Below, one piece after another: positions 1-64,000 of a stretch of 64,000 bases of DNA. Numbering within the stretch: position 1 is the first letter of the stretch; every line of letters starts with the position of its first letter. A program made the position numbers and the translations under genes. Origin of the DNA: Methylopila sp. M107 (GTDB lineage: Bacteria > Pseudomonadota > Alphaproteobacteria > Rhizobiales > Methylopilaceae); contig NZ_ARWB01000001.1 of the NCBI RefSeq assembly GCF_000384475.1, positions 1,964,176 through 2,028,175 on the forward strand, read 5' to 3'. Below the pieces are notes generated by a model. It was not told the DNA's origin and searched no databases. It saw nothing but the letters and a program-made list of their open reading frames with translations.

Positions 1-167
1 ACGCCGGCGACGAGCGGCGCCGCGAGGTTGAGAAGCGGCTGGCCCGCGGCGCCCTCCCCCATCATCCGGGTGGCGGCGAGTCCTATGGCGTAGCAGATCA
101 TGAGCGCCGCTTCCGGCGGCAGGACCAACGCACGAAGGCGCGCCCAAACAGAGCGAACTGCGGTCAT
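1..167 (-). CDS. Partial membrane protein, N-terminus only
   Basis: An open frame begins with ATG at 167 on the minus strand and runs off the left edge, giving the first 55 residues. After a short basic stretch (RSVWARLRALVLPP) comes a hydrophobic helix (about residues 20-33, AALMICYAIGLAA), a Gly/Gln turn, and what looks like the start of a second helix. This suggests an integral membrane protein with a cytoplasmic N-terminus. No family can be named from so little. It is divergent from the MsrQ-like gene at 400, and the 232 bases between them hold both promoters, though I see no convincing box. Confidence 0.45.
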   Translation of the reverse strand, partial: MTAVRSVWARLRALVLPPEAALMICYAIGLAATRMMGEGAAGQPLLNLAAPLVAG

Positions 168-399
168 TTCGCATCCAGGCGGGAGATGAAGTTCCCCGTG
201 ATCGAGCTTGTATCCCAGTACGCTCTAAGCCTGCGTTTGCGCGCGGGCCTCAATTTTACGGAAATTCTAAGTAGATGATCCGGTGACGGCCTCGTGAGCG
301 TTAAGCCACGTAACCGCGGGCGGCTAACGCGCGTAGTGTCGACAGGAACCCGCGGTCTGCGCAGGTACCGCCTCGTCTTTTTCCGCACGAAAGCCCTTC

Positions 400-1425
400 A
401 TGGCCCTGCTTCACGACCGGACCGGCCGCTTCTCCCCGCTGCTGGCCTTGACCCTCGTCGGGCTCTGCCTGCCGGCGGCTTGGCTGCTGATGCGCGCGCT
501 GAACGGCGATTTCGCCGGCGCGGCGTCCGCCGGGCCCGGCCTGCCTCCGGGTTTCGGCGACGCGCCGGGGATCGGCGGGCCCGGCGGCGGGAGTTCGTCG
601 CCCTTCGGCTCCGGCGCCGCGCCGACGTTTGGGGGGCCAGATCGCGGCCCGGGCTCGGACAGCGCGCGGCCGATCTACGCCGCCATCCACTTTTCCGGCG
701 ACTGGGCGATCCGCTTCCTGCTGCTGTCTCTGATGATCACGCCGTTCCGAAAGGTCTGGCACTGGCCGCGTCTGGTCCTGACGCGCAGGCGCGTCGGGCT
801 CGCGGCGCTCGCCTACGCGGCCGGACATTTCCTGCTTTATGCGCTCGACCAAGAGTTCGTGGTCTCGAAGATCGCGAGCGAGATCGCGCTTCGGATCTAT
901 CTCGCGATCGGGCTCGTCGGACTGATCGGCCTGATCGCTCTCGGCGCGACCTCGTGGGACGGCGCTGTGAAGCGGATGGGCGCGCAGAACTGGAACCGGC
1001 TGCACAGCTCCGCCTACCTGATCGCAGGCCTCGCGACGCTGCACTTCTTCATGCAGTCCAAGCTCGACGTCACCGAGCCGACGCTGATGTGGGGCCTGTT
1101 CGGCTGGGCGATGGGCTGGCGATGGCTGCAGCGCAGCGGCGATCGCGCGGTGAGCCTCCTTTGGCTGCTCGGACTTGCGGTAGCGGCGGCGCTGTTCACG
1201 GCGCTGTCGGAGGCGCTCTGGTACGGGCTCGCGACCGGCGTCGACCCGCTGCGCGTGCTGAAGGCGAATTTCACGATCGTGCTGGGGCTGCGGCCCTGCT
1301 GGCAGGTGCTGATCTTCGGACTGATCGCCGCCGCGTCTAGCCTGATCGGGGCGAGTCGGCGGGGGCCTGAGCGGCAGCGCGCTGGACGCGACTCCCGGCT
1401 GGCGCCGGGCGGCGCATCGTCCTAA
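400..1425 (+). CDS. Ferric-reductase-like / MsrQ-type haem-binding membrane protein
   Basis: 341 residues. The first hydrophobic helix (about 12-32) is followed by a Gly/Pro-rich periplasmic stretch (about 40-85) and then the conserved core of the ferric-reductase transmembrane domain. Histidines expected to hold b-type haem are visible in AAIHFSGDWAIRF, AAGHFLLYALD and RLHSSAYLIAGLATLHFF. The phrases LMITPFRKVW and RRRVGLAALAYA are typical of MsrQ (YedZ), which passes quinol electrons to the periplasmic methionine-sulfoxide reductase MsrP. No msrP gene is adjacent, and the Gly-rich insert is unusual, so this may be an MsrQ relative with another partner. Start chosen at ATG 400. Confidence 0.7.
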   Translation: MALLHDRTGRFSPLLALTLVGLCLPAAWLLMRALNGDFAGAASAGPGLPPGFGDAPGIGGPGGGSSSPFGSGAAPTFGGPDRGPGSDSARPIYAAIHFSGDWAIRFLLLSLMITPFRKVWHWPRLVLTRRRVGLAALAYAAGHFLLYALDQEFVVSKIASEIALRIYLAIGLVGLIGLIALGATSWDGAVKRMGAQNWNRLHSSAYLIAGLATLHFFMQSKLDVTEPTLMWGLFGWAMGWRWLQRSGDRAVSLLWLLGLAVAAALFTALSEALWYGLATGVDPLRVLKANFTIVLGLRPCWQVLIFGLIAAASSLIGASRRGPERQRAGRDSRLAPGGASS

Positions 1426-1464
1426 AACGATCGCCTTGCAACTTTCGTTTCAGGACGCCTCGCC

Positions 1465-2754
1465 GTGCTCGCCGATCTTTCGCCCGCAGACCTCGACGCC
1501 TTCATCGCCGCCGCCCGCGCCGACTTCGACGCGTTCAAGGCGCGCGGCCTCAAGCTCGACATGACGCGCGGCAAACCGTCGCCTGAACAGCTCGACTTCT
1601 CCGAGGGCATGCTGGCGCTGCCCGGCAATCGCGACCACACCACCGAGGCCGGCGAGGACGCCCGCAACTATGGCGGCCTGCAGGGCATTCTGGAGGTGCG
1701 GAAGCTGTTCGCCGGCCCGCTCGGCGTCGGTGCCGAAAACGTCGTGGTTGGCGGCAACGCAAGCCTCGCCATGATGCATGACGTCATCGTCTGGGCGCTG
1801 CTGAAAGGCGTGCCGGGCTCGGAGCGGCCGTGGAGCAAGGAGAGCGAGATCGCGTTCCTGTGCCCCGCCCCCGGCTACGATCGCCACTTCGCGATTCTCG
1901 AGGAATACGGGATCAAGATGATCCCCGTGCGCCTCACCGGCGAGGGTCCCGATATGGACGAGGTCGAGCGCCTCGTGCGCGACCCGGCCGTGAAGGGCAT
2001 GTGGTGCGTTCCGAAATATTCGAACCCGACGGGCGAGCTCTATTCCGATGAGACCATTCGGCGGCTCGCGAAGATGGAGACCGGCGCGCCGGACTTCCGG
2101 CTGTTCTGGGACAACGCCTATGTCCTGCATCACCTGACGGAAAGCCGCCGGGAGATCCTGAACGTCGTCGAGGCGTGCGCGGCCGCCGGCAACCCGGACC
2201 GCGCCTTCGTGTTCGCCTCGACCTCCAAGATGACGATCGCAGGCGCGGGCCTCGCCTTCTTCGCCTCCTCGCCCGCCAACGTGAAATGGCAGATGGCGCG
2301 GGCCTCGAAGCAGTCGATTGGCCCCGACAAGCTGAACCAGCTCCGCCACATTCGTTTTCTCAAGGACGAGGCCGGCCTCGTCGCGCATATGGACAAGCAT
2401 CGCGCCTCGCTCGCGCCGAAGTTCAAGGCGGTGACGGACGCGCTCGCGGCCCGTCTCGGGGATACGGGCGCCGCGACCTGGATCGTGCCGGAGGGCGGCT
2501 ATTTCGTCAGCGTCGACCTCGTGCCCGGCGCGGCGTCGCGCACGGTCGCGCTCGCCAAGGAGGCGGGCCTCGCGCTCACCCCCGCCGGCGCCACCTGGCC
2601 CTATGGCAAGGACCCGGAAGACGCGAACCTGCGCCTCGCGCCGTCCTTCCCGACGCTCGCCGACGTGAAGGTCGCGTCCGAAGGCATCGCGATCTGCATG
2701 GCGCTCGCAAGCGCCGAGGCGGTGAAGGCGGGGCGGGCGGCGAAGGCGGCGTAA
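1465..2754 (+). CDS. Class 1c aspartate aminotransferase-like PLP enzyme
   Basis: 429 residues with a GTG start. The N-terminal phrase LDMTRGKPSPEQLDFS is the signature of the small 1c subgroup of aspartate aminotransferases, as in the Corynebacterium AspT type. The PLP lysine is in FASTSKMTIAGAGLAFF, and the substrate-side motif is in NAYVLHHL. The expected reaction is reversible transfer of the amino group between aspartate and 2-oxoglutarate, using cytoplasmic PLP. The gene starts 39 bases after the MsrQ-like gene and may be cotranscribed, but no functional link is evident. A palindromic repeat lies just downstream. Substrate is by family only. Confidence 0.82.
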   Translation: MLADLSPADLDAFIAAARADFDAFKARGLKLDMTRGKPSPEQLDFSEGMLALPGNRDHTTEAGEDARNYGGLQGILEVRKLFAGPLGVGAENVVVGGNASLAMMHDVIVWALLKGVPGSERPWSKESEIAFLCPAPGYDRHFAILEEYGIKMIPVRLTGEGPDMDEVERLVRDPAVKGMWCVPKYSNPTGELYSDETIRRLAKMETGAPDFRLFWDNAYVLHHLTESRREILNVVEACAAAGNPDRAFVFASTSKMTIAGAGLAFFASSPANVKWQMARASKQSIGPDKLNQLRHIRFLKDEAGLVAHMDKHRASLAPKFKAVTDALAARLGDTGAATWIVPEGGYFVSVDLVPGAASRTVALAKEAGLALTPAGATWPYGKDPEDANLRLAPSFPTLADVKVASEGIAICMALASAEAVKAGRAAKAA

Positions 2755-2777
2755 CCGTCACTGGCGCGACGTCCGTG

Positions 2778-2885
2778 ACCCCTTCTCCCGCCTGCGGGAG
2801 AAGGTAAGGATGAGGGGCGTCGACCCGCTCGGTCCTTTCCTGAGAGCCCCTCACCCTTACCCTCTCCCGCTTGCGGGAGAGGGGG
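2778..2885. repeat. Palindromic intergenic repeat, family C (variant)
   Basis: Two hairpins in tail-to-tail order: CTTCTCCCGCCTGCGGGAGA at the left, and CCCTCTCCCGC/GCGGGAGAGGG at the right, joined by a spacer with TAAGGATGAGGGG and its inverse CCCCTCACCCTTAC. It belongs to the same family as 22137-22274, 25538-25680 and 39846-39989. The right hairpin overlaps the 3' end of miaA. It lies between convergent genes and could serve as a bidirectional transcription barrier. Confidence 0.8.
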
Positions 2886-3882
2886 CGGCAAGGGATCCGC
2901 AAATTCCCCTTCGCTCGATCTCCCGCATCGCCGCCTCCAGCGCCTCTTCCGGCGCGACGTGAATCCAGTCCGTCATCCGGTTGCGGAACCAGGTCGATTG
3001 GCGCTTGGCGTAGCGGCGGGTGTCGAGCCGCGTTCGCTCGATCGCCGCCTCCCGCGAAAGCTCGCCGCGCAGCCACGCCGACAGCGGCCCGACGCCGAGC
3101 GCCTTCATCGCCGGCAGCGCCGGATCAAGGTCGCGCTCGGCGAGCGCTCTCGCCTCCTCGGCCGCCCCTTCCACGATCATGCCGTCGAGCCGGCGGACAA
3201 TCCTGCGCTCGAGTTCAGCCCGGTCCGGCGACAGGACGATCCGAAGCGTCGCGGACGGATCGATCAGCCCTTCGCCGGCTTCCGCCTGCCAGTCGGCGAG
3301 CGAGCGACCGGTCGCGTCGATCACCTCGAGCGCGCGCGCCAGTCGCTGCGGGTCGGTGGGCCGCAGCCGCGAGGCCATTATGGGATCGCGGCGGGCGAGC
3401 TCGGCGTGGAGTTCGGAGGGCGAGCCGAACACCCGCCATTTCGCGCGTATATCTTCGGGGATTGCGGGGACACTCGCTAAACCGTTGATAAGCGCCTCGA
3501 AGTAAAGCCCTGTACCACCGACGAAGATTGGGATCTTTTGCGACTGGCACGCGCTCGCGCCATTCGTTGCGCCCTGTTGAGAAGCCGGCTCAACGCCTGT
3601 GCGCAACCTGTTGATAACCATGTCGGCGTCGGCCAGCCAGCGCCCGACGCCATAGGCCTCCGCCGCGTCGACGCCGCCGTAAAGAAGGTGCGGCGCGGCG
3701 GCTTCGTCCTCATCGCCCGGCCGCGCCGAGAGGACGCGCAGGTCGCGATAGACCTGGCTCGCGTCCGTGTTCACCACCGCGCCGCCAAGCGCGCGCGCGA
3801 GCGCGACGGCGAGCGTGGACTTTCCCGACGCCGTCGGCCCGGCGATCAGAACCGCGCGGATGGGTTTCTCGTCTTGCGACAT
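2857..3882 (-). CDS. miaA: tRNA dimethylallyltransferase
   Basis: 341 residues from ATG 3882; an in-frame ATG at 3903 would add seven. It transfers the dimethylallyl group to N6 of A37 in tRNAs that read codons beginning with U. The P-loop GPTASGKST lies at about residues 14-22. DASQVYRDL (DSxQvY-type) follows, with the tRNA-binding region KALGVGPL and RYAKRQSTWFRNR near the C-terminus. The last residues (AAPSPASGRG) are encoded by the palindromic repeat at 2778-2885, which also supplies the stop codon, so the tail looks recent. It is divergent from serB, 85 bases away. Confidence 0.95.
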   Translation of the reverse strand: MSQDEKPIRAVLIAGPTASGKSTLAVALARALGGAVVNTDASQVYRDLRVLSARPGDEDEAAAPHLLYGGVDAAEAYGVGRWLADADMVINRLRTGVEPASQQGATNGASACQSQKIPIFVGGTGLYFEALINGLASVPAIPEDIRAKWRVFGSPSELHAELARRDPIMASRLRPTDPQRLARALEVIDATGRSLADWQAEAGEGLIDPSATLRIVLSPDRAELERRIVRRLDGMIVEGAAEEARALAERDLDPALPAMKALGVGPLSAWLRGELSREAAIERTRLDTRRYAKRQSTWFRNRMTDWIHVAPEEALEAAMREIERRGICGSLAAPSPASGRG

Positions 3883-3967
3883 TGAGGCTTTCGCGTGCGC
3901 CATTCGGTCGGCGCCCTTATAGACGAGCGCGACGGGGCCGCGGGAGCCTCCGCGAACGGAGCCGCCG

Positions 3968-4864
3968 ATGAGCCTCGCCTATGCAGCCGTGCTGATCTCG
4001 GACCCGGCGCGGCCGGCCGTCGACGTCGGCGTGTTGGCTCTGGTCAGCCGGGCGCTCGGCCTCGCGCAACCGAAGGTGCTGGCGACCGGGATCGCGGCGG
4101 AGTTCGCCGTCACGACCGCGGACCCCGACGACATGCGGGCCGCGATCGTCGAGGTGGTGGGCGAAGCGCAGCTCGACGTCGCTCTGCTGCCCGAGGACGG
4201 CCGCCGCAAGCGCCTGCTGATCGCCGACATGGACTCGACCATGATCGAGCAGGAATGCCTCGACGAACTCGCGGGCGCGCTCGGCCTGAAGGAACGCGTC
4301 TCCGCCATCACCGAACGCGCGATGCGCGGCGAGATCGCGTTCGAACCGGCGCTGCGCGAACGCGTGGCGCTGCTGGAGGGCCTGCCGGCCGAGGAGACGG
4401 TCGCGCAGGTGCTGGCGGAACGCATCACGCTGACGCCGGGGGCCAAGACCCTGGTCGCGACAATGCGGGCGAACGGCGCCTATGCGGCGCTGGTGTCGGG
4501 CGGCTTCACGGCGTTCACCGGACCGATCTCGGCCCGGCTCGGCTTCGACGAGCATCGCTCCAATGTGCTCGACGTCGTCGAGGGGCGCCTGACCGGCCGC
4601 GTGCATGAGCCGATTCTCGGGCGCGAGGCCAAGCTCGCCTCGCTCGAAGACCTGATTTCGTCGAAGAAGCTCGCCCGCTCCGAGACGCTCGGCGTCGGCG
4701 ACGGCGCGAACGATCTCGCGATGCTGGAAGCTTCGGGGCTTGGCGTCGCGTTCCACGCGAAACCCGCCGTGGCGGAGGCCGCGCATGTCCGGATCGACCA
4801 CGGCGACCTCACCGCCCTGCTCTACCTGCAAGGCTATTCGAACGCGGAGTTCGTGACAGTCTGA
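3968..4864 (+). CDS. serB: Phosphoserine phosphatase
   Basis: 298 residues. It dephosphorylates phosphoserine in the last step of serine synthesis. The HAD motif I DMDSTMIEQE (about residue 89) supplies the nucleophile and acid/base aspartates. Motif II is in LVSGGFTAFT, and motif IV is GVGDGANDLAMLEASG. About 80 N-terminal residues form the ACT-like regulatory part common in alphaproteobacterial SerB. It is divergent from miaA and ends in a rho-independent-type terminator at 4881-4905. Confidence 0.95.
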   Translation: MSLAYAAVLISDPARPAVDVGVLALVSRALGLAQPKVLATGIAAEFAVTTADPDDMRAAIVEVVGEAQLDVALLPEDGRRKRLLIADMDSTMIEQECLDELAGALGLKERVSAITERAMRGEIAFEPALRERVALLEGLPAEETVAQVLAERITLTPGAKTLVATMRANGAYAALVSGGFTAFTGPISARLGFDEHRSNVLDVVEGRLTGRVHEPILGREAKLASLEDLISSKKLARSETLGVGDGANDLAMLEASGLGVAFHAKPAVAEAAHVRIDHGDLTALLYLQGYSNAEFVTV

Positions 4865-4880
4865 CGTCGATCGGCGACGA

Positions 4881-4905
4881 GGTCGGCAAAATCTGCCGGC
4901 CTTTT
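4881..4905 (+). terminator. Terminator after serB
   Basis: An 8-bp stem GGTCGGCA/TGCCGGCC (one G-T pair) with a 5-base loop is followed by TTTT. The T tract runs straight into the CtrA-type box at 4904. Confidence 0.6.
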
Positions 4906-4956
4906 AACGCGTCATTAACCACGGCGGTCCGAGGTTGGGGTCAACGCTTCGTTAAC
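4904..4956 (+). promoter_or_regulatory. Two CtrA-type boxes upstream of minCDE
   Basis: A perfect TTAA-N7-TTAAC (4904-4919) is followed 37 bases later by TCAA-N7-TTAAC (4941-4956, one mismatch). TTAA-N7-TTAA(C) is the established binding motif of CtrA, the master cell-cycle regulator of alphaproteobacteria. The pair lies 23-75 bases before the minC start, where a promoter would be. CtrA control of minCD has been reported in Sinorhizobium. Occupancy here is inference. Confidence 0.65.
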
Positions 4957-4978
4957 CCCGCTTCCCGAGTCGCCGCCC

Positions 4979-5713
4979 TTGTCGCCAGCAGCTCTCCAGA
5001 TCGTCCCGAAACACGACGCCCAGCAGTCCGGGGACGAGCCCGGCAAGCGCAAGCCGGTCCGCTTCAAGGGCCGGTCCTTCATGGCGCTGGTGCTGACGCC
5101 CGAGCCGCCGACCTCCGACTGGCTGGACGAGCTCGATGCGCTGGCGGCGCGGTCGCCCGGCTTCTTCGGCGACCGGCCGGTGGTGCTCGACGTCTCGCTC
5201 ATCAAGCTGTCGCCGCGGACGCTCGCGGCGCTGCTCGGCGACCTGTCGCAGCGCGGCGTCCGCCTGATTGGCGTCGAGGGCTGCGACCCGAAGTTTCTCG
5301 ACGGCCCGAACGCCCGCCTCGCCATGCCGGTCGGCGGCCGCGCGGCCGGTGAGATCACCGCGCCCGAAGCCTCGGTCGGAAAGTCTGGCGGATCGCTGAT
5401 CGTCAACCAGCCGATCCGCTCCGGCCAGAGCGTCTCCTTCCAGGGCGACGTGACGATCTGCGGCTCGGTCGCGTCGGGCGCCGAGGTGGTGGCCTCGGGC
5501 TCGATCCACGTCTACGGCGCGCTGCGCGGCAGGGCGATCGCGGGCTCCGCCGGCGACGGCAAGGCGCGCATCTTCTGCCGCAAGCTCGACGCCGAGCTGC
5601 TCGCGATCGACGGCGTCTACATGACCACCGACGATCTGGACAAGGCGCTGCGCGGCAAGGCCGTGACGGCGTTTCTCGACGGCGAGGCTCTCCGCGTCGC
5701 CGCGCTCGACTGA
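4979..5713 (+). CDS. minC: Septum-site inhibitor MinC
   Basis: 244 residues from a TTG start, the only plausible start in reach. MinC blocks FtsZ assembly away from mid-cell. The N-terminal FtsZ-interacting domain (about 20-105) begins at VRFKGRSFMALVL. The C-terminal beta-helix (about 135-240) is recognisable from SLIVNQPIRSGQSV, GDVTICGSVASGAEVVASG and SIHVYGALRGRAIAG, the MinD-binding dimerisation part. It is first in a minC-minD-minE operon, 42 bases before minD, and sits behind two CtrA-type boxes. Confidence 0.92.
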   Translation: MSPAALQIVPKHDAQQSGDEPGKRKPVRFKGRSFMALVLTPEPPTSDWLDELDALAARSPGFFGDRPVVLDVSLIKLSPRTLAALLGDLSQRGVRLIGVEGCDPKFLDGPNARLAMPVGGRAAGEITAPEASVGKSGGSLIVNQPIRSGQSVSFQGDVTICGSVASGAEVVASGSIHVYGALRGRAIAGSAGDGKARIFCRKLDAELLAIDGVYMTTDDLDKALRGKAVTAFLDGEALRVAALD

Positions 5714-5755
5714 TTTCTCGTGACGAATTGAATTCCTGAAGGGGAGACTAAGACA

Positions 5756-6571
5756 ATGGCTGAGGTGCTGGTCGTCACGTCGGGCAAGGGAGGCGTCGGC
5801 AAGACCACGTCGACCGCCGCCCTCGGCGCGGCTCTGGCCCAGACCGGGCAGAGCGTGTGCGTGGTCGACTTCGACGTCGGCCTGCGCAACCTCGACCTCG
5901 TCATGGGCGCGGAGCGCCGGGTCGTCTACGACCTGATCAACGTCGTCCAGGGCGACGCCAACCTCAACCAGGCGCTGATCCGCGACAAGCGCATCGACAC
6001 GCTGTCGCTGCTGCCCGCGAGCCAGACCCGCGACAAGGACGCGCTCACCGCAGAAGGCGTCGAGCGGGTGATCGGCGAGCTCAGGAACCGCTTCGACTGG
6101 ATCATCTGCGACAGCCCCGCCGGCATCGAGCGCGGCGCTTATTTCGCGATGCGCCACGCCGACCTCGCGGTGATCGTGACCAATCCGGAAGTCTCGTCGG
6201 TCCGCGACAGCGACCGCATCATCGGCCTGCTGGACAGCAAGACCGAGAAGGCCGAGCGCGGCGAGACCATGGAGAAGCTCCTGCTGCTCACGCGCTACTG
6301 CCCGATCCGGGCCGAACGCGGCGACATGCTGAAGGTCGACGACGTCCTGGAGATCCTCTCGATTTCCCTGCTTGGCATCATTCCGGAAAGCCCGGAAGTG
6401 CTGAAGGCCTCCAACCTCGGCTCGCCGGTCACGCTGTCGAATCCGATCTCGGCGCCGGCACGCGCCTATGCGGACGCCGCGCGCCGGCTCCGCGGCGAAT
6501 CCATCCAGATGACGGTTCCGAGCGAGCGCAAGCGCCTGTTCGGCAACCTGTTCGGTCGGAGGGCCGCATGA
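5756..6571 (+). CDS. minD: Septum-site ATPase MinD
   Basis: 271 residues. It is a membrane-cycling ParA/Mrp-type ATPase that carries MinC to the poles. The deviant Walker [14 protein letters not shown] lies at about residues 8-20, the Walker B-like region [12 protein letters not shown] follows, and a C-terminal amphipathic targeting helix ([13 protein letters not shown]) is present. GGGGAG at 5740 is a good ribosome site. Its stop overlaps the minE start as ATGA, indicating translational coupling. Confidence 0.97.
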
Positions 6572-6840
6572 GCGTTCTGAAGTTCTTCACCCGGCGCTCC
6601 AGCGCGCCCGCGGCGCGGGAGCGGCTTCAGCTTCTGCTGGCGCATGAGCGCGCCGTGTTCGGCCGCACCGATCTCGTCGCCATCCTGCAGGACGAGATCC
6701 TTGCGGTGATCGCCAAGCACGTCGCGATCGACCCTGAGAAGGTGCGTGTGAAGATGGACCGCCAGGACACCTTCGCGACGCTCGAAGTCGACATCGAGAT
6801 CCGCTCGCCGGCTGCGGGCGCGCTCAAGATGGCCGGCTGA
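6568..6840 (+). CDS. minE: Topological specificity factor MinE
   Basis: 90 residues. It stimulates the MinD ATPase and drives pole-to-pole oscillation. The N-terminal segment SVLKFFTRR is the membrane-targeting helix. The anti-MinCD region [13 protein letters not shown] follows, and then the dimerisation domain ([12 protein letters not shown]...LEVDIEI). The ATG overlaps the minD stop by four bases. A terminator follows 20 bases after the stop. Confidence 0.95.
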
Positions 6841-6860
6841 CGGGATCAAATTCCGCATAA

Positions 6861-6895
6861 GGGGCCCGGACCGCGCAAGCGGGCCGGGCCCTTTG
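6861..6895 (+). terminator. Terminator after minE
   Basis: A hairpin with GGGCCCGG pairing to CCGGGCCC, one internal mismatch, CCGC/GCGG and a GCAA tetraloop, followed by TTTGCGTTT. It closes the minCDE operon. Confidence 0.65.
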
Positions 6896-7036
6896 CGTTT
6901 CCGGCCCGCGCCGACATGCTGAGGCCTTGGCCAAGCGCGCCGAACCGATCTTCGGGTTCCCTCGTATGTCAATTGAGATTGGCGTCGTGGGGCCGAGATG
7001 CGATAGCTCGGGAAAAGGCGCGGAAGGTATTCCCGA

Positions 7037-9202
7037 GTGGACCAACTCGATCTGGCGAGCTGCGATCGCGAGCCGATCCATATTCCGGGCGCGATACAGC
7101 CGCATGGCGTGCTTCTGCTCGTTTCGCACGACGGCTCGACGATCCGCGCCGTGGCGGGCGACGTGGAGGGCCGGCTCGGGGCGAGCGACTGGCGGGGTCT
7201 TTCGCTCGCGGACCTCATAGGGCCGGCCGCGGCCGGCCGGCTCGCCGCAACCGAGTTTGACGGCGCCGTGGGCGCCTATCTCGGCGCTATCGAGACGGCG
7301 GGCGGCGAGCAGCTCGACGTCAGCGCCCATGACACGCCGGACGGCGTTCTGGTGGAGCTCGAGCCCGCCCATAACGTCGTGACATCGCCGGGCGTCACGT
7401 TCGGCGAATTCGAGGCGCTCTGCGCCGCGTTCGACGGCGCCGCGACGACCGAGGACCTCTGCCGGCTCGCCGCCGCGGAGTTCCGTCGCCGGACAGGCTA
7501 CGACCGGGTGATGATCTACCGGTTCCTGAACGACGAGTCCGGCTCCGTCGTCGCTGAGGATCGCGCCGAGGGGATGCGCTCCTTCCTGAACCACCGCTTT
7601 CCGGCCGGCGACATTCCGAGGCAGGCGCGCGCGCTCTACCTGCGCAACCACGTCCGCGTCATTCCGGACATTTTCTACGAACCCGCCCCGCTTCGCTTCG
7701 CGGAGCCGCGCGACGCGCCGCTCAACCTGTCCGACGCGACGCTGCGCAGCGTCTCGCCGATCCACGTCCAGTATCTCAAGAACATGGGCGTCGCCGCCTC
7801 CGCCTCGATCTCGATAGTCAAGGACGGCGCGCTCTGGGGCCTCGTCGCCTGCCATCATTCGGAACCGGCGATGATTAGCTTCGGCGCCCGTGCGGCCTGC
7901 CGCGCGATCGCGGGCGCGTTTGGCCGCCAGCTCCGCACCCGCGACGACACCGAGGCCTTCCGCGAGCGGGTCCGGCTCCGAAGCTTCCAGGACGATCTGG
8001 TCTCGCTGCTGTCGCGCGAGGGCACCCTCCAGGACGCGATCTCCAACCATATCGACGAGATCCGCCGGGCGCTCGGCGGCGACGGCGTCGCCATCCTGCG
8101 CGGCGACGACCTGCTGTTCAGCGGCCGCTGCCCGCGCGAGGGCGAGGCGCGCGCGCTCGCGCAGTGGGCGCTGAAGCGCGGCTCCGAGCAGGTGTTCGCG
8201 ACCGACCGGCTGGCTGAGCTCTATCCCACGGCTGCGAACTTCCAGGGCGTCGGCGCCGGGCTGCTCGCCTTGACGCTTTCGGTCAGCGACCCGTGGATCG
8301 TGATGTGGTTCCGCGCCGAGGAGATCGAGATCGTCGAGTGGGCGGGCAACCCCCACAAGGGAACGAGCGACGATCCGAACGAGATGCTCACCCCGCGCGG
8401 CTCCTTCGAGGCGTGGCGCGAAACCGTCCGGGGCCGGTCGAGGCGGTGGACGCCGGCCGAGGTCGAGGCGGCCGGCCGCTTGCGGTCCGCGGTCATCGAG
8501 GTCTGGCAGTCCCGCAGCCTGATCGAGCTCAACCGGCGGCTGGTCGCGACCATCGAGGAGAAGGACCTCGCGATCCAGCAGAAGGAATTCCTGATCGGCG
8601 AGGTCAATCACCGGGTCCAGAACAGCCTGCAGCTGGTCTCGAGCTTCCTTGCGCTTCAAGGGCGGTCGTCAAACCAGCCGGGCCTAGCGCCCGCGCTGGA
8701 GGAGGCGCGGCGCCGGCTGTCGGCGGTCGGCCTGGTCCACCGCCGCCTATACCGCTCGGACCAGGTCGAATCCGTCGACGTCGCCCGTTATGTCGAGGAG
8801 CTCGTCGAAGACGTCATCTCCTCGCTCGGCGAAGGCTGGTCCGACAAGGTGAGGCTCGATCTCGCCCCCATCCTGGCGCCGCCCGACCGCGCGATCAGCC
8901 TCGGCCTCGTCCTGACGGAGCTCATGATCAACGCCACCAAATACGCCTATGGCGGCGCAGCCGGCCCGCTGGTCGTCGTTCTCGCCGAGGAGCGCGACAA
9001 TCTCCGCCTCACCGTCGCGGACAAAGGCGTCGGCGTCGTAACCCCCGGCAAGCGCGGTTTCGGCTCCCGCATGATGGCGGCGCTCGTGAGCCAGCTCGGC
9101 GGCGAGATGACGCGTGAGGACGGTCGGCCAGGATTGAAGGTCGTCCTGACGGCCCCGATCTCGCCCGTGCGACAGGATGTCGTTAGCAATCGTTCAGCAT
9201 AG
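7037..9202 (+). CDS. Bacteriophytochrome histidine kinase
   Basis: 721 residues, GTG start. The domain order is PAS_2, GAF, PHY, then a HisKA_2/HWE-type kinase. Cys9 in the phrase SCDREPIHIPGAIQPHG is the biliverdin-attachment cysteine position of bacteriophytochromes. The GAF motif at about 189-196 reads FPAGDIPRQ where most family members have PASDIP; the chromophore-contacting Asp is kept. The PHY tongue PRxSF motif is present as PRGSF (about 453). The H-box EVNHRVQNSLQLVSSFL places the phospho-acceptor near residue 524, with the N-box LTELMINATKYAYG and a G-box GKRGFGSRMM. No receiver domain is fused, and no haem oxygenase (bphO) or response regulator is adjacent, so both must come from elsewhere. 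Confidence 0.92.
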   Translation: MDQLDLASCDREPIHIPGAIQPHGVLLLVSHDGSTIRAVAGDVEGRLGASDWRGLSLADLIGPAAAGRLAATEFDGAVGAYLGAIETAGGEQLDVSAHDTPDGVLVELEPAHNVVTSPGVTFGEFEALCAAFDGAATTEDLCRLAAAEFRRRTGYDRVMIYRFLNDESGSVVAEDRAEGMRSFLNHRFPAGDIPRQARALYLRNHVRVIPDIFYEPAPLRFAEPRDAPLNLSDATLRSVSPIHVQYLKNMGVAASASISIVKDGALWGLVACHHSEPAMISFGARAACRAIAGAFGRQLRTRDDTEAFRERVRLRSFQDDLVSLLSREGTLQDAISNHIDEIRRALGGDGVAILRGDDLLFSGRCPREGEARALAQWALKRGSEQVFATDRLAELYPTAANFQGVGAGLLALTLSVSDPWIVMWFRAEEIEIVEWAGNPHKGTSDDPNEMLTPRGSFEAWRETVRGRSRRWTPAEVEAAGRLRSAVIEVWQSRSLIELNRRLVATIEEKDLAIQQKEFLIGEVNHRVQNSLQLVSSFLALQGRSSNQPGLAPALEEARRRLSAVGLVHRRLYRSDQVESVDVARYVEELVEDVISSLGEGWSDKVRLDLAPILAPPDRAISLGLVLTELMINATKYAYGGAAGPLVVVLAEERDNLRLTVADKGVGVVTPGKRGFGSRMMAALVSQLGGEMTREDGRPGLKVVLTAPISPVRQDVVSNRSA

Positions 9203-9366
9203 CTTTCTGGTACCCCAAAGGACGCCTAAAGCCTGACTACGACGTAGTGTTGCGTTGCAGTGAAACCATGAGCCCAATAGCTTTCCTTCAGTTGCGCTGA
9301 AGGCCTCCGCGCGCCGCGACCATGTTCGCAGGCGCTAATTTCGAGGGGCGTGCGGGAGGAAATTCC

Positions 9367-11364
9367 ATGGCGATCATGAAGAAAAACAAGGTCATCACCG
9401 CCGACGAGGCCATCGCCCTCGTCAACGACGGCGACGTGGTGACCACCACCGGTTTCGTCCAGAGCTGCATCCCGGAGGCGCTGCACGCAGCGCTCGAGAA
9501 GCGCTTCGTCGACACGCAGAGCCCGAAGGGCCTGACCCTGATCATGACGGCGGGCGCGGGCGATTCGAAGGGGCTTGGGACCGGCCGGCTCCACCATGAG
9601 GGCCTGCTGACGCGCGTCATCGCGGCCAATTTCGGCCGCATGCCGAAGGTCGCGCAGGCCGCCAAGGACAACAAGATCCGGGGCTACAACCTGCCGCAGG
9701 GCGTCATCTCGCAGCTCTACCGCGCCTGCGCCGCAGGGCAGCCGGGCCTGTTCTCCAAGGTCGGTCTGCACACCTATGTCGACCCGCGCCACGGCGGGGC
9801 CAAGGTCAACGAGCTGACGTCGGAGGACATCGTCAAGGTCGTCGAGGTCGATGGCGAGGAGTGGCTGTTCTACACCGCGACCAAGATCGACGTCGCGCTG
9901 ATCCGCGGGACCTCGGCCGACCCCTCCGGCAACATCACGATGGAGAAGGAGTCGCTGACGCTCGACTGCCTCGCCCAGGCGATGGCGGCGCGCAACAATG
10001 GCGGCGTGGTGATTGCGCAGGTGGAGCGCATCGTCGACGACGGCTTCCTGCTGCCGAAGGACGTGCGCGTGCCGGGCGTGCTGGTCGACTGCGTGGTCGT
10101 CGCCGACGCCGAGCATCACCGCATGAACTACGGCGTGCAGCACAATGCGGCGCTCGCCGGCCAGATCCGCGTGCCGGTCACCGGCATGGCCAAGATGAAG
10201 CTCGACGCGCGCAAGATCATCGCGCGGCGCGCGGCCTTCGAGCTGCCGCCGAACGGCGTCGTCAACCTCGGCGTCGGCGCGCCTGAAGGCATTGCGGCGA
10301 TCGCGAACGAGGAGAAGGTCACCCCCTACATCACGCTGACCACCGAGGCCGGCATCGTGGGCGGCGTGCTGGCGTCCGGCTCGAGCTTCGGCGCGGCCGT
10401 CAACGCCGACTGCGTGATCGACCAGAACCAGATGTTCGACTTCTACGACGGCGGCGGGCTCGACATGACCTGCCTCGGCATGGCCGAGTGCGACGAGGCC
10501 GGCAACGTCAACACCTCGAAGTTCGGCGGCCGCCTCAACGGCTGCGGCGGCTTCATCAACATCAGCCAGAACGCCCGTTCCGTGGTGTTCGCCGGCACCT
10601 TCACGGTCGGCGGCCTCGACGTCGCGATCGAGGACGGCAAGGTGAAGATCGTCACCGAGGGCAAGTCGAAGAAGTTCATCAAACAAGTCGAGCAGAACAC
10701 GTTCTCGGGACCGTTCGCGCAGGAGCGCAGCCAGCCGGTGATCTACGTCACTGAGCGCTGCGTGTTCCAGCTGACGAAGGAAGGCCTCGAACTGATCGAG
10801 GTCGCGCCGGGAATCGACATCGAGAAGGACATCCTGCCCCACATGGAGTTCGCCCCGATCGTCCGCTCCCCTCGCCTGATGGACGCGCGGATCTTCAAGG
10901 ACGATCCGATGGAGCTGCTCGCCGACCTGCTCAACCTCAACCTCAAGGAGCGCGTCTCCTACGACCCGGCGCGCAACATCCTGTTCCTCAACCTCGAAGG
11001 CTTCTCGGTCCGCACCAAGGACGACATCCGAGACCTGCGCGAGGCGATCGTGAACGGCTGCGAGCAGGCGGGCAAGCGCGTCAACTCGGTGGTCAACCAC
11101 GACGGCTTCAAGATCTCGGAAGCGCTCTACGACGACTACGCCGAGATGATCGAATATCTGATGGACAACTACTACGCGACGACGACGCGTTACGCGACCA
11201 ACGGCTTCCTGCGCCTGAAGATGCAGGAGGCGCTGAAGAAGCGCGGCCTCGCCCCGCACGTCTTCGAGCGCAAGGAGGACGCGCACACCTTCGCCGAGCG
11301 CGCCGCCCAGTCCAACAAGGCGTTCGGCGAGGACCCGGACGACTCGGTCGCAAGCGCAGCCTGA
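9367..11364 (+). CDS. Fused acyl-CoA:acetate/3-ketoacid CoA-transferase with C-terminal extension
   Basis: 665 residues from ATG 9367, chosen for the GGGAGGAA ribosome site just upstream. Type I CoA-transferase alpha and beta halves are fused in one chain, as in YdiF/propionate CoA-transferase. The alpha half begins ITADEAIALVNDGDVVTTTGF. The beta half has the likely CoA-carrying glutamate in TLTTEAGIVGG (about 340). After the usual end (about 520) there are about 140 extra residues containing NILFLNLEGFSVRTKDDI and ending SVASAA. Expected role: moving CoA between short-chain acids in the cytoplasm. It stands alone in its transcription unit, so the substrate cannot be inferred. Confidence 0.85.
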   Translation: MAIMKKNKVITADEAIALVNDGDVVTTTGFVQSCIPEALHAALEKRFVDTQSPKGLTLIMTAGAGDSKGLGTGRLHHEGLLTRVIAANFGRMPKVAQAAKDNKIRGYNLPQGVISQLYRACAAGQPGLFSKVGLHTYVDPRHGGAKVNELTSEDIVKVVEVDGEEWLFYTATKIDVALIRGTSADPSGNITMEKESLTLDCLAQAMAARNNGGVVIAQVERIVDDGFLLPKDVRVPGVLVDCVVVADAEHHRMNYGVQHNAALAGQIRVPVTGMAKMKLDARKIIARRAAFELPPNGVVNLGVGAPEGIAAIANEEKVTPYITLTTEAGIVGGVLASGSSFGAAVNADCVIDQNQMFDFYDGGGLDMTCLGMAECDEAGNVNTSKFGGRLNGCGGFINISQNARSVVFAGTFTVGGLDVAIEDGKVKIVTEGKSKKFIKQVEQNTFSGPFAQERSQPVIYVTERCVFQLTKEGLELIEVAPGIDIEKDILPHMEFAPIVRSPRLMDARIFKDDPMELLADLLNLNLKERVSYDPARNILFLNLEGFSVRTKDDIRDLREAIVNGCEQAGKRVNSVVNHDGFKISEALYDDYAEMIEYLMDNYYATTTRYATNGFLRLKMQEALKKRGLAPHVFERKEDAHTFAERAAQSNKAFGEDPDDSVASAA

Positions 11365-11378
11365 CGGCGTCGCGACCC

Positions 11379-11408
11379 TGAAGCTTCGGGCGCGGGCCCG
11401 AAGCTTCA
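11379..11408. terminator. Bidirectional hairpin between convergent genes
   Basis: A perfect 13-bp stem (TGAAGCTTCGGGC pairing to GCCCGAAGCTTCA) with a 4-base loop. It separates the CoA-transferase from the convergent aldo/keto reductase, and its right arm contains that gene's stop codon. No T tract is present. Confidence 0.5.
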
Positions 11409-12245
11409 GATCATCGGAAGATGGCGCGGACGGGGGCCGCGCGGAAAGGCCTCGTCCAGCCGCGCGACCTGGGCGTCGCTGAGCGCAAGATCGCCCGCCG
11501 CCGCGTTGTCGAGCGCATGCGCCGCGCTCGACGCCTTCGGGATCGCCACGACGCCGGGCCGACGCGTGAGGAAGGCGAGCGCGACCTGCCGGGGCGTCGC
11601 GCCGACTTCAGTCGCGACCCCAGCCAGCGCCTCGCCGCCGCGCGAGTTCGCGACCGGAAACGCGCCGCTGCCGAACGGGCTGTAGGCCACGACCGTGACG
11701 CCGTGCCGTTCGCACCACGGAACGACCGCGTGCTCGATGGCGCGCTCCTCGAGATGGTAGAGCACCTGGTTGCAGGCGATCCGGCCCGGCCCTGCGATCG
11801 CGAGCGCCTCATCGAGGTCGTCGACGTCGAAATTGCTGACGCCCCAGGACAGGATCTTGCCGTCGGTCACGAGCCGCTCGAAGGCCTCGATCGTCTCGGC
11901 GAGCGGGATCGAGCCGCGCCAGTGCAGTAGGTAGCAGTCGAGCCGGTCGGTCTTCAGCCGCTTCAGGCTACGCTCGCAGGCCGCGATGGCGCGCGCGAGG
12001 GACGCGTTCTGCGGCAGCGCCTTCGACACCAGGAAGATCTCGTCCCGGCGGTCCGCCAGCGCCTCGGCGACGAGCGGCTCGGCCTCGCCATACATTTCCG
12101 CCGTGTCGACATGGCCCATCCCGGCGTCGAGGCCCCTGCGCAGCGCCTCGATCGCCTGGGGCCTGCGCGCGTCGTCGAGCATCCAGGTCCCCTGCCCCAC
12201 GACCGAGACCGGACGCGGGTTCGAACCGAACGCGCCTGTGCGCAT
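11406..12245 (-). CDS. Aldo/keto reductase
   Basis: 279 residues. A TIM-barrel NADPH-dependent oxidoreductase. The canonical tetrad is visible: Asp and Tyr in HVDTAEMYGE, Lys in FLVSKALPQ, and His in CYLLHWRG. The cofactor-binding end is in TRRPGVVAIPKASSAAHALDNA. It is close to the 2,5-diketo-gluconate-reductase/YeaE-type subgroup; the substrate is unknown. It lies downstream of usg on the same strand with 82 bases between, so cotranscription is possible. Confidence 0.9.
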   Translation of the reverse strand: MRTGAFGSNPRPVSVVGQGTWMLDDARRPQAIEALRRGLDAGMGHVDTAEMYGEAEPLVAEALADRRDEIFLVSKALPQNASLARAIAACERSLKRLKTDRLDCYLLHWRGSIPLAETIEAFERLVTDGKILSWGVSNFDVDDLDEALAIAGPGRIACNQVLYHLEERAIEHAVVPWCERHGVTVVAYSPFGSGAFPVANSRGGEALAGVATEVGATPRQVALAFLTRRPGVVAIPKASSAAHALDNAAAGDLALSDAQVARLDEAFPRGPRPRHLPMI

Positions 12246-12327
12246 GAGCGTCCCTCCATGGCTCCGGGTCCGACAGGCCCGACGCGCAGGGAGATGGATT
12301 GCCGGATCGATCCGGCAACGGGCCCCG

Positions 12328-12633
12328 TCAGTTGATGAGGAACTGCGCCCTGACCGGCCGGAAGTCCGCCGGCCCGATCAGCGCCTTGTGGCCGACCCGG
12401 ACCGAATGCAGCATCCCCTCGATCTCGCGCTTCCACCAATCGAGGAAGCCGCGCAGCACCGGATAGTCCGGCGAGCGGTCGTAGTCCTGCCAGACATAGG
12501 CCTGCAGCAGCGCCGGATGGTCCGGCATTCGGTAGAGGATTTCCGCGGTCGTCAGGCCGAAGCCGTCGATCTGCCGCTCGAAGTCGCTGCGCGGGGCGTC
12601 CGACGCCCCCTTGTCCATTTCGCATCCGCTCAT
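12328..12633 (-). CDS. Usg-family protein
   Basis: 101 residues from ATG 12633, preceded by GGAG about nine bases upstream; ATG 12618 is an alternative. The phrases TTAEILYRMPDHPALLQAY, VWQDYDRSPDYP and LHSVRVGHKALIGPADF match the Usg family, named from a Caulobacter gene near the tryptophan genes and confined largely to alphaproteobacteria. No biochemical function is established. Useful as a taxonomic marker. Confidence 0.85.
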   Translation of the reverse strand: MSGCEMDKGASDAPRSDFERQIDGFGLTTAEILYRMPDHPALLQAYVWQDYDRSPDYPVLRGFLDWWKREIEGMLHSVRVGHKALIGPADFRPVRAQFLIN

Positions 12634-12911
12634 CGGTCGAACTCCATCGCTGTGTCGCGACGCGGGTTGCCGACGCGCCGCAGATGAATTAGGGACGCTC
12701 ACGCATTCCATGACAATCCTCGAAAGTTAATAAACTCTGACCTTTCAGTGACTTGGCAGCATCGCATGACGAGTGCTGCCAGCGCGCGAAGGTTTCGCGC
12801 CGCCGAGAACCGGCGCCTGTCTTGACGCGTAGACCGCGCTACATCGAACGCCAGGCCGCCGGCGCGCTCATCTGCGCGCCACAAGAGCGGCGTCCCCCGG
12901 GAGCCGACACC

Positions 12912-13421
12912 ATGCGCCTCATCCTCGCCGCAGCCTTCTCGCTCGCCGCGATTTCGGCCGCCGAGGCGACCTGCTTCCGCGAATGCCTCGCCACGAAGAT
13001 CCAGAGCTCCTCCGACGACGACGAGATCCGCAAGGCCGCGAAGGCCTGCCGCGAGACCTGCGAGGCGAAGACGCGCGCCTCGATGGAGGCGGACGGCACG
13101 CTGGCCTCGGTCACGGACTGCAAGCCCGAGCCGCTCTCGCTGACCGATCTCCGCAAGCTGCGCGCCGAGACCGCGAGCTACTACGTGCAGTCGAACACCT
13201 TCATCTGGGACTTCAAGAACCCGTTCCCGGACCGGACGCTGACGCGCGTCGAGGTGACGGCGCAGAACATGGACCTCAACCAGATCGGCTTTACGGGCGC
13301 GGGACTGGTGCCGCCGTCGGGCGAAGGCGCCTTCGTCATCCCGGCCTTCTTCGACGGCTATCCGGCGGTCCGTTTCGCCGCCAAGGTGGAGAAGGTCTGG
13401 GCCTGCCCCGTCAAGCGATGA
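12912..13421 (+). CDS. Secreted protein of unknown function
   Basis: 169 residues. A short signal peptide (MRLILAAAFSLAAISAAEA) is cleaved before TCFRECLATKI. The mature part begins with a Cys-rich charged segment in which CFREC, CRETC and DCKP could form disulfides, then has a second half ending AAKVEKVWACPVKR. The longer upstream reading frame is ignored because the signal peptide and CCGGGAGCC ribosome-site region place the start at 12912. It lies seven bases before the DUF488 gene, so the two are probably cotranscribed. I do not recognise the family. Confidence 0.7.
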   Translation: MRLILAAAFSLAAISAAEATCFRECLATKIQSSSDDDEIRKAAKACRETCEAKTRASMEADGTLASVTDCKPEPLSLTDLRKLRAETASYYVQSNTFIWDFKNPFPDRTLTRVEVTAQNMDLNQIGFTGAGLVPPSGEGAFVIPAFFDGYPAVRFAAKVEKVWACPVKR

Positions 13422-13428
13422 GCGCCAA

Positions 13429-13899
13429 ATGAGCCGCCTGTTCACCATCGGCTACGAGGGCGCGACGCCGTCGGCGCTCGCCGACGCGCTGTCGAGCGCC
13501 GAGATCGATCTGCTGGTCGACGTGCGCGCGGTGGCGAATTCGCGGCGTCCCGGCTTTTCCAAGCGCGCGCTCAGCGCCGGCGTCGAGGAGCGCGGGATCG
13601 GCTACCTGCACCTGCGCGCGCTCGGCACCCCGGCGGAGGGCCGGGCCGCGGCCCGCGCGGGACGACACGCCGAGATGAAGGCGATCTTCTCCGAGACGCT
13701 GAAGACGGTAGCCGCGCGGGAGGACGTCGCCGAACTCGTGAAGCTTCTGAAGGCGGGCAAGAAGATGTGCCTGCTGTGCTTCGAGCGGGAGCCCGAGCAC
13801 TGCCACCGCATGATGGTGGCGGAGCGCGTCGAGGCGGAAGCCGGCGGCGTCGAGATCGCCCACCTCCACGCTCTGCCGGCGAGCTTCGAGCGGCCATGA
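13429..13899 (+). CDS. DUF488 family protein
   Basis: 156 residues. Family signatures are FTIGYEGATPSA at the N-terminus, VDVRAVANSRRPGFSK, and the C-terminal CLLCFEREPEHCHR, which holds conserved Cys and His residues that suggest a metal or nucleotide-linked catalytic centre. The function of DUF488 is not established. It is likely cotranscribed with the secreted protein just upstream. A 93-bp palindromic repeat follows. Confidence 0.88.
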   Translation: MSRLFTIGYEGATPSALADALSSAEIDLLVDVRAVANSRRPGFSKRALSAGVEERGIGYLHLRALGTPAEGRAAARAGRHAEMKAIFSETLKTVAAREDVAELVKLLKAGKKMCLLCFEREPEHCHRMMVAERVEAEAGGVEIAHLHALPASFERP

Positions 13900-13919
13900 C
13901 GCGCAAGTCGGCCAATACC

Positions 13920-14012
13920 GTCATGCCCGGCGGAGCCGGGTATCCACGCCTTTCTGAGCCTTGAGGCTCCATGACCAAGTCGTGGATACCCGCGCGAAGG
14001 CGCGGGCATGAC
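13920..14012. repeat. Palindromic intergenic repeat, family A
   Basis: It begins GTCATGCCCGGCGGAGCCGG and ends GCGCGGGCATGAC. Each end is a small hairpin (CCCGGCGGAGCCGGG; CCCGCGCGAAGGCGCGGG), and the inner parts TATCCACG/CGTGGATA pair with each other. The same design recurs at 30825-30917, 32812-32906 and, decayed, at 45423-45510. Confidence 0.8.
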
Positions 14013-14198
14013 GGCGGCGGTGCGATTTGCGCGGATCTGCTGGAAGGCGCCTGCCTTCGCGCCAGCGCATTAAATAACGTCCATGCAGGAACGGCGTATT
14101 CACGCCGCCGTTCCTGAGCCGAGCCCACCGAGGGGTCTTCCCATTCCGGGGCGGCGCTGTCCGTAGACTTCGGCGAGCCTTGATCTGGAGTGACGTCG

Positions 14199-14522
14199 AT
14201 GACGTCGTTTCGCAAAATCGTTCCCGCGCTCCTCTGCGCCGTCGCGGTCGCCGGCGCGGCCCTTCCCGCGAGCGCCGAGCCGTTCCATGGGGGCTTCGGC
14301 CATGGCGGCGGCTGGCGCGCCGGCGGCTTCGACCATCATCACGGCTGGGGCGTCGGCCGCACGCTTGCGGTCGGCGGACTTGGGCTCGCGACCGGCGCGC
14401 TGATCGCCAACGCCTATGAGGGTCCGGCCTACGCCTATGGCGGCGCCTGCGGCCAGACGGTCACGACCCATTACAACGCCTACGGCGAGCTGGTGAAGGT
14501 GGTCCGGCAGACCCCGTGCTGA
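14199..14522 (+). CDS. Small secreted Gly/His-rich protein
   Basis: 107 residues from ATG 14199 (GGAG eight bases upstream). The signal peptide MTSFRKIVPALLCAVAVAG...ASA is followed by a Gly/His-rich stretch (GGFGHGGGW, FDHHHGWGVG), then a glycine-zipper-like hydrophobic segment (VGGLGLATGALIA), and a tail with two cysteines. Such proteins are common in this order and have no known role; the histidines could bind metal. It is a lone gene between repeats. Confidence 0.7.
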   Translation: MTSFRKIVPALLCAVAVAGAALPASAEPFHGGFGHGGGWRAGGFDHHHGWGVGRTLAVGGLGLATGALIANAYEGPAYAYGGACGQTVTTHYNAYGELVKVVRQTPC

Positions 14523-14622
14523 GTTGGAGCCCCGGTTCTGTAACACGATAGCCGTCACCCGGCCGAAGCGCCGAGGTCCATTCGCGCCGACGTCTGAAGT
14601 CTCAAATGGCGACCGACAGCGG

Positions 14623-14652
14623 CCATGGATCCCGGGACAAGCCCGGGATGAC
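14623..14652. repeat. Short hairpin repeat
   Basis: ATCCCGGGACAAGCCCGGGAT is a single hairpin (ATCCCGGG/CCCGGGAT), ending in the GATGAC common to family A. It looks like a half-element and could act as a barrier between the convergent genes on either side. Confidence 0.55.
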
Positions 14653-14676
14653 GGCTGTCTGTCGGACAACAATCGC

Positions 14677-16230
14677 CTACCCTCCATACGTCGCCGGCAG
14701 CGCCTCCAGGAACCGCTTGGCGTCCCGGCGGATTTCCGCCACGCGCTCCGGCTTCATCTTGGCGAGCGTACGATACGGCATCGCGAGCCGCTGGTTGCCT
14801 GAGAGCTTCTTCTCGTTCCGGGCCAGAAAATCCCAGTAGAGATAGTTGAACGGACAGGCCTTTTCGCCGGTCTTCCGCTTCACGTCGTAGGCGCAGTCGC
14901 CGCAGTAGTCCGACATGCGGTCGATATAGGCGCCTGAGGCGGCGTAGGGCTTCGAGCCCAGCACGCCACCGTCCGCGAACAGAACCATGCCGTGGACGTT
15001 CGGCAGCTCCACCCACTCATAGGCGTCGGCGTAGACCAGCAGATACCAGTCCTGCACCTCGCGGGGCGCGACGCCCGCAAGCAGCGCGAAATTGCCCAGC
15101 ACCATCAGGCGCTGGATGTGGTGGGCGTAGGCGTGGTCGCGCGTGTCGCCGACGCAATTCGCCATGCAGTTCATGTCGGTTTCGGCCGTCCAGTAGAGAT
15201 CGGGCAGCTTCGCATCTGCGCCGAGGAAGTTCGTCTCGCGGTAGTCCGGCATCTTCAGCCAGTAGATGCCGCGGACATATTCGCGCCAGCCGATGATCTG
15301 GCGAACAAACCCCTCGACGGCGTTGAGCGGCGCCGTGCCTTGGGCGTAGGCCTCCGCCGCCGCGTCGCAGACTTCTCGCGGCGTGAGCAGGCCGGCGTTG
15401 AGGTAGGGCGAGATCAGTCCGTGGTAGAGGAACGGGCCGCCAGCCGTCATGGCGTCCTGATAGTCGCCGAAGTTTTCGAGCGCCTCAGCGACGAACTCCC
15501 GAAGCGCTTCGAGGGCCCCGTTCCGCGTCACCGCCCAGCCGAATTCGTCGAGCGTCCCAAAATTGTCCGGGAAGCGCGCCTCGACGAGCTCCATCACCCG
15601 TTTCGTCTCCGCATCCGGCGCGAACCGCATGCGATCGGGAAGCCGGTGGTCCTTCGGCAGCTTCTTGCGGTTCTCGGCGTCGAAGTTCCAGCGGCCGCCC
15701 TCGGGCTGGTCGCCGTCCATCAACAGCCCGGTGGCCCGGCGCATCTCGCGGTAAAAGAACTCCATGCGGTAGCTGCGCCGGTCCCGCGCCCAGTCCTCAA
15801 AGCCGGCCCGCGAGCAGACGAACCGGTCGTCCTCCCGGATGATCACGGGGCAGTCGAGCTCTTCGCGCCAGTCGTGAAACATCTCGAGCACGCGCCATTC
15901 GCCGGGCTCGGTCAGCATCACGCGCGCCGGTTTGAGCCGCTCGACCGCGCGCTTCAGCTCGCCGCCGAGCGATCCGGTGTTTTGGGCGTCGTCCAGCGCG
16001 ACATAGACGACCGATATCCCCTCCTCCCGGAGCTCCGTCGCGAAATGGCGCATGGCGGAGAACAGGAAGACGAGCTTCTGCTTGTGATGGGGAACGTAGG
16101 CCGCCTCCTCCATCACCTCGGCCATCAGCACGGCGTCCCGCGCGGGATCTATATCCTTCAGCGAAGCGAGCCCGCGTGTGAGCTGGTCGCCAAGAACAAG
16201 CCGCAGCGCGCCGCCCTGTAATTCTTCCAC
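14677..16230 (-). CDS. FeS-type (6-4) photolyase/cryptochrome (PhrB family)
   Basis: 517 residues. The N-terminal alpha/beta domain (LRLVLGDQLTRGLASL) is the antenna-binding part of the FeS-BCP branch. The helical C-terminal domain holds FAD and, by family, a [4Fe-4S] cluster. Four candidate ligand cysteines are visible: one in TDMNCMANCVGD, two in DYCGDC, and one in EKACPFNYLYWDF. The expected role is light-driven repair of 6-4 photoproducts, though some family members signal instead. An SDR gene lies five bases upstream of its start on the same strand, and DUF2256 is divergent beyond that. The same three families are often neighbours in this clade. Confidence 0.92.
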   Translation of the reverse strand: MEELQGGALRLVLGDQLTRGLASLKDIDPARDAVLMAEVMEEAAYVPHHKQKLVFLFSAMRHFATELREEGISVVYVALDDAQNTGSLGGELKRAVERLKPARVMLTEPGEWRVLEMFHDWREELDCPVIIREDDRFVCSRAGFEDWARDRRSYRMEFFYREMRRATGLLMDGDQPEGGRWNFDAENRKKLPKDHRLPDRMRFAPDAETKRVMELVEARFPDNFGTLDEFGWAVTRNGALEALREFVAEALENFGDYQDAMTAGGPFLYHGLISPYLNAGLLTPREVCDAAAEAYAQGTAPLNAVEGFVRQIIGWREYVRGIYWLKMPDYRETNFLGADAKLPDLYWTAETDMNCMANCVGDTRDHAYAHHIQRLMVLGNFALLAGVAPREVQDWYLLVYADAYEWVELPNVHGMVLFADGGVLGSKPYAASGAYIDRMSDYCGDCAYDVKRKTGEKACPFNYLYWDFLARNEKKLSGNQRLAMPYRTLAKMKPERVAEIRRDAKRFLEALPATYGG

Positions 16231-16235
16231 GCGGC

Positions 16236-16970
16236 TCAGCCCTTGGTCCTGAGCGTCGAGCGCCCGCCGTCGACCCCGAACACCTGGCCGGTGATCCAGG
16301 AGGCCTCGCGCGACATGAGGAACGCCCCGAGCGCCGCGATGTCCTGCGGCGTTCCGAGCCGCTGCAGGGCGTGCAGCCCCGCGATCGCCTGCGCCATCTG
16401 GGGCGATTTCGTCAGCGGGGCTGCAAGCGGCGTTTCGGTCAGCGACGGCGCAATCGCGTTGACCCGCACCTTCGGAGCAAGTTCGGCGGCGAGCGCCCGC
16501 ACCAGCCCCTCGACCGCGCCCTTCGCCATTGCGACGGAGGCGTGGGAGGTGAAGCCCTGCTGGACCGCGACGGTCGAGAACAGCAGCGCGCTGGCGCCCT
16601 CTTGAGCCGTGTTCAGCGCCGGCAGGGCGGCCTGCAAGGCGCGCGCGGCGCCCAGCGCGTTGATGCGGAAATCTCGGTCGAAGTCGTCCGCCGCCAGCTT
16701 CGCGAAAGGTTTCAGGTTGATGGTGCCGACCGCATAGGCGAGCCCGCCGAGCGCGCCGCCCTTCGCCGCCTCCTCCGTCGCCCGCGTGACGCCGGCGTCG
16801 TCCTCGACGTCCGTGACCGTGAAGCCCGCGCCGATCTCGTCCGCGAGCGCCTTGAGCTTCGCCTCGTCACGGCCGACGAGATGGACGCCCGCGCCTTTTG
16901 CGGCCAGAGCCCGGGCGAGCGCCGATCCGATGCCGCCCGCGCCGCCGTAGATGAGGATGGTGTCGGCCAT
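16236..16970 (-). CDS. SDR-family protein lacking the catalytic tyrosine
   Basis: 244 residues from ATG 16970 behind GGGAGAACGC. The Rossmann start [19 protein letters not shown] (GxxxGxG) binds NAD(P), and the C-terminal GQVFGVDGG is typical. The active-site serine is in [11 protein letters not shown]. The YxxxK motif reads VAMAK, with Val where Tyr is expected (about residue 150), while Lys is kept. The protein is therefore either a divergent reductase or a non-catalytic nucleotide binder. It is the first gene before the photolyase and probably cotranscribed with it. Confidence 0.85.
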
Positions 16971-17035
16971 GCGTTCTCCCTGAGACCTCGGGATACGGTC
17001 TGGGGCAGGCCCCGGTTCAGGGACAACGCGCCACG

Positions 17036-17188
17036 ATGCCGAAGCGGACAGCAAGACGCGACCTGCCGCAGAAGACCTGTCCGGTCTGCGGGCGCGCGTT
17101 CGCGTGGCGGAAGAAATGGGCGAAGGTCTGGGAGGAAGTGCGCTACTGCTCGGAACGCTGCAGACGGACGGGAAAGAGCGCGCGTTGA
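17036..17188 (+). CDS. DUF2256 small zinc-finger-like protein
   Basis: 50 residues, basic. Two cysteine pairs, CPVC (about 15-18) and CSERC (about 38-42), flank the aromatic stretch [16 protein letters not shown], so a zinc ribbon is likely. This matches DUF2256, a family often encoded next to FeS photolyases. It is divergent from the SDR/photolyase operon, with 65 bases between. Its role is unknown; its size, charge and context suggest a nucleic-acid-binding helper. Confidence 0.85.
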
Positions 17189-17202
17189 GGCGCCCGCTTC
17201 TG

Positions 17203-17364
17203 GATCCTCCTCCGCTTTAGCGGGGGAGGGGGACCATGCGAAGCATGGTGGAGGGGGCCGCGCCTCGGGATGAGGCTCGGACCGACCCTCGAACGCTCTA
17301 CGCCTCGCCCCCTCCACCGCCTTCGGCGGTCCCCCTCCCCCATGCTGAAGCATGGAGGAGGATC
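17203..17364. repeat. Palindromic repeat, family D (intact copy)
   Basis: Bounded by GATCCTCCTCC and GGAGGAGGATC. The left arm has GCGGGGGAGGGGGACCATGC, then AAGCATGGTGGAGGGGGC; the right arm has the inverse, ending CGGTCCCCCTCCCCCATGC. This copy is uninterrupted and serves as the empty-site reference for the IS110 insertion at 33686: the CT core corresponds to 17335-17336. Confidence 0.8.
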
Positions 17365-17378
17365 AAGAGGCGGCGCCG

Positions 17379-18995
17379 CTACTTCAAACTCTGCAGCGCC
17401 GCCAGCATCTCCGGCGTGTCGACGTCGATCATCGGGCCGTCGTCCTCGGCCTCGACCTCGCGCACGAGGTCGGCGTGGAGGCCGAGCAGGTGGCGGCCGC
17501 CGACGTCGCCGTCGATGCGGACGAGTTCGGCGAACAGGCGCCTCCCCCACAGCACCGGATTGCCGCGCCGGCCGTTGCGGGTCGCAGCGACGATGTGGAC
17601 GCCGGCCCCCGGCGCATAGGCCGCCGCGAGATTGCGGACGATGGAGGACGACACGCCCGGCATGTCGCCGAGCATCACGACCACCGCGTCGACGTCCGAA
17701 GACAGCGCGGAGAGCCCGGCCTTCAGCGAGGTCGAGAGACCTTCCGCAAAATTGCGGTTGCGGGCGAAGCGGACGTCGAGGCCGGAAAGCGCGGTCTCGA
17801 CCGCCGTCCCCTGATGGCCCGTCACCACCACGACTTCGGCGAGCCCCGCGCCGACGGCGGCTTCCGCGGCATGGCGCAGCAGCGGTTTGCCGAGCAGCGT
17901 CTCGAGCAGCTTGTTTGGCCCGCCCATCCGGGTCGAGCGGCCGGCCGCGAGCACGATGGCCGCGACCTTGGGCGATTTCGGCGCGTCGGGCGTCGCCTCG
18001 CGCGGCTGCGGCCGCGACACCGTCTCCATCAGCAGCCCCCCGACGCCCATCTTGGCGATCTCGCGGGCCCCGACGGGGGCGCGGGCGAGCAGGCGGTTCA
18101 GCACCCAGTCGAAGCCGTTTTCCTTCGGGCTTCGCGCGCAGCCCGGCGCGCCGAGCACCGGCTTGCCGTCGAGCGTGCCGAGCAGCAGCAGGTTGCCCGG
18201 ATCGACCGGCATGCCGAGGCGGTCCACCGTCCCGCCCGCCGCCTCGATCGCGCCCGGGACGACGTCGCGCCGATCGGTCACGGCCGAGGCGCCGAAGATG
18301 ATGGTGAGGTCCGCGCCGGAGGGGGCGAGTTCGCGGAGCGCCTTCGTGAGGCTCGCCTCGTCATGGCCGACGCGGCGTTCCGCGATCAACTTGGCGGAGG
18401 CCGGCGCGAGCCGGCGCTCCAGCGTCGCAATGGTCTTGTCGATGACCTTCGGGTCGAGCCCCGGCAGCAGCGTGGAGATCGCCGCGATCTTCTTCAGCGC
18501 GAACGGCGCGATCGAGACCAGCGGCCCGAGCTCGCGCGCCAGCCGCTCGGCGCGGGCGACTAGCGCCTCGGACAGCGCGAACGGAATGATCTTCACGGTC
18601 GCGGCCATCGCGTGCTGGCCGACCGCCGCGTGCTCGTCGAGCGTCGCGAACGTCACCGCTTCGTCGAGCGCGTTCAGCGCGTCGACGCCGGCGCGGTTCA
18701 CCAGCACCACGCCGGCATGTTCGGCGAACAGGTTCGAGCGGCCCGTGAACGGCGCCTCGCATCTGAGGTTGGGGCCCGCGAGCGCGAGCGCGATGCGGTG
18801 CGCGGCCTCGTCCTCCGCGACGTCGTCCGGCCCGAGCTCCGCGCCGACGATTTCCGTGACGCCCCGCCGCGCCAGCGCCGCGACGTCGGCCTCGGTGACG
18901 CGCGCGCCCTTCTTGAGCACATGGCCGTCCGCCTTCATGGCGTGGGCCGCGATGGCTCCGACAGCGCGCGAAAGGGGGATTGGGCCGAACTTCAT
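17379..18995 (-). CDS. MoeA-like / MobA-like fusion (molybdopterin-binding and nucleotidyltransferase)
   Basis: 538 residues. The N-terminal half (about 1-335) is a MoeA/MogA-type molybdopterin-binding domain, with IIFGASAVTDRRDVVPGAI and LGAPGCARSPKENGFDWVL. The C-terminal half (about 345-538) is a MocA/MobA-like nucleotidyltransferase, with AAIVLAAGRSTRMGGPNKLL and VVMLGDMPGVSSSIV. By family it activates molybdopterin with CTP to form the cytosine dinucleotide cofactor used by CO dehydrogenase and xanthine-dehydrogenase-type enzymes. It overlaps the upstream XdhC-like gene by four bases (ATGA), in a three-gene maturation operon. Confidence 0.88.
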   Translation of the reverse strand: MKFGPIPLSRAVGAIAAHAMKADGHVLKKGARVTEADVAALARRGVTEIVGAELGPDDVAEDEAAHRIALALAGPNLRCEAPFTGRSNLFAEHAGVVLVNRAGVDALNALDEAVTFATLDEHAAVGQHAMAATVKIIPFALSEALVARAERLARELGPLVSIAPFALKKIAAISTLLPGLDPKVIDKTIATLERRLAPASAKLIAERRVGHDEASLTKALRELAPSGADLTIIFGASAVTDRRDVVPGAIEAAGGTVDRLGMPVDPGNLLLLGTLDGKPVLGAPGCARSPKENGFDWVLNRLLARAPVGAREIAKMGVGGLLMETVSRPQPREATPDAPKSPKVAAIVLAAGRSTRMGGPNKLLETLLGKPLLRHAAEAAVGAGLAEVVVVTGHQGTAVETALSGLDVRFARNRNFAEGLSTSLKAGLSALSSDVDAVVVMLGDMPGVSSSIVRNLAAAYAPGAGVHIVAATRNGRRGNPVLWGRRLFAELVRIDGDVGGRHLLGLHADLVREVEAEDDGPMIDVDTPEMLAALQSLK

Positions 18996-19672
18996 GTCGT
19001 CTCCGGGCGCCTGAGCGCCTGTGTGATCTCGGCCAGGACAGACACAGCGATCTCGGCCGGCGAAGCCGCGCCGATCGCAAGCCCGATCGGCGCGCGAATG
19101 CGGTCGAGGTCGCCCGCGGCGACGCCCGCAGCCGTGAGCCGCTCCCGCCGCGCGCCATGTGTTTTACGCGATCCAAGCGCGCCGACATAGAAGCAGCCTG
19201 CGTCGAGCGCCGCGGTCAGTCCGGGATCGTCGATCTTGGGATCGTGCGTCAGCGCCGCGAAGGCGGTGTAGCGGTCGAGCTTCAGGCCGGGCAGCGCCCG
19301 GTCCGGCCAGTCGGCGATCACGGAAACGCCCGGAAACCGCGCGGCCGTGGCGAAGGCCGTGCGCGGGTCGAGCACCGTCACGTCGTAGTCGAGCGCGGCC
19401 GCCATCGGCGCGAGCGTCTGCGCGACATGGACCGCGCCGAGGATCACGAGCCGCGTCGCCGGCAGGTGGACGTTGATGAAGCTTCGGTCGTCGCCGCGGT
19501 CGACCATGCAGCTGCGGCCTGACGCGAAGGCCTTTTCGAGCGCGCCCGCGAGCGGATCGCCTTCGCTGTCCGTCACGACCCGCTGCGCGCCGGTCGGCAT
19601 ATCGGTCACCACCGCGGCGGCCCGCCGTTCGGCGCGGGCGGCGTTCAGCGCGACGAGCAGGTCGAGCTTCAT
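18992..19672 (-). CDS. XdhC/CoxI-family protein, C-terminal (Rossmann) half
   Basis: 226 residues starting at MKLDLLVALN. An N-terminal linker leads into the XdhC_C Rossmann domain: LVILGAVHVAQTLAPMAAAL, then DPRTAFAT, and YVGALGSRKTHGARRERL. It ends with PIGLAIGAASPAEIAVSVLAEI. The family delivers sulfurated molybdenum cofactor to hydroxylases. The protein lacks the CoxI N-terminal domain, which is encoded separately just upstream, with a four-base overlap. It also overlaps the MoeA/MobA fusion. Confidence 0.88.
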   Translation of the reverse strand: MKLDLLVALNAARAERRAAAVVTDMPTGAQRVVTDSEGDPLAGALEKAFASGRSCMVDRGDDRSFINVHLPATRLVILGAVHVAQTLAPMAAALDYDVTVLDPRTAFATAARFPGVSVIADWPDRALPGLKLDRYTAFAALTHDPKIDDPGLTAALDAGCFYVGALGSRKTHGARRERLTAAGVAAGDLDRIRAPIGLAIGAASPAEIAVSVLAEITQALRRPETT

Positions 19673-20004
19673 GGCGTTTTCTCGACGAACACCCGCTCGA
19701 CGAACACGCGGATCCGCCCGCCGCAGGAGAGGCCGACCTCCCACGCCGTCTCGTCCGCGACGCCGAACTCCAGCATGCGCGGGACGCCCGTCTCGATCAC
19801 CTCCGCCGCCTCGCTCACCACCGCGCCCTCGACGCAGCCGCCGGAGACCGAGCCCTCGAAGGCGCCGTCGCGGTCGATCACCAGATGGCTGCCGACCGGG
19901 CGCGGGGCCGAACCCCAGGTCTCGACCACGGTTGCGAGCGCGACGCCGCGGCCCGCCCGCGCCCAGGCCTCGGCCACCGTCAAAGGATCGGGAGCGACGC
20001 TCAT
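19669..20004 (-). CDS. XdhC/CoxI-family protein, N-terminal half
   Basis: 111 residues from ATG 20004; an in-frame GTG lies 12 bases upstream. It has the XdhC_CoxI domain only: ALATVVETWGSAPRPVGSH, SVSGGCVEGAVV and VGLSCGGRIRVFVE. The SGGCVEG and CGG motifs contain the cysteines thought to handle sulfur for molybdenum-cofactor maturation. With the next gene it reconstitutes a normal two-domain XdhC, so the family protein is split here. First gene of the maturation operon; the client hydroxylase is not in the window. Confidence 0.88.
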   Translation of the reverse strand: MSVAPDPLTVAEAWARAGRGVALATVVETWGSAPRPVGSHLVIDRDGAFEGSVSGGCVEGAVVSEAAEVIETGVPRMLEFGVADETAWEVGLSCGGRIRVFVERVFVEKTP

Positions 20005-20068
20005 GACCATCCGCACTCGAGTTGAATTCGCTCCGGGCAGATAGATCGCCGGCCCTGCGGCCGCAACG

Positions 20069-20887
20069 TCACCTTGCGGGCGTCAGCGCAAGCTCGCCAA
20101 GCAGTTTTCGCGTGCGCGCCTTGAGGTCGTCGGCGGCATGGCCGGGCCCGACCGCCATCACGGCGAAAACGACGCTGCTGCGCTGCGGCCGGTCGACCCA
20201 GCCGACGATCCAGCCGGCCGCGTCGCAGACGCCCGTCTTGGAGGCGAGGCTGACGTCGCCGATCTTCTCGACCGGCATGATCTCGATCGTCCGCGACTGG
20301 CTCTCCGACGAGGTGGGCAGTTCGCCGCGCTTCAGCCGGGCCAGGAACTCTACCTGCTCGGGCGCGCTGACGACGAGGCCGCCCTCGCGCCCTCCCCGGC
20401 CGACGCTCTCGACCGGCTCGTCCTGCTCCGCATTGCCGTAGCGCATCGTGGCGAGCGAGCGCGCGAAGGCTTCCGGGCCGAGCCGCCGCGCGATCTCCTC
20501 ATAGACCCACGGAACCGGCTGCTGGAAAGCCTCGCGCAGCGTGACGCCTTCCGGCCTGTCGCCCTTGATCACGGGATTGCGCCGGAACGGCGTGCCGGCG
20601 TCGCCCGCGACGCCGCGGTCGAGCGCGACGACGGTGGACGGCAGCTGGAAGGTCGCGCAAGGCGGCAAGCGCTTGCCGCAGACGCCCGCGTCCGACACCG
20701 CGCTGCCGGCGCCGGGCGCGACGTCACGAAGCGCGACGCAGGCCTCGACCCCGCCGAACGCGCGCTGGAACGCCGTCGCGAGATCCACCGGCCCGTCGGC
20801 GCGCGCAGGCGCGGTCCACATCGCCAAAGCGAGCCCGACGGCGGACAGATGCGCCCCGAATCCGATTTCTCCACCGAACGCCAGCAT
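20069..20887 (-). CDS. Class D beta-lactamase-like protein lacking the catalytic Ser and Lys
   Basis: 272 residues from ATG 20887; a TTG at 20956 would add 23. The signal peptide ends near MWTAPARADG. The OXA-type fold is suggested by LPPCATFQLPSTVVAL, which aligns with the family's PxSTFKxPxxxxAL, followed by the YGN-type motif in ATMRYGNAEQ, and KTG in SLASKTGVCDAAGWIVG. The STFK box reads ATFQ, so both the acylated serine and the carbamylated lysine are replaced. Hydrolysis by the usual mechanism is therefore not expected. It could be a penicillin-binding sensor or a diverged pseudoenzyme. It is divergent from livH. Confidence 0.7.
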   Translation of the reverse strand: MLAFGGEIGFGAHLSAVGLALAMWTAPARADGPVDLATAFQRAFGGVEACVALRDVAPGAGSAVSDAGVCGKRLPPCATFQLPSTVVALDRGVAGDAGTPFRRNPVIKGDRPEGVTLREAFQQPVPWVYEEIARRLGPEAFARSLATMRYGNAEQDEPVESVGRGGREGGLVVSAPEQVEFLARLKRGELPTSSESQSRTIEIMPVEKIGDVSLASKTGVCDAAGWIVGWVDRPQRSSVVFAVMAVGPGHAADDLKARTRKLLGELALTPAR

Positions 20888-21196
20888 CGACCCCGATCGG
20901 CTCTCCCTGACCTGCGCCCCTTGCCGAATACCATTTGGCGGGGCCGTGAATTTCAATGACCGATCATCCCGACAAGATGTGGGCGGCGCGGAAACAGCGA
21001 CACCGGCTCATAAATCGTCTCACGCGGCTTGTCGCGCGACCCTTCGTCCGACTGCCGCTTGCGTTGTGGCCGACGGTCCGCCTTGATAGGACTGCTCAAC
21101 AGATGCGCTGGCCTCGAAACGAGGCAGCGATTCCCGAGATCGGCCGTTCAGGGGCTCCCGCCCGGACGCGGCGGCAAGGAGCAAAAAGGCCCGCGA
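20888..21196. other. Intergenic region between the OXA-like gene and livH
   Basis: 309 bases between divergent starts. It should contain both promoters, including that of the liv operon, but I see no convincing -35/-10 pair or operator. AAGGAG and AAAAAGG lie 8-20 bases before the livH GTG. Confidence 0.4.
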
Positions 21197-22111
<915 letters not shown>

Positions 22112-22136
22112 TGGCGAGGGCGACGGCGTTTCACTG

Positions 22137-22274
22137 TTCCCCTCCCCCTTGCGGGGAGGGGTTAGGGGTGGGGGTGGTCCTGAACGGGGCGCTGCGGCCG
22201 ACGCCGCTCGACGCTGATCGGAGCAGCCGCATCCTGAATCACCCCCACCCTTACCCTCCCCGCAAGGGGGAGGG
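22137..22274. repeat. Palindromic repeat, family C, between livH and livM
   Basis: CCCTCCCCCTTGCGGGGAGG plus GGTTAGGGGTGGGGGTGG at the left, and the inverse at the right (CCCCCACCCTTACCCTCCCC, GCAAGGGGGAGGG). It is a long foldback with a central unrelated spacer, and the first of three such elements inside the liv operon. Confidence 0.85.
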
Positions 22275-22322
22275 ATCGGCGCCGTCGCGCTTTCAATCCA
22301 TCGCCCTGAGGAACCGTCCTCA

Positions 22323-23630
<1,308 letters not shown>

Positions 23631-23652
23631 CCTTCGCATTGAAGCGCGGCGG

Positions 23653-23853
23653 CCCTCACCTCTCCCAGAGAAGTCGGATGTTTCCGACTTCTCTACGAGT
23701 GAGGGCTCAAGTCGCGAAAACCCGACTTGAGCGGGGGAGAGGTCGGCCCGTAGGGCCGGGTGGGGCGTCGCCCTCTCCGGAAAGCCCCGCCCCCCCTCAC
23801 CCGCTCGGCTTCGCCTCACGACCTCTCCCCGCCGGGGAGAGGTGGACGGCGGC
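23653..23853. repeat. Composite palindromic repeat between livM and livG
   Basis: Several nested hairpins: AGAAGTCGGATGTTTCCGACTTCT, AAGTCGCGAAAACCCGACTT, CGGCCCGTAGGGCCGGG, and the closing CTCTCCCCGCCGGGGAGAG. The outer arms CCTCACCTCTCCC and GGGAGAGGT relate it to family C, but it is longer and more diverged. Confidence 0.7.
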
Positions 23854-23898
23854 GCCCGTCGCTAAACGGAGACTTCCTACTGCGCCGAGGTTCGCCGC

Positions 23899-24774
23899 GT
23901 GACCTCGCTTCCAGCCGACGCCCCGAAACTGCCGGACGACGTGCTGATCCGCGTCGAGCGGCTGACCATGCGGTTCGGCGGGCTCGTCGCGGTCGACGAC
24001 GTCTCCTTCGACGTGAAGCGCGGCGACGTCACCGCGCTGATCGGGCCGAACGGCGCCGGCAAGACCACCGTGTTCAACTGCCTCACCGGCTTCTACAAGC
24101 CGACGGTCGGCCGCATCGCGCTGAGGAAGTCGGCAAGCGAGACCTGGCTGCTGGAGCGGCTGCGCGACCATCAGATCTCACGCCGCGCCGGCGTCGCGCG
24201 CACGTTCCAGAACATCCGCCTGTTCGGCGGCATGACGGTGCTGGAGAACCTGCTCGTCGCCCAGCACGCGCCGCTGATGCAGGCCTCCGGCATGACCGTG
24301 CTCGGGCTGCTCGGCGCTGGCGGCTATCGCAAGGCGGAAGGCCGCTCGATCGAGAAGGCGAAGCTCTGGCTCGAGCGCATCGACCTGATCGACCGCGCCG
24401 ACGACCCCGCCGCAGACCTGCCCTATGGCGACCAGCGCCGGCTCGAGATCGCGCGCGCCATGTGCACCGATCCGGTCGTGCTCTGCCTCGACGAGCCGGC
24501 AGCCGGCCTCAACCCGCGCGAAAGCGCCGACCTCGCCGTGCTGCTGCGCTCGATCCGCTCCGACGACGGCGTCGCGGTGCTGTTGATTGAGCACGACATG
24601 AGCGTGGTGATGGAAATTTCAGACCATGTCGTGGTTCTCGACTACGGCAAGAAGATCTCCGACGGCTCGCCGAAATCGGTGCGGGACGATCCGAAGGTGA
24701 TCGCCGCCTATCTCGGCGTCGAGGACGAGGAGGTCGAGGCCGTCGAGCACGAGATCGAAGGAGCGCAGGCTTGA
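23899..24774 (+). CDS. livG: Branched-chain amino-acid ABC transporter ATPase LivG
   Basis: 291 residues with a GTG start. Walker A GPNGAGKTT (about 53-61), LivG-type ARTFQNIRLFGGMTVLENLL, the signature-region variant LPYGDQRRLEIARA, Walker B VLCLDEPAAGLNP, and the H-loop LLIEHDMSVVM. There is a 10-15 residue insertion after RIAL (RKSASETWLLERLRDHQ). Its stop overlaps the livF start. It energises LivHM from the cytoplasmic face. Confidence 0.94.
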   Translation: MTSLPADAPKLPDDVLIRVERLTMRFGGLVAVDDVSFDVKRGDVTALIGPNGAGKTTVFNCLTGFYKPTVGRIALRKSASETWLLERLRDHQISRRAGVARTFQNIRLFGGMTVLENLLVAQHAPLMQASGMTVLGLLGAGGYRKAEGRSIEKAKLWLERIDLIDRADDPAADLPYGDQRRLEIARAMCTDPVVLCLDEPAAGLNPRESADLAVLLRSIRSDDGVAVLLIEHDMSVVMEISDHVVVLDYGKKISDGSPKSVRDDPKVIAAYLGVEDEEVEAVEHEIEGAQA

Positions 24775-25493
24775 GCGCGCCGCTGCTTCAGCTCAAGGGC
24801 GTCACCGCCTATTACGGCGCGATCGCGGCGCTGAAGGGCGTCGACGTCGACGTCGCGGCCGGCGAGATCGTGACGCTGATCGGCGCGAACGGCGCAGGCA
24901 AGTCGACGCTGATGATGACGATCTTCGGCGCGCCGGCCGCCCGCGACGGCGAGATCATCTTCGACGGCCAGGACATCACCCGCACCCCGACCCACGAGAT
25001 CGCGCGGCTCAAGATCGCGCAATCGCCTGAGGGCCGGCGGATCTTCGGGCGGATGAGCGTGCTCGAAAACCTCAAGATGGGCGCGGCCGTCACGGGATAC
25101 GCGCATTACGAGGAGGACCTCGCGCGCGTCTTCGGCATCTTCCCCCGGCTGAAGGAGCGCGCGACCCAGCGCGGCGGCACGCTGTCGGGCGGCGAGCAGC
25201 AGATGCTCGCGATCGCCCGCGCGCTGATGAGCCGCCCGCGCCTCCTGCTGCTCGACGAGCCCTCGCTCGGCCTCGCCCCGCTCGTCGCCAAGCAGATCTT
25301 TGCGGTCGTGAAGGAGCTGAACGAGACCGAAGGGCTGACCGTCTTCCTGGTCGAGCAGAACGCCTATCACGCGCTGAAACTCGCCCATCGCGGCTACGTC
25401 ATGGTCAACGGCAAGATCACCCTGTCGGGCGCGGGCCGGGAACTGCTGGAGCGGCCGGAAGTCCGCGCGGCCTATCTCGAGGGAGGGCGGTGA
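24771..25493 (+). CDS. livF: Branched-chain amino-acid ABC transporter ATPase LivF
   Basis: 240 residues from TTG 24771, overlapping livG by four bases. Walker A GANGAGKST, the LivF-type SPEGRRIFGRMSVLENLKMG, signature LSGGEQQMLAIARAL, Walker B LLLLDEPSLGLAP, and H-loop-type VEQNAYHALK. It completes the LivFGHM complex with a second ATPase. A family C repeat and then a small membrane-protein gene follow. Confidence 0.95.
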   Translation: MSAPLLQLKGVTAYYGAIAALKGVDVDVAAGEIVTLIGANGAGKSTLMMTIFGAPAARDGEIIFDGQDITRTPTHEIARLKIAQSPEGRRIFGRMSVLENLKMGAAVTGYAHYEEDLARVFGIFPRLKERATQRGGTLSGGEQQMLAIARALMSRPRLLLLDEPSLGLAPLVAKQIFAVVKELNETEGLTVFLVEQNAYHALKLAHRGYVMVNGKITLSGAGRELLERPEVRAAYLEGGR

Positions 25494-25537
25494 TGGCGGC
25501 CGCTAGCCTCTCCACCGTTATGCCCGGCGGAAACCTG

Positions 25538-25680
25538 TCCCCCTCCCCCTTGCGGGGAGGGGTTAGGGGTGGGGGTCCTTCCGGAAAGGGCGCGCCCGTC
25601 AAGCGTAGAGCGCTGGCGCGGATAGCGGCTCCTTCTGAACCACCCCCACCCCTAACCCCTCCCCGCAAGGGGGAGGGGAA
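25538..25680. repeat. Palindromic repeat, family C, after livF
   Basis: Nearly the same sequence as 22137-22274 and 39846-39989: the left arm CCCCCTCCCCCTTGCGGGGA with GGGGTTAGGGGTGGGGG, and the right arm its inverse. The central spacer differs between copies. Confidence 0.85.
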
Positions 25681-25710
25681 CAGCGCCTCGTTCTGCGAGG
25701 AAGGTCGCTG

Positions 25711-26139
25711 ATGGAAACGCTGCGCTCCTTCTACGAAACCCTAAACGCCCTCGGCCTCGGCTGGCTGTGGGAAATCTCGCTCGCCGAGTTCGGCTTCGCG
25801 ACGCTGGTCCTCGGCGGCGGGGCGGCGTGGCTTGCGGGACGCGGCGTCGCGAGCGCCTGGGAGCCGGCGTGGAAGGCGGCGCTCTGGATGCTGCCTCTCG
25901 GCTTCGCGGTGCGCTTCATCCACTACGCGATCTTCTCGGGCACGCTCCAGCTCAACCCGACCGGCGCCGCGGCGGCGGGTTTCGCCGCCACCCTGCACTA
26001 CTATCTGGTCGACCTCGTCTTTCTGGTCGTCTTCGCCGTGCTCGGACATCGCCGCACCCTGACCCGGATGATGACCCGCCAATACGCCTGGCTCTATGAG
26101 CCGGCGGGCCCGTTCGCCTGGAAGGCGCGCGGCGGCTGA
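25711..26139 (+). CDS. Small membrane protein of the liv operon
   Basis: 142 residues with three predicted helices (about 25-45, 52-72 and 88-112) and a conserved-looking tail RQYAWLYEPAGPFAWK. Genes of this kind (a DUF6867-like small membrane protein, by recollection) sit beside liv genes in related bacteria. A structural or regulatory role in the transporter is inference. It lies between livF and the binding-protein gene. Confidence 0.6.
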   Translation: METLRSFYETLNALGLGWLWEISLAEFGFATLVLGGGAAWLAGRGVASAWEPAWKAALWMLPLGFAVRFIHYAIFSGTLQLNPTGAAAAGFAATLHYYLVDLVFLVVFAVLGHRRTLTRMMTRQYAWLYEPAGPFAWKARGG

Positions 26140-26285
26140 AACTGCGTGCTTCTGCTCATCGAGAGGAGCGGCACAAAGCTTAGCGACGCAAATGATCATG
26201 ACGTGACACGGCGCTTCGGACTTGCCACCATGCCGTCCGGAACGGCGGGCAGAGCCGGAATCGGGACCTGAAGGGGACTTCGGAC

Positions 26286-27395
26286 ATGAACAAATTCATC
26301 GCAGGCGTAGCGGCCCTCGCGGTTGTGGCCGGCGTCGCCGCCTGCTCGGATAAGGCTGGCAATGAGATCGTGGTCGGCATCGCCGGCCCCATGACCGGCG
26401 AGAACGCCGTGTTCGGCGGCCAGATCCGCGCCGGCGTCGAGCAGGCCATCGAGGACATCAACGCGGCCGGCGGCGTCAACGGCAAGAAGCTCGTCGCCAA
26501 GATCGGCGACGACGCCTGCGACCCGAAGCAGGCCGTCAACGTCGCGAACCAGATCGCCGGCGCCAAGGCCAAGGTGGTGATCGGCCACTACTGCTCGGGC
26601 TCGTCCATCCCGGCCTCGGCGGTCTACGCAGAAGAGGGCGTCGTTCAGCTCTCGCCGGCCTCGACCAACCCGACCTATACGGACAAGCGTCCCGGCAAGA
26701 CGACCTATCGCATCTGCGGCCGCGACGACCAGCAGGGCGGCATCGCGGGCAAGTTCCTGCTCGAGAAGCAGGCCGGCAAGAAGGTCGCGATCGTCAACGA
26801 CCGCTCGTCCTACGGTAAGGGCCTCGCGGACGAGACGCAGAAGACCTTCGAGGCCGGCGGCGGCAAGCCGGTGCTGATCGAGTCCATCACGGCGGGCGAG
26901 AAGGACTATTCGGCGCTCGTCTCGAAGATCAAGCAGTCCGGCGCCGAGGTCGTCTACTACGGCGGCTACTACCAGCAGGCCGGCCTGATCGTGCGCCAGC
27001 TGCGCGAACAGGGCGTCTCCGCGACCCTGATGGGCGGCGACGCTCTGCAGTCGAGCGAGTTCCTCGGCATCACGGGCAAGGGCGGCGAAGGCACGCTGTT
27101 CACCTTCCCGCCGGACCAGCGCAAGCTCGCCTCCGCCGCCGACGTCGTGGCGAAGCTGAAGGCCAAGAAGATCGAGCCGGAAGGCTTCACGCTCTACAGC
27201 TACGCCGCGCTCCAGGTCTGGGCCGACGCCGCCAAGGCCGCGAAGTCCGAAGACGCCAAGGCGGTCGCGGCCGAGATCGACAAGCAGACCTTCAAGACGG
27301 TCGCGGGCGACTTCAAGTTCGACGCCAAGGGCGACCCGACCGTCGCCGGTTTCGTCTTCTTCGAGTTCAAGGACGGCGGCTACGTCCAGATGTGA
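26286..27395 (+). CDS. livK: Branched-chain amino-acid ABC transporter substrate-binding protein
   Basis: 369 residues. The signal peptide ends VAGVAACSDKAGNE, where V-A-A-C resembles a lipobox, so it may be a lipoprotein rather than freely periplasmic; this is unusual for the family in Gram-negatives. The mature domain is a type I periplasmic fold: VGIAGPMTGENAVFG, IEDINAAGGVNGKKL, and VVIGHYCSGSSIPASAVY (ligand loop). GGAC lies before the ATG. It is the last gene of the liv cluster, with the highest codon bias, and ends in a strong terminator. The exact ligand cannot be read from sequence. Confidence 0.92.
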   Translation: MNKFIAGVAALAVVAGVAACSDKAGNEIVVGIAGPMTGENAVFGGQIRAGVEQAIEDINAAGGVNGKKLVAKIGDDACDPKQAVNVANQIAGAKAKVVIGHYCSGSSIPASAVYAEEGVVQLSPASTNPTYTDKRPGKTTYRICGRDDQQGGIAGKFLLEKQAGKKVAIVNDRSSYGKGLADETQKTFEAGGGKPVLIESITAGEKDYSALVSKIKQSGAEVVYYGGYYQQAGLIVRQLREQGVSATLMGGDALQSSEFLGITGKGGEGTLFTFPPDQRKLASAADVVAKLKAKKIEPEGFTLYSYAALQVWADAAKAAKSEDAKAVAAEIDKQTFKTVAGDFKFDAKGDPTVAGFVFFEFKDGGYVQM

Positions 27396-27416
27396 TCTGG
27401 ACGCCGACGCCAATGC

Positions 27417-27448
27417 AAAGCCCGCCGAGCGATCGGCGGGCTTTTTTT
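27417..27448 (+). terminator. Strong intrinsic terminator of the liv operon
   Basis: A perfect 12-bp stem AAAGCCCGCCGA/TCGGCGGGCTTT with a GCGA tetraloop and a run of seven T. The best intrinsic terminator in the window. Confidence 0.93.
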
Positions 27449-27467
27449 GTTCAACCAACCGAACGCT

Positions 27468-27752
27468 TCAGACCAGGTCTCGCCACTGCCTCGCGCCATG
27501 GACCACGCGCACGATTTCGGCGTCGCCGTCCGCTTCGCGGTAGAGGATCAGATAGTTCCCGACCGGCAAAAGCCTCAAGTCGGGCCTCACGTCCGGACGC
27601 GCGACGCCCATCTCCGGCATGTCGCCCAGTCGACGGCAGCGCGCGAGAATTGACTCGAACCAGCGAAGCGCCGCCGCAGGATCGTCAGCGGCGATGTGAC
27701 GGACGATCGCTTGCAGGTCGGCTTCGGCCGCCGGCAGCAGCCTGAACGCCAT
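27468..27752 (-). CDS. parE: ParE/RelE-superfamily toxin
   Basis: 94 residues. Typical ParE layout: FRLLPAAEADLQAIVRHIA at the N-terminus, WFESILARCRRLGDMPEMG, and the C-terminal strand NYLILYREADGDAEIVRVVHGARQW. The family usually poisons DNA gyrase; some members are ribosome-dependent RNases. The gene starts one base after the stop of the antitoxin gene, so translation is coupled. Confidence 0.9.
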   Translation of the reverse strand: MAFRLLPAAEADLQAIVRHIAADDPAAALRWFESILARCRRLGDMPEMGVARPDVRPDLRLLPVGNYLILYREADGDAEIVRVVHGARQWRDLV

Positions 27753-27753
27753 G

Positions 27754-28032
27754 TCACGATCCGCCGGACGCGATGCTGCGGTCGAGACCCGCCCGAACGC
27801 GCGCGAACGCCTCCTCGCCGTCTACAGGCGGGCCGCTCGCGAGACCTTCGTCCCAGAGCCTGCCGATCTGGGCGACAGCCTCGCGACGCTGGACGCGTCG
27901 CAGCATCCACTCCCGCATGGCCTCGCGCATCACCTCGCTCGCGGAGCCGTACTCGCCGGTATCGACTGCCTGACGGACGGTCGCCAGCATCTCCGGCGTG
28001 AGCGCGACGCTGACCTTTTCGACGCCCGACAT
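27754..28032 (-). CDS. parD: ParD-family antitoxin
   Basis: 92 residues. The N-terminal ribbon-helix-helix (KVSVALTPEMLATVRQAVD, then EYGSASEVMREAMREWMLR) binds DNA. The acidic C-terminal tail should wrap the toxin. It is first in the parDE operon, with a likely operator at 28052-28067 just before its start. Confidence 0.9.
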   Translation of the reverse strand: MSGVEKVSVALTPEMLATVRQAVDTGEYGSASEVMREAMREWMLRRVQRREAVAQIGRLWDEGLASGPPVDGEEAFARVRAGLDRSIASGGS

Positions 28033-28051
28033 CCCCGCCTCCGCATCAGCT

Positions 28052-28067
28052 GGTAGGCAAGCTTACC
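28052..28067. promoter_or_regulatory. Candidate ParD operator
   Basis: The 16-bp interrupted palindrome GGTAGGCAAGCTTACC (GGTA-n-GC-nn-GC-n-TACC) begins 20 bases upstream of the parD start. Ribbon-helix-helix antitoxins normally autoregulate from such a site. Confidence 0.45.
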
Positions 28068-28107
28068 ACCGGACAAACCCTCGGCGCTAGAAGCGACAGC
28101 CGCCCCC

Positions 28108-28299
28108 TCACCCCGGCGTCAGCTGGTCTTCCGTGACCATGCGCTCGTATTTGTCGATCGCGACCTTCACCCTGTAGCGGAGCGGCAGGTGCTCATGGTC
28201 GGCGGGCAGCAGCCGGGTGATCGCCGCGGTCGCCGGCTTGTTTGCGCCATCGCCCGCCACGCGGACGGTCTGGCCAACTCGAAATCTGTGCTGGGTCAT
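28108..28299 (-). CDS. Small conserved-looking protein of unknown function
   Basis: 63 residues from MTQHRFRVGQTV; an upstream in-frame ATG is less likely. It reads as one small beta-barrel-like domain: RVGQTVRVAG, ATAAITRLLPADHEHLPLRY and VKVAIDKYERMVTEDQL. The central phrase with H-L-P-L-R-Y suggests an SH3-like fold. Function unknown. A lone gene between parDE and the divergent FdhF/YdeP gene. Confidence 0.6.
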   Translation of the reverse strand: MTQHRFRVGQTVRVAGDGANKPATAAITRLLPADHEHLPLRYRVKVAIDKYERMVTEDQLTPG

Positions 28300-28436
28300 C
28301 GCCGATCCTAGCACGATCTTCCCGACGAGCGTTGAAAGTTTGCCCCGCGCGAGGGCGCGCGGGAGTCGCATGGCGCGCGGCAGGCGATGAACGTATGACG
28401 ATCACACGAGCGTAATCGAAAGCGGCGACGGGGCGA

Positions 28437-30791
28437 ATGGCGGCGAAACGTCCGGACGGCATCAAGGACTACAAGGGACCGGCCGGCGGCTGGGGCGCGC
28501 TCAAGGCGGTGGCGCTGTCGCTGAAGGACCAGCAGGCCGCCGAAAGCGGCACGCTCGCGCTCTGGCGCCAGAACAAGCCGCAGGGTTTTGACTGCCCGAG
28601 CTGCGCCTGGCCCGACCCCGACCACACCGCGGCCTTCGAGTTCTGCGAGAACGGCGCGAAGGCGGTCGCCTGGGAGTCGACGTCGCGGACGGTCGGCGCC
28701 GAGTTCTTCCGCACGCACAGCCGCGCCGCGCTCTGGGCCAAGTCCGACTACTGGCTCGAGGAGCAAGGCCGCCTCGCCGAACCGGTCCGCTACGACCCGA
28801 AGACCGATCATTTCGAGCCCGTCGGCTGGGACGAGGCGCTCGCCGAGATCGGCGCGGGGCTGAACGCGCTGGAACACCCCGACCAGGCGGAGTTCTACAC
28901 CTCGGGGCGCGCCTCCAACGAGGCCGCGTTCCTCTATCAGCTGTTCGTCCGGCTCTACGGCACCAACAATTTCCCGGACTGCTCGAACATGTGCCACGAG
29001 GCGACCTCGGTCGGCCTGCCGCAGTCGATCGGCATCGGCAAGGGCACGGTCAGCCTCGAGGATTTCGACCACGCCGACCTGATCCTCTCGATCGGCCACA
29101 ACCCCGGCACCAACCATCCGCGCATGATGGCGACGCTGCGCGACGTCTCCCGCCGCGGCGCGCGCATCATCGCGTTCAACCCGCTGAAGGAGCGCTCGCT
29201 TGAGCGTTTCGCCTCGCCGCAGTCGATCGTCGAGATGGCCACCTTCTCCTCAACGCCGATCGCCGACAGCTACCAGCAGCTCAAGGTCGGCGGCGACGCG
29301 GCCGCCATGAAGGGGATTTGCAAGGCGCTGATGGCGCTGGAGCGCGCCGCACAGGCGGCCGGCGCCGATCCCGTTCTCGACCACGCCTTCATCGCCGAGC
29401 ACACCAACGGTTTCGACGCCTTCGTGGCCGACCTCGACGCGACCGAATGGTCGTCGATCGAGACCGGCAGCGGGCTGACGCGCCAGGCGCTCGAAGAGGT
29501 CGCGCTGGCCTACGCCAAGGCCAAGTCGACCATCATCTGCTACGGCATGGGCGTCACGCAGCACCGCACCGGCACCCACAACGTCCAGCTGCTCGCGAAC
29601 CTCCTGCTGATGAAGGGCAATATCGGCCGCCCTGGCGCAGGCATCTGTCCGTTGCGCGGGCATTCCAACGTGCAGGGCGACCGGACGGTCGGCATTTCGG
29701 AACGCCCGTCGCAGGCGATGCTCGACCGGTTGCAGGAGGTGTTCGGCTTCGAACCGCCGCGCGGCCATGGCCATTCGGTGGTCGAGAGCATCGCGGCGAT
29801 GCGCGACGGCGCCTCGAAGGCGATCGTCTGCCTCGGCGGCAACCTCGCCTTCGCCTGCTCCGACCCCCAGGCCTGCACGGAAGCTTTCGAGAAGGTCGAT
29901 CTCGCCGTCCACATCGCGACCAAGCTCAACCGCAGCCATCTGCTCAAGTCTGGCAAGACCTACGTCCTGCCCTGTCTCGGGCGCACCAATGTGGACGAGC
30001 AGGCAAGCGGCCGGCAGGCCGTGACGGTCGAGGACTCCATGTCGATGGTCCACGCCTCGCGCGGCTTCCTGAAGCCGCCGGGCGAGAACGTCCGCTCGGA
30101 GCCCTGGATCGTCGCGATGATCGCCAAGGCGACGCTGGGCCAAAAGGGCGGCGTCGACTGGGACGGGCTGGTCGAGGACTACGACCGCATCCGCGACCTG
30201 ATCGAGCAGGTGTTCCCGGAGTTTGAGGGCTACAACGCGAAGATCCGCCAGCCGGGCGGCTTCCACCTCTGGAACTCCGCCTCGAACCGCGTCTGGAAGA
30301 CCGGTTCGGGCAAGGCGAATTTCCTGTTCGTCGAGGGCGTCGAGGAAGACCCGACGTCGGGCGATCCGACCGTGCTGAAGCTCACGACGCTTCGCTCCCA
30401 CGACCAGTTCAACACCACGATCTACGCCCTGAACGACCGCTATCGTGGCGTGTTCGGAAGGCGCGACGTGCTGTTTCTGGGCGACGTCGAACTGGAGCGG
30501 CTGGGCTTCAAGGAAGGCGACGTCGTCGACCTCCACACCGCGCTGGAACACGCCCGGCCCGACCGCGTGGTGCGCGGCCTCACCGTGGTGCGCTACGACC
30601 TGCCGGACGGCTGCTGCGGCGCCTACTACCCGGAAACCCAGCCGCTGATCGCGCTGGAGGATCACGACCCCCAGAGCTTTACGCCGGCCTACAAGTCCGT
30701 TCCGGTCCACATCAGGCGCTCGGAAGCCGCGGCGCCGTCGGGGCTGGCGATCACGCGCGAGGGGGTGGTCGGGACGGCGGCGGCGGTCTAG
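28437..30791 (+). CDS. FdhF/YdeP-family molybdopterin oxidoreductase
   Basis: 784 residues. It belongs to the YdeP branch of molybdopterin oxidoreductases: the N-terminus FDCPSCAWPDP has only a CxxC pair instead of the full [4Fe-4S] cysteine set of formate dehydrogenases. Cofactor-binding phrases include FSTPIADS-type TFSSTPIADSY, NCSNMCHEA-like PDCSNMCHEATSVG, LSIGHNPGTNHPRMM and RSHDQFNTTIYALNDRYRG. The C-terminal domain binds the second pterin. Substrate unknown; E. coli YdeP is linked to acid resistance. It has no adjacent electron-transfer subunit. Confidence 0.88.
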   Translation: MAAKRPDGIKDYKGPAGGWGALKAVALSLKDQQAAESGTLALWRQNKPQGFDCPSCAWPDPDHTAAFEFCENGAKAVAWESTSRTVGAEFFRTHSRAALWAKSDYWLEEQGRLAEPVRYDPKTDHFEPVGWDEALAEIGAGLNALEHPDQAEFYTSGRASNEAAFLYQLFVRLYGTNNFPDCSNMCHEATSVGLPQSIGIGKGTVSLEDFDHADLILSIGHNPGTNHPRMMATLRDVSRRGARIIAFNPLKERSLERFASPQSIVEMATFSSTPIADSYQQLKVGGDAAAMKGICKALMALERAAQAAGADPVLDHAFIAEHTNGFDAFVADLDATEWSSIETGSGLTRQALEEVALAYAKAKSTIICYGMGVTQHRTGTHNVQLLANLLLMKGNIGRPGAGICPLRGHSNVQGDRTVGISERPSQAMLDRLQEVFGFEPPRGHGHSVVESIAAMRDGASKAIVCLGGNLAFACSDPQACTEAFEKVDLAVHIATKLNRSHLLKSGKTYVLPCLGRTNVDEQASGRQAVTVEDSMSMVHASRGFLKPPGENVRSEPWIVAMIAKATLGQKGGVDWDGLVEDYDRIRDLIEQVFPEFEGYNAKIRQPGGFHLWNSASNRVWKTGSGKANFLFVEGVEEDPTSGDPTVLKLTTLRSHDQFNTTIYALNDRYRGVFGRRDVLFLGDVELERLGFKEGDVVDLHTALEHARPDRVVRGLTVVRYDLPDGCCGAYYPETQPLIALEDHDPQSFTPAYKSVPVHIRRSEAAAPSGLAITREGVVGTAAAV

Positions 30792-30824
30792 ACGATTTTC
30801 CGTTTTGGCGAAGTCACCTAGGCC

Positions 30825-30917
30825 GTCATGCCCGAGCTTGTCTCGGGTATCCACGACTTGGGCGTAGCGCTCTACGATCCCAGTAAGGCGTGGATACCCG
30901 GCTCCGCCGGGCATGAC
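30825..30917. repeat. Palindromic intergenic repeat, family A
   Basis: GTCATGCCCGAGCTTGTCTC at the left and GCTCCGCCGGGCATGAC at the right, with inner GGGTATCCACG pairing to CGTGGATACCC. Same size and design as 13920-14012. It lies between convergent genes. Confidence 0.85.
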
Positions 30918-30993
30918 GTCTTTGCTGCGTCAACGTCCAGCGAAATTGCTCTGAAGGCCGCTCCGCACGTCGTCCGCAAGCGTCGCGCCGGCC

Positions 30994-31935
30994 TCAAAAA
31001 TAGAACGAAACGACGGACGACACCTCGTCGTCATCGTAGATCGGCAGCGCGACCATGGCGGCGAGGCCGGCCGCCGCCGCTGACGTCGCGACAGGCGTCG
31101 CGTCGGCGGCCAGAGAGGCGGCGATCTTCGGCGCGCCTGTCGTCAGCGCCTGGCCGATCGCGCCCTCCCCGCGCCCGATCACGGCGCCCGCAAGCGACTT
31201 GGGCAGATCCGGATCGCGCACGCAATCGCCGGTCCGGAAGGCGAGCGTCTCGCCGCCCTCCCCGACCGACCAGATCTCCTGGCGCTGCGCGATCGGCGTG
31301 CCGAACGCCGAAAGAAACAGCATCACCCAGGCGTTCGCCCCATCGCCGGGACACGGGATGCCGAGCCCCTTGTTCAACCCGACGCGCCGCGCGTCGTCGG
31401 TGCGGATGAACCGGGCGGCGTTTCCGAGGTCGGCGACGAAGACCGGCCGGTTCCTCAGCCACACCATTCCCGGCAGGCCCGATCCGGGCATGAAGGTGAT
31501 GTGCCGGGCCTCCCATTCGAGCGCCTCGGCGATGCCGAAATGCCCGTCGACGAACTTGATGCCCGGCGACCGTTCCGGGTCGTGCTTCCAGACCTCGATC
31601 ACCCCGACATTCTCTTCGTCGTCGCCGCAGAAGAACACGGTGACGGCCTGCAGCGCGTCTCCCCTGAAAATCGGCAGCGCGATCCCGCAGGTGAGGCCAG
31701 CCGCCTCCGCCGCCTCGACTCGCTTGAAGTAGCTGCCCCGGAAACCTTTCAGAACGATCGGGCGCCGTTGGGCCCAGGCCTTGCCGGGCAGCCCCTCGTC
31801 GAGCGCGAACCGCATGCCGAGACTGGCCTCTCGGAAGTCTGCGAGGTCTTCGCCATAAAGCCCGTCGTCGAAGACGAGAGGCCCTGCGAGACCTTCGGGA
31901 CGCCAGACCTCGACCGCCCGCAAAAAGCTCTTCAT
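30994..31935 (-). CDS. Tandem GAF-domain protein
   Basis: 313 residues with two GAF-like domains. The first (about 5-145) has the motif DEGLPGKAWAQRRPIVLKG, then CGIALPIFRGDALQAVTVFF. The second (about 150-313) shows SGLPGMVWLRNRPVFVADLG and IGQALTTGAPKIAASL, ending VALPIYDDDEVSSVVSFYF. No output domain is present, so it may be a free-standing sensor or scaffold. The ligand is unknown. Single-gene unit between repeats. Confidence 0.75.
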   Translation of the reverse strand: MKSFLRAVEVWRPEGLAGPLVFDDGLYGEDLADFREASLGMRFALDEGLPGKAWAQRRPIVLKGFRGSYFKRVEAAEAAGLTCGIALPIFRGDALQAVTVFFCGDDEENVGVIEVWKHDPERSPGIKFVDGHFGIAEALEWEARHITFMPGSGLPGMVWLRNRPVFVADLGNAARFIRTDDARRVGLNKGLGIPCPGDGANAWVMLFLSAFGTPIAQRQEIWSVGEGGETLAFRTGDCVRDPDLPKSLAGAVIGRGEGAIGQALTTGAPKIAASLAADATPVATSAAAAGLAAMVALPIYDDDEVSSVVSFYF

Positions 31936-32031
31936 CGCAACTCCCCCGCGAAATCCTCGCAGCAGGCTGCGTGCAAGAATCGTGTCAGGAGGTCCGATCT
32001 GCGACGGCGGGCGACGCTCGGCCCAGTCCGG

Positions 32032-32766
32032 TTAACCGAGCTTCTGGAGCGCCGGGAAGGTCTCCAGCAGCCAGAACGAGGCGGTCGCGGTCCAGCCGGT
32101 CAGGAACGCGATCCCGGTCAGCACCAGCAGAGCGCCCATCACCTTCTCGACCGTGCCGAGATGCGCGCGGAACCGCTTCAGGAAACCGACGAACGGCCTC
32201 ATCGCGAGCGCAGCGATCAGGAACGGCACGCCGAGGCCCGCCGCGTAGACCGCGAGCAGGCCGGCGCCGCTCGCGACCGTCTGTTCGGAGGCCGCGACCG
32301 CGAGAACGGCGGCGAGCACCGGGCCGATGCAGGGCGTCCAGCCGAACGCGAAGGCGAGCCCCATCACATAGGCGCCCCAGAGCCCGACGGGCTTCTGAAC
32401 CTCGACCCGCGTGTCGCGCATCAGAAAGGGGATTTTGAACGCGCCGAGGAAGTGCAGGCCCATGACGATGATCGCGATCCCGGCCACCGTCGCGAGCATC
32501 GGCGAATTTTTGAGCAGCAGCCCGCCGATCGCGGACGCCGTCGCGCCGAGCGCGACGAAGACGGTCGAAAACCCCGCGACGAACAAGGCGGCGGCGCCGA
32601 GCGTCCGGCCCGTCACGGCGCGCGGCGCGTCGTCCGAGGTCAGCTTGTCGAGCGTGGTGCCGGCGAGGAAGCAAAGATAGGGCGGCACCAGCGGCAGCAC
32701 GCAGGGGCTCAAGAAACTCAGCGCGCCGGCGCCGAACACGGCCGGAAGGGTGACGGACGAGACCAT
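32032..32766 (-). CDS. ccdA: CcdA-type thiol:disulfide transporter
   Basis: 244 residues, six predicted helices. The redox-active cysteine pair is in SFLSPCVLPLVPPYL (helix 1) and GWTPCIGPVLAAVL (helix 4), the hallmark of CcdA and the DsbD membrane core. It moves reducing equivalents from cytoplasmic thioredoxin to the periplasm for cytochrome c maturation. No ccm genes are nearby. A family A repeat lies upstream of its start. Confidence 0.92.
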   Translation of the reverse strand: MVSSVTLPAVFGAGALSFLSPCVLPLVPPYLCFLAGTTLDKLTSDDAPRAVTGRTLGAAALFVAGFSTVFVALGATASAIGGLLLKNSPMLATVAGIAIIVMGLHFLGAFKIPFLMRDTRVEVQKPVGLWGAYVMGLAFAFGWTPCIGPVLAAVLAVAASEQTVASGAGLLAVYAAGLGVPFLIAALAMRPFVGFLKRFRAHLGTVEKVMGALLVLTGIAFLTGWTATASFWLLETFPALQKLG

Positions 32767-32811
32767 GCGGGACCCTATTTCGGGTTCTGTGCGGACGGAA
32801 TCGCTTCGACC

Positions 32812-32906
32812 GTCATGCCCGGCGAACGCCGGGTATCCACGACTTGGTCGTAGCGCTCCACGATCGCAGAAAGTCGTGGATACCCGCGCTGCCGCGCGGG
32901 CATGAC
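32812..32906. repeat. Palindromic intergenic repeat, family A
   Basis: GTCATGCCCGGCGAACGCCG at the left and GCTGCCGCGCGGGCATGAC at the right, with inner GGGTATCCACGACTT pairing to AAGTCGTGGATACCC. The inner GGTCGTAGCGCTC phrase also occurs, slightly changed, in the 30825 copy. Confidence 0.85.
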
Positions 32907-32993
32907 GGATGAGGCCTATGTGACGCGGAATTGCACTACGGCGCCACGGGTCGGGAGGGAAGCGACGGAGGCGTGAACGAGACGGAAGCCACT

Positions 32994-33110
32994 CTTGTCC
33001 CGGCCTCGAGCCGGGACCCAGAACCGCAACGCGTCAGGACCAGACGCCGCCCGTCCCGCGCGAATTCGAACCCAAGGCGCGTCTGGGTCCCGGCTCAAGG
33101 CCGGGACAAG
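32994..33110. repeat. Palindromic intergenic repeat, family B
   Basis: CTTGTCCCGGCCTCGAGCCG and GGGACCCAGA at the left are the inverse of TCTGGGTCCC and GGCTCAAGGCCGGGACAAG at the right. Each arm is also a hairpin (CCCGGCCTCGAGCCGGG; CCCGGCTCAAGGCCGGG). Only one copy is seen here; its design parallels family A. Confidence 0.8.
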
Positions 33111-33518
33111 ATCTGCGGCGTTATAGGATTATTTTCTTGACACTTTGGCCGTTCCGTGAAACTCTCCCAGTCGCTTCCTCCCAAGACTTCGGAGGCGGCG
33201 CCGGGGCGTCCGGCGGCGCGGGAGGGGCGGCGGAGCCTGGCGCGGGGATGCAACGCCCCTCTCCCGTCGAGGCCGTCGACCGAGCGGCGTCGCGCAAGCC
33301 AATGCGCGGCGTCGAAGAGGCGAACTGTCGCGCAACCAAGACCGCTGGCGCCTTCTCGGCTATGAGGAAAAATCCGTCCGCGGGGGGCGTCTTGACGCCT
33401 CCATTCGTGCACACTGATCTGGCGTTGCGGCGTCCCCCGCGTCTCCATATCCGCTCTCTGACATCGCCGATCTGACACAAGCCCGGGCGAACGACCCCCG
33501 GGCCGATGAGGCGCGCCT
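33111..33518. other. Intergenic region without a recognisable gene
   Basis: 408 bases between the family B repeat and the family D repeat. A TTGACA at about 33137 could be a -35 element, but no matching -10 or gene follows. Short open frames are present on both strands, but none shows a recognisable domain or ribosome site. Confidence 0.4.
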
Positions 33519-33687
33519 GATCCTCTCCTGCGACTTGTCGCGGGGGAGGGGGACCATGCGAAGCATGGTGGAGGGGGCGGGCTCGCGCCGCCATTTCGTC
33601 GACGCGCGCGCCTCTGCCGTGAGCGTGCAGGGCGGGGGGATTTTGACCGTCTTGCCCTACGTCCGCCCCCTCCAACGCGGTCCCCCT
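33519..33687. repeat. Family D repeat, left part, interrupted by the IS element
   Basis: It shares GCGGGGGAGGGGGACCATGC, then GAAGCATGGTGGAGGGGGC, with the intact copy at 17203-17364, and ends CGCGGTCCCCCT, where the insertion begins. Confidence 0.75.
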
Positions 33688-33882
33688 TGTATCTGTTCGT
33701 TGGCTTTGAGGCGTGTTGGTCTTGGGGCTGCGAGCGAGCCGGCGGCCGCCGGCTCGCTCGCAGGGCGGACGGCGCCCGATCCCCCTCAGGCTGCAACCGA
33801 CAGGGAGCCATGGGACCGCCGCCCTCGTCACATGCGACCGGACAGTCGCTCGGCTTCAACCGCATGCGCAAGGCAGGTTACC
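33688..33882 (+). ncRNA. Candidate bridge RNA of the IS110 element
   Basis: The leader begins with a GC-rich hairpin (the 36-bp palindrome 33728-33763). It then carries two loops sharing a near-identical 11-base scaffold: GGCTGCAACCG (33789-33799) and GGCTTCAACCG (33852-33862). Loop 1 is preceded by GATCCCCCT (33778-33786), which matches the target GGTCCCCCT at 8 of 9, and is followed by GGGAG (33803-33807), the complement of the target CTCCC. Loop 2 is preceded by GACAGTCGCT (33841-33850), identical over 10 of 10 to the element's right end, and is followed by CAAG (33869-33872), the complement of CTTG at the left end. This is the target-loop then donor-loop order known for IS621. Boundaries are approximate. 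Confidence 0.72.
33728..33763. repeat. Perfect 36-bp palindrome in the IS110 leader
   Basis: Each 18-base arm begins CTGCGAGCGAGCC, and the two meet without a spacer. As RNA it would form a very stable hairpin, corresponding in position to the 5' stem-loop of a bridge RNA. Confidence 0.85.
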
Positions 33883-34798
33883 GTGACAGACCTCATCTGT
33901 GGAGTGGACGTCTCCTCCAGGACGCTGGACGCCCGCATCGGCGCGGACGGCCCCGAAGGCCGCTTCGCCCGCGACCCGGCCGGGATCGCGAAGCTCGCCG
34001 CCTTCTGCCGGCGCAACGGCGCGACGCTCGTCGCCATGGAAGCGACCGGCGGATATGAGCGGCTGCCCTTCGGCCTGCTGTGGAGCGAGGGCGTTTCCTG
34101 CGCGATCGTCAATCCGCGGCAGGTCCGCGGCTTCGCCGAGGCGATGGGGACGCTCGAGAAGACCGACCGCATCGACGCCGGCCTGATCGCCGCCTATGCG
34201 GGCGCCCGCCAGCCCGGCGCAGGAGAAGCTCAGGAGCCTCGCCCGCCGGCTCGGCCAGCTGGTCGCGCTGAAGGTCGCGCAAGCGAACCAGCGCCGCCTG
34301 GTCGACGACCCGGACGTGCTGGCCTCGATCGACGCCGTGATCGCGCTCGCGCTCGCCGAGGCCCGCGCGATCGAGGCCAAGATCGCCGCGCTGATCGACG
34401 CCGACCCGCTCTGGCGGCGCCTCGACCGCGCGTTCCGCGAGGTCAAGGGCGTGGCCGGCCGCACCATCGCCCGGCTGATGAGCGCGATGCCCGAGATCGG
34501 ATCGATCTCCGGCAAGGCCGCGGCCAAGCTCGCGGGCCTCGCCCCAATCGCGCGCGACAGCGGAAACGTCAGCGGCCGGCGACGCGTGCGCGGCGGACGC
34601 GCCGAGATCCGCACCGCCCTCGTCGTGGTCGCCGAGATCGTGCGCCGCCACGAGCCCGACTTCGCCGCCTTCCACGCAAAGCTCGTCGCCGCCGGAAAGC
34701 CGAAGATGGCGGTCCGGGTCGCCCTCGCCAGAAAACTCCTCGTCCGCCTCAACGCAAAAGCCCGAGACGCACGCGCAACACACGCCCAAACCGCTTGA
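33883..34798 (+). pseudogene. IS110-family DEDD recombinase, frameshifted
   Basis: The N-terminal RuvC-like half reads from GTG 33883: ICGVDVSSRTLDARI (D), VAMEATGGYERL (E) and KTDRIDAGLIA (D, D) form the DEDD site. The C-terminal Tnp_20 half continues in the next frame with the coiled coil, GKAAAKLAGLAPIARDSGNV (likely catalytic serine in DSG) and GGRAEIRTALVVVAEI. The frames join at the CCC run 34213-34215: removing one C gives ARQPAQEKLRSLARRL and a 304-residue protein of normal length. The break could be a mutation or, less likely, a sequencing error. The stop at 34796-34798 overlaps the putative junction -35 element. Confidence 0.88.
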
Positions 34799-34813
34799 CC
34801 AGACAGACAGTCG

Positions 34814-34843
34814 CTCCCCCATGCTGTCGCATGGAGGAGGATC
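34814..34843. repeat. Family D repeat, right end, displaced by the IS element
   Basis: CTCCCCCATGC, then TGTCGCATGGAGGAGGATC, continues the repeat that was broken at 33687. Confidence 0.75.
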
Positions 34844-34938
34844 AGCTCCGCATCTTCGTCTCACGCGATGTTGACGCCTCCACCGCTCCCGTGGTCGTGT
34901 CGAACCGCATCGCCGCTTCGTCGAACCGCGTCAGTCCA

Positions 34939-35577
34939 ATGAGCACCGAGAGCCATTTTGAACCGGCCGCTCGGCCCCTGCCCCGCATCGCCAATCCGTC
35001 GCGGGCGTACGTCCTGAGCCTGCCGAACATCCTGACCTACGGCCGGATCGTGATCGTGCCGCTGGTCTGCCTGTGTCTCTACATAGGCGGCGACGCGGCC
35101 CGCTGGACGGCGCTCGGCCTGTTCACGGTCGCGGCGCTCACCGATTTCCTCGACGGCTATCTGGCGCGCATCTGGGCGCAGTCCTCGCCGCTCGGCCGGA
35201 TGCTCGATCCGATCGCCGACAAGCTGCTGGTCTCGGCCTGCCTGCTGATGCTCTGCGCGATCAACACCATCACCGGCTGGTCGCTCGCCGCCGCCGTGGT
35301 GATTCTCTGCCGCGAGGTGCTGGTCTCGGGTCTGCGCGAATTCCTGGCGGAGCTGCGCGTCTCGATGCCCGTGACCAAGCTCGCCAAATGGAAGACGACG
35401 GCGCAACTCGTCTCGCTCGGCTTCCTGCTGGCGGGACCCGCGGGCGACAAGGCGCTGCCGCACAACACCGACATCGGGCTCGCGCTGCTGTGGGTCTCGG
35501 CGGTGCTTACGCTTTACACCGGCTATGACTATTTCCGGGCGGGGCTGCGCCACGTGCTCGAGGATCCGCCGGAATGA
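34939..35577 (+). CDS. pgsA: CDP-diacylglycerol-glycerol-3-phosphate phosphatidyltransferase
   Basis: 212 residues from ATG 34939. It makes phosphatidylglycerophosphate, the committed step to phosphatidylglycerol and cardiolipin, in the inner membrane. The CDP-alcohol phosphotransferase motif is DGYLAR-x8-GRMLDPIAD (about 82-107). SLPNILTYGRIVIVPLV begins the first helix. It overlaps moaD by four bases. The IS110 element ends 124 bases upstream and probably separates pgsA from its original promoter region. Confidence 0.94.
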   Translation: MSTESHFEPAARPLPRIANPSRAYVLSLPNILTYGRIVIVPLVCLCLYIGGDAARWTALGLFTVAALTDFLDGYLARIWAQSSPLGRMLDPIADKLLVSACLLMLCAINTITGWSLAAAVVILCREVLVSGLREFLAELRVSMPVTKLAKWKTTAQLVSLGFLLAGPAGDKALPHNTDIGLALLWVSAVLTLYTGYDYFRAGLRHVLEDPPE

Positions 35578-35825
35578 AGCTCAAATATTTCGCCTGGGTG
35601 CGAGAGCGCGTCGGCCTCGGCGAGGAAGAGGCGGAGCCGCCCGCGGGGGTCAGGACCGTCGCCGAGCTGATCGGCTGGCTGAAGGCGCGCGGACCCGAAT
35701 ACGCCCATGCCTTCGAGGCGGACGGCGCCATCCGCACGGCGATCGACCGCCGGCATGTGCGACCCGACGCCCCGCTCGACGGGGCGCGCGAGATCGCCTT
35801 TTTCCCGCCCATGACAGGCGGCTGA
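35574..35825 (+). CDS. moaD: Molybdopterin synthase small subunit MoaD
   Basis: 83 residues, ubiquitin-like. It begins MKLKYFAWVRERVGL and ends in the diglycine FFPPMTGG that carries the thiocarboxylate sulfur. It overlaps pgsA (ATGA) and lies nine bases before moaE, its partner. The pgsA-moaD-moaE order is common in Rhizobiales. Confidence 0.94.
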   Translation: MKLKYFAWVRERVGLGEEEAEPPAGVRTVAELIGWLKARGPEYAHAFEADGAIRTAIDRRHVRPDAPLDGAREIAFFPPMTGG

Positions 35826-35834
35826 CGCGACGCC

Positions 35835-36296
35835 ATGGCGATCCGCATCCAGACGGAGCCGTTCGATCTCGGCTCGGAAGTCGCGGCGCTGACGCAAGGC
35901 CTGACCGACCAGGGCGCGGTCGTGACCTTTTCGGGCCTCTGCCGCGACCGCGGCGACGGCGGCGCGCCGCTCGTCGCGCTGACCCTCGAACATTATCCCG
36001 GCATGACCGAGGACGAGCTCGCCCGCATCGAGGCCGAGGCGCGGAGCCGCTGGCCCCTCGCCGACGCGCTCGTGGTGCACCGGGTCGGGCGCATCCTGCC
36101 GGGCGAGCCGATCGTGCTCGTCGTCACGGTTTCGGCGCACCGGAAAGCGGCCTTCGAGGCGGCCGAGTTCCTGATGGATTACCTCAAGACCTCCGCCCCG
36201 TTCTGGAAGAGCGAGGAGACCGCCGAGGGCGCGTCCTGGGTCGCGGCCAAACAGAGCGACGACGACTCCGCCGAACGCTGGCGGCGGGACGGCTGA
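35835..36296 (+). CDS. moaE: Molybdopterin synthase catalytic subunit MoaE
   Basis: 153 residues. Converts precursor Z (cPMP) to molybdopterin using sulfur from MoaD. Family phrases: GAVVTFSGLCRDRGDGG, LTLEHYPGMTEDEL, VHRVGRILPGEPIVLVVT, HRKAAFEAAEFLMDYLK and the catalytic-lysine region TSAPFWKSE. It supplies cofactor for the molybdoenzyme and maturation genes elsewhere in the window. Confidence 0.95.
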   Translation: MAIRIQTEPFDLGSEVAALTQGLTDQGAVVTFSGLCRDRGDGGAPLVALTLEHYPGMTEDELARIEAEARSRWPLADALVVHRVGRILPGEPIVLVVTVSAHRKAAFEAAEFLMDYLKTSAPFWKSEETAEGASWVAAKQSDDDSAERWRRDG

Positions 36297-36378
36297 GCGG
36301 TCCGGCGCCCTTAACGGCCGTTAACCATAACGAAGAATGAACGTCGCCCCGCCCGAACGGCCGCCCTAGGATTGGCTG

Positions 36379-37026
36379 ATGAGCGAGCGCGACCGATTCC
36401 GGACGAACGTGACCTTGGCGGTTTCCGCCTACGCGGTTCTGTTCGGCGTGCTGGTCTACGCGGTCGGCGACGGGCTCCTGACGCAGGTCCCGAACCTCGG
36501 TCCGCAGGTCTCCTGGCTGATGTCCGACACGACGGCGCTGCGGGTCGGCGCGCTGAAGGCCGCCGGACGTCCCGAGACGGCGGCGCTCTATGCCCTGTCG
36601 GCGGCGGTGTCGTGGAGCCTGATCTGCGCGCTCGCCGCGACCGGCTTCGTCTGGGGCGTCCTGAACAAAGGCGCGATGACGCTCGGCCTCGACAAGGCGA
36701 TCGGCTACGCGACCGCGATCGCGGGCCTCTATGCGCTCTCGACCGCGACCGAGGTGCTGCTGCATTCGGTGCAGCTCGATATGACGCGCGGCGGCATTCA
36801 CGCGATCCCCGCGCTCTGGTTCGCCTCGATGATCCCGAGCGCCGCGATACTGTCGCGGATCGCGGCCCTCGTGGCGCATGACGTCGGCGCGCTGATCGCG
36901 ATCGCGATCGACGGCGAGCCGGCGCGCCTCGCCGAACTCGTTTCGACGGCGGAAGATAAGCGCGGCGTCAAGAGCATCGAGGCGCGGGTTGCGCGGCGGC
37001 TCGCGGCGTGGCGGCCGCTTGCGTGA
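36379..37026 (+). CDS. Membrane protein of unknown function
   Basis: 215 residues with about four helices: NVTLAVSAYAVLFGVLVYA, SWSLICALAATGFVWGVL, AIGYATAIAGLYALSTATEVL and IPALWFASMIPSAAIL. The last 55 residues form a basic cytoplasmic tail. I recognise no family. It is a lone gene after moaE, with 82 bases between that contain TTAACGGCCGTTAA. Confidence 0.65.
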   Translation: MSERDRFRTNVTLAVSAYAVLFGVLVYAVGDGLLTQVPNLGPQVSWLMSDTTALRVGALKAAGRPETAALYALSAAVSWSLICALAATGFVWGVLNKGAMTLGLDKAIGYATAIAGLYALSTATEVLLHSVQLDMTRGGIHAIPALWFASMIPSAAILSRIAALVAHDVGALIAIAIDGEPARLAELVSTAEDKRGVKSIEARVARRLAAWRPLA

Positions 37027-37390
37027 GATGAACCGCAAGTGAACTTTATTATTAGTCTAAATTCAGATTTCGGCCGCTAAGGTCCCGCCCCTCCGGAGCA
37101 GCCCCCCGCCCGGAAAGGCGCCGGATCGAATACCCGCCCCTCTTCGATTCGGCTCTTCGGAGACGCACCCGGCCGTTGGGGGACGGCCGGGTCAATCGCT
37201 ATCGGATTCGCCAAAGCCGGCTTCCGCCCCAGATGTTCATCCGGACGTGGCGATTGCAGAGGCTGTTCCCCGGTGGGGACGCCGGGCCGGGCGGCTTCCC
37301 GGGCGGGTCTGCGATCCAAACGCGCCGGAGGCCGCGTCCACAGGCGTGTTCGGAACTTGACCGGATGACGGGAGCGATGGCCCCGTCTCC
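37027..37390. other. Intergenic region between convergent genes
   Basis: 364 bases. It contains an AT-rich patch (37036-37072) and a 10-bp hairpin ACCCGGCCGT/ACGGCCGGGT at 37167-37192 that may end transcription of one neighbour, though no T tract follows. No gene is recognised. Confidence 0.45.
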
Positions 37391-38290
37391 TCAGGCGGCG
37401 GCGGCCGCCTTCACATGCGCACGAACCGCAGCGCCGTAATCGTCCATCAGCGTCTTGGTGACGTCGCCCGGCGTGAAGCGGTGCTGCGCGATCTCCGAGA
37501 CCGGCGTCACTTCCGCGGCCGTGCCGCAGATGAAGCATTCCGTGAAGCCGTCGAGCTCCTCGGGAAGGATCGCGCGCTCCACCACCTCGATGCCGCGCGC
37601 CTTGGCGAGGCCGATGACGGTGCGGCGGGTGATGCCGTCGAGGAAGCAGTCCGGCGTCGGCGTGTGGATGACGCCGTCCTTCACGAAGAACACGTTGGCG
37701 CCGGTGCATTCGGCGACTTGGCCGCGCCAGTCGAGCATCAGCGCGTCGGCGTAGCCCTTCCGCTCGGCGGCGTGCTTGGACAGGGTGCAGATCATGTAGA
37801 GGCCGGTCGCCTTCGCCTTGGAGGGCGCGGTCTTCGGGTCGGGTCTGCGCCACTCCGCCATGTCGACGCGGATGCCTTTCAGCCGCTCGGCCGGGTCGAA
37901 ATAGCTCGGCCACTGCCAGACCGCGATCGCGAGGTGGATCGTGTTCTGCTGCGCTGCGACGCCCATCATCTCGGAGCCGCGCCAGGCGATCGGGCGGACA
38001 TAGGCGTCCTCGAAACCCTGGCGGGCGAGCGTCTCGACGCAGGCGCGATCGATCTCCTCGACGGAGAAGGGAATGTCGAAGCCGAGCAGCTTGCCCGAAT
38101 CGATCAGGCGCTGGTTGTGCTCGCGCATCTTGAAGATCTGCCCGCCATAGGCGCGCTCGCCCTCGAACACGGCGCTCGCATAATGCAGGCCGTGCGTCAG
38201 GACGTGCACATTGGCGTCCGCCCACGGGACGAACTTGCCGTCGAACCAGATGACGCCGTCGCGGCGATCGAAGGGCTGTGCGTCGGCCAT
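37391..38290 (-). CDS. ilvE: Branched-chain amino-acid aminotransferase
   Basis: 299 residues from ATG 38290, with GAGGAG just upstream. A fold-type IV PLP enzyme that makes or degrades Val, Leu and Ile. Motifs: HVLTHGLHYASAVFEGERAY, the PLP lysine region SKAKATGLYMICTLSKHAAE, VAECTGANVFFVKDGVIHTP, and DGITRRTVIGLAK. It is divergent from the marR gene; the 266 bases between presumably carry regulatory sites for both. Confidence 0.93.
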   Translation of the reverse strand: MADAQPFDRRDGVIWFDGKFVPWADANVHVLTHGLHYASAVFEGERAYGGQIFKMREHNQRLIDSGKLLGFDIPFSVEEIDRACVETLARQGFEDAYVRPIAWRGSEMMGVAAQQNTIHLAIAVWQWPSYFDPAERLKGIRVDMAEWRRPDPKTAPSKAKATGLYMICTLSKHAAERKGYADALMLDWRGQVAECTGANVFFVKDGVIHTPTPDCFLDGITRRTVIGLAKARGIEVVERAILPEELDGFTECFICGTAAEVTPVSEIAQHRFTPGDVTKTLMDDYGAAVRAHVKAAAAA

Positions 38291-38556
38291 CTTCGGGCTC
38301 CTCAATGCATTTTCGGCCAGCCGGGCCTGCCGGCGGCTCTACGATCAATATGGCGCGGCCACGCCGGAAGGGCGATCGGACCGCGGGAAACTCATGCCGG
38401 GTCCGGTCCGTCCCACGCAAGCTTTTGCGTAAGCAAGCCTGACCCGTTATCGTCGCGGCGGCGTCGGAGAGAAGATCGTCGGAGCGGCGCGGGACGCAAG
38501 CCCAAAGGGCCAGCGAAGCGAGCGGCACTCTGGCGACAGGATCAAAATAAGTCAAC

Positions 38557-39093
38557 ATGGCTGACGTAATTTCGGCTGAGGCTCCCGTCGGGCGAAAGCC
38601 GGCCAACGCCGCGTCGCCGGCGGACAGGCCGGCCTTCGACGTGATCGAGCTGTTCTTCTTCGCCTATCGCGACTTCGTGCGCGATCCGGACGAGGCGCTC
38701 GCGGTCTATGATTTCGGCCGCGCGCATCACCGCGTGCTGCATTTCGTCGATCGGAATCCCGGACTGCGCGTCACCGAACTGCTCGACATTCTGAAGATCA
38801 CCAAGCAGAGCCTCGGCCGCGTGCTCCGCGAGCTGATCGAGAAGGGCTTTATCGAGAGCCGGGAGGGAGCGTCCGACCGGCGCCAGCGTCTGCTCCACGT
38901 CACCGAGCGCGGCGACCGGCTGGCGCGCGAGCTCGCGCGGCTCCAGACGCGCCGCGTGTCTCACGCGCTCGGGCGGCTCGAACCGGCCGAGGCCGAAGCG
39001 GTGCGGCGGTTCTTCTTCGAGATCATCGACCCGGACGAGCGCGCCAAGGTCGCAGCGATCACGGGCGCGGCCGCGCCCGCGCCCCGGAGCTGA
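38557..39093 (+). CDS. MarR-family transcriptional regulator
   Basis: 178 residues. A winged helix with RVTELLDILKITKQSLGRVL (recognition region) and EKGFIESREGASDRRQRLL (wing), plus a long N-terminal extension. A small inverted repeat GTCAAC-n3-GCTGAC overlaps the start codon (38551-38565) and could allow autoregulation. It is five bases before the response-regulator gene, so the MarR, OmpR-type regulator and kinase genes form one operon, divergent from ilvE. Confidence 0.88.
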   Translation: MADVISAEAPVGRKPANAASPADRPAFDVIELFFFAYRDFVRDPDEALAVYDFGRAHHRVLHFVDRNPGLRVTELLDILKITKQSLGRVLRELIEKGFIESREGASDRRQRLLHVTERGDRLARELARLQTRRVSHALGRLEPAEAEAVRRFFFEIIDPDERAKVAAITGAAAPAPRS

Positions 39094-39098
39094 CGCGC

Positions 39099-39815
39099 AT
39101 GGCCGGCTCCAGTGACGCCCGCGGCGTGGCCGACGACGCCGCCCACCTGCTGGTCGTCGACGACGACGCCCGCATCCGCCAGCTGCTGCAGCGCTTCCTC
39201 ACGCAGAACGGGTTCCGGATCACCGTCGCGGCCGACGCGGCGGAGGCCCGCCAGCGGCTCGACCAACTCGCTTTCGACCTGCTGATCCTCGACGTGATGA
39301 TGCCGGGCGAAAGCGGCCTCGACCTCGCCCGGGCGGTGCGGGCGCGCTCGGCGGTGCCGATCCTGATGCTGACCGCCCGCTCCGAGACCGACGACCGCAT
39401 TGCGGGGCTCGAGACCGGGGCCGACGACTATCTGTCGAAGCCGTTCGATCCGCGGGAGCTGCTGCTGCGCATTGGCGGCATTCTGCGCCGCGCGAGCCAG
39501 TCGACCGCGACCGCGTCCGATCCAGAGGTGCGGTTCGGCCCGTTCGCCTATCACCGCGGCCGGGGCGAGCTGAAGCGCGGCGACGAGGTCATCCGCCTGA
39601 CGGACCGCGAGCGCGACCTGCTGGCGGCGCTCGCCGAGCGACCGGGACACACCGTGCCCCGCTCGGCGATCGCGGGCGACGACGCGGCGCCCGGCGACCG
39701 CGCGGTCGACGTCGTGGTGACGCGGCTGAGGCGCAAGATCGAGACCGATCCGGCGAACCCGATCCTGCTGCAGACCGTGCGCGGCTACGGCTACCGCCTG
39801 CTCGCGGACGAATGA
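39099..39815 (+). CDS. OmpR-family response regulator
   Basis: 238 residues. Receiver domain (about 15-130) with the acidic pair in LLVVDDDARIRQLL, the phospho-acceptor Asp in LLILDVMMPGESGLDL (about 66), and Lys in YLSKPFDPREL. The C-terminal winged helix begins FGPFAYHRGRGEL and has AVDVVVTRLRRKIE and VRGYGYRLLADE. Its kinase follows after a family C repeat. The target genes are unknown; ilvE is the nearest candidate. Confidence 0.92.
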   Translation: MAGSSDARGVADDAAHLLVVDDDARIRQLLQRFLTQNGFRITVAADAAEARQRLDQLAFDLLILDVMMPGESGLDLARAVRARSAVPILMLTARSETDDRIAGLETGADDYLSKPFDPRELLLRIGGILRRASQSTATASDPEVRFGPFAYHRGRGELKRGDEVIRLTDRERDLLAALAERPGHTVPRSAIAGDDAAPGDRAVDVVVTRLRRKIETDPANPILLQTVRGYGYRLLADE

Positions 39816-39845
39816 CGAGGTGCGCTCTACATGGCGCTTGTGTGT

Positions 39846-39989
39846 CCCCCTCCCCCTTGCGGGGAGGGGTTAGGGGTGGGGGTGGTTCAAGAGATGACGG
39901 CAAGGTCGAGCGTCGAGCGTGTCTTCAGCTCCGTCGCCTTGTCCGGCGCCACCCCCACCCCTAACCCCTCCCCTCAAGGGGGAGGGGAA
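39846..39989. repeat. Palindromic repeat, family C, between regulator and kinase genes
   Basis: CCCCCTCCCCCTTGCGGGGA and GGGGTTAGGGGTGGGGGTGG at the left, with the inverse at the right. It sits inside a likely operon, as the copies in the liv genes do. Confidence 0.85.
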
Positions 39990-40003
39990 CGAGAGAGAGC
40001 GCC

Positions 40004-41344
40004 ATGAGCCTGCAGCGCGGCTTTTCGGCGTTTCTCGAGCGGGTCATGCCGGCGGGCCTCTATGCCCGCTCGCTCATCATCATCATCGCGCCCGTGGTGC
40101 TGCTGCAGGGCGCCGTGGCGTTCCTGTTCATGGAGCGGCATTACGAGCTGGTGACGCGGCGGCTGTCGACCGCCGTCGGACAGGACATCGCCGCGCTGGT
40201 CGAACTCCGAAAGGCCACGCCGGGACCCGACAACGACGCCAAGCTCGTCCGCATCGCGCGCGAGCAGCTGTCGATGCGGGTGGAGTTCCTGCCGCAGCAG
40301 CCGCTGCCGCCCGCGCGCCCCAAACCGTTCTTCTCGATCCTCGACGCCTCGCTGCTGCGCGAGATCTCCGACGAAGTGCGGCGTCCGATCTGGATCGACA
40401 CCGTGGGCAGGTCAAACTTCGTCGAGATCCGCGTGCAGCTCGACGACGCGGTCATGAAGGTGCTGGCCAAGCGCAGCCAGACCTACGCCTCGAACAGCCA
40501 CATCTTCCTGATCTGGATGGTGGCGGCGTCCGCCGTCCTGCTCGGCATCGCGATCGTCTTCCTGCAGAAACAAATCCGCCCGATCCTCGCCCTGTCTGAG
40601 GCCGCCGACAGTTTCGGCAAGGGCCGCGAGGGCCCGGAGTTCAAGGTGAAGGGCGCCCGCGAGGTCCGGCTCGCGGCCGAAAGCTTCATCGACATGCGCA
40701 ACCGCATCGAGCGCGCGATGGAGCAGCGCACCACGATGCTGGCGGGCGTCAGCCACGACCTGCGCACCATCCTCACGCGCTTCCGCCTGCAGCTCGCAAT
40801 GCTGGAGGAGACCCCGGAAACGGAAGAACTCGCCCGCGACGTCGAGGAGATGTCGCGCATGCTGGAGGCCTATATGGCGTTCGTGCGCGGCGACGCGGGC
40901 GAGCCCGCCTCCCCGACCGACATTCCGGCGATGCTGGAGGAGCTGAAGCGTTCCGCGGAGACGCACGGCGCGCAGGCGGGCGTGGAAAGTCACGGCGACC
41001 CGATCGCGATGGTGCGCCCGGACGCCTTCCGGCGCTGCCTGCAGAACCTCGTCGCAAACGCCGCGCGCTACGCCACGAAGATCTCGATCATTTCGGTGCA
41101 TGACGGCAGGACGCTCGAGATCCGCATCGACGACGACGGCCCCGGCATCCCGGCCGACAAGCGCGAAGAGGTGTTCCGTCCGTTCCTGAGGCTCGACGAG
41201 GCGCGCGGACAGGACAAGGGCGGAGGCTCGTCCGGCCTCGGACTCGCCATCACGCGCGACATCGCGCGGAGCCACGGCGGCGACGTGAAGCTGGAATCGA
41301 GCCCGCTCGGCGGCGTCAGGGCGATCGTCATAGTCCCTGCGTGA
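40004..41344 (+). CDS. EnvZ-like sensor histidine kinase
   Basis: 446 residues. TM1 (about 22-44), a periplasmic sensor (about 45-165), TM2 (about 168-188), HAMP, then the H-box LAGVSHDLRTILTRFRLQL with the phospho-acceptor near residue 251. The usual proline after HDLRT is Ile here. N-box RCLQNLVANAARYA, G1 DDDGPGIPADK and G2 GSSGLGLAITRDI complete the kinase. Partner of the preceding response regulator. The signal is unknown. Confidence 0.92.
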   Translation: MSLQRGFSAFLERVMPAGLYARSLIIIIAPVVLLQGAVAFLFMERHYELVTRRLSTAVGQDIAALVELRKATPGPDNDAKLVRIAREQLSMRVEFLPQQPLPPARPKPFFSILDASLLREISDEVRRPIWIDTVGRSNFVEIRVQLDDAVMKVLAKRSQTYASNSHIFLIWMVAASAVLLGIAIVFLQKQIRPILALSEAADSFGKGREGPEFKVKGAREVRLAAESFIDMRNRIERAMEQRTTMLAGVSHDLRTILTRFRLQLAMLEETPETEELARDVEEMSRMLEAYMAFVRGDAGEPASPTDIPAMLEELKRSAETHGAQAGVESHGDPIAMVRPDAFRRCLQNLVANAARYATKISIISVHDGRTLEIRIDDDGPGIPADKREEVFRPFLRLDEARGQDKGGGSSGLGLAITRDIARSHGGDVKLESSPLGGVRAIVIVPA

Positions 41345-41354
41345 CCCTGCGGGG

Positions 41355-42074
41355 CTATCGCAGCAGCAGCCCCGCCGCAGCCGGCGCCACGATCGACGTC
41401 GCGATCGCGTTGAGCGCCATCGCGATGCCGGCGAAGAGCCCCGCGGTCGCGTTCACCTCGTAGGCCCGCGCGGTTCCGATGCCGTGCGCCGTCAGCCCCG
41501 CCGCAAAGCCCCGCGCGGCGTAGTCGCGGATTCGCAGCGCGTTCATGAAGGGCGTCACGACGAGCGCGCCGACGATGCCGGTCAGGATGGTGAGCACGGC
41601 CGTCAGCGAGGGATCGCCGCCGAGCGACTTCGAGATCGCCATCGCGACGCCGGCCGTCGCCGATTTCGGGATGAACGAGACCAGGACCTCGTGCGTGAGG
41701 CCCAGCGCCTTGCCGAGCGCGATTACCGACAGCACCGCGACGAGGCTGCCGACCACAAGCGCCGCGCCCATTGGCAGCAGCAGACGAGACACCTGCCGCC
41801 ACTCCCGCACCAGCGGGACGGCGATCGCGACCGTCGCAGGGCCGAGCAGGAAATGCACGAACTGCGCGCCGGCGAAGTATCGCTCGTAAGGCACGCCCGC
41901 CAGCAGCATCGCGGCCGAGAGCGCGAGGATCGAGGTCAGCACCGGGTTGACGAGCGGATTGCGGCCGAGCCGCATCGAGAGCTCCGAGGCCGCGACCCAT
42001 GTGCAGACCGTCAAGGTCAGCCAGATCAGCGGCGATGCGGAAAGATAGACCCAGAGTTCCGCCGGGCTTTTCAT
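41355..42074 (-). CDS. LrgB/CidB-family membrane protein
   Basis: 239 residues, about seven helices. Family phrases: NPLVNPVLTSILALSAAML, FLLGPATVAIAVPLVREW, SFIPKSATAGVAMAISKSLG and AAHGIGTAR-type GLTAHGIGTARAYEVN. The CidB/LrgB group acts with CidA/LrgA in envelope lysis control or in export of small metabolites such as pyruvate; which applies here is open. It overlaps the lrgA-type gene by four bases. Confidence 0.9.
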   Translation of the reverse strand: MKSPAELWVYLSASPLIWLTLTVCTWVAASELSMRLGRNPLVNPVLTSILALSAAMLLAGVPYERYFAGAQFVHFLLGPATVAIAVPLVREWRQVSRLLLPMGAALVVGSLVAVLSVIALGKALGLTHEVLVSFIPKSATAGVAMAISKSLGGDPSLTAVLTILTGIVGALVVTPFMNALRIRDYAARGFAAGLTAHGIGTARAYEVNATAGLFAGIAMALNAIATSIVAPAAAGLLLR

Positions 42075-42439
42075 CGTGCGCCGCGCCGTTCGACGAGGCG
42101 GCGCACGGCGACGAAGGTCAGCATGGTGGCGGCGAGCGTCAGGACCGCGGACAGCGTGAGCACCACGCCGATCACGACCGCCTGGCCGGCGACCATGCCG
42201 GTCAGCGCGACCACGCCGACGCCGGCGGGGATGAACATCAGGCCGAGATTTGAGAGCAGCGCGTCGGCGGCGTCTTCGACGGGCTTCCAGCGCGCCGGCC
42301 CGAACCGCCGGCCCGCGAGCATGGCGACGAACAACAGAGCGAGCCCGACCACCGGCCCCGGCACGGCGAGGCCAGTCAGGAACACGACGCTCTCGCCCAG
42401 AAGCTGGAACAGCAGCAGCGCAGCAAGTCCGTAGACCAT
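42071..42439 (-). CDS. LrgA/CidA-family membrane protein
   Basis: 122 residues from MVYGLAALLLFQLLGESVV. Four helices; conserved AVPGPVVGLALLFVAML and SNLGLMFIPAGVGVV. A holin-like partner of the downstream LrgB-type protein, in a two-gene operon with ATGA overlap. No LytTR-type regulator is adjacent. Confidence 0.88.
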   Translation of the reverse strand: MVYGLAALLLFQLLGESVVFLTGLAVPGPVVGLALLFVAMLAGRRFGPARWKPVEDAADALLSNLGLMFIPAGVGVVALTGMVAGQAVVIGVVLTLSAVLTLAATMLTFVAVRRLVERRGAR

Positions 42440-42524
42440 CCCGGAGATCCCCCGTCGTCGACAGGGAGAACCTAGCGCAGGATCTGGCGCGACGTCGCGC
42501 CCGCAGCTTCGCCTTGCGACCGCG

Positions 42525-42878
42525 TCAGAACATCCGCCCGCCATTCGGGACGGGTTCCGTCGGCGACAGCAACACGACCTCGCCGGTCTCGTCCGGAACG
42601 CCGAGCGTCAGCACCTCGGACATGAACTTGCCGATCTGGCGCGGCGGAAAATTCACCACCGCGACGACCTGCCGGCCAATCAGGGCCTCGGGCGCATAGT
42701 GTTTCGTGATCTGCGCCGAGGAGCGCTTCATGCCGATCTCCTGCCCGAAATCGATGCGCAGTTTCAGCGCGGGCTTGCGCGCCTCCGGATAGGGCTCCGC
42801 CTCGACGACGGTGCCGACGCGGATGTCGACCTTCAGAAAGTCGTCGAAGGCGATCATGGCCGCCGGCGTCTCGCTCAC
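42525..42878 (-). CDS. csaA: CsaA-type tRNA-binding / export chaperone
   Basis: 117 residues from GTG 42878, which overlaps the upstream TetR stop as GTGA and has GAGG in front; ATG 42857 is an alternative. A single OB-fold tRNA-binding domain: FLKVDIRVGTVVEAEPYPEA, RKPALKLRIDFGQEIG, QITKHYAPEALIGRQVVAVV and GVPDETGEVVLLSPTEPVPNG. CsaA binds tRNA and unfolded proteins; its in vivo role outside Bacillus is uncertain. Confidence 0.9.
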   Translation of the reverse strand: MSETPAAMIAFDDFLKVDIRVGTVVEAEPYPEARKPALKLRIDFGQEIGMKRSSAQITKHYAPEALIGRQVVAVVNFPPRQIGKFMSEVLTLGVPDETGEVVLLSPTEPVPNGGRMF

Positions 42879-43582
42879 GCGGCCTCGACCGTATCGTCGC
42901 CGTCGCGGGGCCGCCTGCGCCCGAACACGCGCCCGAGGACGTCGCGGAACGGCGCGGTGATCCTGCCGACGTCGTCGGCGACGCGCGCGACCTTCTCGGC
43001 GCGGCGCAACTCCTCGTCGAGCGCTTTCATCGTGCGCGCAAGGCCTTCGTCGGGATCGTTGAGGAAAGTGTCGAACACGCGCCCGACGACGAGCACCAGT
43101 CCCTGCGCCCGCGCGAGCCCGACGGGCCCGGCTTCCGGAATGCCCGCTGCCGCCAGCATCCACTGCATGGAGGAGATCACGGTCTGGTTGAGCGCGGCGG
43201 CTCCGAGCGGATCGGTCCGCAGGCCGTCGCGCACGTTGCGCAGCGCCTCGCGGTGCGGCGCGACCGCCTCGAAGCGTCGCATCAGCACGTCGAAAAGCCG
43301 TTCGCGCGCCGGCTCGTCGGCCATGTCCTTGACGTCATGGTCGAGCACGTCGAGATCGATCTGGCGCACGTAGCCCGCCAGGATCGCGCCCTTGGACGGG
43401 AACAGGCCGCGCAGCTCCGCGAGCGACACGCCCGCCTCCGCCGCGATGTCGGAGAGGCCGATCTCGTTCCAGCGCCTGACCGCCAGCAGATCGAGCAGCG
43501 CCGCGACGATCCTGGTCCGCGGGTCGACGGGCTTCGGCGCGGGCGGAATGATCTCGGGCGTGGCGGACGGATCTTTCGCCAT
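42875..43582 (-). CDS. TetR-family transcriptional regulator
   Basis: 235 residues from ATG 43582, with AAGGAG upstream. The N-terminal helix-turn-helix is IVAALLDLLAVRRWNEIGLS, then DIAAEAGVSLAELRGLFPSK. The C-terminal part resembles the COQ9-like/TetR_C group (REALRNVRDGLRTDP, SSMQWMLAAAGI). Coupled to csaA by a four-base overlap. The ligand and targets are unknown. Confidence 0.88.
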   Translation of the reverse strand: MAKDPSATPEIIPPAPKPVDPRTRIVAALLDLLAVRRWNEIGLSDIAAEAGVSLAELRGLFPSKGAILAGYVRQIDLDVLDHDVKDMADEPARERLFDVLMRRFEAVAPHREALRNVRDGLRTDPLGAAALNQTVISSMQWMLAAAGIPEAGPVGLARAQGLVLVVGRVFDTFLNDPDEGLARTMKALDEELRRAEKVARVADDVGRITAPFRDVLGRVFGRRRPRDGDDTVEAA

Positions 43583-43761
43583 GAGGCGTCTCCTTCGGCG
43601 GCGGCGTCGCTTGCTGGCAACATAGGCCGGCGAGCGCGGCGCGACCATGGCGGGAGATCGCGATCGGACGACTGATTGGCGCGAAATGGCAAGACGCCGC
43701 CCCGCATCCGTCGGTAGCTCGGTTCGTCGCCGGAGCGGCGCAGGCAGGAGGCTCGACGCAA

Positions 43762-44307
43762 ATGACCAGCTGCGGAACGGACCGAAACCTGAAGGCGGGC
43801 GCAAGGACGCGGCGGCTCCGCGCCGCGGTCGCAACGGCGGCGTTCGTCGCGGCCGTCGCGGCCCAAGCGGCCGAGCCCCCTCCCCGCGCGATCGCGGTCT
43901 TTCCGATCAAGCTGCTCGACACCTCCGCGGAACCCGCCGACCAGCGGTCCGCGCACGACCAACGGCTTGTCGCAATGGCCGCGAATCTCGCGCGGGACCT
44001 CGGAGCGCCCGACGCCTTCGGCGCGTCGGTCGTCATTCGCGCCTCGGAAGTCTCGGCCGCCTGCCCGACGGAGACTCCGGACTGTCTGGCGGCGCTCGCC
44101 AAGCAGAAAGGCGCGCGCTACGCGCTGTTCGCCGTCGTTCATAAGTCGAGCACGCTGATCATGCAGCTGTTCGCCCGCGTGATCTCGCTCGATGACGGCC
44201 GGGCAGCGCTGACGCGCGACCTCAATTTTCGCGGCGACACCGACGAGTCCTGGCGGCGGGCGGAAGATTTTTTGGCCGCTCAGATCAAGGCTGAGGCCCC
44301 ACATTGA
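43762..44307 (+). CDS. Secreted DUF2380-type protein
   Basis: 181 residues. Signal-like segment RLRAAVATAAFVAAVAAQAA (about 18-37), then the mature start PPRAIAVFPIKLLDTSAEP. The end phrase RGDTDESWRRAEDFLAAQI is characteristic of DUF2380 proteins, common in methylotrophic and related alphaproteobacteria. Function unknown; the shape (FPIKLLDTS..., ARYALFAVVHKSSTLIMQL) suggests a TolB-N-like periplasmic fold. A lone gene before the AraC-type regulator. Confidence 0.7.
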   Translation: MTSCGTDRNLKAGARTRRLRAAVATAAFVAAVAAQAAEPPPRAIAVFPIKLLDTSAEPADQRSAHDQRLVAMAANLARDLGAPDAFGASVVIRASEVSAACPTETPDCLAALAKQKGARYALFAVVHKSSTLIMQLFARVISLDDGRAALTRDLNFRGDTDESWRRAEDFLAAQIKAEAPH

Positions 44308-44377
44308 TCGCGCTTCGCTGCTTGCGGATCTCGCCGCTTGGCGCAAACCTCGACGCGACGACGAAGGCAAAGACGGG

Positions 44378-45370
44378 ATGGCGTCCTACGGACTGACGAA
44401 GGCGCGATCGGTCGGCCCGCTGGTCGAGGCGGTCGAGGCCGGCGGCGGTTCGATCGAGCGCGTGTTCCGCCGCGCCGGGCTGCCGCTCGGGCTGATCGGC
44501 CGTCCCGAGCAGATGATCCTGCTGCGCGACCAAGCGCGCCTGATCGACGCCGCCGCCCGCGAGATCGGCGACGACGCCCTGCCCGCCCGCCTCTCGACCG
44601 AGGCCGGCTGCGGGGCGCTCGGCGCCTATGCGGACGTGGTCTGCGCCCGGCCGACCCTGCGCGACGCGATTCTGGCCGCCAACGAGCTGGTCGACCGCAT
44701 GCTGCAGTCGGCGACCCGTCAACGGCTGGAGATCCGGGGGCCGGAGGCGGTCTGGACCTATGAGCTGACCGACCCGACGGTGGAGCGTCGGCAGACCAAC
44801 GAGTTGCTCTGTCTCGGCTACCGGCTCGACATGATGCGCCGCTATCTCGGCCGCCGCTGGACGCCGGTCGGGATCAGGCTGCCCGGCCGCCTCCCCTCCG
44901 CCCGGTCGCGGTCGGAAGAAACGCTCGGCAGCGACATTGCAGTGGGCGAGATCATGAGCGTGACGTTCCGCGCCGACGCGCTCGACGCCGCGCGGAGGCT
45001 TGACGCTTCGGCCGGCGCGGCGCCGGAGCGCGGCGAGCCGGCGCCCGACGGGACCAGGCTCGCGGCCTTGGTCGAGGCGCTGATCGAGCTTTCGCTGCTC
45101 GACGGCGCCCCACGCATCGAGGATCTCTGCCGCCGGCTCGAACTGCCGCGCCGCAGCGTGCAGCGCAGGCTCGCCGAGGCCGGCGCAAGCTTTACGAGCC
45201 TGCGCGACGGCGTGCTGGAGCGGCGGGCGCGCGCATTGTTGAGGGACGGGGCGCGACCCGTCACCGATGTCGCGCTCGAACTCGGCTATTCGGACGTCGC
45301 TCATTTCTCGCGGGCGTTTCGGCGCTGGCTGGGCGCGCCGCCCGACCGCTGGCGGCGGAACCGCGGGTGA
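44378..45370 (+). CDS. AraC-family transcriptional regulator
   Basis: 330 residues. An N-terminal ligand-type domain (PF12625-like, about 15-195) and a C-terminal double helix-turn-helix (about 235-330): RIEDLCRRLELPRRSVQRRL and DVALELGYSDVAHFSRAFRR. It lies 70 bases after the DUF2380 gene. Inducer and targets unknown. Confidence 0.9.
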   Translation: MASYGLTKARSVGPLVEAVEAGGGSIERVFRRAGLPLGLIGRPEQMILLRDQARLIDAAAREIGDDALPARLSTEAGCGALGAYADVVCARPTLRDAILAANELVDRMLQSATRQRLEIRGPEAVWTYELTDPTVERRQTNELLCLGYRLDMMRRYLGRRWTPVGIRLPGRLPSARSRSEETLGSDIAVGEIMSVTFRADALDAARRLDASAGAAPERGEPAPDGTRLAALVEALIELSLLDGAPRIEDLCRRLELPRRSVQRRLAEAGASFTSLRDGVLERRARALLRDGARPVTDVALELGYSDVAHFSRAFRRWLGAPPDRWRRNRG

Positions 45371-45422
45371 CCGCCGCCACGCATAGCGAAACCGACCGCA
45401 TTTGCGACGCCATCTCGGCCGA

Positions 45423-45510
45423 AATGCCCAAGCTTGTCTCGGGCATCCACGACTTGGGCGCAGAACTCTCCGTCAAAGTCGTGGATTACCCGGCTCCGCC
45501 CGACACGACG
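45423..45510. repeat. Decayed family A repeat
   Basis: AATGCCCAAGCTTGTCTCGG and GGCATCCACGACTTGGGCG at the left, and AAGTCGTGGATTACCCGGCT and CCGCCCGACACGAC at the right. Both ends have mutated from GTCATGCCCG/CGGGCATGAC, so it is an old copy. Confidence 0.7.
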
Positions 45511-45542
45511 GCTTTGCTGCGTCAACGTCGAGCGAAATTGCT

Positions 45543-46562
45543 CTATCTCTTCTCCGAGGCCCTGATTTCCTCAAGAGCCGGCTTCAGCCAGTCGTCGACC
45601 GTCTCGGGCAGATTGTGGACGATCTCCTCGATGGTGAGCCCCAGGTCGATCATCGAGGTCCGCTTGTCCTCGCGCTTGTGGAACAGCGGCGCGTAGGCGC
45701 GGTAGCCGACGTAGCGGACGAAGCCGTTCTTGTCCGTCACCTTCAGCACGCCGCCGTAATTGAGGTTCTTGCAGATAAGAACGGCGCGGCGCTCCTCGGG
45801 CAGGTCCTCGACCGTCCGGTCCGCGAAGTAGCGCGCGGCGGCCGCGCGCACGACCAGCATCTTTTCGATCCCATGATAGGTCTTGCCGCCGAAGACCGGA
45901 TCGAAGTGGCTGAGGATGTCGGTCGGGGAGAACAATCCGGCGAGCCGGTCCTCCCGGCCGGATTTCACCGCGGCGACGAAATCCCCGCGCAGGCTCTCAT
46001 ACTTCTCGGCGGGTCCCTCGCTGCCGTCGCAGGCGTCGGGGCTGCCGAAGGATTTGCGCGGCGCCGGCGTCGGCAGCCGCAGATAGCCGAGGCGCAAGCC
46101 GCCCTCGCCCCGGAAGAGCGCGGCCTCGTAGAACCAGGGGCGATACTCGTCGCTCGCCACGACGTGGAAATGACCGACGACCAGCGCCGCCTTGCAGCCG
46201 AGGAACGGAAAGGCGGACTCGAACCGAAAGTCTCGAAACGTCGTCGCCCCGACCGTCGCCTTGAATTCGTTCCAGCCCGCGAGCCCGCGATAGACCTTCG
46301 AGCCGAACTGATCGTAGCCGGGCTCGTAGATGTCCGGCTCCAGCGCGACGTTGGTCCCGAGCACGGCGGCGGCTTCCGCCTCGCTCGTCGGCCCGTCCGC
46401 GTTCAGCAGCGCCGCGGCTTCGGTCAGAACCTTGCCGACCACCTCGGAGCTGACGCGCTCGCAACTGACCGAGGGCTGAGCGCGCGCCGCGCCCGCGAGC
46501 GCCAACACGGCGAGCAGCGCCGCGAGCGACCGGGGCGCGAACCGGCGCCGGCCGGGGATCAT
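45543..46562 (-). CDS. Secreted protein of unknown function
   Basis: 339 residues. Signal peptide (RSLAALLAVLALAGAARAQP), then a mature protein with few cysteines (SCERVSSE, FLGCKAALV, DACDGSEG, LICKNLN). Recurrent FDPVFGGKTYHGIEKMLVV and NGFVRYVGYRAYAPLFHKRE suggest two alpha/beta domains. I do not recognise the family. Its start overlaps the proC stop by four bases, so the two are probably cotranscribed. Confidence 0.65.
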   Translation of the reverse strand: MIPGRRRFAPRSLAALLAVLALAGAARAQPSVSCERVSSEVVGKVLTEAAALLNADGPTSEAEAAAVLGTNVALEPDIYEPGYDQFGSKVYRGLAGWNEFKATVGATTFRDFRFESAFPFLGCKAALVVGHFHVVASDEYRPWFYEAALFRGEGGLRLGYLRLPTPAPRKSFGSPDACDGSEGPAEKYESLRGDFVAAVKSGREDRLAGLFSPTDILSHFDPVFGGKTYHGIEKMLVVRAAAARYFADRTVEDLPEERRAVLICKNLNYGGVLKVTDKNGFVRYVGYRAYAPLFHKREDKRTSMIDLGLTIEEIVHNLPETVDDWLKPALEEIRASEKR

Positions 46563-47398
46563 CCCGCAAGCTCCTTGGCGCGCTTCACCGCCGCAGCGAC
46601 GGCGCGTTCCATCAGCGGCTCGAAGCCGCCCGCGCCCATCAGCACCTCGAGCGCCGCCGCCGTGGTGCCGTTCGGCGACGTCACGTTCTTGCGCAGGATT
46701 TCCGGAGTGTCGGTGGACTGCCGCATGAGTTCGCCGGCGCCCTCGACGGTTTTGCGCGCGAGCTTTTCGGCGACGTCGGCCGGCAGGCCCGCCGCGACGC
46801 CGGCCTTCGCCATCGCCTCGACCAGCAGGAACACGTAGGCCGGACCCGAGCCAGAGACGCCTGTGACGGCGTCGATCAGGCCTTCCTCAGTGACCCAGAC
46901 GACCTCGCCCACAGCCTTGAGCAGCGCCTCGGCGCGGGCGCGCTTGGTCTCGTCGACGCCGGCGCCGGCGAACGCGCCGGTTATCCCGCGGCCGACGGCG
47001 GCGGGCGTGTTCGGCATGGCGCGCACGATCGCCGCGCCCTCGCCGAGCCCCGCCGACAGCGTCGCGAGGGTCGTTCCGGCCATGATCGACACCACCACCG
47101 TGTCGGGCCCCGCAAAGGCGGCGGCCGGCGGCAGCGCGCCCTCGGCCATCTGCGGCTTCACGGCGATGACGATCGCGGCGGGGTTTTCGAGCTCGCCGGC
47201 CTGCGGCGCGAGGCGGCAGCCGGACCGCTTCAGCCTGTCGAGCGCAGGATCGTTGAGCGCCGGATCGATCACGAAGACCGATCGCGGATCGAGGCCGCGG
47301 CCCAGCCAGCCGTCGAGCATGGCGCCGCCCATCTTGCCGGCGCCGATCAAAAGCACTGGGCCGCCCGGATCGAGCGGCCCAGAGTAATGCGCGTTCAT
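46559..47398 (-). CDS. proC: Pyrroline-5-carboxylate reductase
   Basis: 279 residues. Last step of proline synthesis, NAD(P)H-dependent. Dinucleotide motif VLLIGAGKMGGAMLDGWLGR (about 14-33); IVIAVKPQMAEGALP; AMPNTPAAVGRGITGAF; and the family signature GVSGSGPAYVFLLVEAMAKA. C-terminal TSPNGTTAAALEVLM is conserved. Upstream of a secreted-protein gene with overlap, and downstream of a YbjN-type gene. Confidence 0.95.
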   Translation of the reverse strand: MNAHYSGPLDPGGPVLLIGAGKMGGAMLDGWLGRGLDPRSVFVIDPALNDPALDRLKRSGCRLAPQAGELENPAAIVIAVKPQMAEGALPPAAAFAGPDTVVVSIMAGTTLATLSAGLGEGAAIVRAMPNTPAAVGRGITGAFAGAGVDETKRARAEALLKAVGEVVWVTEEGLIDAVTGVSGSGPAYVFLLVEAMAKAGVAAGLPADVAEKLARKTVEGAGELMRQSTDTPEILRKNVTSPNGTTAAALEVLMGAGGFEPLMERAVAAAVKRAKELAG

Positions 47399-47444
47399 GA
47401 GGGTCGCCTCATGTGAAATGGGATGCGGGAACGAACGTCGTCCC

Positions 47445-47945
47445 TTATGCCTCCCCCGCCGTCTCGAAAGCCACCACCTCCATGGCCTCCTTCGCGCTTT
47501 TTCCGGCCCAGACGACGAACTGGAACGCCTGATAGTGGCGTTCGCAGGCCTCGAGGGCCGCTTGCAGCAAAGCCTCGCATTGCGGAGCGCTGGCTTCGGC
47601 GCCGCCTGCGAGCAGCAGCGTGTGGCGATAGGCCACCACGCCCTCCTCGCTCCAGAGATCGAAGTGACCGAGCCACATCTGCTCGTTCACGAGGGTCAGC
47701 AGTTGGTACACCTCCGGTTTGCGGCGATCGGGAACCTTGAGATCGAAAGCGCAGGCGAGATGAAGGGACTCCAGATCGGCCATCCACGTGAGCGACACGT
47801 GGTAATCGGACCATGACCCGTCGACCGAGATCGTGATCTCGTCGTCGCCCGACCGGTCGAAAGACCAGTCGTTCAACGTCGCGATGCGTTCGATCGTGTC
47901 GACAGGATGGGCCTGGCGATCGGCGTCCACGTCGATGAGAGCCAT
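47445..47945 (-). CDS. YbjN-domain protein
   Basis: 166 residues. YbjN-type fold related to type III secretion chaperones: DTIERIATLNDWSFDRSGDD, YHVSLTWMADLESLHLACAF, LLTLVNEQMWLGHFDLWSEE and VVAYRHTLLLAGG. In E. coli YbjN affects stress responses, but the mechanism is unknown. It lies 46 bases upstream of proC on the same strand. Confidence 0.85.
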   Translation of the reverse strand: MALIDVDADRQAHPVDTIERIATLNDWSFDRSGDDEITISVDGSWSDYHVSLTWMADLESLHLACAFDLKVPDRRKPEVYQLLTLVNEQMWLGHFDLWSEEGVVAYRHTLLLAGGAEASAPQCEALLQAALEACERHYQAFQFVVWAGKSAKEAMEVVAFETAGEA

Positions 47946-48333
47946 TGAGCTCCTCCCTAGGTGAGGCCCGCGAGGCTGCGGGCCGGGAGCGACGTTACGC
48001 GTGACGGACGGGCCGGCGGCCCGTCAACCGCGGCCCGCTATCGGAGGAACTGGCGTCCCTCCGATTCGAGCCGCCACGATCAGTATATGGGTCATCTTGC
48101 GCGCTGCACACATGGCGTAGCGACGCAACCTCCGCACGCCACGATTTTCGCGAGGTGCGTCATGCGCGCCTCATCGGCGATCCCAGGTCCGACGCGATCG
48201 AACACGCCGCTTAACGTTGGATTCGCCTTGTCGGCAGTTCGGCGCGCTTAGTTGTCGATCGTAAACCGGATTCCACCGGCGCACGCATTATTCTCGATCC
48301 CAACACGACCACAACCTGTGTGGGAACGCGCCG
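47946..48333. other. Intergenic region between divergent genes
   Basis: 388 bases between the YbjN and diguanylate-cyclase starts. It contains GC-rich hairpins (GACGGGCCGGCGGCCCGTC at 48004-48022) and later lower-GC sequence expected to hold the cyclase promoter. A TTCGAG phrase at 48068 is not part of a tRNA fold. No gene recognised. Confidence 0.45.
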
Positions 48334-50043
48334 ATGCATCCGAGCGACAGTCCGACGCCTGAAAGGCTTGACGGAGGCTCTAAGGGGCTCGCCTCGACGG
48401 CTGCGATCGTCGCGTTGATCGCCGCCATGCTGATCACGACGATCGCGGGCGTGGTTTACGCCGGGCGACTGCAGCAGTCGCAGGGGATCGTGCGGTTCGA
48501 AGCCCGTGAGATGCGCATGACGCGGCAGGCGCTGATGGAGCTCGACGCCACCGTGCTGCGCTTCCTGACGCTTGCCAGCGAAAAGGCCGATCCCGTCGCC
48601 TATGGCCGGGCGGTCTCCAAGCTCGAGAGCCTTGGGACGGACCATCTCCCGCGGACGATCATGCGTGGGCCCGAGGCGACCCCGGCCGTCGAGGTTCTGG
48701 CGTCGCTGAAGTCAGCCTGGGACGAAATGGTCCAGGAAATGGAGGCCGGCGCCGGAGGCTCCGCGCGCGCGACCTACGGCATGCGGCTGGTGGAGCGCGA
48801 CATGAACGCCTTCCTCAAGGCGTTCGCCGAGACGCTCGACGGATACGAGCAGAACTATGCGGACATCCAGACCGCGATCGACGTCACCATCGCGCTCTGC
48901 GTCGCGGGCCAGTTCCTGACCGGGCTGATCTGCATCACAGCCTTCCTCGTCGCGGCGCGCCGAAGCGTGCGGGAGTCGCAGGCCCGCGCGGTCGCCGTCC
49001 AGAGCGCCGACGCGACTCGCGAGCAGGTGCAACGCCTGTTCGAGATGACCGACATCCTGCAGAGCGCGGCCGACCACACCGACGCCAACGCCGTGCTGCG
49101 CTCGACCGCGACCGAGCTTCTTCCGGACTTCGGCGGCGCGCTCTACGTCTTCAACAATTCGCGCGACCGACTGACGCTCTCGACCCACTGGGGCATGAGC
49201 GAGGAACATCTCGTCGACCATATCGGCCTCACGCAATGCTGGGCGCTGAAGCGCGGCAAGCCGCACATCAACCGGCCGGACAGCCACAAGCTCTGCTGCG
49301 AGCATCACACGAGCCCCGACCACGCGCTCGAGATCCCCATGATCGCGCGCGGCGAGATTCTCGGCCTCATGCAGTTCTACGCCTCCGGCGTCGAGGCCGA
49401 GGCGCGTCTCGAGGCGATCGGCAGCGTGGGGTCGGCGCTGTCCGACGCCATGTCGCTCGCGCTCGCCAATCTCGGCCTGCGCGACAAGCTCCGCAGCCAG
49501 GCGCTGCGCGACCCGCTCACCGGCCTCTACAACCGCCGCTACATGGAGGACACGCTGGAGCGCGTCGTCCGCCTCGCGGAGCGCGAAAAGAGCGAAGTGT
49601 CGCTGATCATGATCGATCTCGACCACTTCAAGCGCCTGAACGACAATTACGGCCACTCGAAAGGCGACGCGGTGCTGCGCGACGCGGCGGCCGTCATCAT
49701 CAGCCATCTGCGCGAAAGCGACGTCGCCTGCCGCTACGGCGGCGAAGAGCTGCTGGTGATCCTGCCGCAATGCGGCCTCGACGCCGCGAGCGCGAAGGCC
49801 GAGCGCCTGCGCGCCGCCATCGAAGCGCTGAGCGAGCCGAACGGCGCGCAGGTCTCGGCCTCGTTCGGCGTCGCCTCCATCCCGAAGACTTCCGCGGCGG
49901 CCCGGGACGTGCTGGCGGCCGCGGACGCCGCGCTCTACGAGGCCAAGCAGGCCGGCCGAAACCGCGTGGTCAACGCGCCCTTGCTCGCGGCCGACGTCGC
50001 GAAGGACGCGGAGTTCCTGATCGGGCTCCGCGCGGCCGAGTGA
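48334..50043 (+). CDS. Membrane diguanylate cyclase with GAF domain
   Basis: 569 residues. TM1 (about 21-42), a helical periplasmic region (about 45-180, MCP-like four-helix type), TM2 (about 188-210), GAF (about 240-385) and GGDEF (about 395-555). The active site reads RYGGEELLVILP (GGEEL, about 468-472), a catalytically competent variant. RxxD (RESD) lies five residues before it, so product-inhibition by c-di-GMP is expected. The GAF region has several cysteines (LTQCWALKRGKPH, HKLCCEHHT), as in cyclases with this GAF subtype. Single gene; the signal is unknown. Confidence 0.92.
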   Translation: MHPSDSPTPERLDGGSKGLASTAAIVALIAAMLITTIAGVVYAGRLQQSQGIVRFEAREMRMTRQALMELDATVLRFLTLASEKADPVAYGRAVSKLESLGTDHLPRTIMRGPEATPAVEVLASLKSAWDEMVQEMEAGAGGSARATYGMRLVERDMNAFLKAFAETLDGYEQNYADIQTAIDVTIALCVAGQFLTGLICITAFLVAARRSVRESQARAVAVQSADATREQVQRLFEMTDILQSAADHTDANAVLRSTATELLPDFGGALYVFNNSRDRLTLSTHWGMSEEHLVDHIGLTQCWALKRGKPHINRPDSHKLCCEHHTSPDHALEIPMIARGEILGLMQFYASGVEAEARLEAIGSVGSALSDAMSLALANLGLRDKLRSQALRDPLTGLYNRRYMEDTLERVVRLAEREKSEVSLIMIDLDHFKRLNDNYGHSKGDAVLRDAAAVIISHLRESDVACRYGGEELLVILPQCGLDAASAKAERLRAAIEALSEPNGAQVSASFGVASIPKTSAAARDVLAAADAALYEAKQAGRNRVVNAPLLAADVAKDAEFLIGLRAAE

Positions 50044-50047
50044 GGCG

Positions 50048-50365
50048 TCAGTCCTCGACGGGCTGGTCGCCGGGATAGGGGTCGGGGTTCGGCTCGCCGC
50101 GGACCTCGTCCCTGGTCGCGCCAAGCCTGGCTTCGAGGGCGGCGAGTCGCTCCGCAAGCTTCTCGTTTTCCTCGCGGGCCCTCACAGCCATCGCCTTGAC
50201 CGCCTCGAACTCGTCGCGGCGGACGACGTCGAGCTCCGACAGGACGCGGGCGGCCTGCGTCTTCACCGCGGTCTCGACCTCGCGGCGCACGCCCGCAGCG
50301 GCGCCGGCCGCGTCGGTCATCAGGCGTCCGAGTTCGTCAAACACGCGTCCGCGGGCTTCGCTCAT
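50048..50365 (-). CDS. BMFP/UbiK-type accessory protein
   Basis: 105 residues from ATG 50365. Two amphipathic helices: GRVFDELGRLMTDAAGAAAG and a C-terminal coiled coil EFEAVKAMAVRAREENEKLA, then ERLAALEARLG. This is the BMFP (YqiC/UbiK) layout; UbiK assists assembly of the ubiquinone-synthesis complex and binds membranes. An acidic, Pro-rich tail follows. It is tail-to-tail with the cyclase gene, four bases apart. Confidence 0.82.
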   Translation of the reverse strand: MSEARGRVFDELGRLMTDAAGAAAGVRREVETAVKTQAARVLSELDVVRRDEFEAVKAMAVRAREENEKLAERLAALEARLGATRDEVRGEPNPDPYPGDQPVED

Positions 50366-50603
50366 GGAAAAGGGCTCCGTTTTCCAAATTTCTCGCCCTG
50401 ACATGGCCCGCTTGCGGCCGGCCCGCAAGCCGCCCGGCCCGACGAGCCGCCGCAGCAGGCACGGGGCGCTGCGATAAACGTCAACGCCGCGGCGCTCGCG
50501 GCCAAAAAACGATCACGGACGAGGGTCGCCCCGTCGCAAATCCGGGCTAGACTTTCGTCCGAGGGCGCGCAGCGGGCGCGCGCCCGGGCAACGGGGCGAT
50601 CCA

Positions 50604-52067
50604 GTGAAACAAGCGCCGCCCGGCGTCGGGCCGAAATTCGCGCAGGTCGTGGTGCTGTTCGGCGCGACCGGGGACCTGTCCAGACGCAAGCTCCTGCCGG
50701 GACTGTTCCATCTCGCGCGCGCCGGCTACATCCCCGGCTGCCGCGTTATCGGCGTCTCGCTCGACGAAATGGACGCCGACGGCTTCCGCAGCTTCGCGCA
50801 GGGCGCGCTCGACGAGTTCGGGAGCCGCAAGGCGAGCGACACGCAGCTCAAGGCCTTCCGCGACATCCTGGACTATGTGCCGCTGTCCGCCGGCGCCGAG
50901 GCGCTGCGGGCCGCGGTCGACCGCGCTGAGGCGTCGCTCGGCGTCGAATGCAGGCGCCTGCATTATCTGAGCGTGCCGCCACGGGCCGCGCTGCCGGCGA
51001 TCCGTCTGCTCGCGGAGGCCGGGCTCGCCGAGGGCGCGCGCGTCGTCATGGAGAAGCCCTTCGGCGTCGACCTCGCAAGCGCTGTCCGGCTGAACGAGGA
51101 CGTGCACACCGTGTTCTCGGAGGACCAGATCTTCCGGATCGACCATTTCCTCGGCAAGGAGGCCGCGCAAAACATCCTGGCGTTCCGCTTCGCCAACGGT
51201 CTGTTCGAGCCGATCTGGAACCGCCAGTTCATCGACCATGTGCAGATCGACGTCCCCGAAACGCTTGGCCTCGGCAAGCGCGCCGGCTTCTACGAGGCGA
51301 CCGGCGCGTACAAGGACATGGTGGTGACCCACCTGTTCCAGATCCTCGGCTTCGTGGCCATGGAGGCGCCGACCTCGCTCGAGCCCAAGCCGATCACCGA
51401 AGAGAAGAACAAGGTCTTCCGATCGATGCTGCCGCTCGATCCGAAGGACGTGGTGCGCGGCCAGTATTCCGGCTACCGCGCCGAGGACGGCGTCGACCCG
51501 GAGAGCGACGTCGAGACCTTCATCGCCCTCAAGTGCCACATCGACAACTGGCGTTGGGCCGGCGTGCCGTTTTATCTCCGCACCGGCAAGCGGATGGCGG
51601 AGGGCAGCCGCATCATCTCGATCGCGTTCCGCGAGCCGCCGAAGAGCATGTTCCCGGTCGGCTCCGGCGTCGGCGCGCAGGGGCCGGACCACCTCACCTT
51701 CGACCTCGCCGACGCTTCGAAGATGTCGTTGTCATTCTATGGCAAGCGGCCGGGACCGGGCATGCGGCTCGACAAGCTCTCGCTCCAATTCGCCATGAAG
51801 GACACAGGCCTCGCCGACGACGTGCTGGAGGCCTATGAGCGGCTGATCCTCGACGCGATGCGCGGCGACCACACGCTGTTTACGGCGGCCGAAGGCATAG
51901 AGAGCCTGTGGGCGGCCTCGCAACCGCTGCTGGAGGCCCCTCCCCCGGTGAGGCTCTACGAGCCGGGGTCGTGGGGCCCGAAGTCGATCCACCAGTTGAT
52001 CGCCCCCCACGCCTGGCGCCTGCCGTTCGAGAGGGCCTGGAGGCCGCAGGCGGCGACGGAGAGGTGA
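50604..52067 (+). CDS. zwf: Glucose-6-phosphate 1-dehydrogenase
   Basis: 487 residues from GTG 50604. Oxidises glucose-6-phosphate to 6-phosphogluconolactone, making NADPH for the Entner-Doudoroff or pentose-phosphate route. Cofactor motif [18 protein letters not shown] (about 18-35), the active-site phrase [19 protein letters not shown], and substrate-binding [10 protein letters not shown]. No pgl or edd gene is adjacent, unlike the usual cluster. Confidence 0.96.
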
Positions 52068-52104
52068 AAACTCGGCGCGGCCGCCCGGTCTCGCTGAAGA
52101 TCAG

Positions 52105-53553
52105 TCACCCGTTGGCCGCAGGCGACAGCCGTCCGCCGCCATGCGACGTACGATCCTCCGGGGCCGCGACAGCAGGCGGCTTCCGTCCGGTAACCAGCCG
52201 TCCCGGCAGCGTGAACGACACGACGCCGTTCGCGGCCGCGCGGTCGATCCAGAGCGCGGAGCCGTAGGCCGCGAGAATGTCCTGCACGATGACGAGGCCG
52301 AGGCCCGCGGAGCTTTCGCGGTCGCCGGCGGTGAGGCTCGTCGGCGCGGCGTTCGAGCCGAAGCCCGGGCCGTCGTCCTCCACGATGATCCGCGCGCTGC
52401 TGGTCGACACCTCGCAGCGCAGCGTCACCGCGCCTGCCGCCCACTTGCGGGCGTTGTCGAGCAGGTTGCCCAAAACCTCGCCGAAGTCGTCCGGATCCAT
52501 TCGCAGCATCAGTTCGGCGGGCGCCTCGCAGCGCCAGGTCAGGGTTTCGCCGCGCGGGAGGCGGCCCATGACGCGCACCAGGCGCTGCGCGGTGCCGGCG
52601 GCGTCGACGGAGGCGCCAAGCGCCGCGGACGAGCCGCGGGCGCGCGCGCGGGCGATCTCGCGTTCCACATGGGTCTGGATCGCGGAGATCTGTTCCCGCA
52701 GCCGCCGGGCCACGTCCGGCTGCCCGTCGCTCTCGAGCCTGCGGCATTCGGCGATCAGGATCGCGATCGGGGTCTTCAGCCCGTGCGCGAGCGCGCCGGC
52801 CCGCTCGCGCGCCTTCCGCACGAGATCCTCCTGCCCGTCGAGAAGCCGATTGAGGTCTTCGGCGAGCGGGGCGACCTCGGCCGGCACGGCCGACCGCAGC
52901 CTGGCCTGCCCGCCATCCCGGATCGCGCCCAGCTCCTCGCGCAGCCGCGCCAGCGGCTGCAGGATGATCCTGCTCTGAAGCCCGGCGGCGAGGACGAGCA
53001 CGAGCGCGATCAGCCCGAGCACGAAGGCGGCGTCCCATTGGAAGCCGCGCCGCGCCGCCGCGACCTGTTCGTGGTCCAGCGCGACCGCGAGCTTCAGTCG
53101 ACGGCCGGGCGCCTTTGCGAGCGCTATCTCGCGCTCGACCACATAGAGTTCGGCGCCATCGTCCGCGTCGACCTCGAACCAGAGACCGGCCGCGCGCTCG
53201 GCGCCGCCTTCATCGAGATCGAGGGTCCGGCCTTCGAGCGAGGCCGACCTCAGAACCGTCGCGCCGGCTTCCGTGATTTGCCAATAGGCGCCGCTCTTCG
53301 CCGTTTCGTAGCGGACGTCGACGCCCTCTTCGGGCATGCGAAGCCGGCCGTTCTCGACAGTCAGGTCGCGCGCGAGCTGCGCCCAACGTGTGTCGAGGTC
53401 GCGCCCGATGAGTTCGAGAACGTGGCGTTCGAACACGCTGACCAGCGCGGCGCCGGCCACCGCCAGCACGCCGACGATGCAGGCCGCGGCGACCAGCAGC
53501 ATGCGGTTGCGCAATGTCCTCGGTTTCAGGTTGAGCGGCGTTCGCATCGTCAC
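52105..53553 (-). CDS. PhoQ-like sensor histidine kinase
   Basis: 482 residues. TM1 (about 17-40), a periplasmic sensor (about 41-175), TM2 (about 180-200), HAMP, then an H-box GALAHGLKTPIAILIAECRR with His near 257. N-box EVLGNLLDNARKWAAG and G-box VEDDGPGFGSN, SAGLGLVIVQDILAAYG. The sensor and the variant H-box resemble the group that pairs with PhoP-type regulators in alphaproteobacteria. It overlaps its response-regulator gene by four bases. Confidence 0.92.
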   Translation of the reverse strand: MTMRTPLNLKPRTLRNRMLLVAAACIVGVLAVAGAALVSVFERHVLELIGRDLDTRWAQLARDLTVENGRLRMPEEGVDVRYETAKSGAYWQITEAGATVLRSASLEGRTLDLDEGGAERAAGLWFEVDADDGAELYVVEREIALAKAPGRRLKLAVALDHEQVAAARRGFQWDAAFVLGLIALVLVLAAGLQSRIILQPLARLREELGAIRDGGQARLRSAVPAEVAPLAEDLNRLLDGQEDLVRKARERAGALAHGLKTPIAILIAECRRLESDGQPDVARRLREQISAIQTHVEREIARARARGSSAALGASVDAAGTAQRLVRVMGRLPRGETLTWRCEAPAELMLRMDPDDFGEVLGNLLDNARKWAAGAVTLRCEVSTSSARIIVEDDGPGFGSNAAPTSLTAGDRESSAGLGLVIVQDILAAYGSALWIDRAAANGVVSFTLPGRLVTGRKPPAVAAPEDRTSHGGGRLSPAANG

Positions 53554-54206
53554 GCTCCGAGCCGATAGCCCTGGCCGCGCCGGGTCGAGATCGCATCCGC
53601 GCCGATCTTGCGCCGCAGCCGCCCGATCAGGACCTCCAGCGCGTTGCTGTCTGGTTCGCGCTCGCCGCCATAGACGTGCTCCATCAGCTCGCTCTGGGGA
53701 ACCACGCAGCCCTTCCGGTGGGCGAGGTAGTTGATCACGCGGAACTCGAGCGACGACAGGTCCACGCTGCGGCCGTCTCGGGTGACGGCGAGGCGACGGG
53801 TGTCGATGCGCAGATCGCCGGCCTCGATGACGGGCGTCGCGAGACCGGCGGCGCGCCGCACGAGCGCGCCGACGCGCGCGATGAGCTCCTCGGTCTGGAA
53901 AGGCTTCGGCAGATAGTCGTCGGCGCCGGCGTCGATCCCCTCGACGCGTTCCATCCAGGCGCCGCGCGCGGTCAGGATCATGACCGGCGTCATCACGCCT
54001 TCCGCGCGCAGGCGACGCAGCACCGTCAGCCCGTCGAGCCTCGGCAGGCCGAGATCGAGCACGATGCAGCAGAAATCCTCGGTGCCGGCGCGAAACCAGC
54101 CCTGCTCCCCGTCGCCGGCGGTTTCGGCCATGTAGCCGGCCTGGTCGAGCGCGCGCGAGACGTCGTCCGCGATCGCCTTTTCGTCTTCGACCACCAGCAC
54201 GCGCAT
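53550..54206 (-). CDS. OmpR/PhoP-type response regulator
   Basis: 218 residues. Receiver: VLVVEDEKAIADDVSRAL, phospho-acceptor Asp in CIVLDLGLPRLDGLTVL (about 51), Lys in YLPKPFQTEEL. Winged helix: LSSLEFRVINYLAHRKGCVV, NALEVLIGRLRRKIG and RRGQGYRLGA. A set of CTGACG repeats spaced 11 bp lies 78 bases upstream of its start, between it and a divergent secreted-protein gene, and probably is its own operator. Confidence 0.93.
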   Translation of the reverse strand: MRVLVVEDEKAIADDVSRALDQAGYMAETAGDGEQGWFRAGTEDFCCIVLDLGLPRLDGLTVLRRLRAEGVMTPVMILTARGAWMERVEGIDAGADDYLPKPFQTEELIARVGALVRRAAGLATPVIEAGDLRIDTRRLAVTRDGRSVDLSSLEFRVINYLAHRKGCVVPQSELMEHVYGGEREPDSNALEVLIGRLRRKIGADAISTRRGQGYRLGA

Positions 54207-54283
54207 CGTGAAACCTTTATGGCCAAGCGGTCCGCACGCCGCGAACGACCCGGCATCTTCGGCCAGTATCTAGCATCCTCAAA

Positions 54284-54317
54284 CTGACGCGAAGCTGACG
54301 GGGCGCGTCAGCTTCGC
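54284..54317. promoter_or_regulatory. Candidate response-regulator operator (11-bp direct repeats and inverted repeat)
   Basis: CTGACG at 54284-54289 and again at 54295-54300, exactly 11 bp apart, is the geometry bound by head-to-tail dimers of OmpR/PhoB-type regulators. A third, inverted copy (CGTCAG, 54306-54311) makes a 12-bp perfect inverted repeat, GCGAAGCTGACG-n5-CGTCAGCTTCGC. It lies between the regulator gene and a divergent secreted-protein gene. Confidence 0.6.
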
Positions 54318-54400
54318 GCCCGGCGGCCTGTCCTATCGGTTGCGAACCGACGGGGGCGCCAAAACGCCTCGCTCGGTCCCGACAACCGGAGGACCTTTCC

Positions 54401-54829
54401 ATGCCCAACCGAACGATCGCCGCGCTCGTCGCGCTCTGTGGCCTCGGCTTCGCCGCGACCGCGCATGCCGACGACAGCCGCATCCGCTATCGATGCGGCG
54501 CAGAAGGCGCGAACGACATCTCGATGTCGGCGAAATACGAGACCCGCGCGAGCCGCCGCAAGTTCAGCGTCGAATTCGAGGCGGCGCCGGCAGCCGGCTT
54601 CGCGGACGGAGACAAGCTCGGCGTGCGGGTCGACGGGACCGCCGTCGGCTCGGTGACGCTCGGCGCGATCCGCGGCGGCGACGTCGTCGGCGATCTCAAC
54701 TACGACACCAAGCCGACCGAGGACGACGCCGACCCGTTCCCGGCCAAGTTCCCGAAAACGCTCGGTCGCGGCGCGAAGATCAGGCTGTCGCAGGGCGACA
54801 AGAAGGTTCTCGCCTGCGAGCTGCGCTGA
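54401..54829 (+). CDS. Small secreted protein of unknown function
   Basis: 142 residues. Signal peptide MPNRTIAALVALCGLGFAAT...AHA. The mature part has two cysteines, one near each end (RYRCGAEG and VLACELR), likely joined, around a beta-rich core (RRKFSVEFEAAPAAG, KLGVRVDGTAVGSVTLG). The family is not recognised. It is divergent from the PhoP-type regulator and shares its upstream repeats, so it may be a direct target. Confidence 0.7.
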   Translation: MPNRTIAALVALCGLGFAATAHADDSRIRYRCGAEGANDISMSAKYETRASRRKFSVEFEAAPAAGFADGDKLGVRVDGTAVGSVTLGAIRGGDVVGDLNYDTKPTEDDADPFPAKFPKTLGRGAKIRLSQGDKKVLACELR

Positions 54830-54851
54830 GCAGGCGAACTTTCCGGCCCCC

Positions 54852-54883
54852 GCAAACAAACGGCGCCGCCCCGAAGGGCGGCG
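54852..54883 (-). terminator. Terminator after glnII
   Basis: Read on the minus strand: CGCCGCCC-TTCG-GGGCGGCG (8-bp stem, TTCG loop), then GCCGTTTGTTTG. It also lies behind the convergent secreted-protein gene. Confidence 0.65.
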
Positions 54884-54916
54884 GCGCGCATTATGTCACA
54901 GACACGAAGCTCTCGA

Positions 54917-55957
54917 TCAGGCCGCGGCCTTCTTCTCCGCGCCGGTCGGGACTTCGGCGATCGTCTTCAGGATCTGCGAGGCGATCGCATAGGGGTCGCC
55001 CTGCGAGTTCGGGCGGCGATCCTCGAGATAGCCCTTGTAGTCGTTCTTGACGAACGAATGCGGCACGCGGATCGAAGCGCCGCGGTCGGCCACGCCGTAG
55101 GAGAACTTGTTCCACGGGGCGGTCTCGTGCTTGCCCGTGAGACGCTTGTCGTTGTCCGGGCCGTAGACCGCGATGTGGTCCATCAGGTTCTTGTCGAAGG
55201 CGGCCATCAGCGCCTCGAAATAGTCCTTGCCGCCGATGGTGCGCAGGTGCTCGGTCGAGAAGTTGGCGTGCATGCCCGAGCCGTTCCAATCGGTGTCGCC
55301 GAGTGGCTTGCAGTGATACTCGATGTCGATCTCGTAGCCTTCGCAGAGGCGCTGCAGCAGATAGCGGGCGACCCACATCTCGTCGGCGGCCTTCTTGGAG
55401 CCCTTGCCGAAGATCTGGAACTCCCACTGGCCCTTCGCGACTTCCGCGTTGATGCCCTCGTGGTTGATGCCGGCGGCGAGGCAGAGGTTGAGGTGCTCCT
55501 CGACGATCTTGCGCGCGACCGAGCCGGTCGCCCCGTAGCCGACGCCGCAGTAATACGGGCCCTGCGGGGCCGGATAGCCGGAGGTCGGGAAGCCGAGCGG
55601 ACGGCCGTCCTTGTAGAAGAAGTACTCCTGCTCGAAACCGAACCAGGCGCCGTCGTCGTCGAGGATGGTGGCGCGGGCGTTGGTCGGGTGCGGGGTGACG
55701 CCGTCCGGCATCATCACTTCGCACATCACCAGAATGCCGTTCTCGCGCGTCGCGTCGAAGAAGTGGCGAACCGGCTTCAGCACGCAGTCTGAATTCGAGC
55801 CCTCGGCCTGGTTGGTCGACGAGCCGTCAAAACCCCACAGCGGCAGCTGCTCGAGCGTCGGATACTCGGCGAACTCCTTGATCTGAGTCTTGCCGCGGAG
55901 ACCCTGAACCGGCGAATAACCGTCCAGCCAAAGATACTCGAGCTTGTACTTCGTCAT
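54917..55957 (-). CDS. glnII: Glutamine synthetase type II
   Basis: 346 residues, the eukaryote-like short type found in Rhizobiales beside the usual GlnA. It makes glutamine from glutamate and ammonia with ATP. Signatures: YLWLDGYSPVQGLRGKT, LWGFDGSSTNQAEG, WFGFEQEYFF (metal ligands), GINHEGINAEVAKGQWEFQI, DWNGSGMHANFST and SIRVPHSFV. It lacks the adenylylation loop of type I. In rhizobia glnII is NtrC-controlled; no clear NtrC or sigma-54 site is visible here. It is divergent from the DUF2735 gene. Confidence 0.96.
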   Translation of the reverse strand: MTKYKLEYLWLDGYSPVQGLRGKTQIKEFAEYPTLEQLPLWGFDGSSTNQAEGSNSDCVLKPVRHFFDATRENGILVMCEVMMPDGVTPHPTNARATILDDDGAWFGFEQEYFFYKDGRPLGFPTSGYPAPQGPYYCGVGYGATGSVARKIVEEHLNLCLAAGINHEGINAEVAKGQWEFQIFGKGSKKAADEMWVARYLLQRLCEGYEIDIEYHCKPLGDTDWNGSGMHANFSTEHLRTIGGKDYFEALMAAFDKNLMDHIAVYGPDNDKRLTGKHETAPWNKFSYGVADRGASIRVPHSFVKNDYKGYLEDRRPNSQGDPYAIASQILKTIAEVPTGAEKKAAA

Positions 55958-56423
55958 TCTCGTCTCTCGTTGTTGTGACGCGGGGCGCGGAAATCCGGAG
56001 AACGCACACCAAACCGGCCGCGCAAGCGCAACCGGAGGCAGCTTCGCAATCTCAAAAGCATCATTCGTGCCAGCGGACGGCGCACGCGCGGTTCAGATGG
56101 CGAAGGAGCAAGGGCGTCAACGCGTCGGGCAGCGTCGCCGCTGTGCCCCGAAAAGAGTCGCCACACGGGCGGGGCGCCGAAAAGCGAGGCTTTCGGCGAC
56201 TTTTGTCGCATTCAATTTAGGCGCCACATGTGGGCGCCCTGATTGAGGCGCCCCACCCGCCCAGCAGTCGATAATTGGGCACAAGATTAGATTGCACATA
56301 CTTTTCGCAAAATGTGCTTTTTTCTGCATCAACTGTCGCAATTGCTGAGATCGGCATGATATTCGTTGCGTATCGGCCGAAGCGTTCATGACCCGCTACC
56401 GGCCAGCAAGACGGAGATTTGCT
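55958..56423. promoter_or_regulatory. Divergent regulatory region between glnII and DUF2735
   Basis: 466 bases with an AT-rich island (about 56270-56370) in a GC-rich genome. It contains the inverted repeat GCACAT (56294-56299) with ATGTGC (56312-56317), and the near-palindrome GGCGCC-ACATGTG-GGCGCC (56220-56238). A GCAC/GTGC pair recalls NtrC half-sites, but the spacing is not canonical. No exact sigma-54 promoter was found. Confidence 0.45.
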
Positions 56424-56654
56424 ATGCAGCTGGGTCAGAATTCAGCGAAGATCTACCAGTTCCCGACCGGGGGACGCGACACGGTCGGGGCCGGACGCGC
56501 CAATGCCGGGCTCGCCGACCTTCTCGCGGCCGACGTCGCGGTCGTCGAATTCGGGTGCGGCTGGTATCACGACGAGGCGATCGAAGAAGAGGCCGCCAAG
56601 ACGCGGCAGGCGAACCGGCCGACCGCCGAGATCCGCCCGTTCGCGCGCCACTGA
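56424..56654 (+). CDS. DUF2735 small protein
   Basis: 76 residues from ATG 56424, with GGAG 11 bases upstream. SAKIYQFPTGGRDTVG is the DUF2735 signature, followed by VAVVEFGCGWYHDEAIEEEA. In rhizobia this gene regularly precedes glnII and responds to nitrogen state. Function unknown. Here it is divergent from glnII and tail-to-tail with the glutaminase. Confidence 0.85.
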   Translation: MQLGQNSAKIYQFPTGGRDTVGAGRANAGLADLLAADVAVVEFGCGWYHDEAIEEEAAKTRQANRPTAEIRPFARH

Positions 56655-56766
56655 CGACCGATGAGCCCACCGAAGACCGATCGGCCGGACCTCGCGTCCG
56701 GACCGGCCACGACCCCGCAGGGCCGGCGCTGACGCGATCCGGCCCTGCTCGTTTTCAAGGCGCGGC

Positions 56767-57702
56767 TCAGGCGCCGAAGATCGACCAGCCCATGCGTTTG
56801 GTCAGAGCCTCGAGCGCGATGCGCCCGAGATGCGAGTTGCCCGAGGCGTCGAGGCCCGGCGACCACACGGCGATCGAGGCCTTGCCCGGCGCCACGGCCA
56901 GAATGCCGCCGCCGACCCCGCTCTTGCCCGGCAGGCCGACCCGGTAGGCGAACTCGCCCGACCCGTCATAATGCCCGCAGGTCAGCATCAGCGCGTTGAT
57001 GCGCCGCGCCCGCTCCGCCGTCACGACGTTGAGGCCGGTCGAAGGGTTCTTGCCGCCATGGGCGAGAAATCGCGCCGCCATGGCGAGCTGGCGGCACGAC
57101 ATGGCGATGGCGCAGTGGTGGAAATAGACCCCGAGCGTGTACTCGACCGGGTTCTCCAGATTGCCGAAGGAGCGCATGTAGTTGGCGAGCGCCGCGTTGC
57201 GGAAGCCCGTGCGCTGCTCCGAGCCCGCCACCCCCTCGTCCATCGCGATGGTCAGGTCGTCGGCCAGGAACTGCATGAAGCGCAGGATCTCGCCCAGCGC
57301 CTCTCGCGGCTGGTGGCCTGAGAGGATGACGTCCGTCACGGCGATCGCGCCAGCGTTGATGAACGGGTTTCGCGGAATGCCGTTCTCGCGCTCGAGCTGG
57401 ACGATCGAGTTGAAGGCGGTGCCGGACGGCTCCTTGCCGACCCGCCGCCACAGCCGGTCGCCGACCTTGCCAAGCGCTAGCGTCAGGGTGAAAACCTTCG
57501 ACACGCTCTGGATCGAGAACTGCGCCTCGGCGTCGCCGCCGAGATAGACCGCGCCGTCGGCGTCGATCACCGCGATGCCGAAGGCGTTGGGGTCCGCGCG
57601 CGCGAGCTCCGGGATGTAGCGCGCGACCTCGCCGCGATCCTCGCGCGCTTTCATCTCCTGCGCGATCTCGCGAACGGCGGCTTCGAGTTTCTGGGAGCTC
57701 AT
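56767..57702 (-). CDS. glsA: Glutaminase
   Basis: 311 residues from [10 protein letters not shown]. Hydrolyses glutamine to glutamate and ammonia; beta-lactamase-like fold with Ser-x-x-Lys in [16 protein letters not shown]. Further family phrases: [60 protein letters not shown] and [10 protein letters not shown]. It lies next to glnII and DUF2735, so synthesis and breakdown of glutamine are encoded together. Confidence 0.95.
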
Positions 57703-57913
57703 GTCGCGCGGCCGGTCCCCGAGTCGGATGTCGCACCGTTGTACATGCTGGCGTGCGCCCGGGGACGTCCGGCGCCGTAAGCCGACCTTAGCCAATCGCC
57801 GCAGGCCGCCGGCGCCGGCGATTTCGGCTGACCGGCCCGCCGGCTTGCTTTCGCGGCGTAACTGACAGGACTAGACTTGGCGTCGGACGGCCTAACGGGC
57901 GTGGGGCGCGCCA

Positions 57914-60265
57914 ATGTTGTTCGATCGGCTTGTTCTGCTGGCTCGCGACCTGCTGCGCATCGGCGTGGCGGGCGTCCTCGTCGCGCTCGCTGTCCTTCTG
58001 CTTGCGAAGTACCTGTCGGGCCCGTTCGTCGACCATGTCCTGGCCAACGCCGTCAGGACCGAAGAGCGCAAGCTGCCGCCGACCGTCACCAACTATCGCG
58101 TCGGGAGCGACGACGTCGAAATCGTCGGCGGCATGGGCCAGGGGTTGAGCTGCAGCCTGCCGGGCTTCGTCGAGCGGCTCGGATTCTCGCGCGACGACAA
58201 GACGGCGTCGATCTCGCTGCAGATGCGCCAGGCCTGCGTCCATCACGATCTGTGCTACCGCCACGGCGCCGCGACCTATGGCTACGGCCAGGTCGACTGC
58301 GACATCCTGCTCCAGCAGAACGCCTTCAAGCTCTGCACGCAGATCGGCTCGTCCGAAACCAGCGTCACTCAATGCGAGTCCGAAGCGCGCAAGATCGCGC
58401 TCGGCGTGCTGCTGGGCGGGTTCGACAGTTTCCGGCGCGCGGACAGCTCGCCCTCCGACTCGCGGCCGAATTGCGCCTACTGCAAGTACCTCAAGGTCTG
58501 GAACATCTGGCGCAAGGAGTACTGGTCCGGCGCCGCGACCGCATGGGACGATCGATCCTCGACCTATTACGAGTTCGATGGACACCCGCAGCGCTCGAAC
58601 GAGTTCATCAGCGTGCGGATCGCCGACGCGCCCGCAAACTGGCGGGACGCGGCGCCAAAGGCCTATTACGTGTTCCGGACGAGGCCGTCGGGGATCCAGT
58701 TGCGGATTCTCGGGCTTCGCAAGGACGGAGGCCGGCTCTGCGCCGCCTATGCGCTCGGCGGAGACTTCCGGTTTCGCAGCTCGCTCGCGGTCGTCGCGCG
58801 CATGACTGGGCGCGAAACCGGCGTCCCGGAGGACTGGTTCGTCTGGATGCGGCAGAACGAGACCAGCCGGCCCGAGACCGCGTTTTCGGGCCTCGCGCCT
58901 GGCCGCGCGACCGCGGCCGATTGGGGCAGGGTGTTCGGAAGCGTCCGCGACATCACCCAGGACGCGCTGTGCGACGGCGACAGGGAAGGTGTGTCGACCG
59001 AGACGGCTGCCGCCTCTTTCGTCGACGTCAAGGCGCGCGACCCGCGCGGCGGCCTGCGGTTCGTCGGCCTGAACGCGATCTATCCCGACATCCCCTCCTC
59101 CGATGCGCCGGCGGATGCGGGCGCCATCACTCTGTTCGGACTGACCGACCGGATCTGCGCCCTCGACGAGGATCGCTCGTCCTGCGTCGTGCGCATCAGG
59201 ATCAAGCCTGAGTTCGACGCGACCATGGTCGAGCGGGAGCCGTTCAAGCCGCGCGAACCGAACTGCGTCGGAGCGCCCACCGACGAGCATTGCGACGCCT
59301 ACCGCAATTTCGTGCTGCCGCCGCGCGTGGTGCGGACGGACGCCGCGGCGGGCCTCGCCTGGACGCGGCGCGGCGCGTCGAACGGCGAGGGCTATTCGCA
59401 GAACGCCGTGCTGCGATGGGGTCCCGCCCGCAACCCGACGGAACTCGCGCCGATCTACCCGCAGACTCCGGTGCAGCGCATGAAGGAAAGCTACGAGCCG
59501 ACGGCCTGGACCGCGACGGACCCGCAAGGGCGCCAGGGCTTCGTCTCGATCGTGCCCTCCGCGGCCTGCGGCGGCCTCAAGATCGTGCATTTCGTGCTGG
59601 CGCCGAAGACGTCCGACGCCGGCCCGAGCGTGCGGTCGACGCGATGCCTCGCCGGGCTCGACGGGTCATGGCTCTCGCGGCCGTGGCGCCTGGTCGGCGG
59701 GCGCAAGGTGCTGATGTTCCGGATCCAGTTCATAGAGCGGGAAGTCTGCAAGTCGAAACCGGGCGGCGGCGGCTGCGAGGACCACCCGTGGCCGCGCTCG
59801 AAACTCGAGATCGCGGAGTTCGACGTCGATCTCGACGCAGCCGTGACCGATCGGCCGGACCGCGCCGACCGCGCCAAGATGACCAAGGTGAAGAAGTCGG
59901 AGGCGATGACGGCCCAGAATTTCTGCCTGGTGACGCCCGAGAGCAAAGCGAGCAGACCGTCGATCAAGATCACCAACAAGCATTTCGCCACCTCGCGCGG
60001 CTGTTCCGACAACAAGCAGGCCGAAACCGGCGTGCAGGTGGGCGTCGAGGAGGAGCAGTCCGCGACGGAACTCGACTACGAGGCGCGCCTCAGGGACATC
60101 TCCAGCCTGATCAACCGCGCGCCGCTGATCGTCGGCGACATCGACGGCGACGGCGTCCCCGAAGTCGCGCTGCTGTCGCTGGCGTTCGACGAGGTCGTGC
60201 TGTTCCAGAAACCGAAGGGCGTCGACACGTGGCGCCGCGTCGAACCGACGACCGGCCGACTATGA
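57914..60265 (+). CDS. Membrane-anchored protein with phospholipase-A2-like motif and FG-GAP-like Ca loop
   Basis: 783 residues. An N-terminal membrane anchor (about 10-32) places the rest in the periplasm. At about 104-126, QACVHHDLCYRHGAATYGYG resembles the phospholipase A2 active site (C-x2-HDxCY), with VDCD next. Many cysteines follow (NCAYCKYL, QCESEAR, LCDGDRE). Near the C-terminus, IVGDIDGDGVPEVALLSL (about 738-755) is an FG-GAP/EF-hand-type calcium loop. The middle 500 residues match nothing I recognise. A lipid-directed or structural role is inference. It stands alone, divergent from glsA. Confidence 0.65.
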   Translation: MLFDRLVLLARDLLRIGVAGVLVALAVLLLAKYLSGPFVDHVLANAVRTEERKLPPTVTNYRVGSDDVEIVGGMGQGLSCSLPGFVERLGFSRDDKTASISLQMRQACVHHDLCYRHGAATYGYGQVDCDILLQQNAFKLCTQIGSSETSVTQCESEARKIALGVLLGGFDSFRRADSSPSDSRPNCAYCKYLKVWNIWRKEYWSGAATAWDDRSSTYYEFDGHPQRSNEFISVRIADAPANWRDAAPKAYYVFRTRPSGIQLRILGLRKDGGRLCAAYALGGDFRFRSSLAVVARMTGRETGVPEDWFVWMRQNETSRPETAFSGLAPGRATAADWGRVFGSVRDITQDALCDGDREGVSTETAAASFVDVKARDPRGGLRFVGLNAIYPDIPSSDAPADAGAITLFGLTDRICALDEDRSSCVVRIRIKPEFDATMVEREPFKPREPNCVGAPTDEHCDAYRNFVLPPRVVRTDAAAGLAWTRRGASNGEGYSQNAVLRWGPARNPTELAPIYPQTPVQRMKESYEPTAWTATDPQGRQGFVSIVPSAACGGLKIVHFVLAPKTSDAGPSVRSTRCLAGLDGSWLSRPWRLVGGRKVLMFRIQFIEREVCKSKPGGGGCEDHPWPRSKLEIAEFDVDLDAAVTDRPDRADRAKMTKVKKSEAMTAQNFCLVTPESKASRPSIKITNKHFATSRGCSDNKQAETGVQVGVEEEQSATELDYEARLRDISSLINRAPLIVGDIDGDGVPEVALLSLAFDEVVLFQKPKGVDTWRRVEPTTGRL

Positions 60266-60441
60266 CCATCGGGCGCCGCTTTAGCGGGCCTGCCCTTCGA
60301 CGACACAGTTACGAAGAATACTAAGTCGAATTCGAAATCCGACACATCTTCGTCATGGCGCAAACAATGCACTGTGATGCCGTACGATATCTTCTATTAA
60401 CTCAACGACCTCCTGTTTATCTTAGAAAAACTAGAATAAAT

Positions 60442-61362
60442 ATGAAAAACGTTTTGATGTCGCGGCGCGGCCTGCTGGCTGGCGCCGCATGCGCGCTCGC
60501 GGCTCCGAGGCTCGGCTTCGCGTTCGTCGCCGCGCCCAAAAGGATCGTCGCGATCGGCGCGCCGATCACCGAGATCATGTTCGGCCTCGGCTGCGACGAC
60601 AGGATCGTCGCGGTCGACCAGACGTCGCGCTTTCCCCGCGCCGCCCGGCGCAAGGGGGATGCGGGCTATCCGGACGATCTGTCGGTGGAGAAGTTGCTGG
60701 CGCACGCGCCCGACCTCGTCGTCACGGGGGAAGGCGCCGCGCCGTCCGAGACGATCGAGGCGCTGACGGCCGCCTCTGTGAGGGTCGTGTCCCTCAAGAA
60801 CGTCCGGCGGCGCGAAGACATCTCAGATCGCATCCGGCTCGCGGGCGCGGCGGCGGGCGTCGCCGACCGCGGCGCGGCGCTGGCGGATGCGGTGAGGGAC
60901 GATCTGGCGTCCGTCGCCCGGGAGGTCGGCCGCGTCGCCTCGAAGCGCCGCGCGCTGATGCTGATGGGGCTTGGCAGCGCCCATCCGCTGATCGTCGGCG
61001 GCGCCGGGACGCCAGCCGCGCTCGCGCTCGACTTGGCGGGAACCGTGAATGCGGCCGGCCACATCGGCGGCTGGAGGGCGATCAAGAACGACCGCGTCGC
61101 TGAACTGGAGCCCGATGCGATCGTGGCTTTGTCCATCGGCGCCCCGCTGCTCGCAGCAGACGTTTCGGCTCATCCGGCGCTCAAGGACACGCCGGCGGCG
61201 CGCGACAACCGCGTCGCCGTGGTGGACGGCCTGGCGTTCACGGGTTTTGGCCCCCGCGCGGCCCACATGATCGCCGCCGTGGCGCGCGCGATCTACCCGG
61301 AAGCGGCGATCCCGGCGCTGCCGACGCGCGGCTGGGTGGAGGACGACGTCGCCTCGCTCTGA
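60442..61362 (+). CDS. HmuT-like haem ABC-transporter binding protein
   Basis: 306 residues from ATG 60442, or 301 from ATG 60457. A twin-arginine-type signal MSRRGLLAGAACALAAPRLG precedes a class III (BtuF/HmuT-like) binding protein: RIVAIGAPITEIMFGLGCDD, IVAVDQTSRFPRAARR, KGDAGYPDDLSVEKLLAHAP, NAAGHIGGWRAIKND, ending FTGFGPRAAHMIAAVA. Haem is the usual cargo, but no HmuU/HmuV permease or ATPase lies beside it. It is preceded by an AT-rich leader (60295-60441). Confidence 0.85.
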   Translation: MKNVLMSRRGLLAGAACALAAPRLGFAFVAAPKRIVAIGAPITEIMFGLGCDDRIVAVDQTSRFPRAARRKGDAGYPDDLSVEKLLAHAPDLVVTGEGAAPSETIEALTAASVRVVSLKNVRRREDISDRIRLAGAAAGVADRGAALADAVRDDLASVAREVGRVASKRRALMLMGLGSAHPLIVGGAGTPAALALDLAGTVNAAGHIGGWRAIKNDRVAELEPDAIVALSIGAPLLAADVSAHPALKDTPAARDNRVAVVDGLAFTGFGPRAAHMIAAVARAIYPEAAIPALPTRGWVEDDVASL

Positions 61363-61385
61363 GGGCTGCGGTCGGACGCCGGGTC

Positions 61386-62285
61386 TCAGCCTTCCGGCCC
61401 CGCTTTGACGAAGTCGACGAAGGCGCGCAGCGGCCCCGGCATGTGGCGCCGGCTCGGATAATAGAGGAACGGCCCCGAAAACCCCTGCCACCACTCCTCC
61501 AGGACCGGCTCCAGCGCGCCGGTCCTGAAATGCGGCGCGAGCAGTTCCTCGAAGCTTGCGAACACGCCGAGGCCCGCCACCGCGGCGCTGATCTCAAGTT
61601 CGCTCGACGACGAGACGAGCGGCCCCCGGGCGTCGACCCGGACGATCTCGCCCGCACGCTCGAACTCCCAGACCGGCATGGCGCCGCTCGGGAAGCGGTG
61701 CCGGATGCAGGCGTGTTCGAGCAGGTCGCTCGGATGGCGCGGGCGGCCGCGCGCCGCGAGATAGGCCGGCGCGGCGCCAGCCGCGAAGCGCTGGACGCGC
61801 GGTCCGATCGGCAGCGCGATCATGTCCTGCTCCAGGCGCTCCTCGTAACGCACGCCCGCGTCGCAGTTCGCGGCGAGGACGTCGACAAAGCTGTCCTCGA
61901 CCACGACCTCGAGCGTCACGCCGGGATGGGACTTGAGGAACGCCTCTGCGATCGGCGGCAGCACGACGCGGGCGACAATGCCGGGGACGTTCAGCCTCAG
62001 CATCCCGGTCGGCGTATCGCGAAACAGGTTCACGACGTCGAGAGCGGCGGCGACGTCGCCGAGCGCGGGCGTCAGCCGCTCGACGAGCCGGGCGCCGGCC
62101 TCGGTCGGCGTGACGCTGCGGGTGGTCCGGTTGAGCAGCCGGACGCCGAGCCGGCCTTCGAGACGGCGCACGGCTTCGCTGAGCGCCGAAGCGGAAACGT
62201 TGCGCGCCGTCGCCGCGCCGCGAAACCCCCGCGCCTCGGCGACGGCGACGAAGGCGTCGAGATCGGACAGATCCGGCAGGTTCAT
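61386..62285 (-). CDS. LysR-family transcriptional regulator
   Basis: 299 residues. Helix-turn-helix: LDAFVAVAEARGFRGAATAR, NVSASALSEAVRRLEGRLGV and RLLNRTTRSVTPTEAG. The C-terminal part is a periplasmic-binding-like effector domain. It is divergent from an aldo/keto reductase gene with 99 bases between, the usual LysR-target layout. Confidence 0.92.
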   Translation of the reverse strand: MNLPDLSDLDAFVAVAEARGFRGAATARNVSASALSEAVRRLEGRLGVRLLNRTTRSVTPTEAGARLVERLTPALGDVAAALDVVNLFRDTPTGMLRLNVPGIVARVVLPPIAEAFLKSHPGVTLEVVVEDSFVDVLAANCDAGVRYEERLEQDMIALPIGPRVQRFAAGAAPAYLAARGRPRHPSDLLEHACIRHRFPSGAMPVWEFERAGEIVRVDARGPLVSSSSELEISAAVAGLGVFASFEELLAPHFRTGALEPVLEEWWQGFSGPFLYYPSRRHMPGPLRAFVDFVKAGPEG

Positions 62286-62384
62286 TGTGCGGAATTCCTG
62301 ACGCCTCGTTCGAACCAAGCCCGATTATCGCACAAAAACCGACGCGCTATCTCCTCGGCTCGAACGAAGCGACAGGAGATCGAA

Positions 62385-63377
62385 ATGGAAAAGCGCAGGC
62401 TCGGAAAGACAGGACCCGAAGTATCGGCGATCGCGCTCGGCTGCATGGGCATGTCTGGCATGTACGGCCCCTCGGATCGCGCCGAGAGCGTCGCGACCAT
62501 CCACGCGGCGCTCGACGCCGGCGTCACCCTGCTCGACACCGGCGACTTCTACGGCATGGGCCACAACGAGCTGCTGATCGCGGAGGCGCTGAAGGGCGCG
62601 CCGCGCGACGCCTACCAGCTCAGCGTCAAGTTCGGCGCGCTGCGCGATCCGTCCGGCGGATGGATCGGCTTCGACGGCCGGCCCGAGGCGGTCAAGACCT
62701 CGCTCGCCTATACGCTGGTCCGCCTTGGCGTCGACCATATCGATGTGTACCGCCCCGCCCGGCTTGATCCGAACGTGCCGGTCGAGGAGACGATCGGCGC
62801 GATCGCAGAGCTCGTGAAGGCCGGCTATGTCGGCCATATCGGCCTGTCCGAAGTCGGGCCCGAGACGATCCGCCGAGCGGCGGCCGTCCATCCGATCGTG
62901 GATCTCCAGATCGAGTACTCGCTGATCTCGCGGGCCGTGGAGGACGAGGTCCTGCCGGCGCTGCGCGAATTCGGGATCGCGACGACTGCCTATGGCGTGC
63001 TGTCGCGCGGCCTGATCAGCGGACACTGGACCAAGCCCGACATGGCGAAAGGCGATTTCCGCGCCATGAGCCCGCGCTTTCAGGACGGCAATGCGGAACG
63101 CAACCTCGCTTTGGTGGATGCTTTGCGGAAGGTCGCCGACGGCAAGGGCGTCACAGTCGCGCAGATCGCCATCGCCTGGGCGCTGGCGCAGGGCGCGGAC
63201 ATCGTGCCGGTGATCGGGGCCCGCCGCCGAGATCGGCTGACCGAAGCCCTCGGCGCGCTCGACGTGAAGCTGTCGGGCGACGACCTCGCCGCGATCGAGC
63301 GCGCCATGCCGAAGGGATCGGCCGCCGGCGAGCGTTATCCGGAGCACCAGATGGCCATGCTGGACGGGGGACGCTAG
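62385..63377 (+). CDS. Aldo/keto reductase (YvaA/AKR13-like)
   Basis: 330 residues from ATG 62385 behind CAGGAGAT. Asp and Tyr of the tetrad are in LLDTGDFYGMGHNELL, and Lys in AYQLSVKFGA. The segment where relatives have YYQHRVDP reads VYRPARLDP, so the canonical His is replaced by Ala; this variant seems to define a subgroup. Cofactor-binding end: IVPVIGARRRDRLTEALGAL. Probably controlled by the divergent LysR protein. Confidence 0.88.
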   Translation: MEKRRLGKTGPEVSAIALGCMGMSGMYGPSDRAESVATIHAALDAGVTLLDTGDFYGMGHNELLIAEALKGAPRDAYQLSVKFGALRDPSGGWIGFDGRPEAVKTSLAYTLVRLGVDHIDVYRPARLDPNVPVEETIGAIAELVKAGYVGHIGLSEVGPETIRRAAAVHPIVDLQIEYSLISRAVEDEVLPALREFGIATTAYGVLSRGLISGHWTKPDMAKGDFRAMSPRFQDGNAERNLALVDALRKVADGKGVTVAQIAIAWALAQGADIVPVIGARRRDRLTEALGALDVKLSGDDLAAIERAMPKGSAAGERYPEHQMAMLDGGR

Positions 63378-63408
63378 GCGGGGCCAAACGTCGTAGATCC
63401 GTTCAAGG

Positions 63409-63444
63409 TCAGGCGTTCCGCCGGGGCGCCTGATCTTGTTTTTT
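63409..63444 (+). terminator. Terminator after the aldo/keto reductase
   Basis: TCAGGCG pairs with CGCCTGA across an 11-base loop, followed by TCTTGTTTTTT. Confidence 0.7.
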
Positions 63445-63470
63445 CACCGGTCATCACGGACATTCGGGCG

Positions 63471-63671
63471 ATGACGAACTCACCGAAGCCGCCGCCCGCA
63501 CGCACGCAAGTCCGGACCGCAAGCGGCCGATATCAAAGCGTCGGCAAGACTTCCGAGGGCATCAACGTCCTCAAGCCTGCGACGAAGCCCACGCATTTCA
63601 CGACCGGCCAGATCCGATCGACCATCGGTAAGATTTTGACTGCTCGCACCTCCGCGATCGGATCAAAATAG
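63471..63671 (+). CDS. Small basic protein, first gene of an edge module
   Basis: 66 residues, basic and Pro/Thr-rich: RTASGRYQSVGKTSEGINVL, then KPATKPTHFTTGQIRSTIGK. It looks like a small partner protein with a short ordered C-terminal helix. It ends 30 bases before the next gene on the same strand and has lower GC than its neighbours. I recognise no family. Possibly the small subunit of a two-gene system. Confidence 0.5.
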   Translation: MTNSPKPPPARTQVRTASGRYQSVGKTSEGINVLKPATKPTHFTTGQIRSTIGKILTARTSAIGSK

Positions 63672-63701
63672 CCCAGCAATCTGGCGCGCCGACGGGCCCG
63701 A

Positions 63702-64000
63702 ATGAACGATCTCGACGCATTCATCAACTGCCCGTTCGACGGCGAATACAAGCCGATGTTCCAAGCGATCGTTTTTACGATCGTGCGTTGCGGCTTCAGG
63801 GCGCGATGCGCGTTGGAGGCGGACAACGCGGCCGACAGCCGGATCGAAAAAATCTGCCGCATCATCGCCGAATGCAGGTTCGGCGTGCATGATATTTCCA
63901 AAACGGAAGCAAGCGGAGACCCTCCGCTGCCACGTTTCAACATGCCGCTGGAACTGGGATTGTTTCTGGGCGCCCGTCGCTATGGAACCGGCCAGCAGAA
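63702..64000 (+). CDS. Partial protein, conserved nucleotide-binding-like family of unknown function
   Basis: The first 99 residues are present, and the gene runs off the right edge. It shows the conserved phrases FINCPFDGEYKPMFQAIVF, CGFRARCALEADNAADSRIE, KICRIIAECRFGVHDISK and LPRFNMPLELGLFLGARRYG. I know this pattern from hypothetical proteins with a TIR-like or deoxyribosyltransferase-like look, sometimes in defence regions, but cannot name a family with certainty. The ATG has no strong ribosome site. Confidence 0.6.
   Translation, partial: MNDLDAFINCPFDGEYKPMFQAIVFTIVRCGFRARCALEADNAADSRIEKICRIIAECRFGVHDISKTEASGDPPLPRFNMPLELGLFLGARRYGTGQQ

What the first reader, a model, noticed from the sequence alone, without database searches (positions are those of the whole stretch)
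33688..33882. IS110 leader carries a recognisable bridge RNA with both guide loops readable
Seen: two loops with almost the same scaffold (GGCTGCAACCG and GGCTTCAACCG) follow each other. The first is flanked by GATCCCCCT (8 of 9 identical to the left target half plus core) and GGGAG (complement of core plus right target half). The second is flanked by GACAGTCGCT (10 of 10 identical to the element's right end plus core) and CAAG (complement of core plus left end). Known: IS621-type bridge RNAs bring donor and target together through exactly such left and right guides, in this order. Inference: this is an uncatalogued bridge RNA whose donor and target rules can be read directly. The 10-base donor match and the duplicated scaffold make chance unlikely.
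Basis: partly seen in the sequence, partly recalled or inferred. Interest (0 to 1): 0.92.

Follow-up and report, generated by a model that had tools for sequence, protein, structure and literature searches.

The report
IS110 element with readable bridge RNA
This stretch is the leader of a mobile DNA element (IS110 family) that encodes a two-armed guide RNA, one arm matching the DNA site where the element sits and the other matching the element's own end; comparison with relatives supports this strongly, but it is a new example of a kind of system already described in 2024.

Summary
Window 33686-34815 is a 1.1-kb IS110-group insertion sequence. It sits scarlessly (core CT) in an interspersed repeat whose uninterrupted 18-bp target occurs 31 times exactly and 23 times with one mismatch in the same genome.

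Its leader encodes an IS621-type bridge RNA. A covariance model built without the window finds it at E = 4e-21, and it is the only credible hit in the genome.

Across 42 distinct leaders (64 loci including the window), both target guides match their own flanks better than others' (0 of 20,000 shuffles each). The guides lie in loops of a covarying fold (33 leaders). A junction promoter pattern is present in 29 of 30.

Corrections: the "duplicated scaffold" is mostly coincidence (8 of 42 leaders), and the left target guide is informative over about 7 positions. The transposase here is split by a frameshift, so this copy is probably immobile by itself.

New member of a known kind. One possibly new detail: the donor-loop stem can pair with the transposase GUG start codon (GTG in 41 of 42 leaders, ATG in none), which suggests a translational switch; this lacks covariation proof.

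The parts
33640..33687 (+). Left flank: left half of the interspersed target repeat, ending ...GCGGTCCCC + core CT (33686-33687)
   Evidence: flank stretches match many dispersed places; 31 exact plus 23 one-mismatch uninterrupted copies of GGTCCCCCTCCCCCATGC; sequences of empty copies
33688..33882 (+). Left end / non-coding leader encoding the bridge RNA (RNA inferred from about 33702 to about 33887)
   Evidence: conserved TTGTATC start; model R1 hit 33769-33885, E 4.4e-21
33690..33695 (+). -10-like element (TATCTG) of the promoter rebuilt when the ends join in a circle
   Evidence: TTGA.. - 17/18 nt - TATC in 29 of 30 distinct leaders with a right end found
33730..33761 (+). 5' stem-loop of the bridge RNA
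   Evidence: 12 pairs, 10 with changes on both sides, 96.7% of cells paired over 33 leaders
33764..33823 (+). Target-binding loop (stem, left guide, hairpin, right guide, stem)
   Evidence: outer stem 6 pairs, 4 with double-sided changes, 95.5% paired
33779..33786 (+). Left target guide ATCCCCCT (the G before it is constant in the family); reads as the left target GTCCCCCT with one mismatch
   Evidence: LTG own 4.10 of 6 against 2.47 for other targets, n = 41, 0 of 20,000 shuffles
33803..33807 (+). Right target guide GGGAG (complement of CTCCC); in relatives this guide extends to 7 nt
   Evidence: RTG own 4.67 of 5 against 2.91, n = 30, 0 of 20,000 shuffles; 22 of 30 match all 5 non-core positions
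33808..33808 (+). Handshake position of the target loop (C), complementary to donor position 7 (G)
   Evidence: Layout from PMC11208158 section 11; C in 40 and T in 2 of 42 leaders, donor position 7 G in 30 of 30
33827..33887 (+). Donor-binding loop, including the possible closing stem GTCAC/GTGAC that runs into the GTG start codon
   Evidence: the stem over the start codon is 94.1% paired in 31 leaders but has no double-sided change and does not exceed shuffles (284 of 500)
33841..33850 (+). Left donor guide GACAGTCGCT, identical to the element's right end plus core
   Evidence: LDG first 3 nt own 2.00 against 1.68, n = 30, 2 of 20,000 shuffles (Watson-Crick)
33864..33872 (+). Right donor guide AUGCGCAAG: AU + 2 unpaired + G + CAAG, the IS621 layout; CAAG pairs with CTTG of the left end
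   Evidence: PMC11208158 section 8; [CT]AAGG in 42 of 42 leaders; alignment with IS621
33873..33873 (+). Handshake position of the donor loop (G), complementary to target position 7 (C)
   Evidence: target position 7 is C in 39 and T in 3 of 42
33883..34209 (+). Transposase, N-terminal part (DEDD/RuvC-like), GTG start
   Evidence: PF01548 E 2.6e-17
34196..34798 (+). Transposase, C-terminal part (Transposase_20), in another frame: the gene is split by a frameshift
   Evidence: PF02371 E 1.8e-13; matches IS621 and ISCro4 transposases; an intact relative is one gene of 312 aa
34795..34800 (+). -35-like element TTGACC of the circle-junction promoter, overlapping the transposase stop codon TGA (34796-34798)
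34799..34815 (+). Right end, ending GACAGTCG + core CT
34814..34844 (+). Right half of the interspersed target repeat

Best explanation
An IS110-group (IS621-type) insertion sequence whose leader encodes a bridge RNA. Excision to a circle joins right end and left end, which rebuilds a promoter across the core and drives an RNA of about 185 nt. In the recombinase complex the first loop pairs with both strands of the host repeat (left guide AUCCCCCU, right guide GGGAG) and the second loop with the element's own junction (GACAGUCGCU and CAAG). The DEDD-serine recombinase then exchanges strands at CT. Shown here by sequence: element ends, empty sites, guide-flank matching across the subfamily, covarying fold, junction promoter-like sequence. 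Inferred from IS621: transcription, RNA length, RNP assembly, chemistry. The copy in this window has a split transposase gene, so it is most likely a fixed relic unless enzyme is supplied in trans; no second copy of the element was found in this genome.
For: Ends and empty sites. Transposase domains: (IS621 and ISCro4 are the only PDB sequence matches at E up to 0.001). Guides change with targets; this holds among the non-acidobacterial leaders alone with identical guide-target pairs collapsed (0 of 20,000 for LTG, 30 distinct pairs, and RTG, 11 distinct pairs). Fold with guides in loops. Leave-window-out model. Junction promoter: as reported for IS621 (PMC11208160). Alignment with an IS621 copy with GGACAGT, GCAAGG and GGTT in register; IS621 donor ACAGTAT-CT-TGTAT read in the same copy. 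Handshake positions.
Against: No RNA or activity data. The transposase is frameshifted, so this copy cannot be assumed active. The window's right target guide matches only 5 of the 7 positions that relatives use (one search list: CTCCCTG against CTCCCCC), and its left guide has one mismatch. The exact guide reading GATCCCCCTCCC occurs once in the genome and is not at the element. Donor guides do not always follow the right end: L062, L074, L079, L085, L089 and L090 (6 of 30) have GATAG ends with ACAG guides. In G131, 3 of 8 left flanks do not end CACACCT. In 4 of 42 leaders the left guide does not end CT. In 12 of 42 leaders no right end was found by motif. The Acidobacteriota subset alone is weak for the right guide (852 of 20,000 shuffles, 4 pairs). 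The donor-loop closing stem is nearly invariant and gives no covariation support.
Confidence: 0.96

Rival explanations
1. The leader is only a conserved untranslated region (promoter, ribosome site, protein-binding repeats), and the guide matches are chance in C-rich DNA.
For: The left target is low-complexity C-rich; the window's LTG match taken alone is not very specific. The leader end overlaps the likely transposase ribosome site.
Against: Guides match own flanks across 41 (LTG) and 30 (RTG) leaders, 0 of 20,000 shuffles each, including targets of quite different sequence (Acidobacteriota, e.g. TCATCCT and CTGAGCG, one search list). The 5' and target-loop stems covary.
Confidence: 0.02
2. 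A dead relic: the bridge RNA sequence is recognisable but is no longer made or used in this strain. (This concerns the state of this copy and is compatible with the best explanation.)
For: Transposase split into two frames; one copy in the genome; guide mismatches against its own site.
Against: Guide, stem and promoter-like elements are intact in sequence. Another recombinase could in principle act in trans; the genome has other IS110 genes but none that matches the N-terminal query at E 1e-15.
Confidence: 0.6
3. The two loops arose by a recent duplication, as suggested by the near-identical hairpins GGCTGCAACCG and GGCTTCAACCG.
For: 10 of 11 letters are equal in the window; the two IS621 loops are pseudo-symmetric in structure (PMC11208158 section 7).
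Against: 8 of 42 leaders show GG..CAACC in both loops; the donor hairpin varies while the target hairpin is more conserved.
Confidence: 0.05

Closest known systems
IS621 (Escherichia coli), IS110 group, bridge RNA (PMC11208160, PMC11208158)
   Same: Bridge RNA in a long left end; order 5' stem-loop, target loop, donor loop; CT core; similar donor (window ACAGTCG-CT-TGTAT, IS621 copy ACAGTAT-CT-TGTAT); discontiguous right donor guide AU-NN-G-CAAG; junction promoter; insertion in interspersed repeats; transposase matches the IS621 structure entries.
   Different: Target sequence; right target guide up to 7 nt in the family (4 nt in IS621); donor-loop hairpin shorter; the closing stem of the donor loop can include the GUG start codon, whereas the IS621 RNA ends just before its ATG.
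ISCro4 (PDB 9t56)
   Same: Same transposase architecture, score similar to IS621.
   Different: Its bridge RNA was not compared here.
IS1111 group with seekRNA (PMC11187229)
   Same: DEDD transposase with guide RNA.
   Different: There the RNA usually lies downstream of the gene with the matching regions in reverse order (passages); here it lies upstream.

Membership tests
IS110 family, IS110 group (IS621-like) | DEDD/RuvC-like domain plus Transposase_20 domain | tested here: met
   PF01548 63.5 bits (cut-off 29), PF02371 51.1 bits (cut-off 21.3); in two frames in this copy
IS110 family, IS110 group (IS621-like) | Long non-coding left end upstream of the gene, short right end | tested here: met
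   195 nt left (33688-33882), 17 nt right including core (34799-34815)
IS110 family, IS110 group (IS621-like) | Site-specific insertion at a dinucleotide core with scarless empty sites | tested here: met
   uninterrupted repeat copies equal the joined flanks
IS621-type bridge RNA | 5' stem-loop, then two stem-loops with internal loops | tested here: met
   (33 leaders): covariation in 5' stem and target-loop stem; donor-loop closing stem conserved but nearly invariant, so uninformative
IS621-type bridge RNA | First loop covaries with target DNA (left guide to bottom strand, right guide to top strand) | tested here: met
IS621-type bridge RNA | Second loop covaries with donor DNA | tested here: met
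   2 of 20,000 shuffles (Watson-Crick); weak in size (2.00 against 1.68 of 3) because the donor hardly varies, and 6 of 30 leaders disagree at one position
IS621-type bridge RNA | Promoter rebuilt at the circle junction | tested here: met
   29 of 30; sequence pattern only
IS621-type bridge RNA | Handshake positions complementary to the other DNA | tested here: met
   Window C33808 against donor G7 and G33873 against target C7; one search counts. Position 6 is not complementary in the window in either loop
IS621-type bridge RNA | RNA is transcribed, binds the recombinase and is needed for recombination | not testable with these tools
   Needs experiment
IS1111 group | Bridge/seek RNA downstream of the gene with long right end | tested here: not met
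Any Rfam family | Match at gathering score | tested here: not met

The most novel reading that the evidence does not exclude
In this IS110 subfamily the bridge RNA is also a translational switch. The donor-loop closing stem pairs GUCAC(G) with (C)GUGAC, burying the transposase GUG start codon, and the right donor guide CAAGG overlaps the likely ribosome-binding site. RNA folded as a bridge RNA, or bound by recombinase, could then not be translated, so guide RNA and enzyme synthesis would be mutually exclusive. Support: GTG in 41 of 42 leaders and ATG in none (the other has GCG, and L109, outside the 42, has GTA); the stem is 94.1% paired over 31 leaders, and changes in the three variable middle pairs all keep the pair; slid controls pair 13-46%. 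Against: no double-sided change, and shuffles do as well (284 of 500), so no covariation proof; the outer pair fails in 10 of 31 and the innermost in the window itself; IS621 uses an ATG just outside its RNA.
Probability: 0.3. Interest if true: 0.45.

Novelty: new member of a known kind. Interest (0 to 1): 0.32.

Why it matters
It adds a compact, well-sampled subfamily of bridge-RNA elements (an intact relative has a 312-aa transposase; loci titled Alphaproteobacteria and Acidobacteriota) whose guides can be read from sequence, with naturally longer right target guides than IS621. Durrant et al. report that extending this guide from 4 to 7 bp improved efficiency with non-CT cores (passage). 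It also shows three different IS110 elements in one genome, each lying in a different repeat.

Tried and rejected
Close relatives in viral contigs: none. Genomes of the same family searched with the N-terminal part at E 1e-15: a match only in the own genome (1 of 18). RNAalifold on 33 leaders paired CGAC with GTCG across the donor guide; I rejected that helix because its four pairs hardly vary and it would occlude the donor guide, and named an IS621-like layout instead. That layout was drawn partly from the RNAalifold result, so the slid control favours it. The MFE of the window alone (z -2.47) does not settle the loops. The duplicated-scaffold argument was rejected. A solo bridge RNA elsewhere in the genome: none credible. 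A covariance search of 36 other loci (L021-L024, L026, L029 and L093-L123 without L111) gave two strong hits (L109, L029), one weak (L120, E 0.005) and three near chance, so the model does not reach most distant IS110s or the genome's other IS110s.

Counting: worked on 45 'distinct' leaders, but three leaders had been counted twice because their hits began at a later residue; one search recounts with 42, and the numbers here are except where another call is named. Several of the 64 loci are the same genomic place seen in two collections (for example L034 and L073). Rows dropped before counts: L091 (no left end); 22 loci with a leader already counted; 12 of 42 leaders without a right end by motif; L074 for the left guide (flank too short). 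Used in alignments: 33 leaders in A2, 31 in A3, 29 in A4 (window left out). L029 and L093-L123 were not used in the guide counts. Of 843 plasmid records with a match (40 listed) I fetched two and used one (L028). One search kept the best 80 of 297 relatives.

Literature: two of three papers holding 'bridge RNA', 'ribosome binding site' and IS110 were listed, both on other topics by their titles; none holds IS110, 'repetitive extragenic palindromic' and Alphaproteobacteria. Other searches. Subscription papers and preprints were not searched. PMC11208160: abstract, sections 6, 7, 12 and passages read; PMC11208158: abstract, sections 7, 8, 11 read; PMC11187229: passages including parts of the abstract.

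Full report
What was claimed.

The element. All quoted strings are in place. The element begins after a CT core at 33686-33687 (CT-TGTATCTG) and ends GACAGTCG-CT at 34814-34815. Stretches of both flanks match many dispersed places in the genome. The joined target GGTCCCCCTCCCCCATGC exists uninterrupted 31 times exactly and 23 times with one mismatch, against 0 for the reversed control; one exact copy is in the window at 17328-17345. So the element sits scarlessly at a CT core in an interspersed repeat, and its ends are fixed without using the guides.

The gene. Two reading frames carry the two IS110 domains: PF01548 in 33883-34209 and PF02371 in 34196-34798. The solved relatives found by sequence are the IS621 and ISCro4 transposases. 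An intact relative on a Rhizobium plasmid is one gene of 312 aa, so this copy is split by a frameshift. It is the only copy found in the genome.

Relatives. The N-terminal part matched 7 of 397 genomes of the order, the own one included (E up to 1e-20), one plasmid that I used (L028), and 79 loci in titled genome records (capped at the best 80 of 297), of which L045-L092 are 54-72% identical. By their titles these are mostly Alphaproteobacteria and Acidobacteriota. In all, 64 loci including the window had a left end, some of them the same place seen in two collections; they hold 42 distinct leaders. An earlier count of 45 had counted three leaders twice.

Guides follow sites. The clearest case is genome G131 with eight copies: donor ends and donor guide equal the window's, but the target guides read CCACACCT and GGGTGAG; 5 of 8 left flanks end CACACCT and 7 of 8 right flanks begin CTCACCC. 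Over distinct leaders, Watson-Crick matches of the left target guide (6 non-core positions, n = 41) average 4.10 with the own site and 2.47 with others. For the right target guide (5 positions, n = 30) the averages are 4.67 and 2.91. In both, 0 of 20,000 shuffles reach the observed value. For three donor positions (n = 30) they are 2.00 and 1.68, 2 of 20,000. With identical pairs collapsed and Acidobacteriota removed, both target guides still give 0 of 20,000; within Acidobacteriota alone it is 75 (8 pairs) and 852 (4 pairs) of 20,000. Exceptions are real: 6 of 30 leaders have a donor guide that differs from the right end at one position, and 4 of 42 left guides do not end CT. Shuffles do not remove relatedness, but the sites are host DNA and not part of the element.

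Fold. On 33 leaders an IS621-like fold that leaves all four guides in loops has 95.3% of cells paired (80.9% in shuffles), 16 pairs with double-sided changes (11.6 in shuffles) and 138 such cells (39.6); slid controls pair 28-49% of cells. The support is in the 5' hairpin and the target-loop stem; the donor-loop closing stem is nearly invariant and so uninformative. A model built from 29 relatives without the window finds 33769-33885 at E = 4.4e-21 in the window and as the only credible hit in the genome (3.1e-19, next 6.2).

Details shared with IS621. The right donor guide AUGCGCAAG has the IS621 layout: AU, two unpaired bases, G, then CAAG (PMC11208158 section 8). The handshake bases fit at position 7 in both loops: C33808 with donor G7, G33873 with target C7; position 6 does not fit. 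Target position 7 is C in 39 of 42 sites. Joining right to left end puts TTGACC 17 nt before TATCTG; such a pattern is present in 29 of 30 leaders, as IS621 rebuilds a promoter at its junction (PMC11208160). In direct alignment with an IS621 copy the donor guides and stem align in register; the donor of that copy reads ACAGTAT-CT-TGTAT.

The two near-identical hairpins are not evidence of a duplicated scaffold: 8 of 42 leaders have this in both loops. The left target guide is informative over about 7 positions rather than 9. The element as it stands probably cannot move by itself.

How it most likely works. Excised circle, junction promoter, bridge RNA, synapsis by two loops, strand exchange at CT. 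The sequence evidence covers ends, guides, fold and promoter pattern; transcription and chemistry are inferred from IS621.

What could be new. In this subfamily the closing stem of the donor loop (GTCACG with CGTGAC) can cover the GTG start codon, and CAAGG of the right donor guide overlaps the likely ribosome site. GTG is used in 41 of 42 leaders and ATG in none. The stem is 94.1% paired in 31 leaders, with one-sided changes in three middle pairs that all keep pairing; but there is no double change, and shuffles reach the same level (284 of 500). IS621's RNA ends immediately before its ATG. This fits a switch between RNA and enzyme production but does not show one.

Verdict. Observation confirmed, interpretation supported; a new member of a known kind.

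Noticed in passing
L021-L024 (genome positions near 426500, 1246500, 2048000, 4210800): A second IS110 element (1117 bp, 4 copies, open 330-codon frame) lies each time in another repeat (TCTGGATTCC | CCGGCC...CGGCCGGAATGACG); its leader carries TGGATTCC and ACAGTTG, matching its left flank and right end, so it probably has its own bridge RNA. Empty sites not tested.
   Followed up: partly
L026 (genome near 286450): A third IS110-type transposase frame (373 codons) is flanked by what look like halves of yet another palindromic repeat (GTCATGCCCGCG...CGCGGGTATCCACGAC); three IS110 types, three different repeats in one genome. Empty sites not tested.
   Followed up: partly
window 17328-17345: An empty, exact copy of the target GGTCCCCCTCCCCCATGC inside the window; two-mismatch copies at 25536 and 39843.
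   Followed up: no
genome position 17540: The only exact genomic match to the bridge RNA's own target reading GATCCCCCTCCC lies elsewhere; the guide is one mismatch away from the repeat in which the element sits.
   Followed up: no
window 34795-34800: The -35-like TTGACC of the circle promoter contains the transposase stop codon TGA; a TTGA-type stretch at this distance recurs in 29 of 30 leaders (the stop codon was read only in the window).
   Followed up: partly
L045 leader (2782-3003): In Microvirga massiliensis a segment beside the donor guide (GTCGCACGCGACCGAACA) is tandemly duplicated within the leader.
   Followed up: no
L032, L033, L067-L072 (Mesorhizobium records and unnamed relatives): The same leader with the same left flank in several records, without a right end by motif, and internal stops in L032 and L033: probably inherited, decayed insertions.
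   Followed up: no
L128 (E. coli IS621 copy): This IS621 copy appears to be inserted into the target-guide part of another IS621 bridge RNA sequence: its left flank reads CCGTATCGGGCCT, like the guide in its own leader.
   Followed up: no
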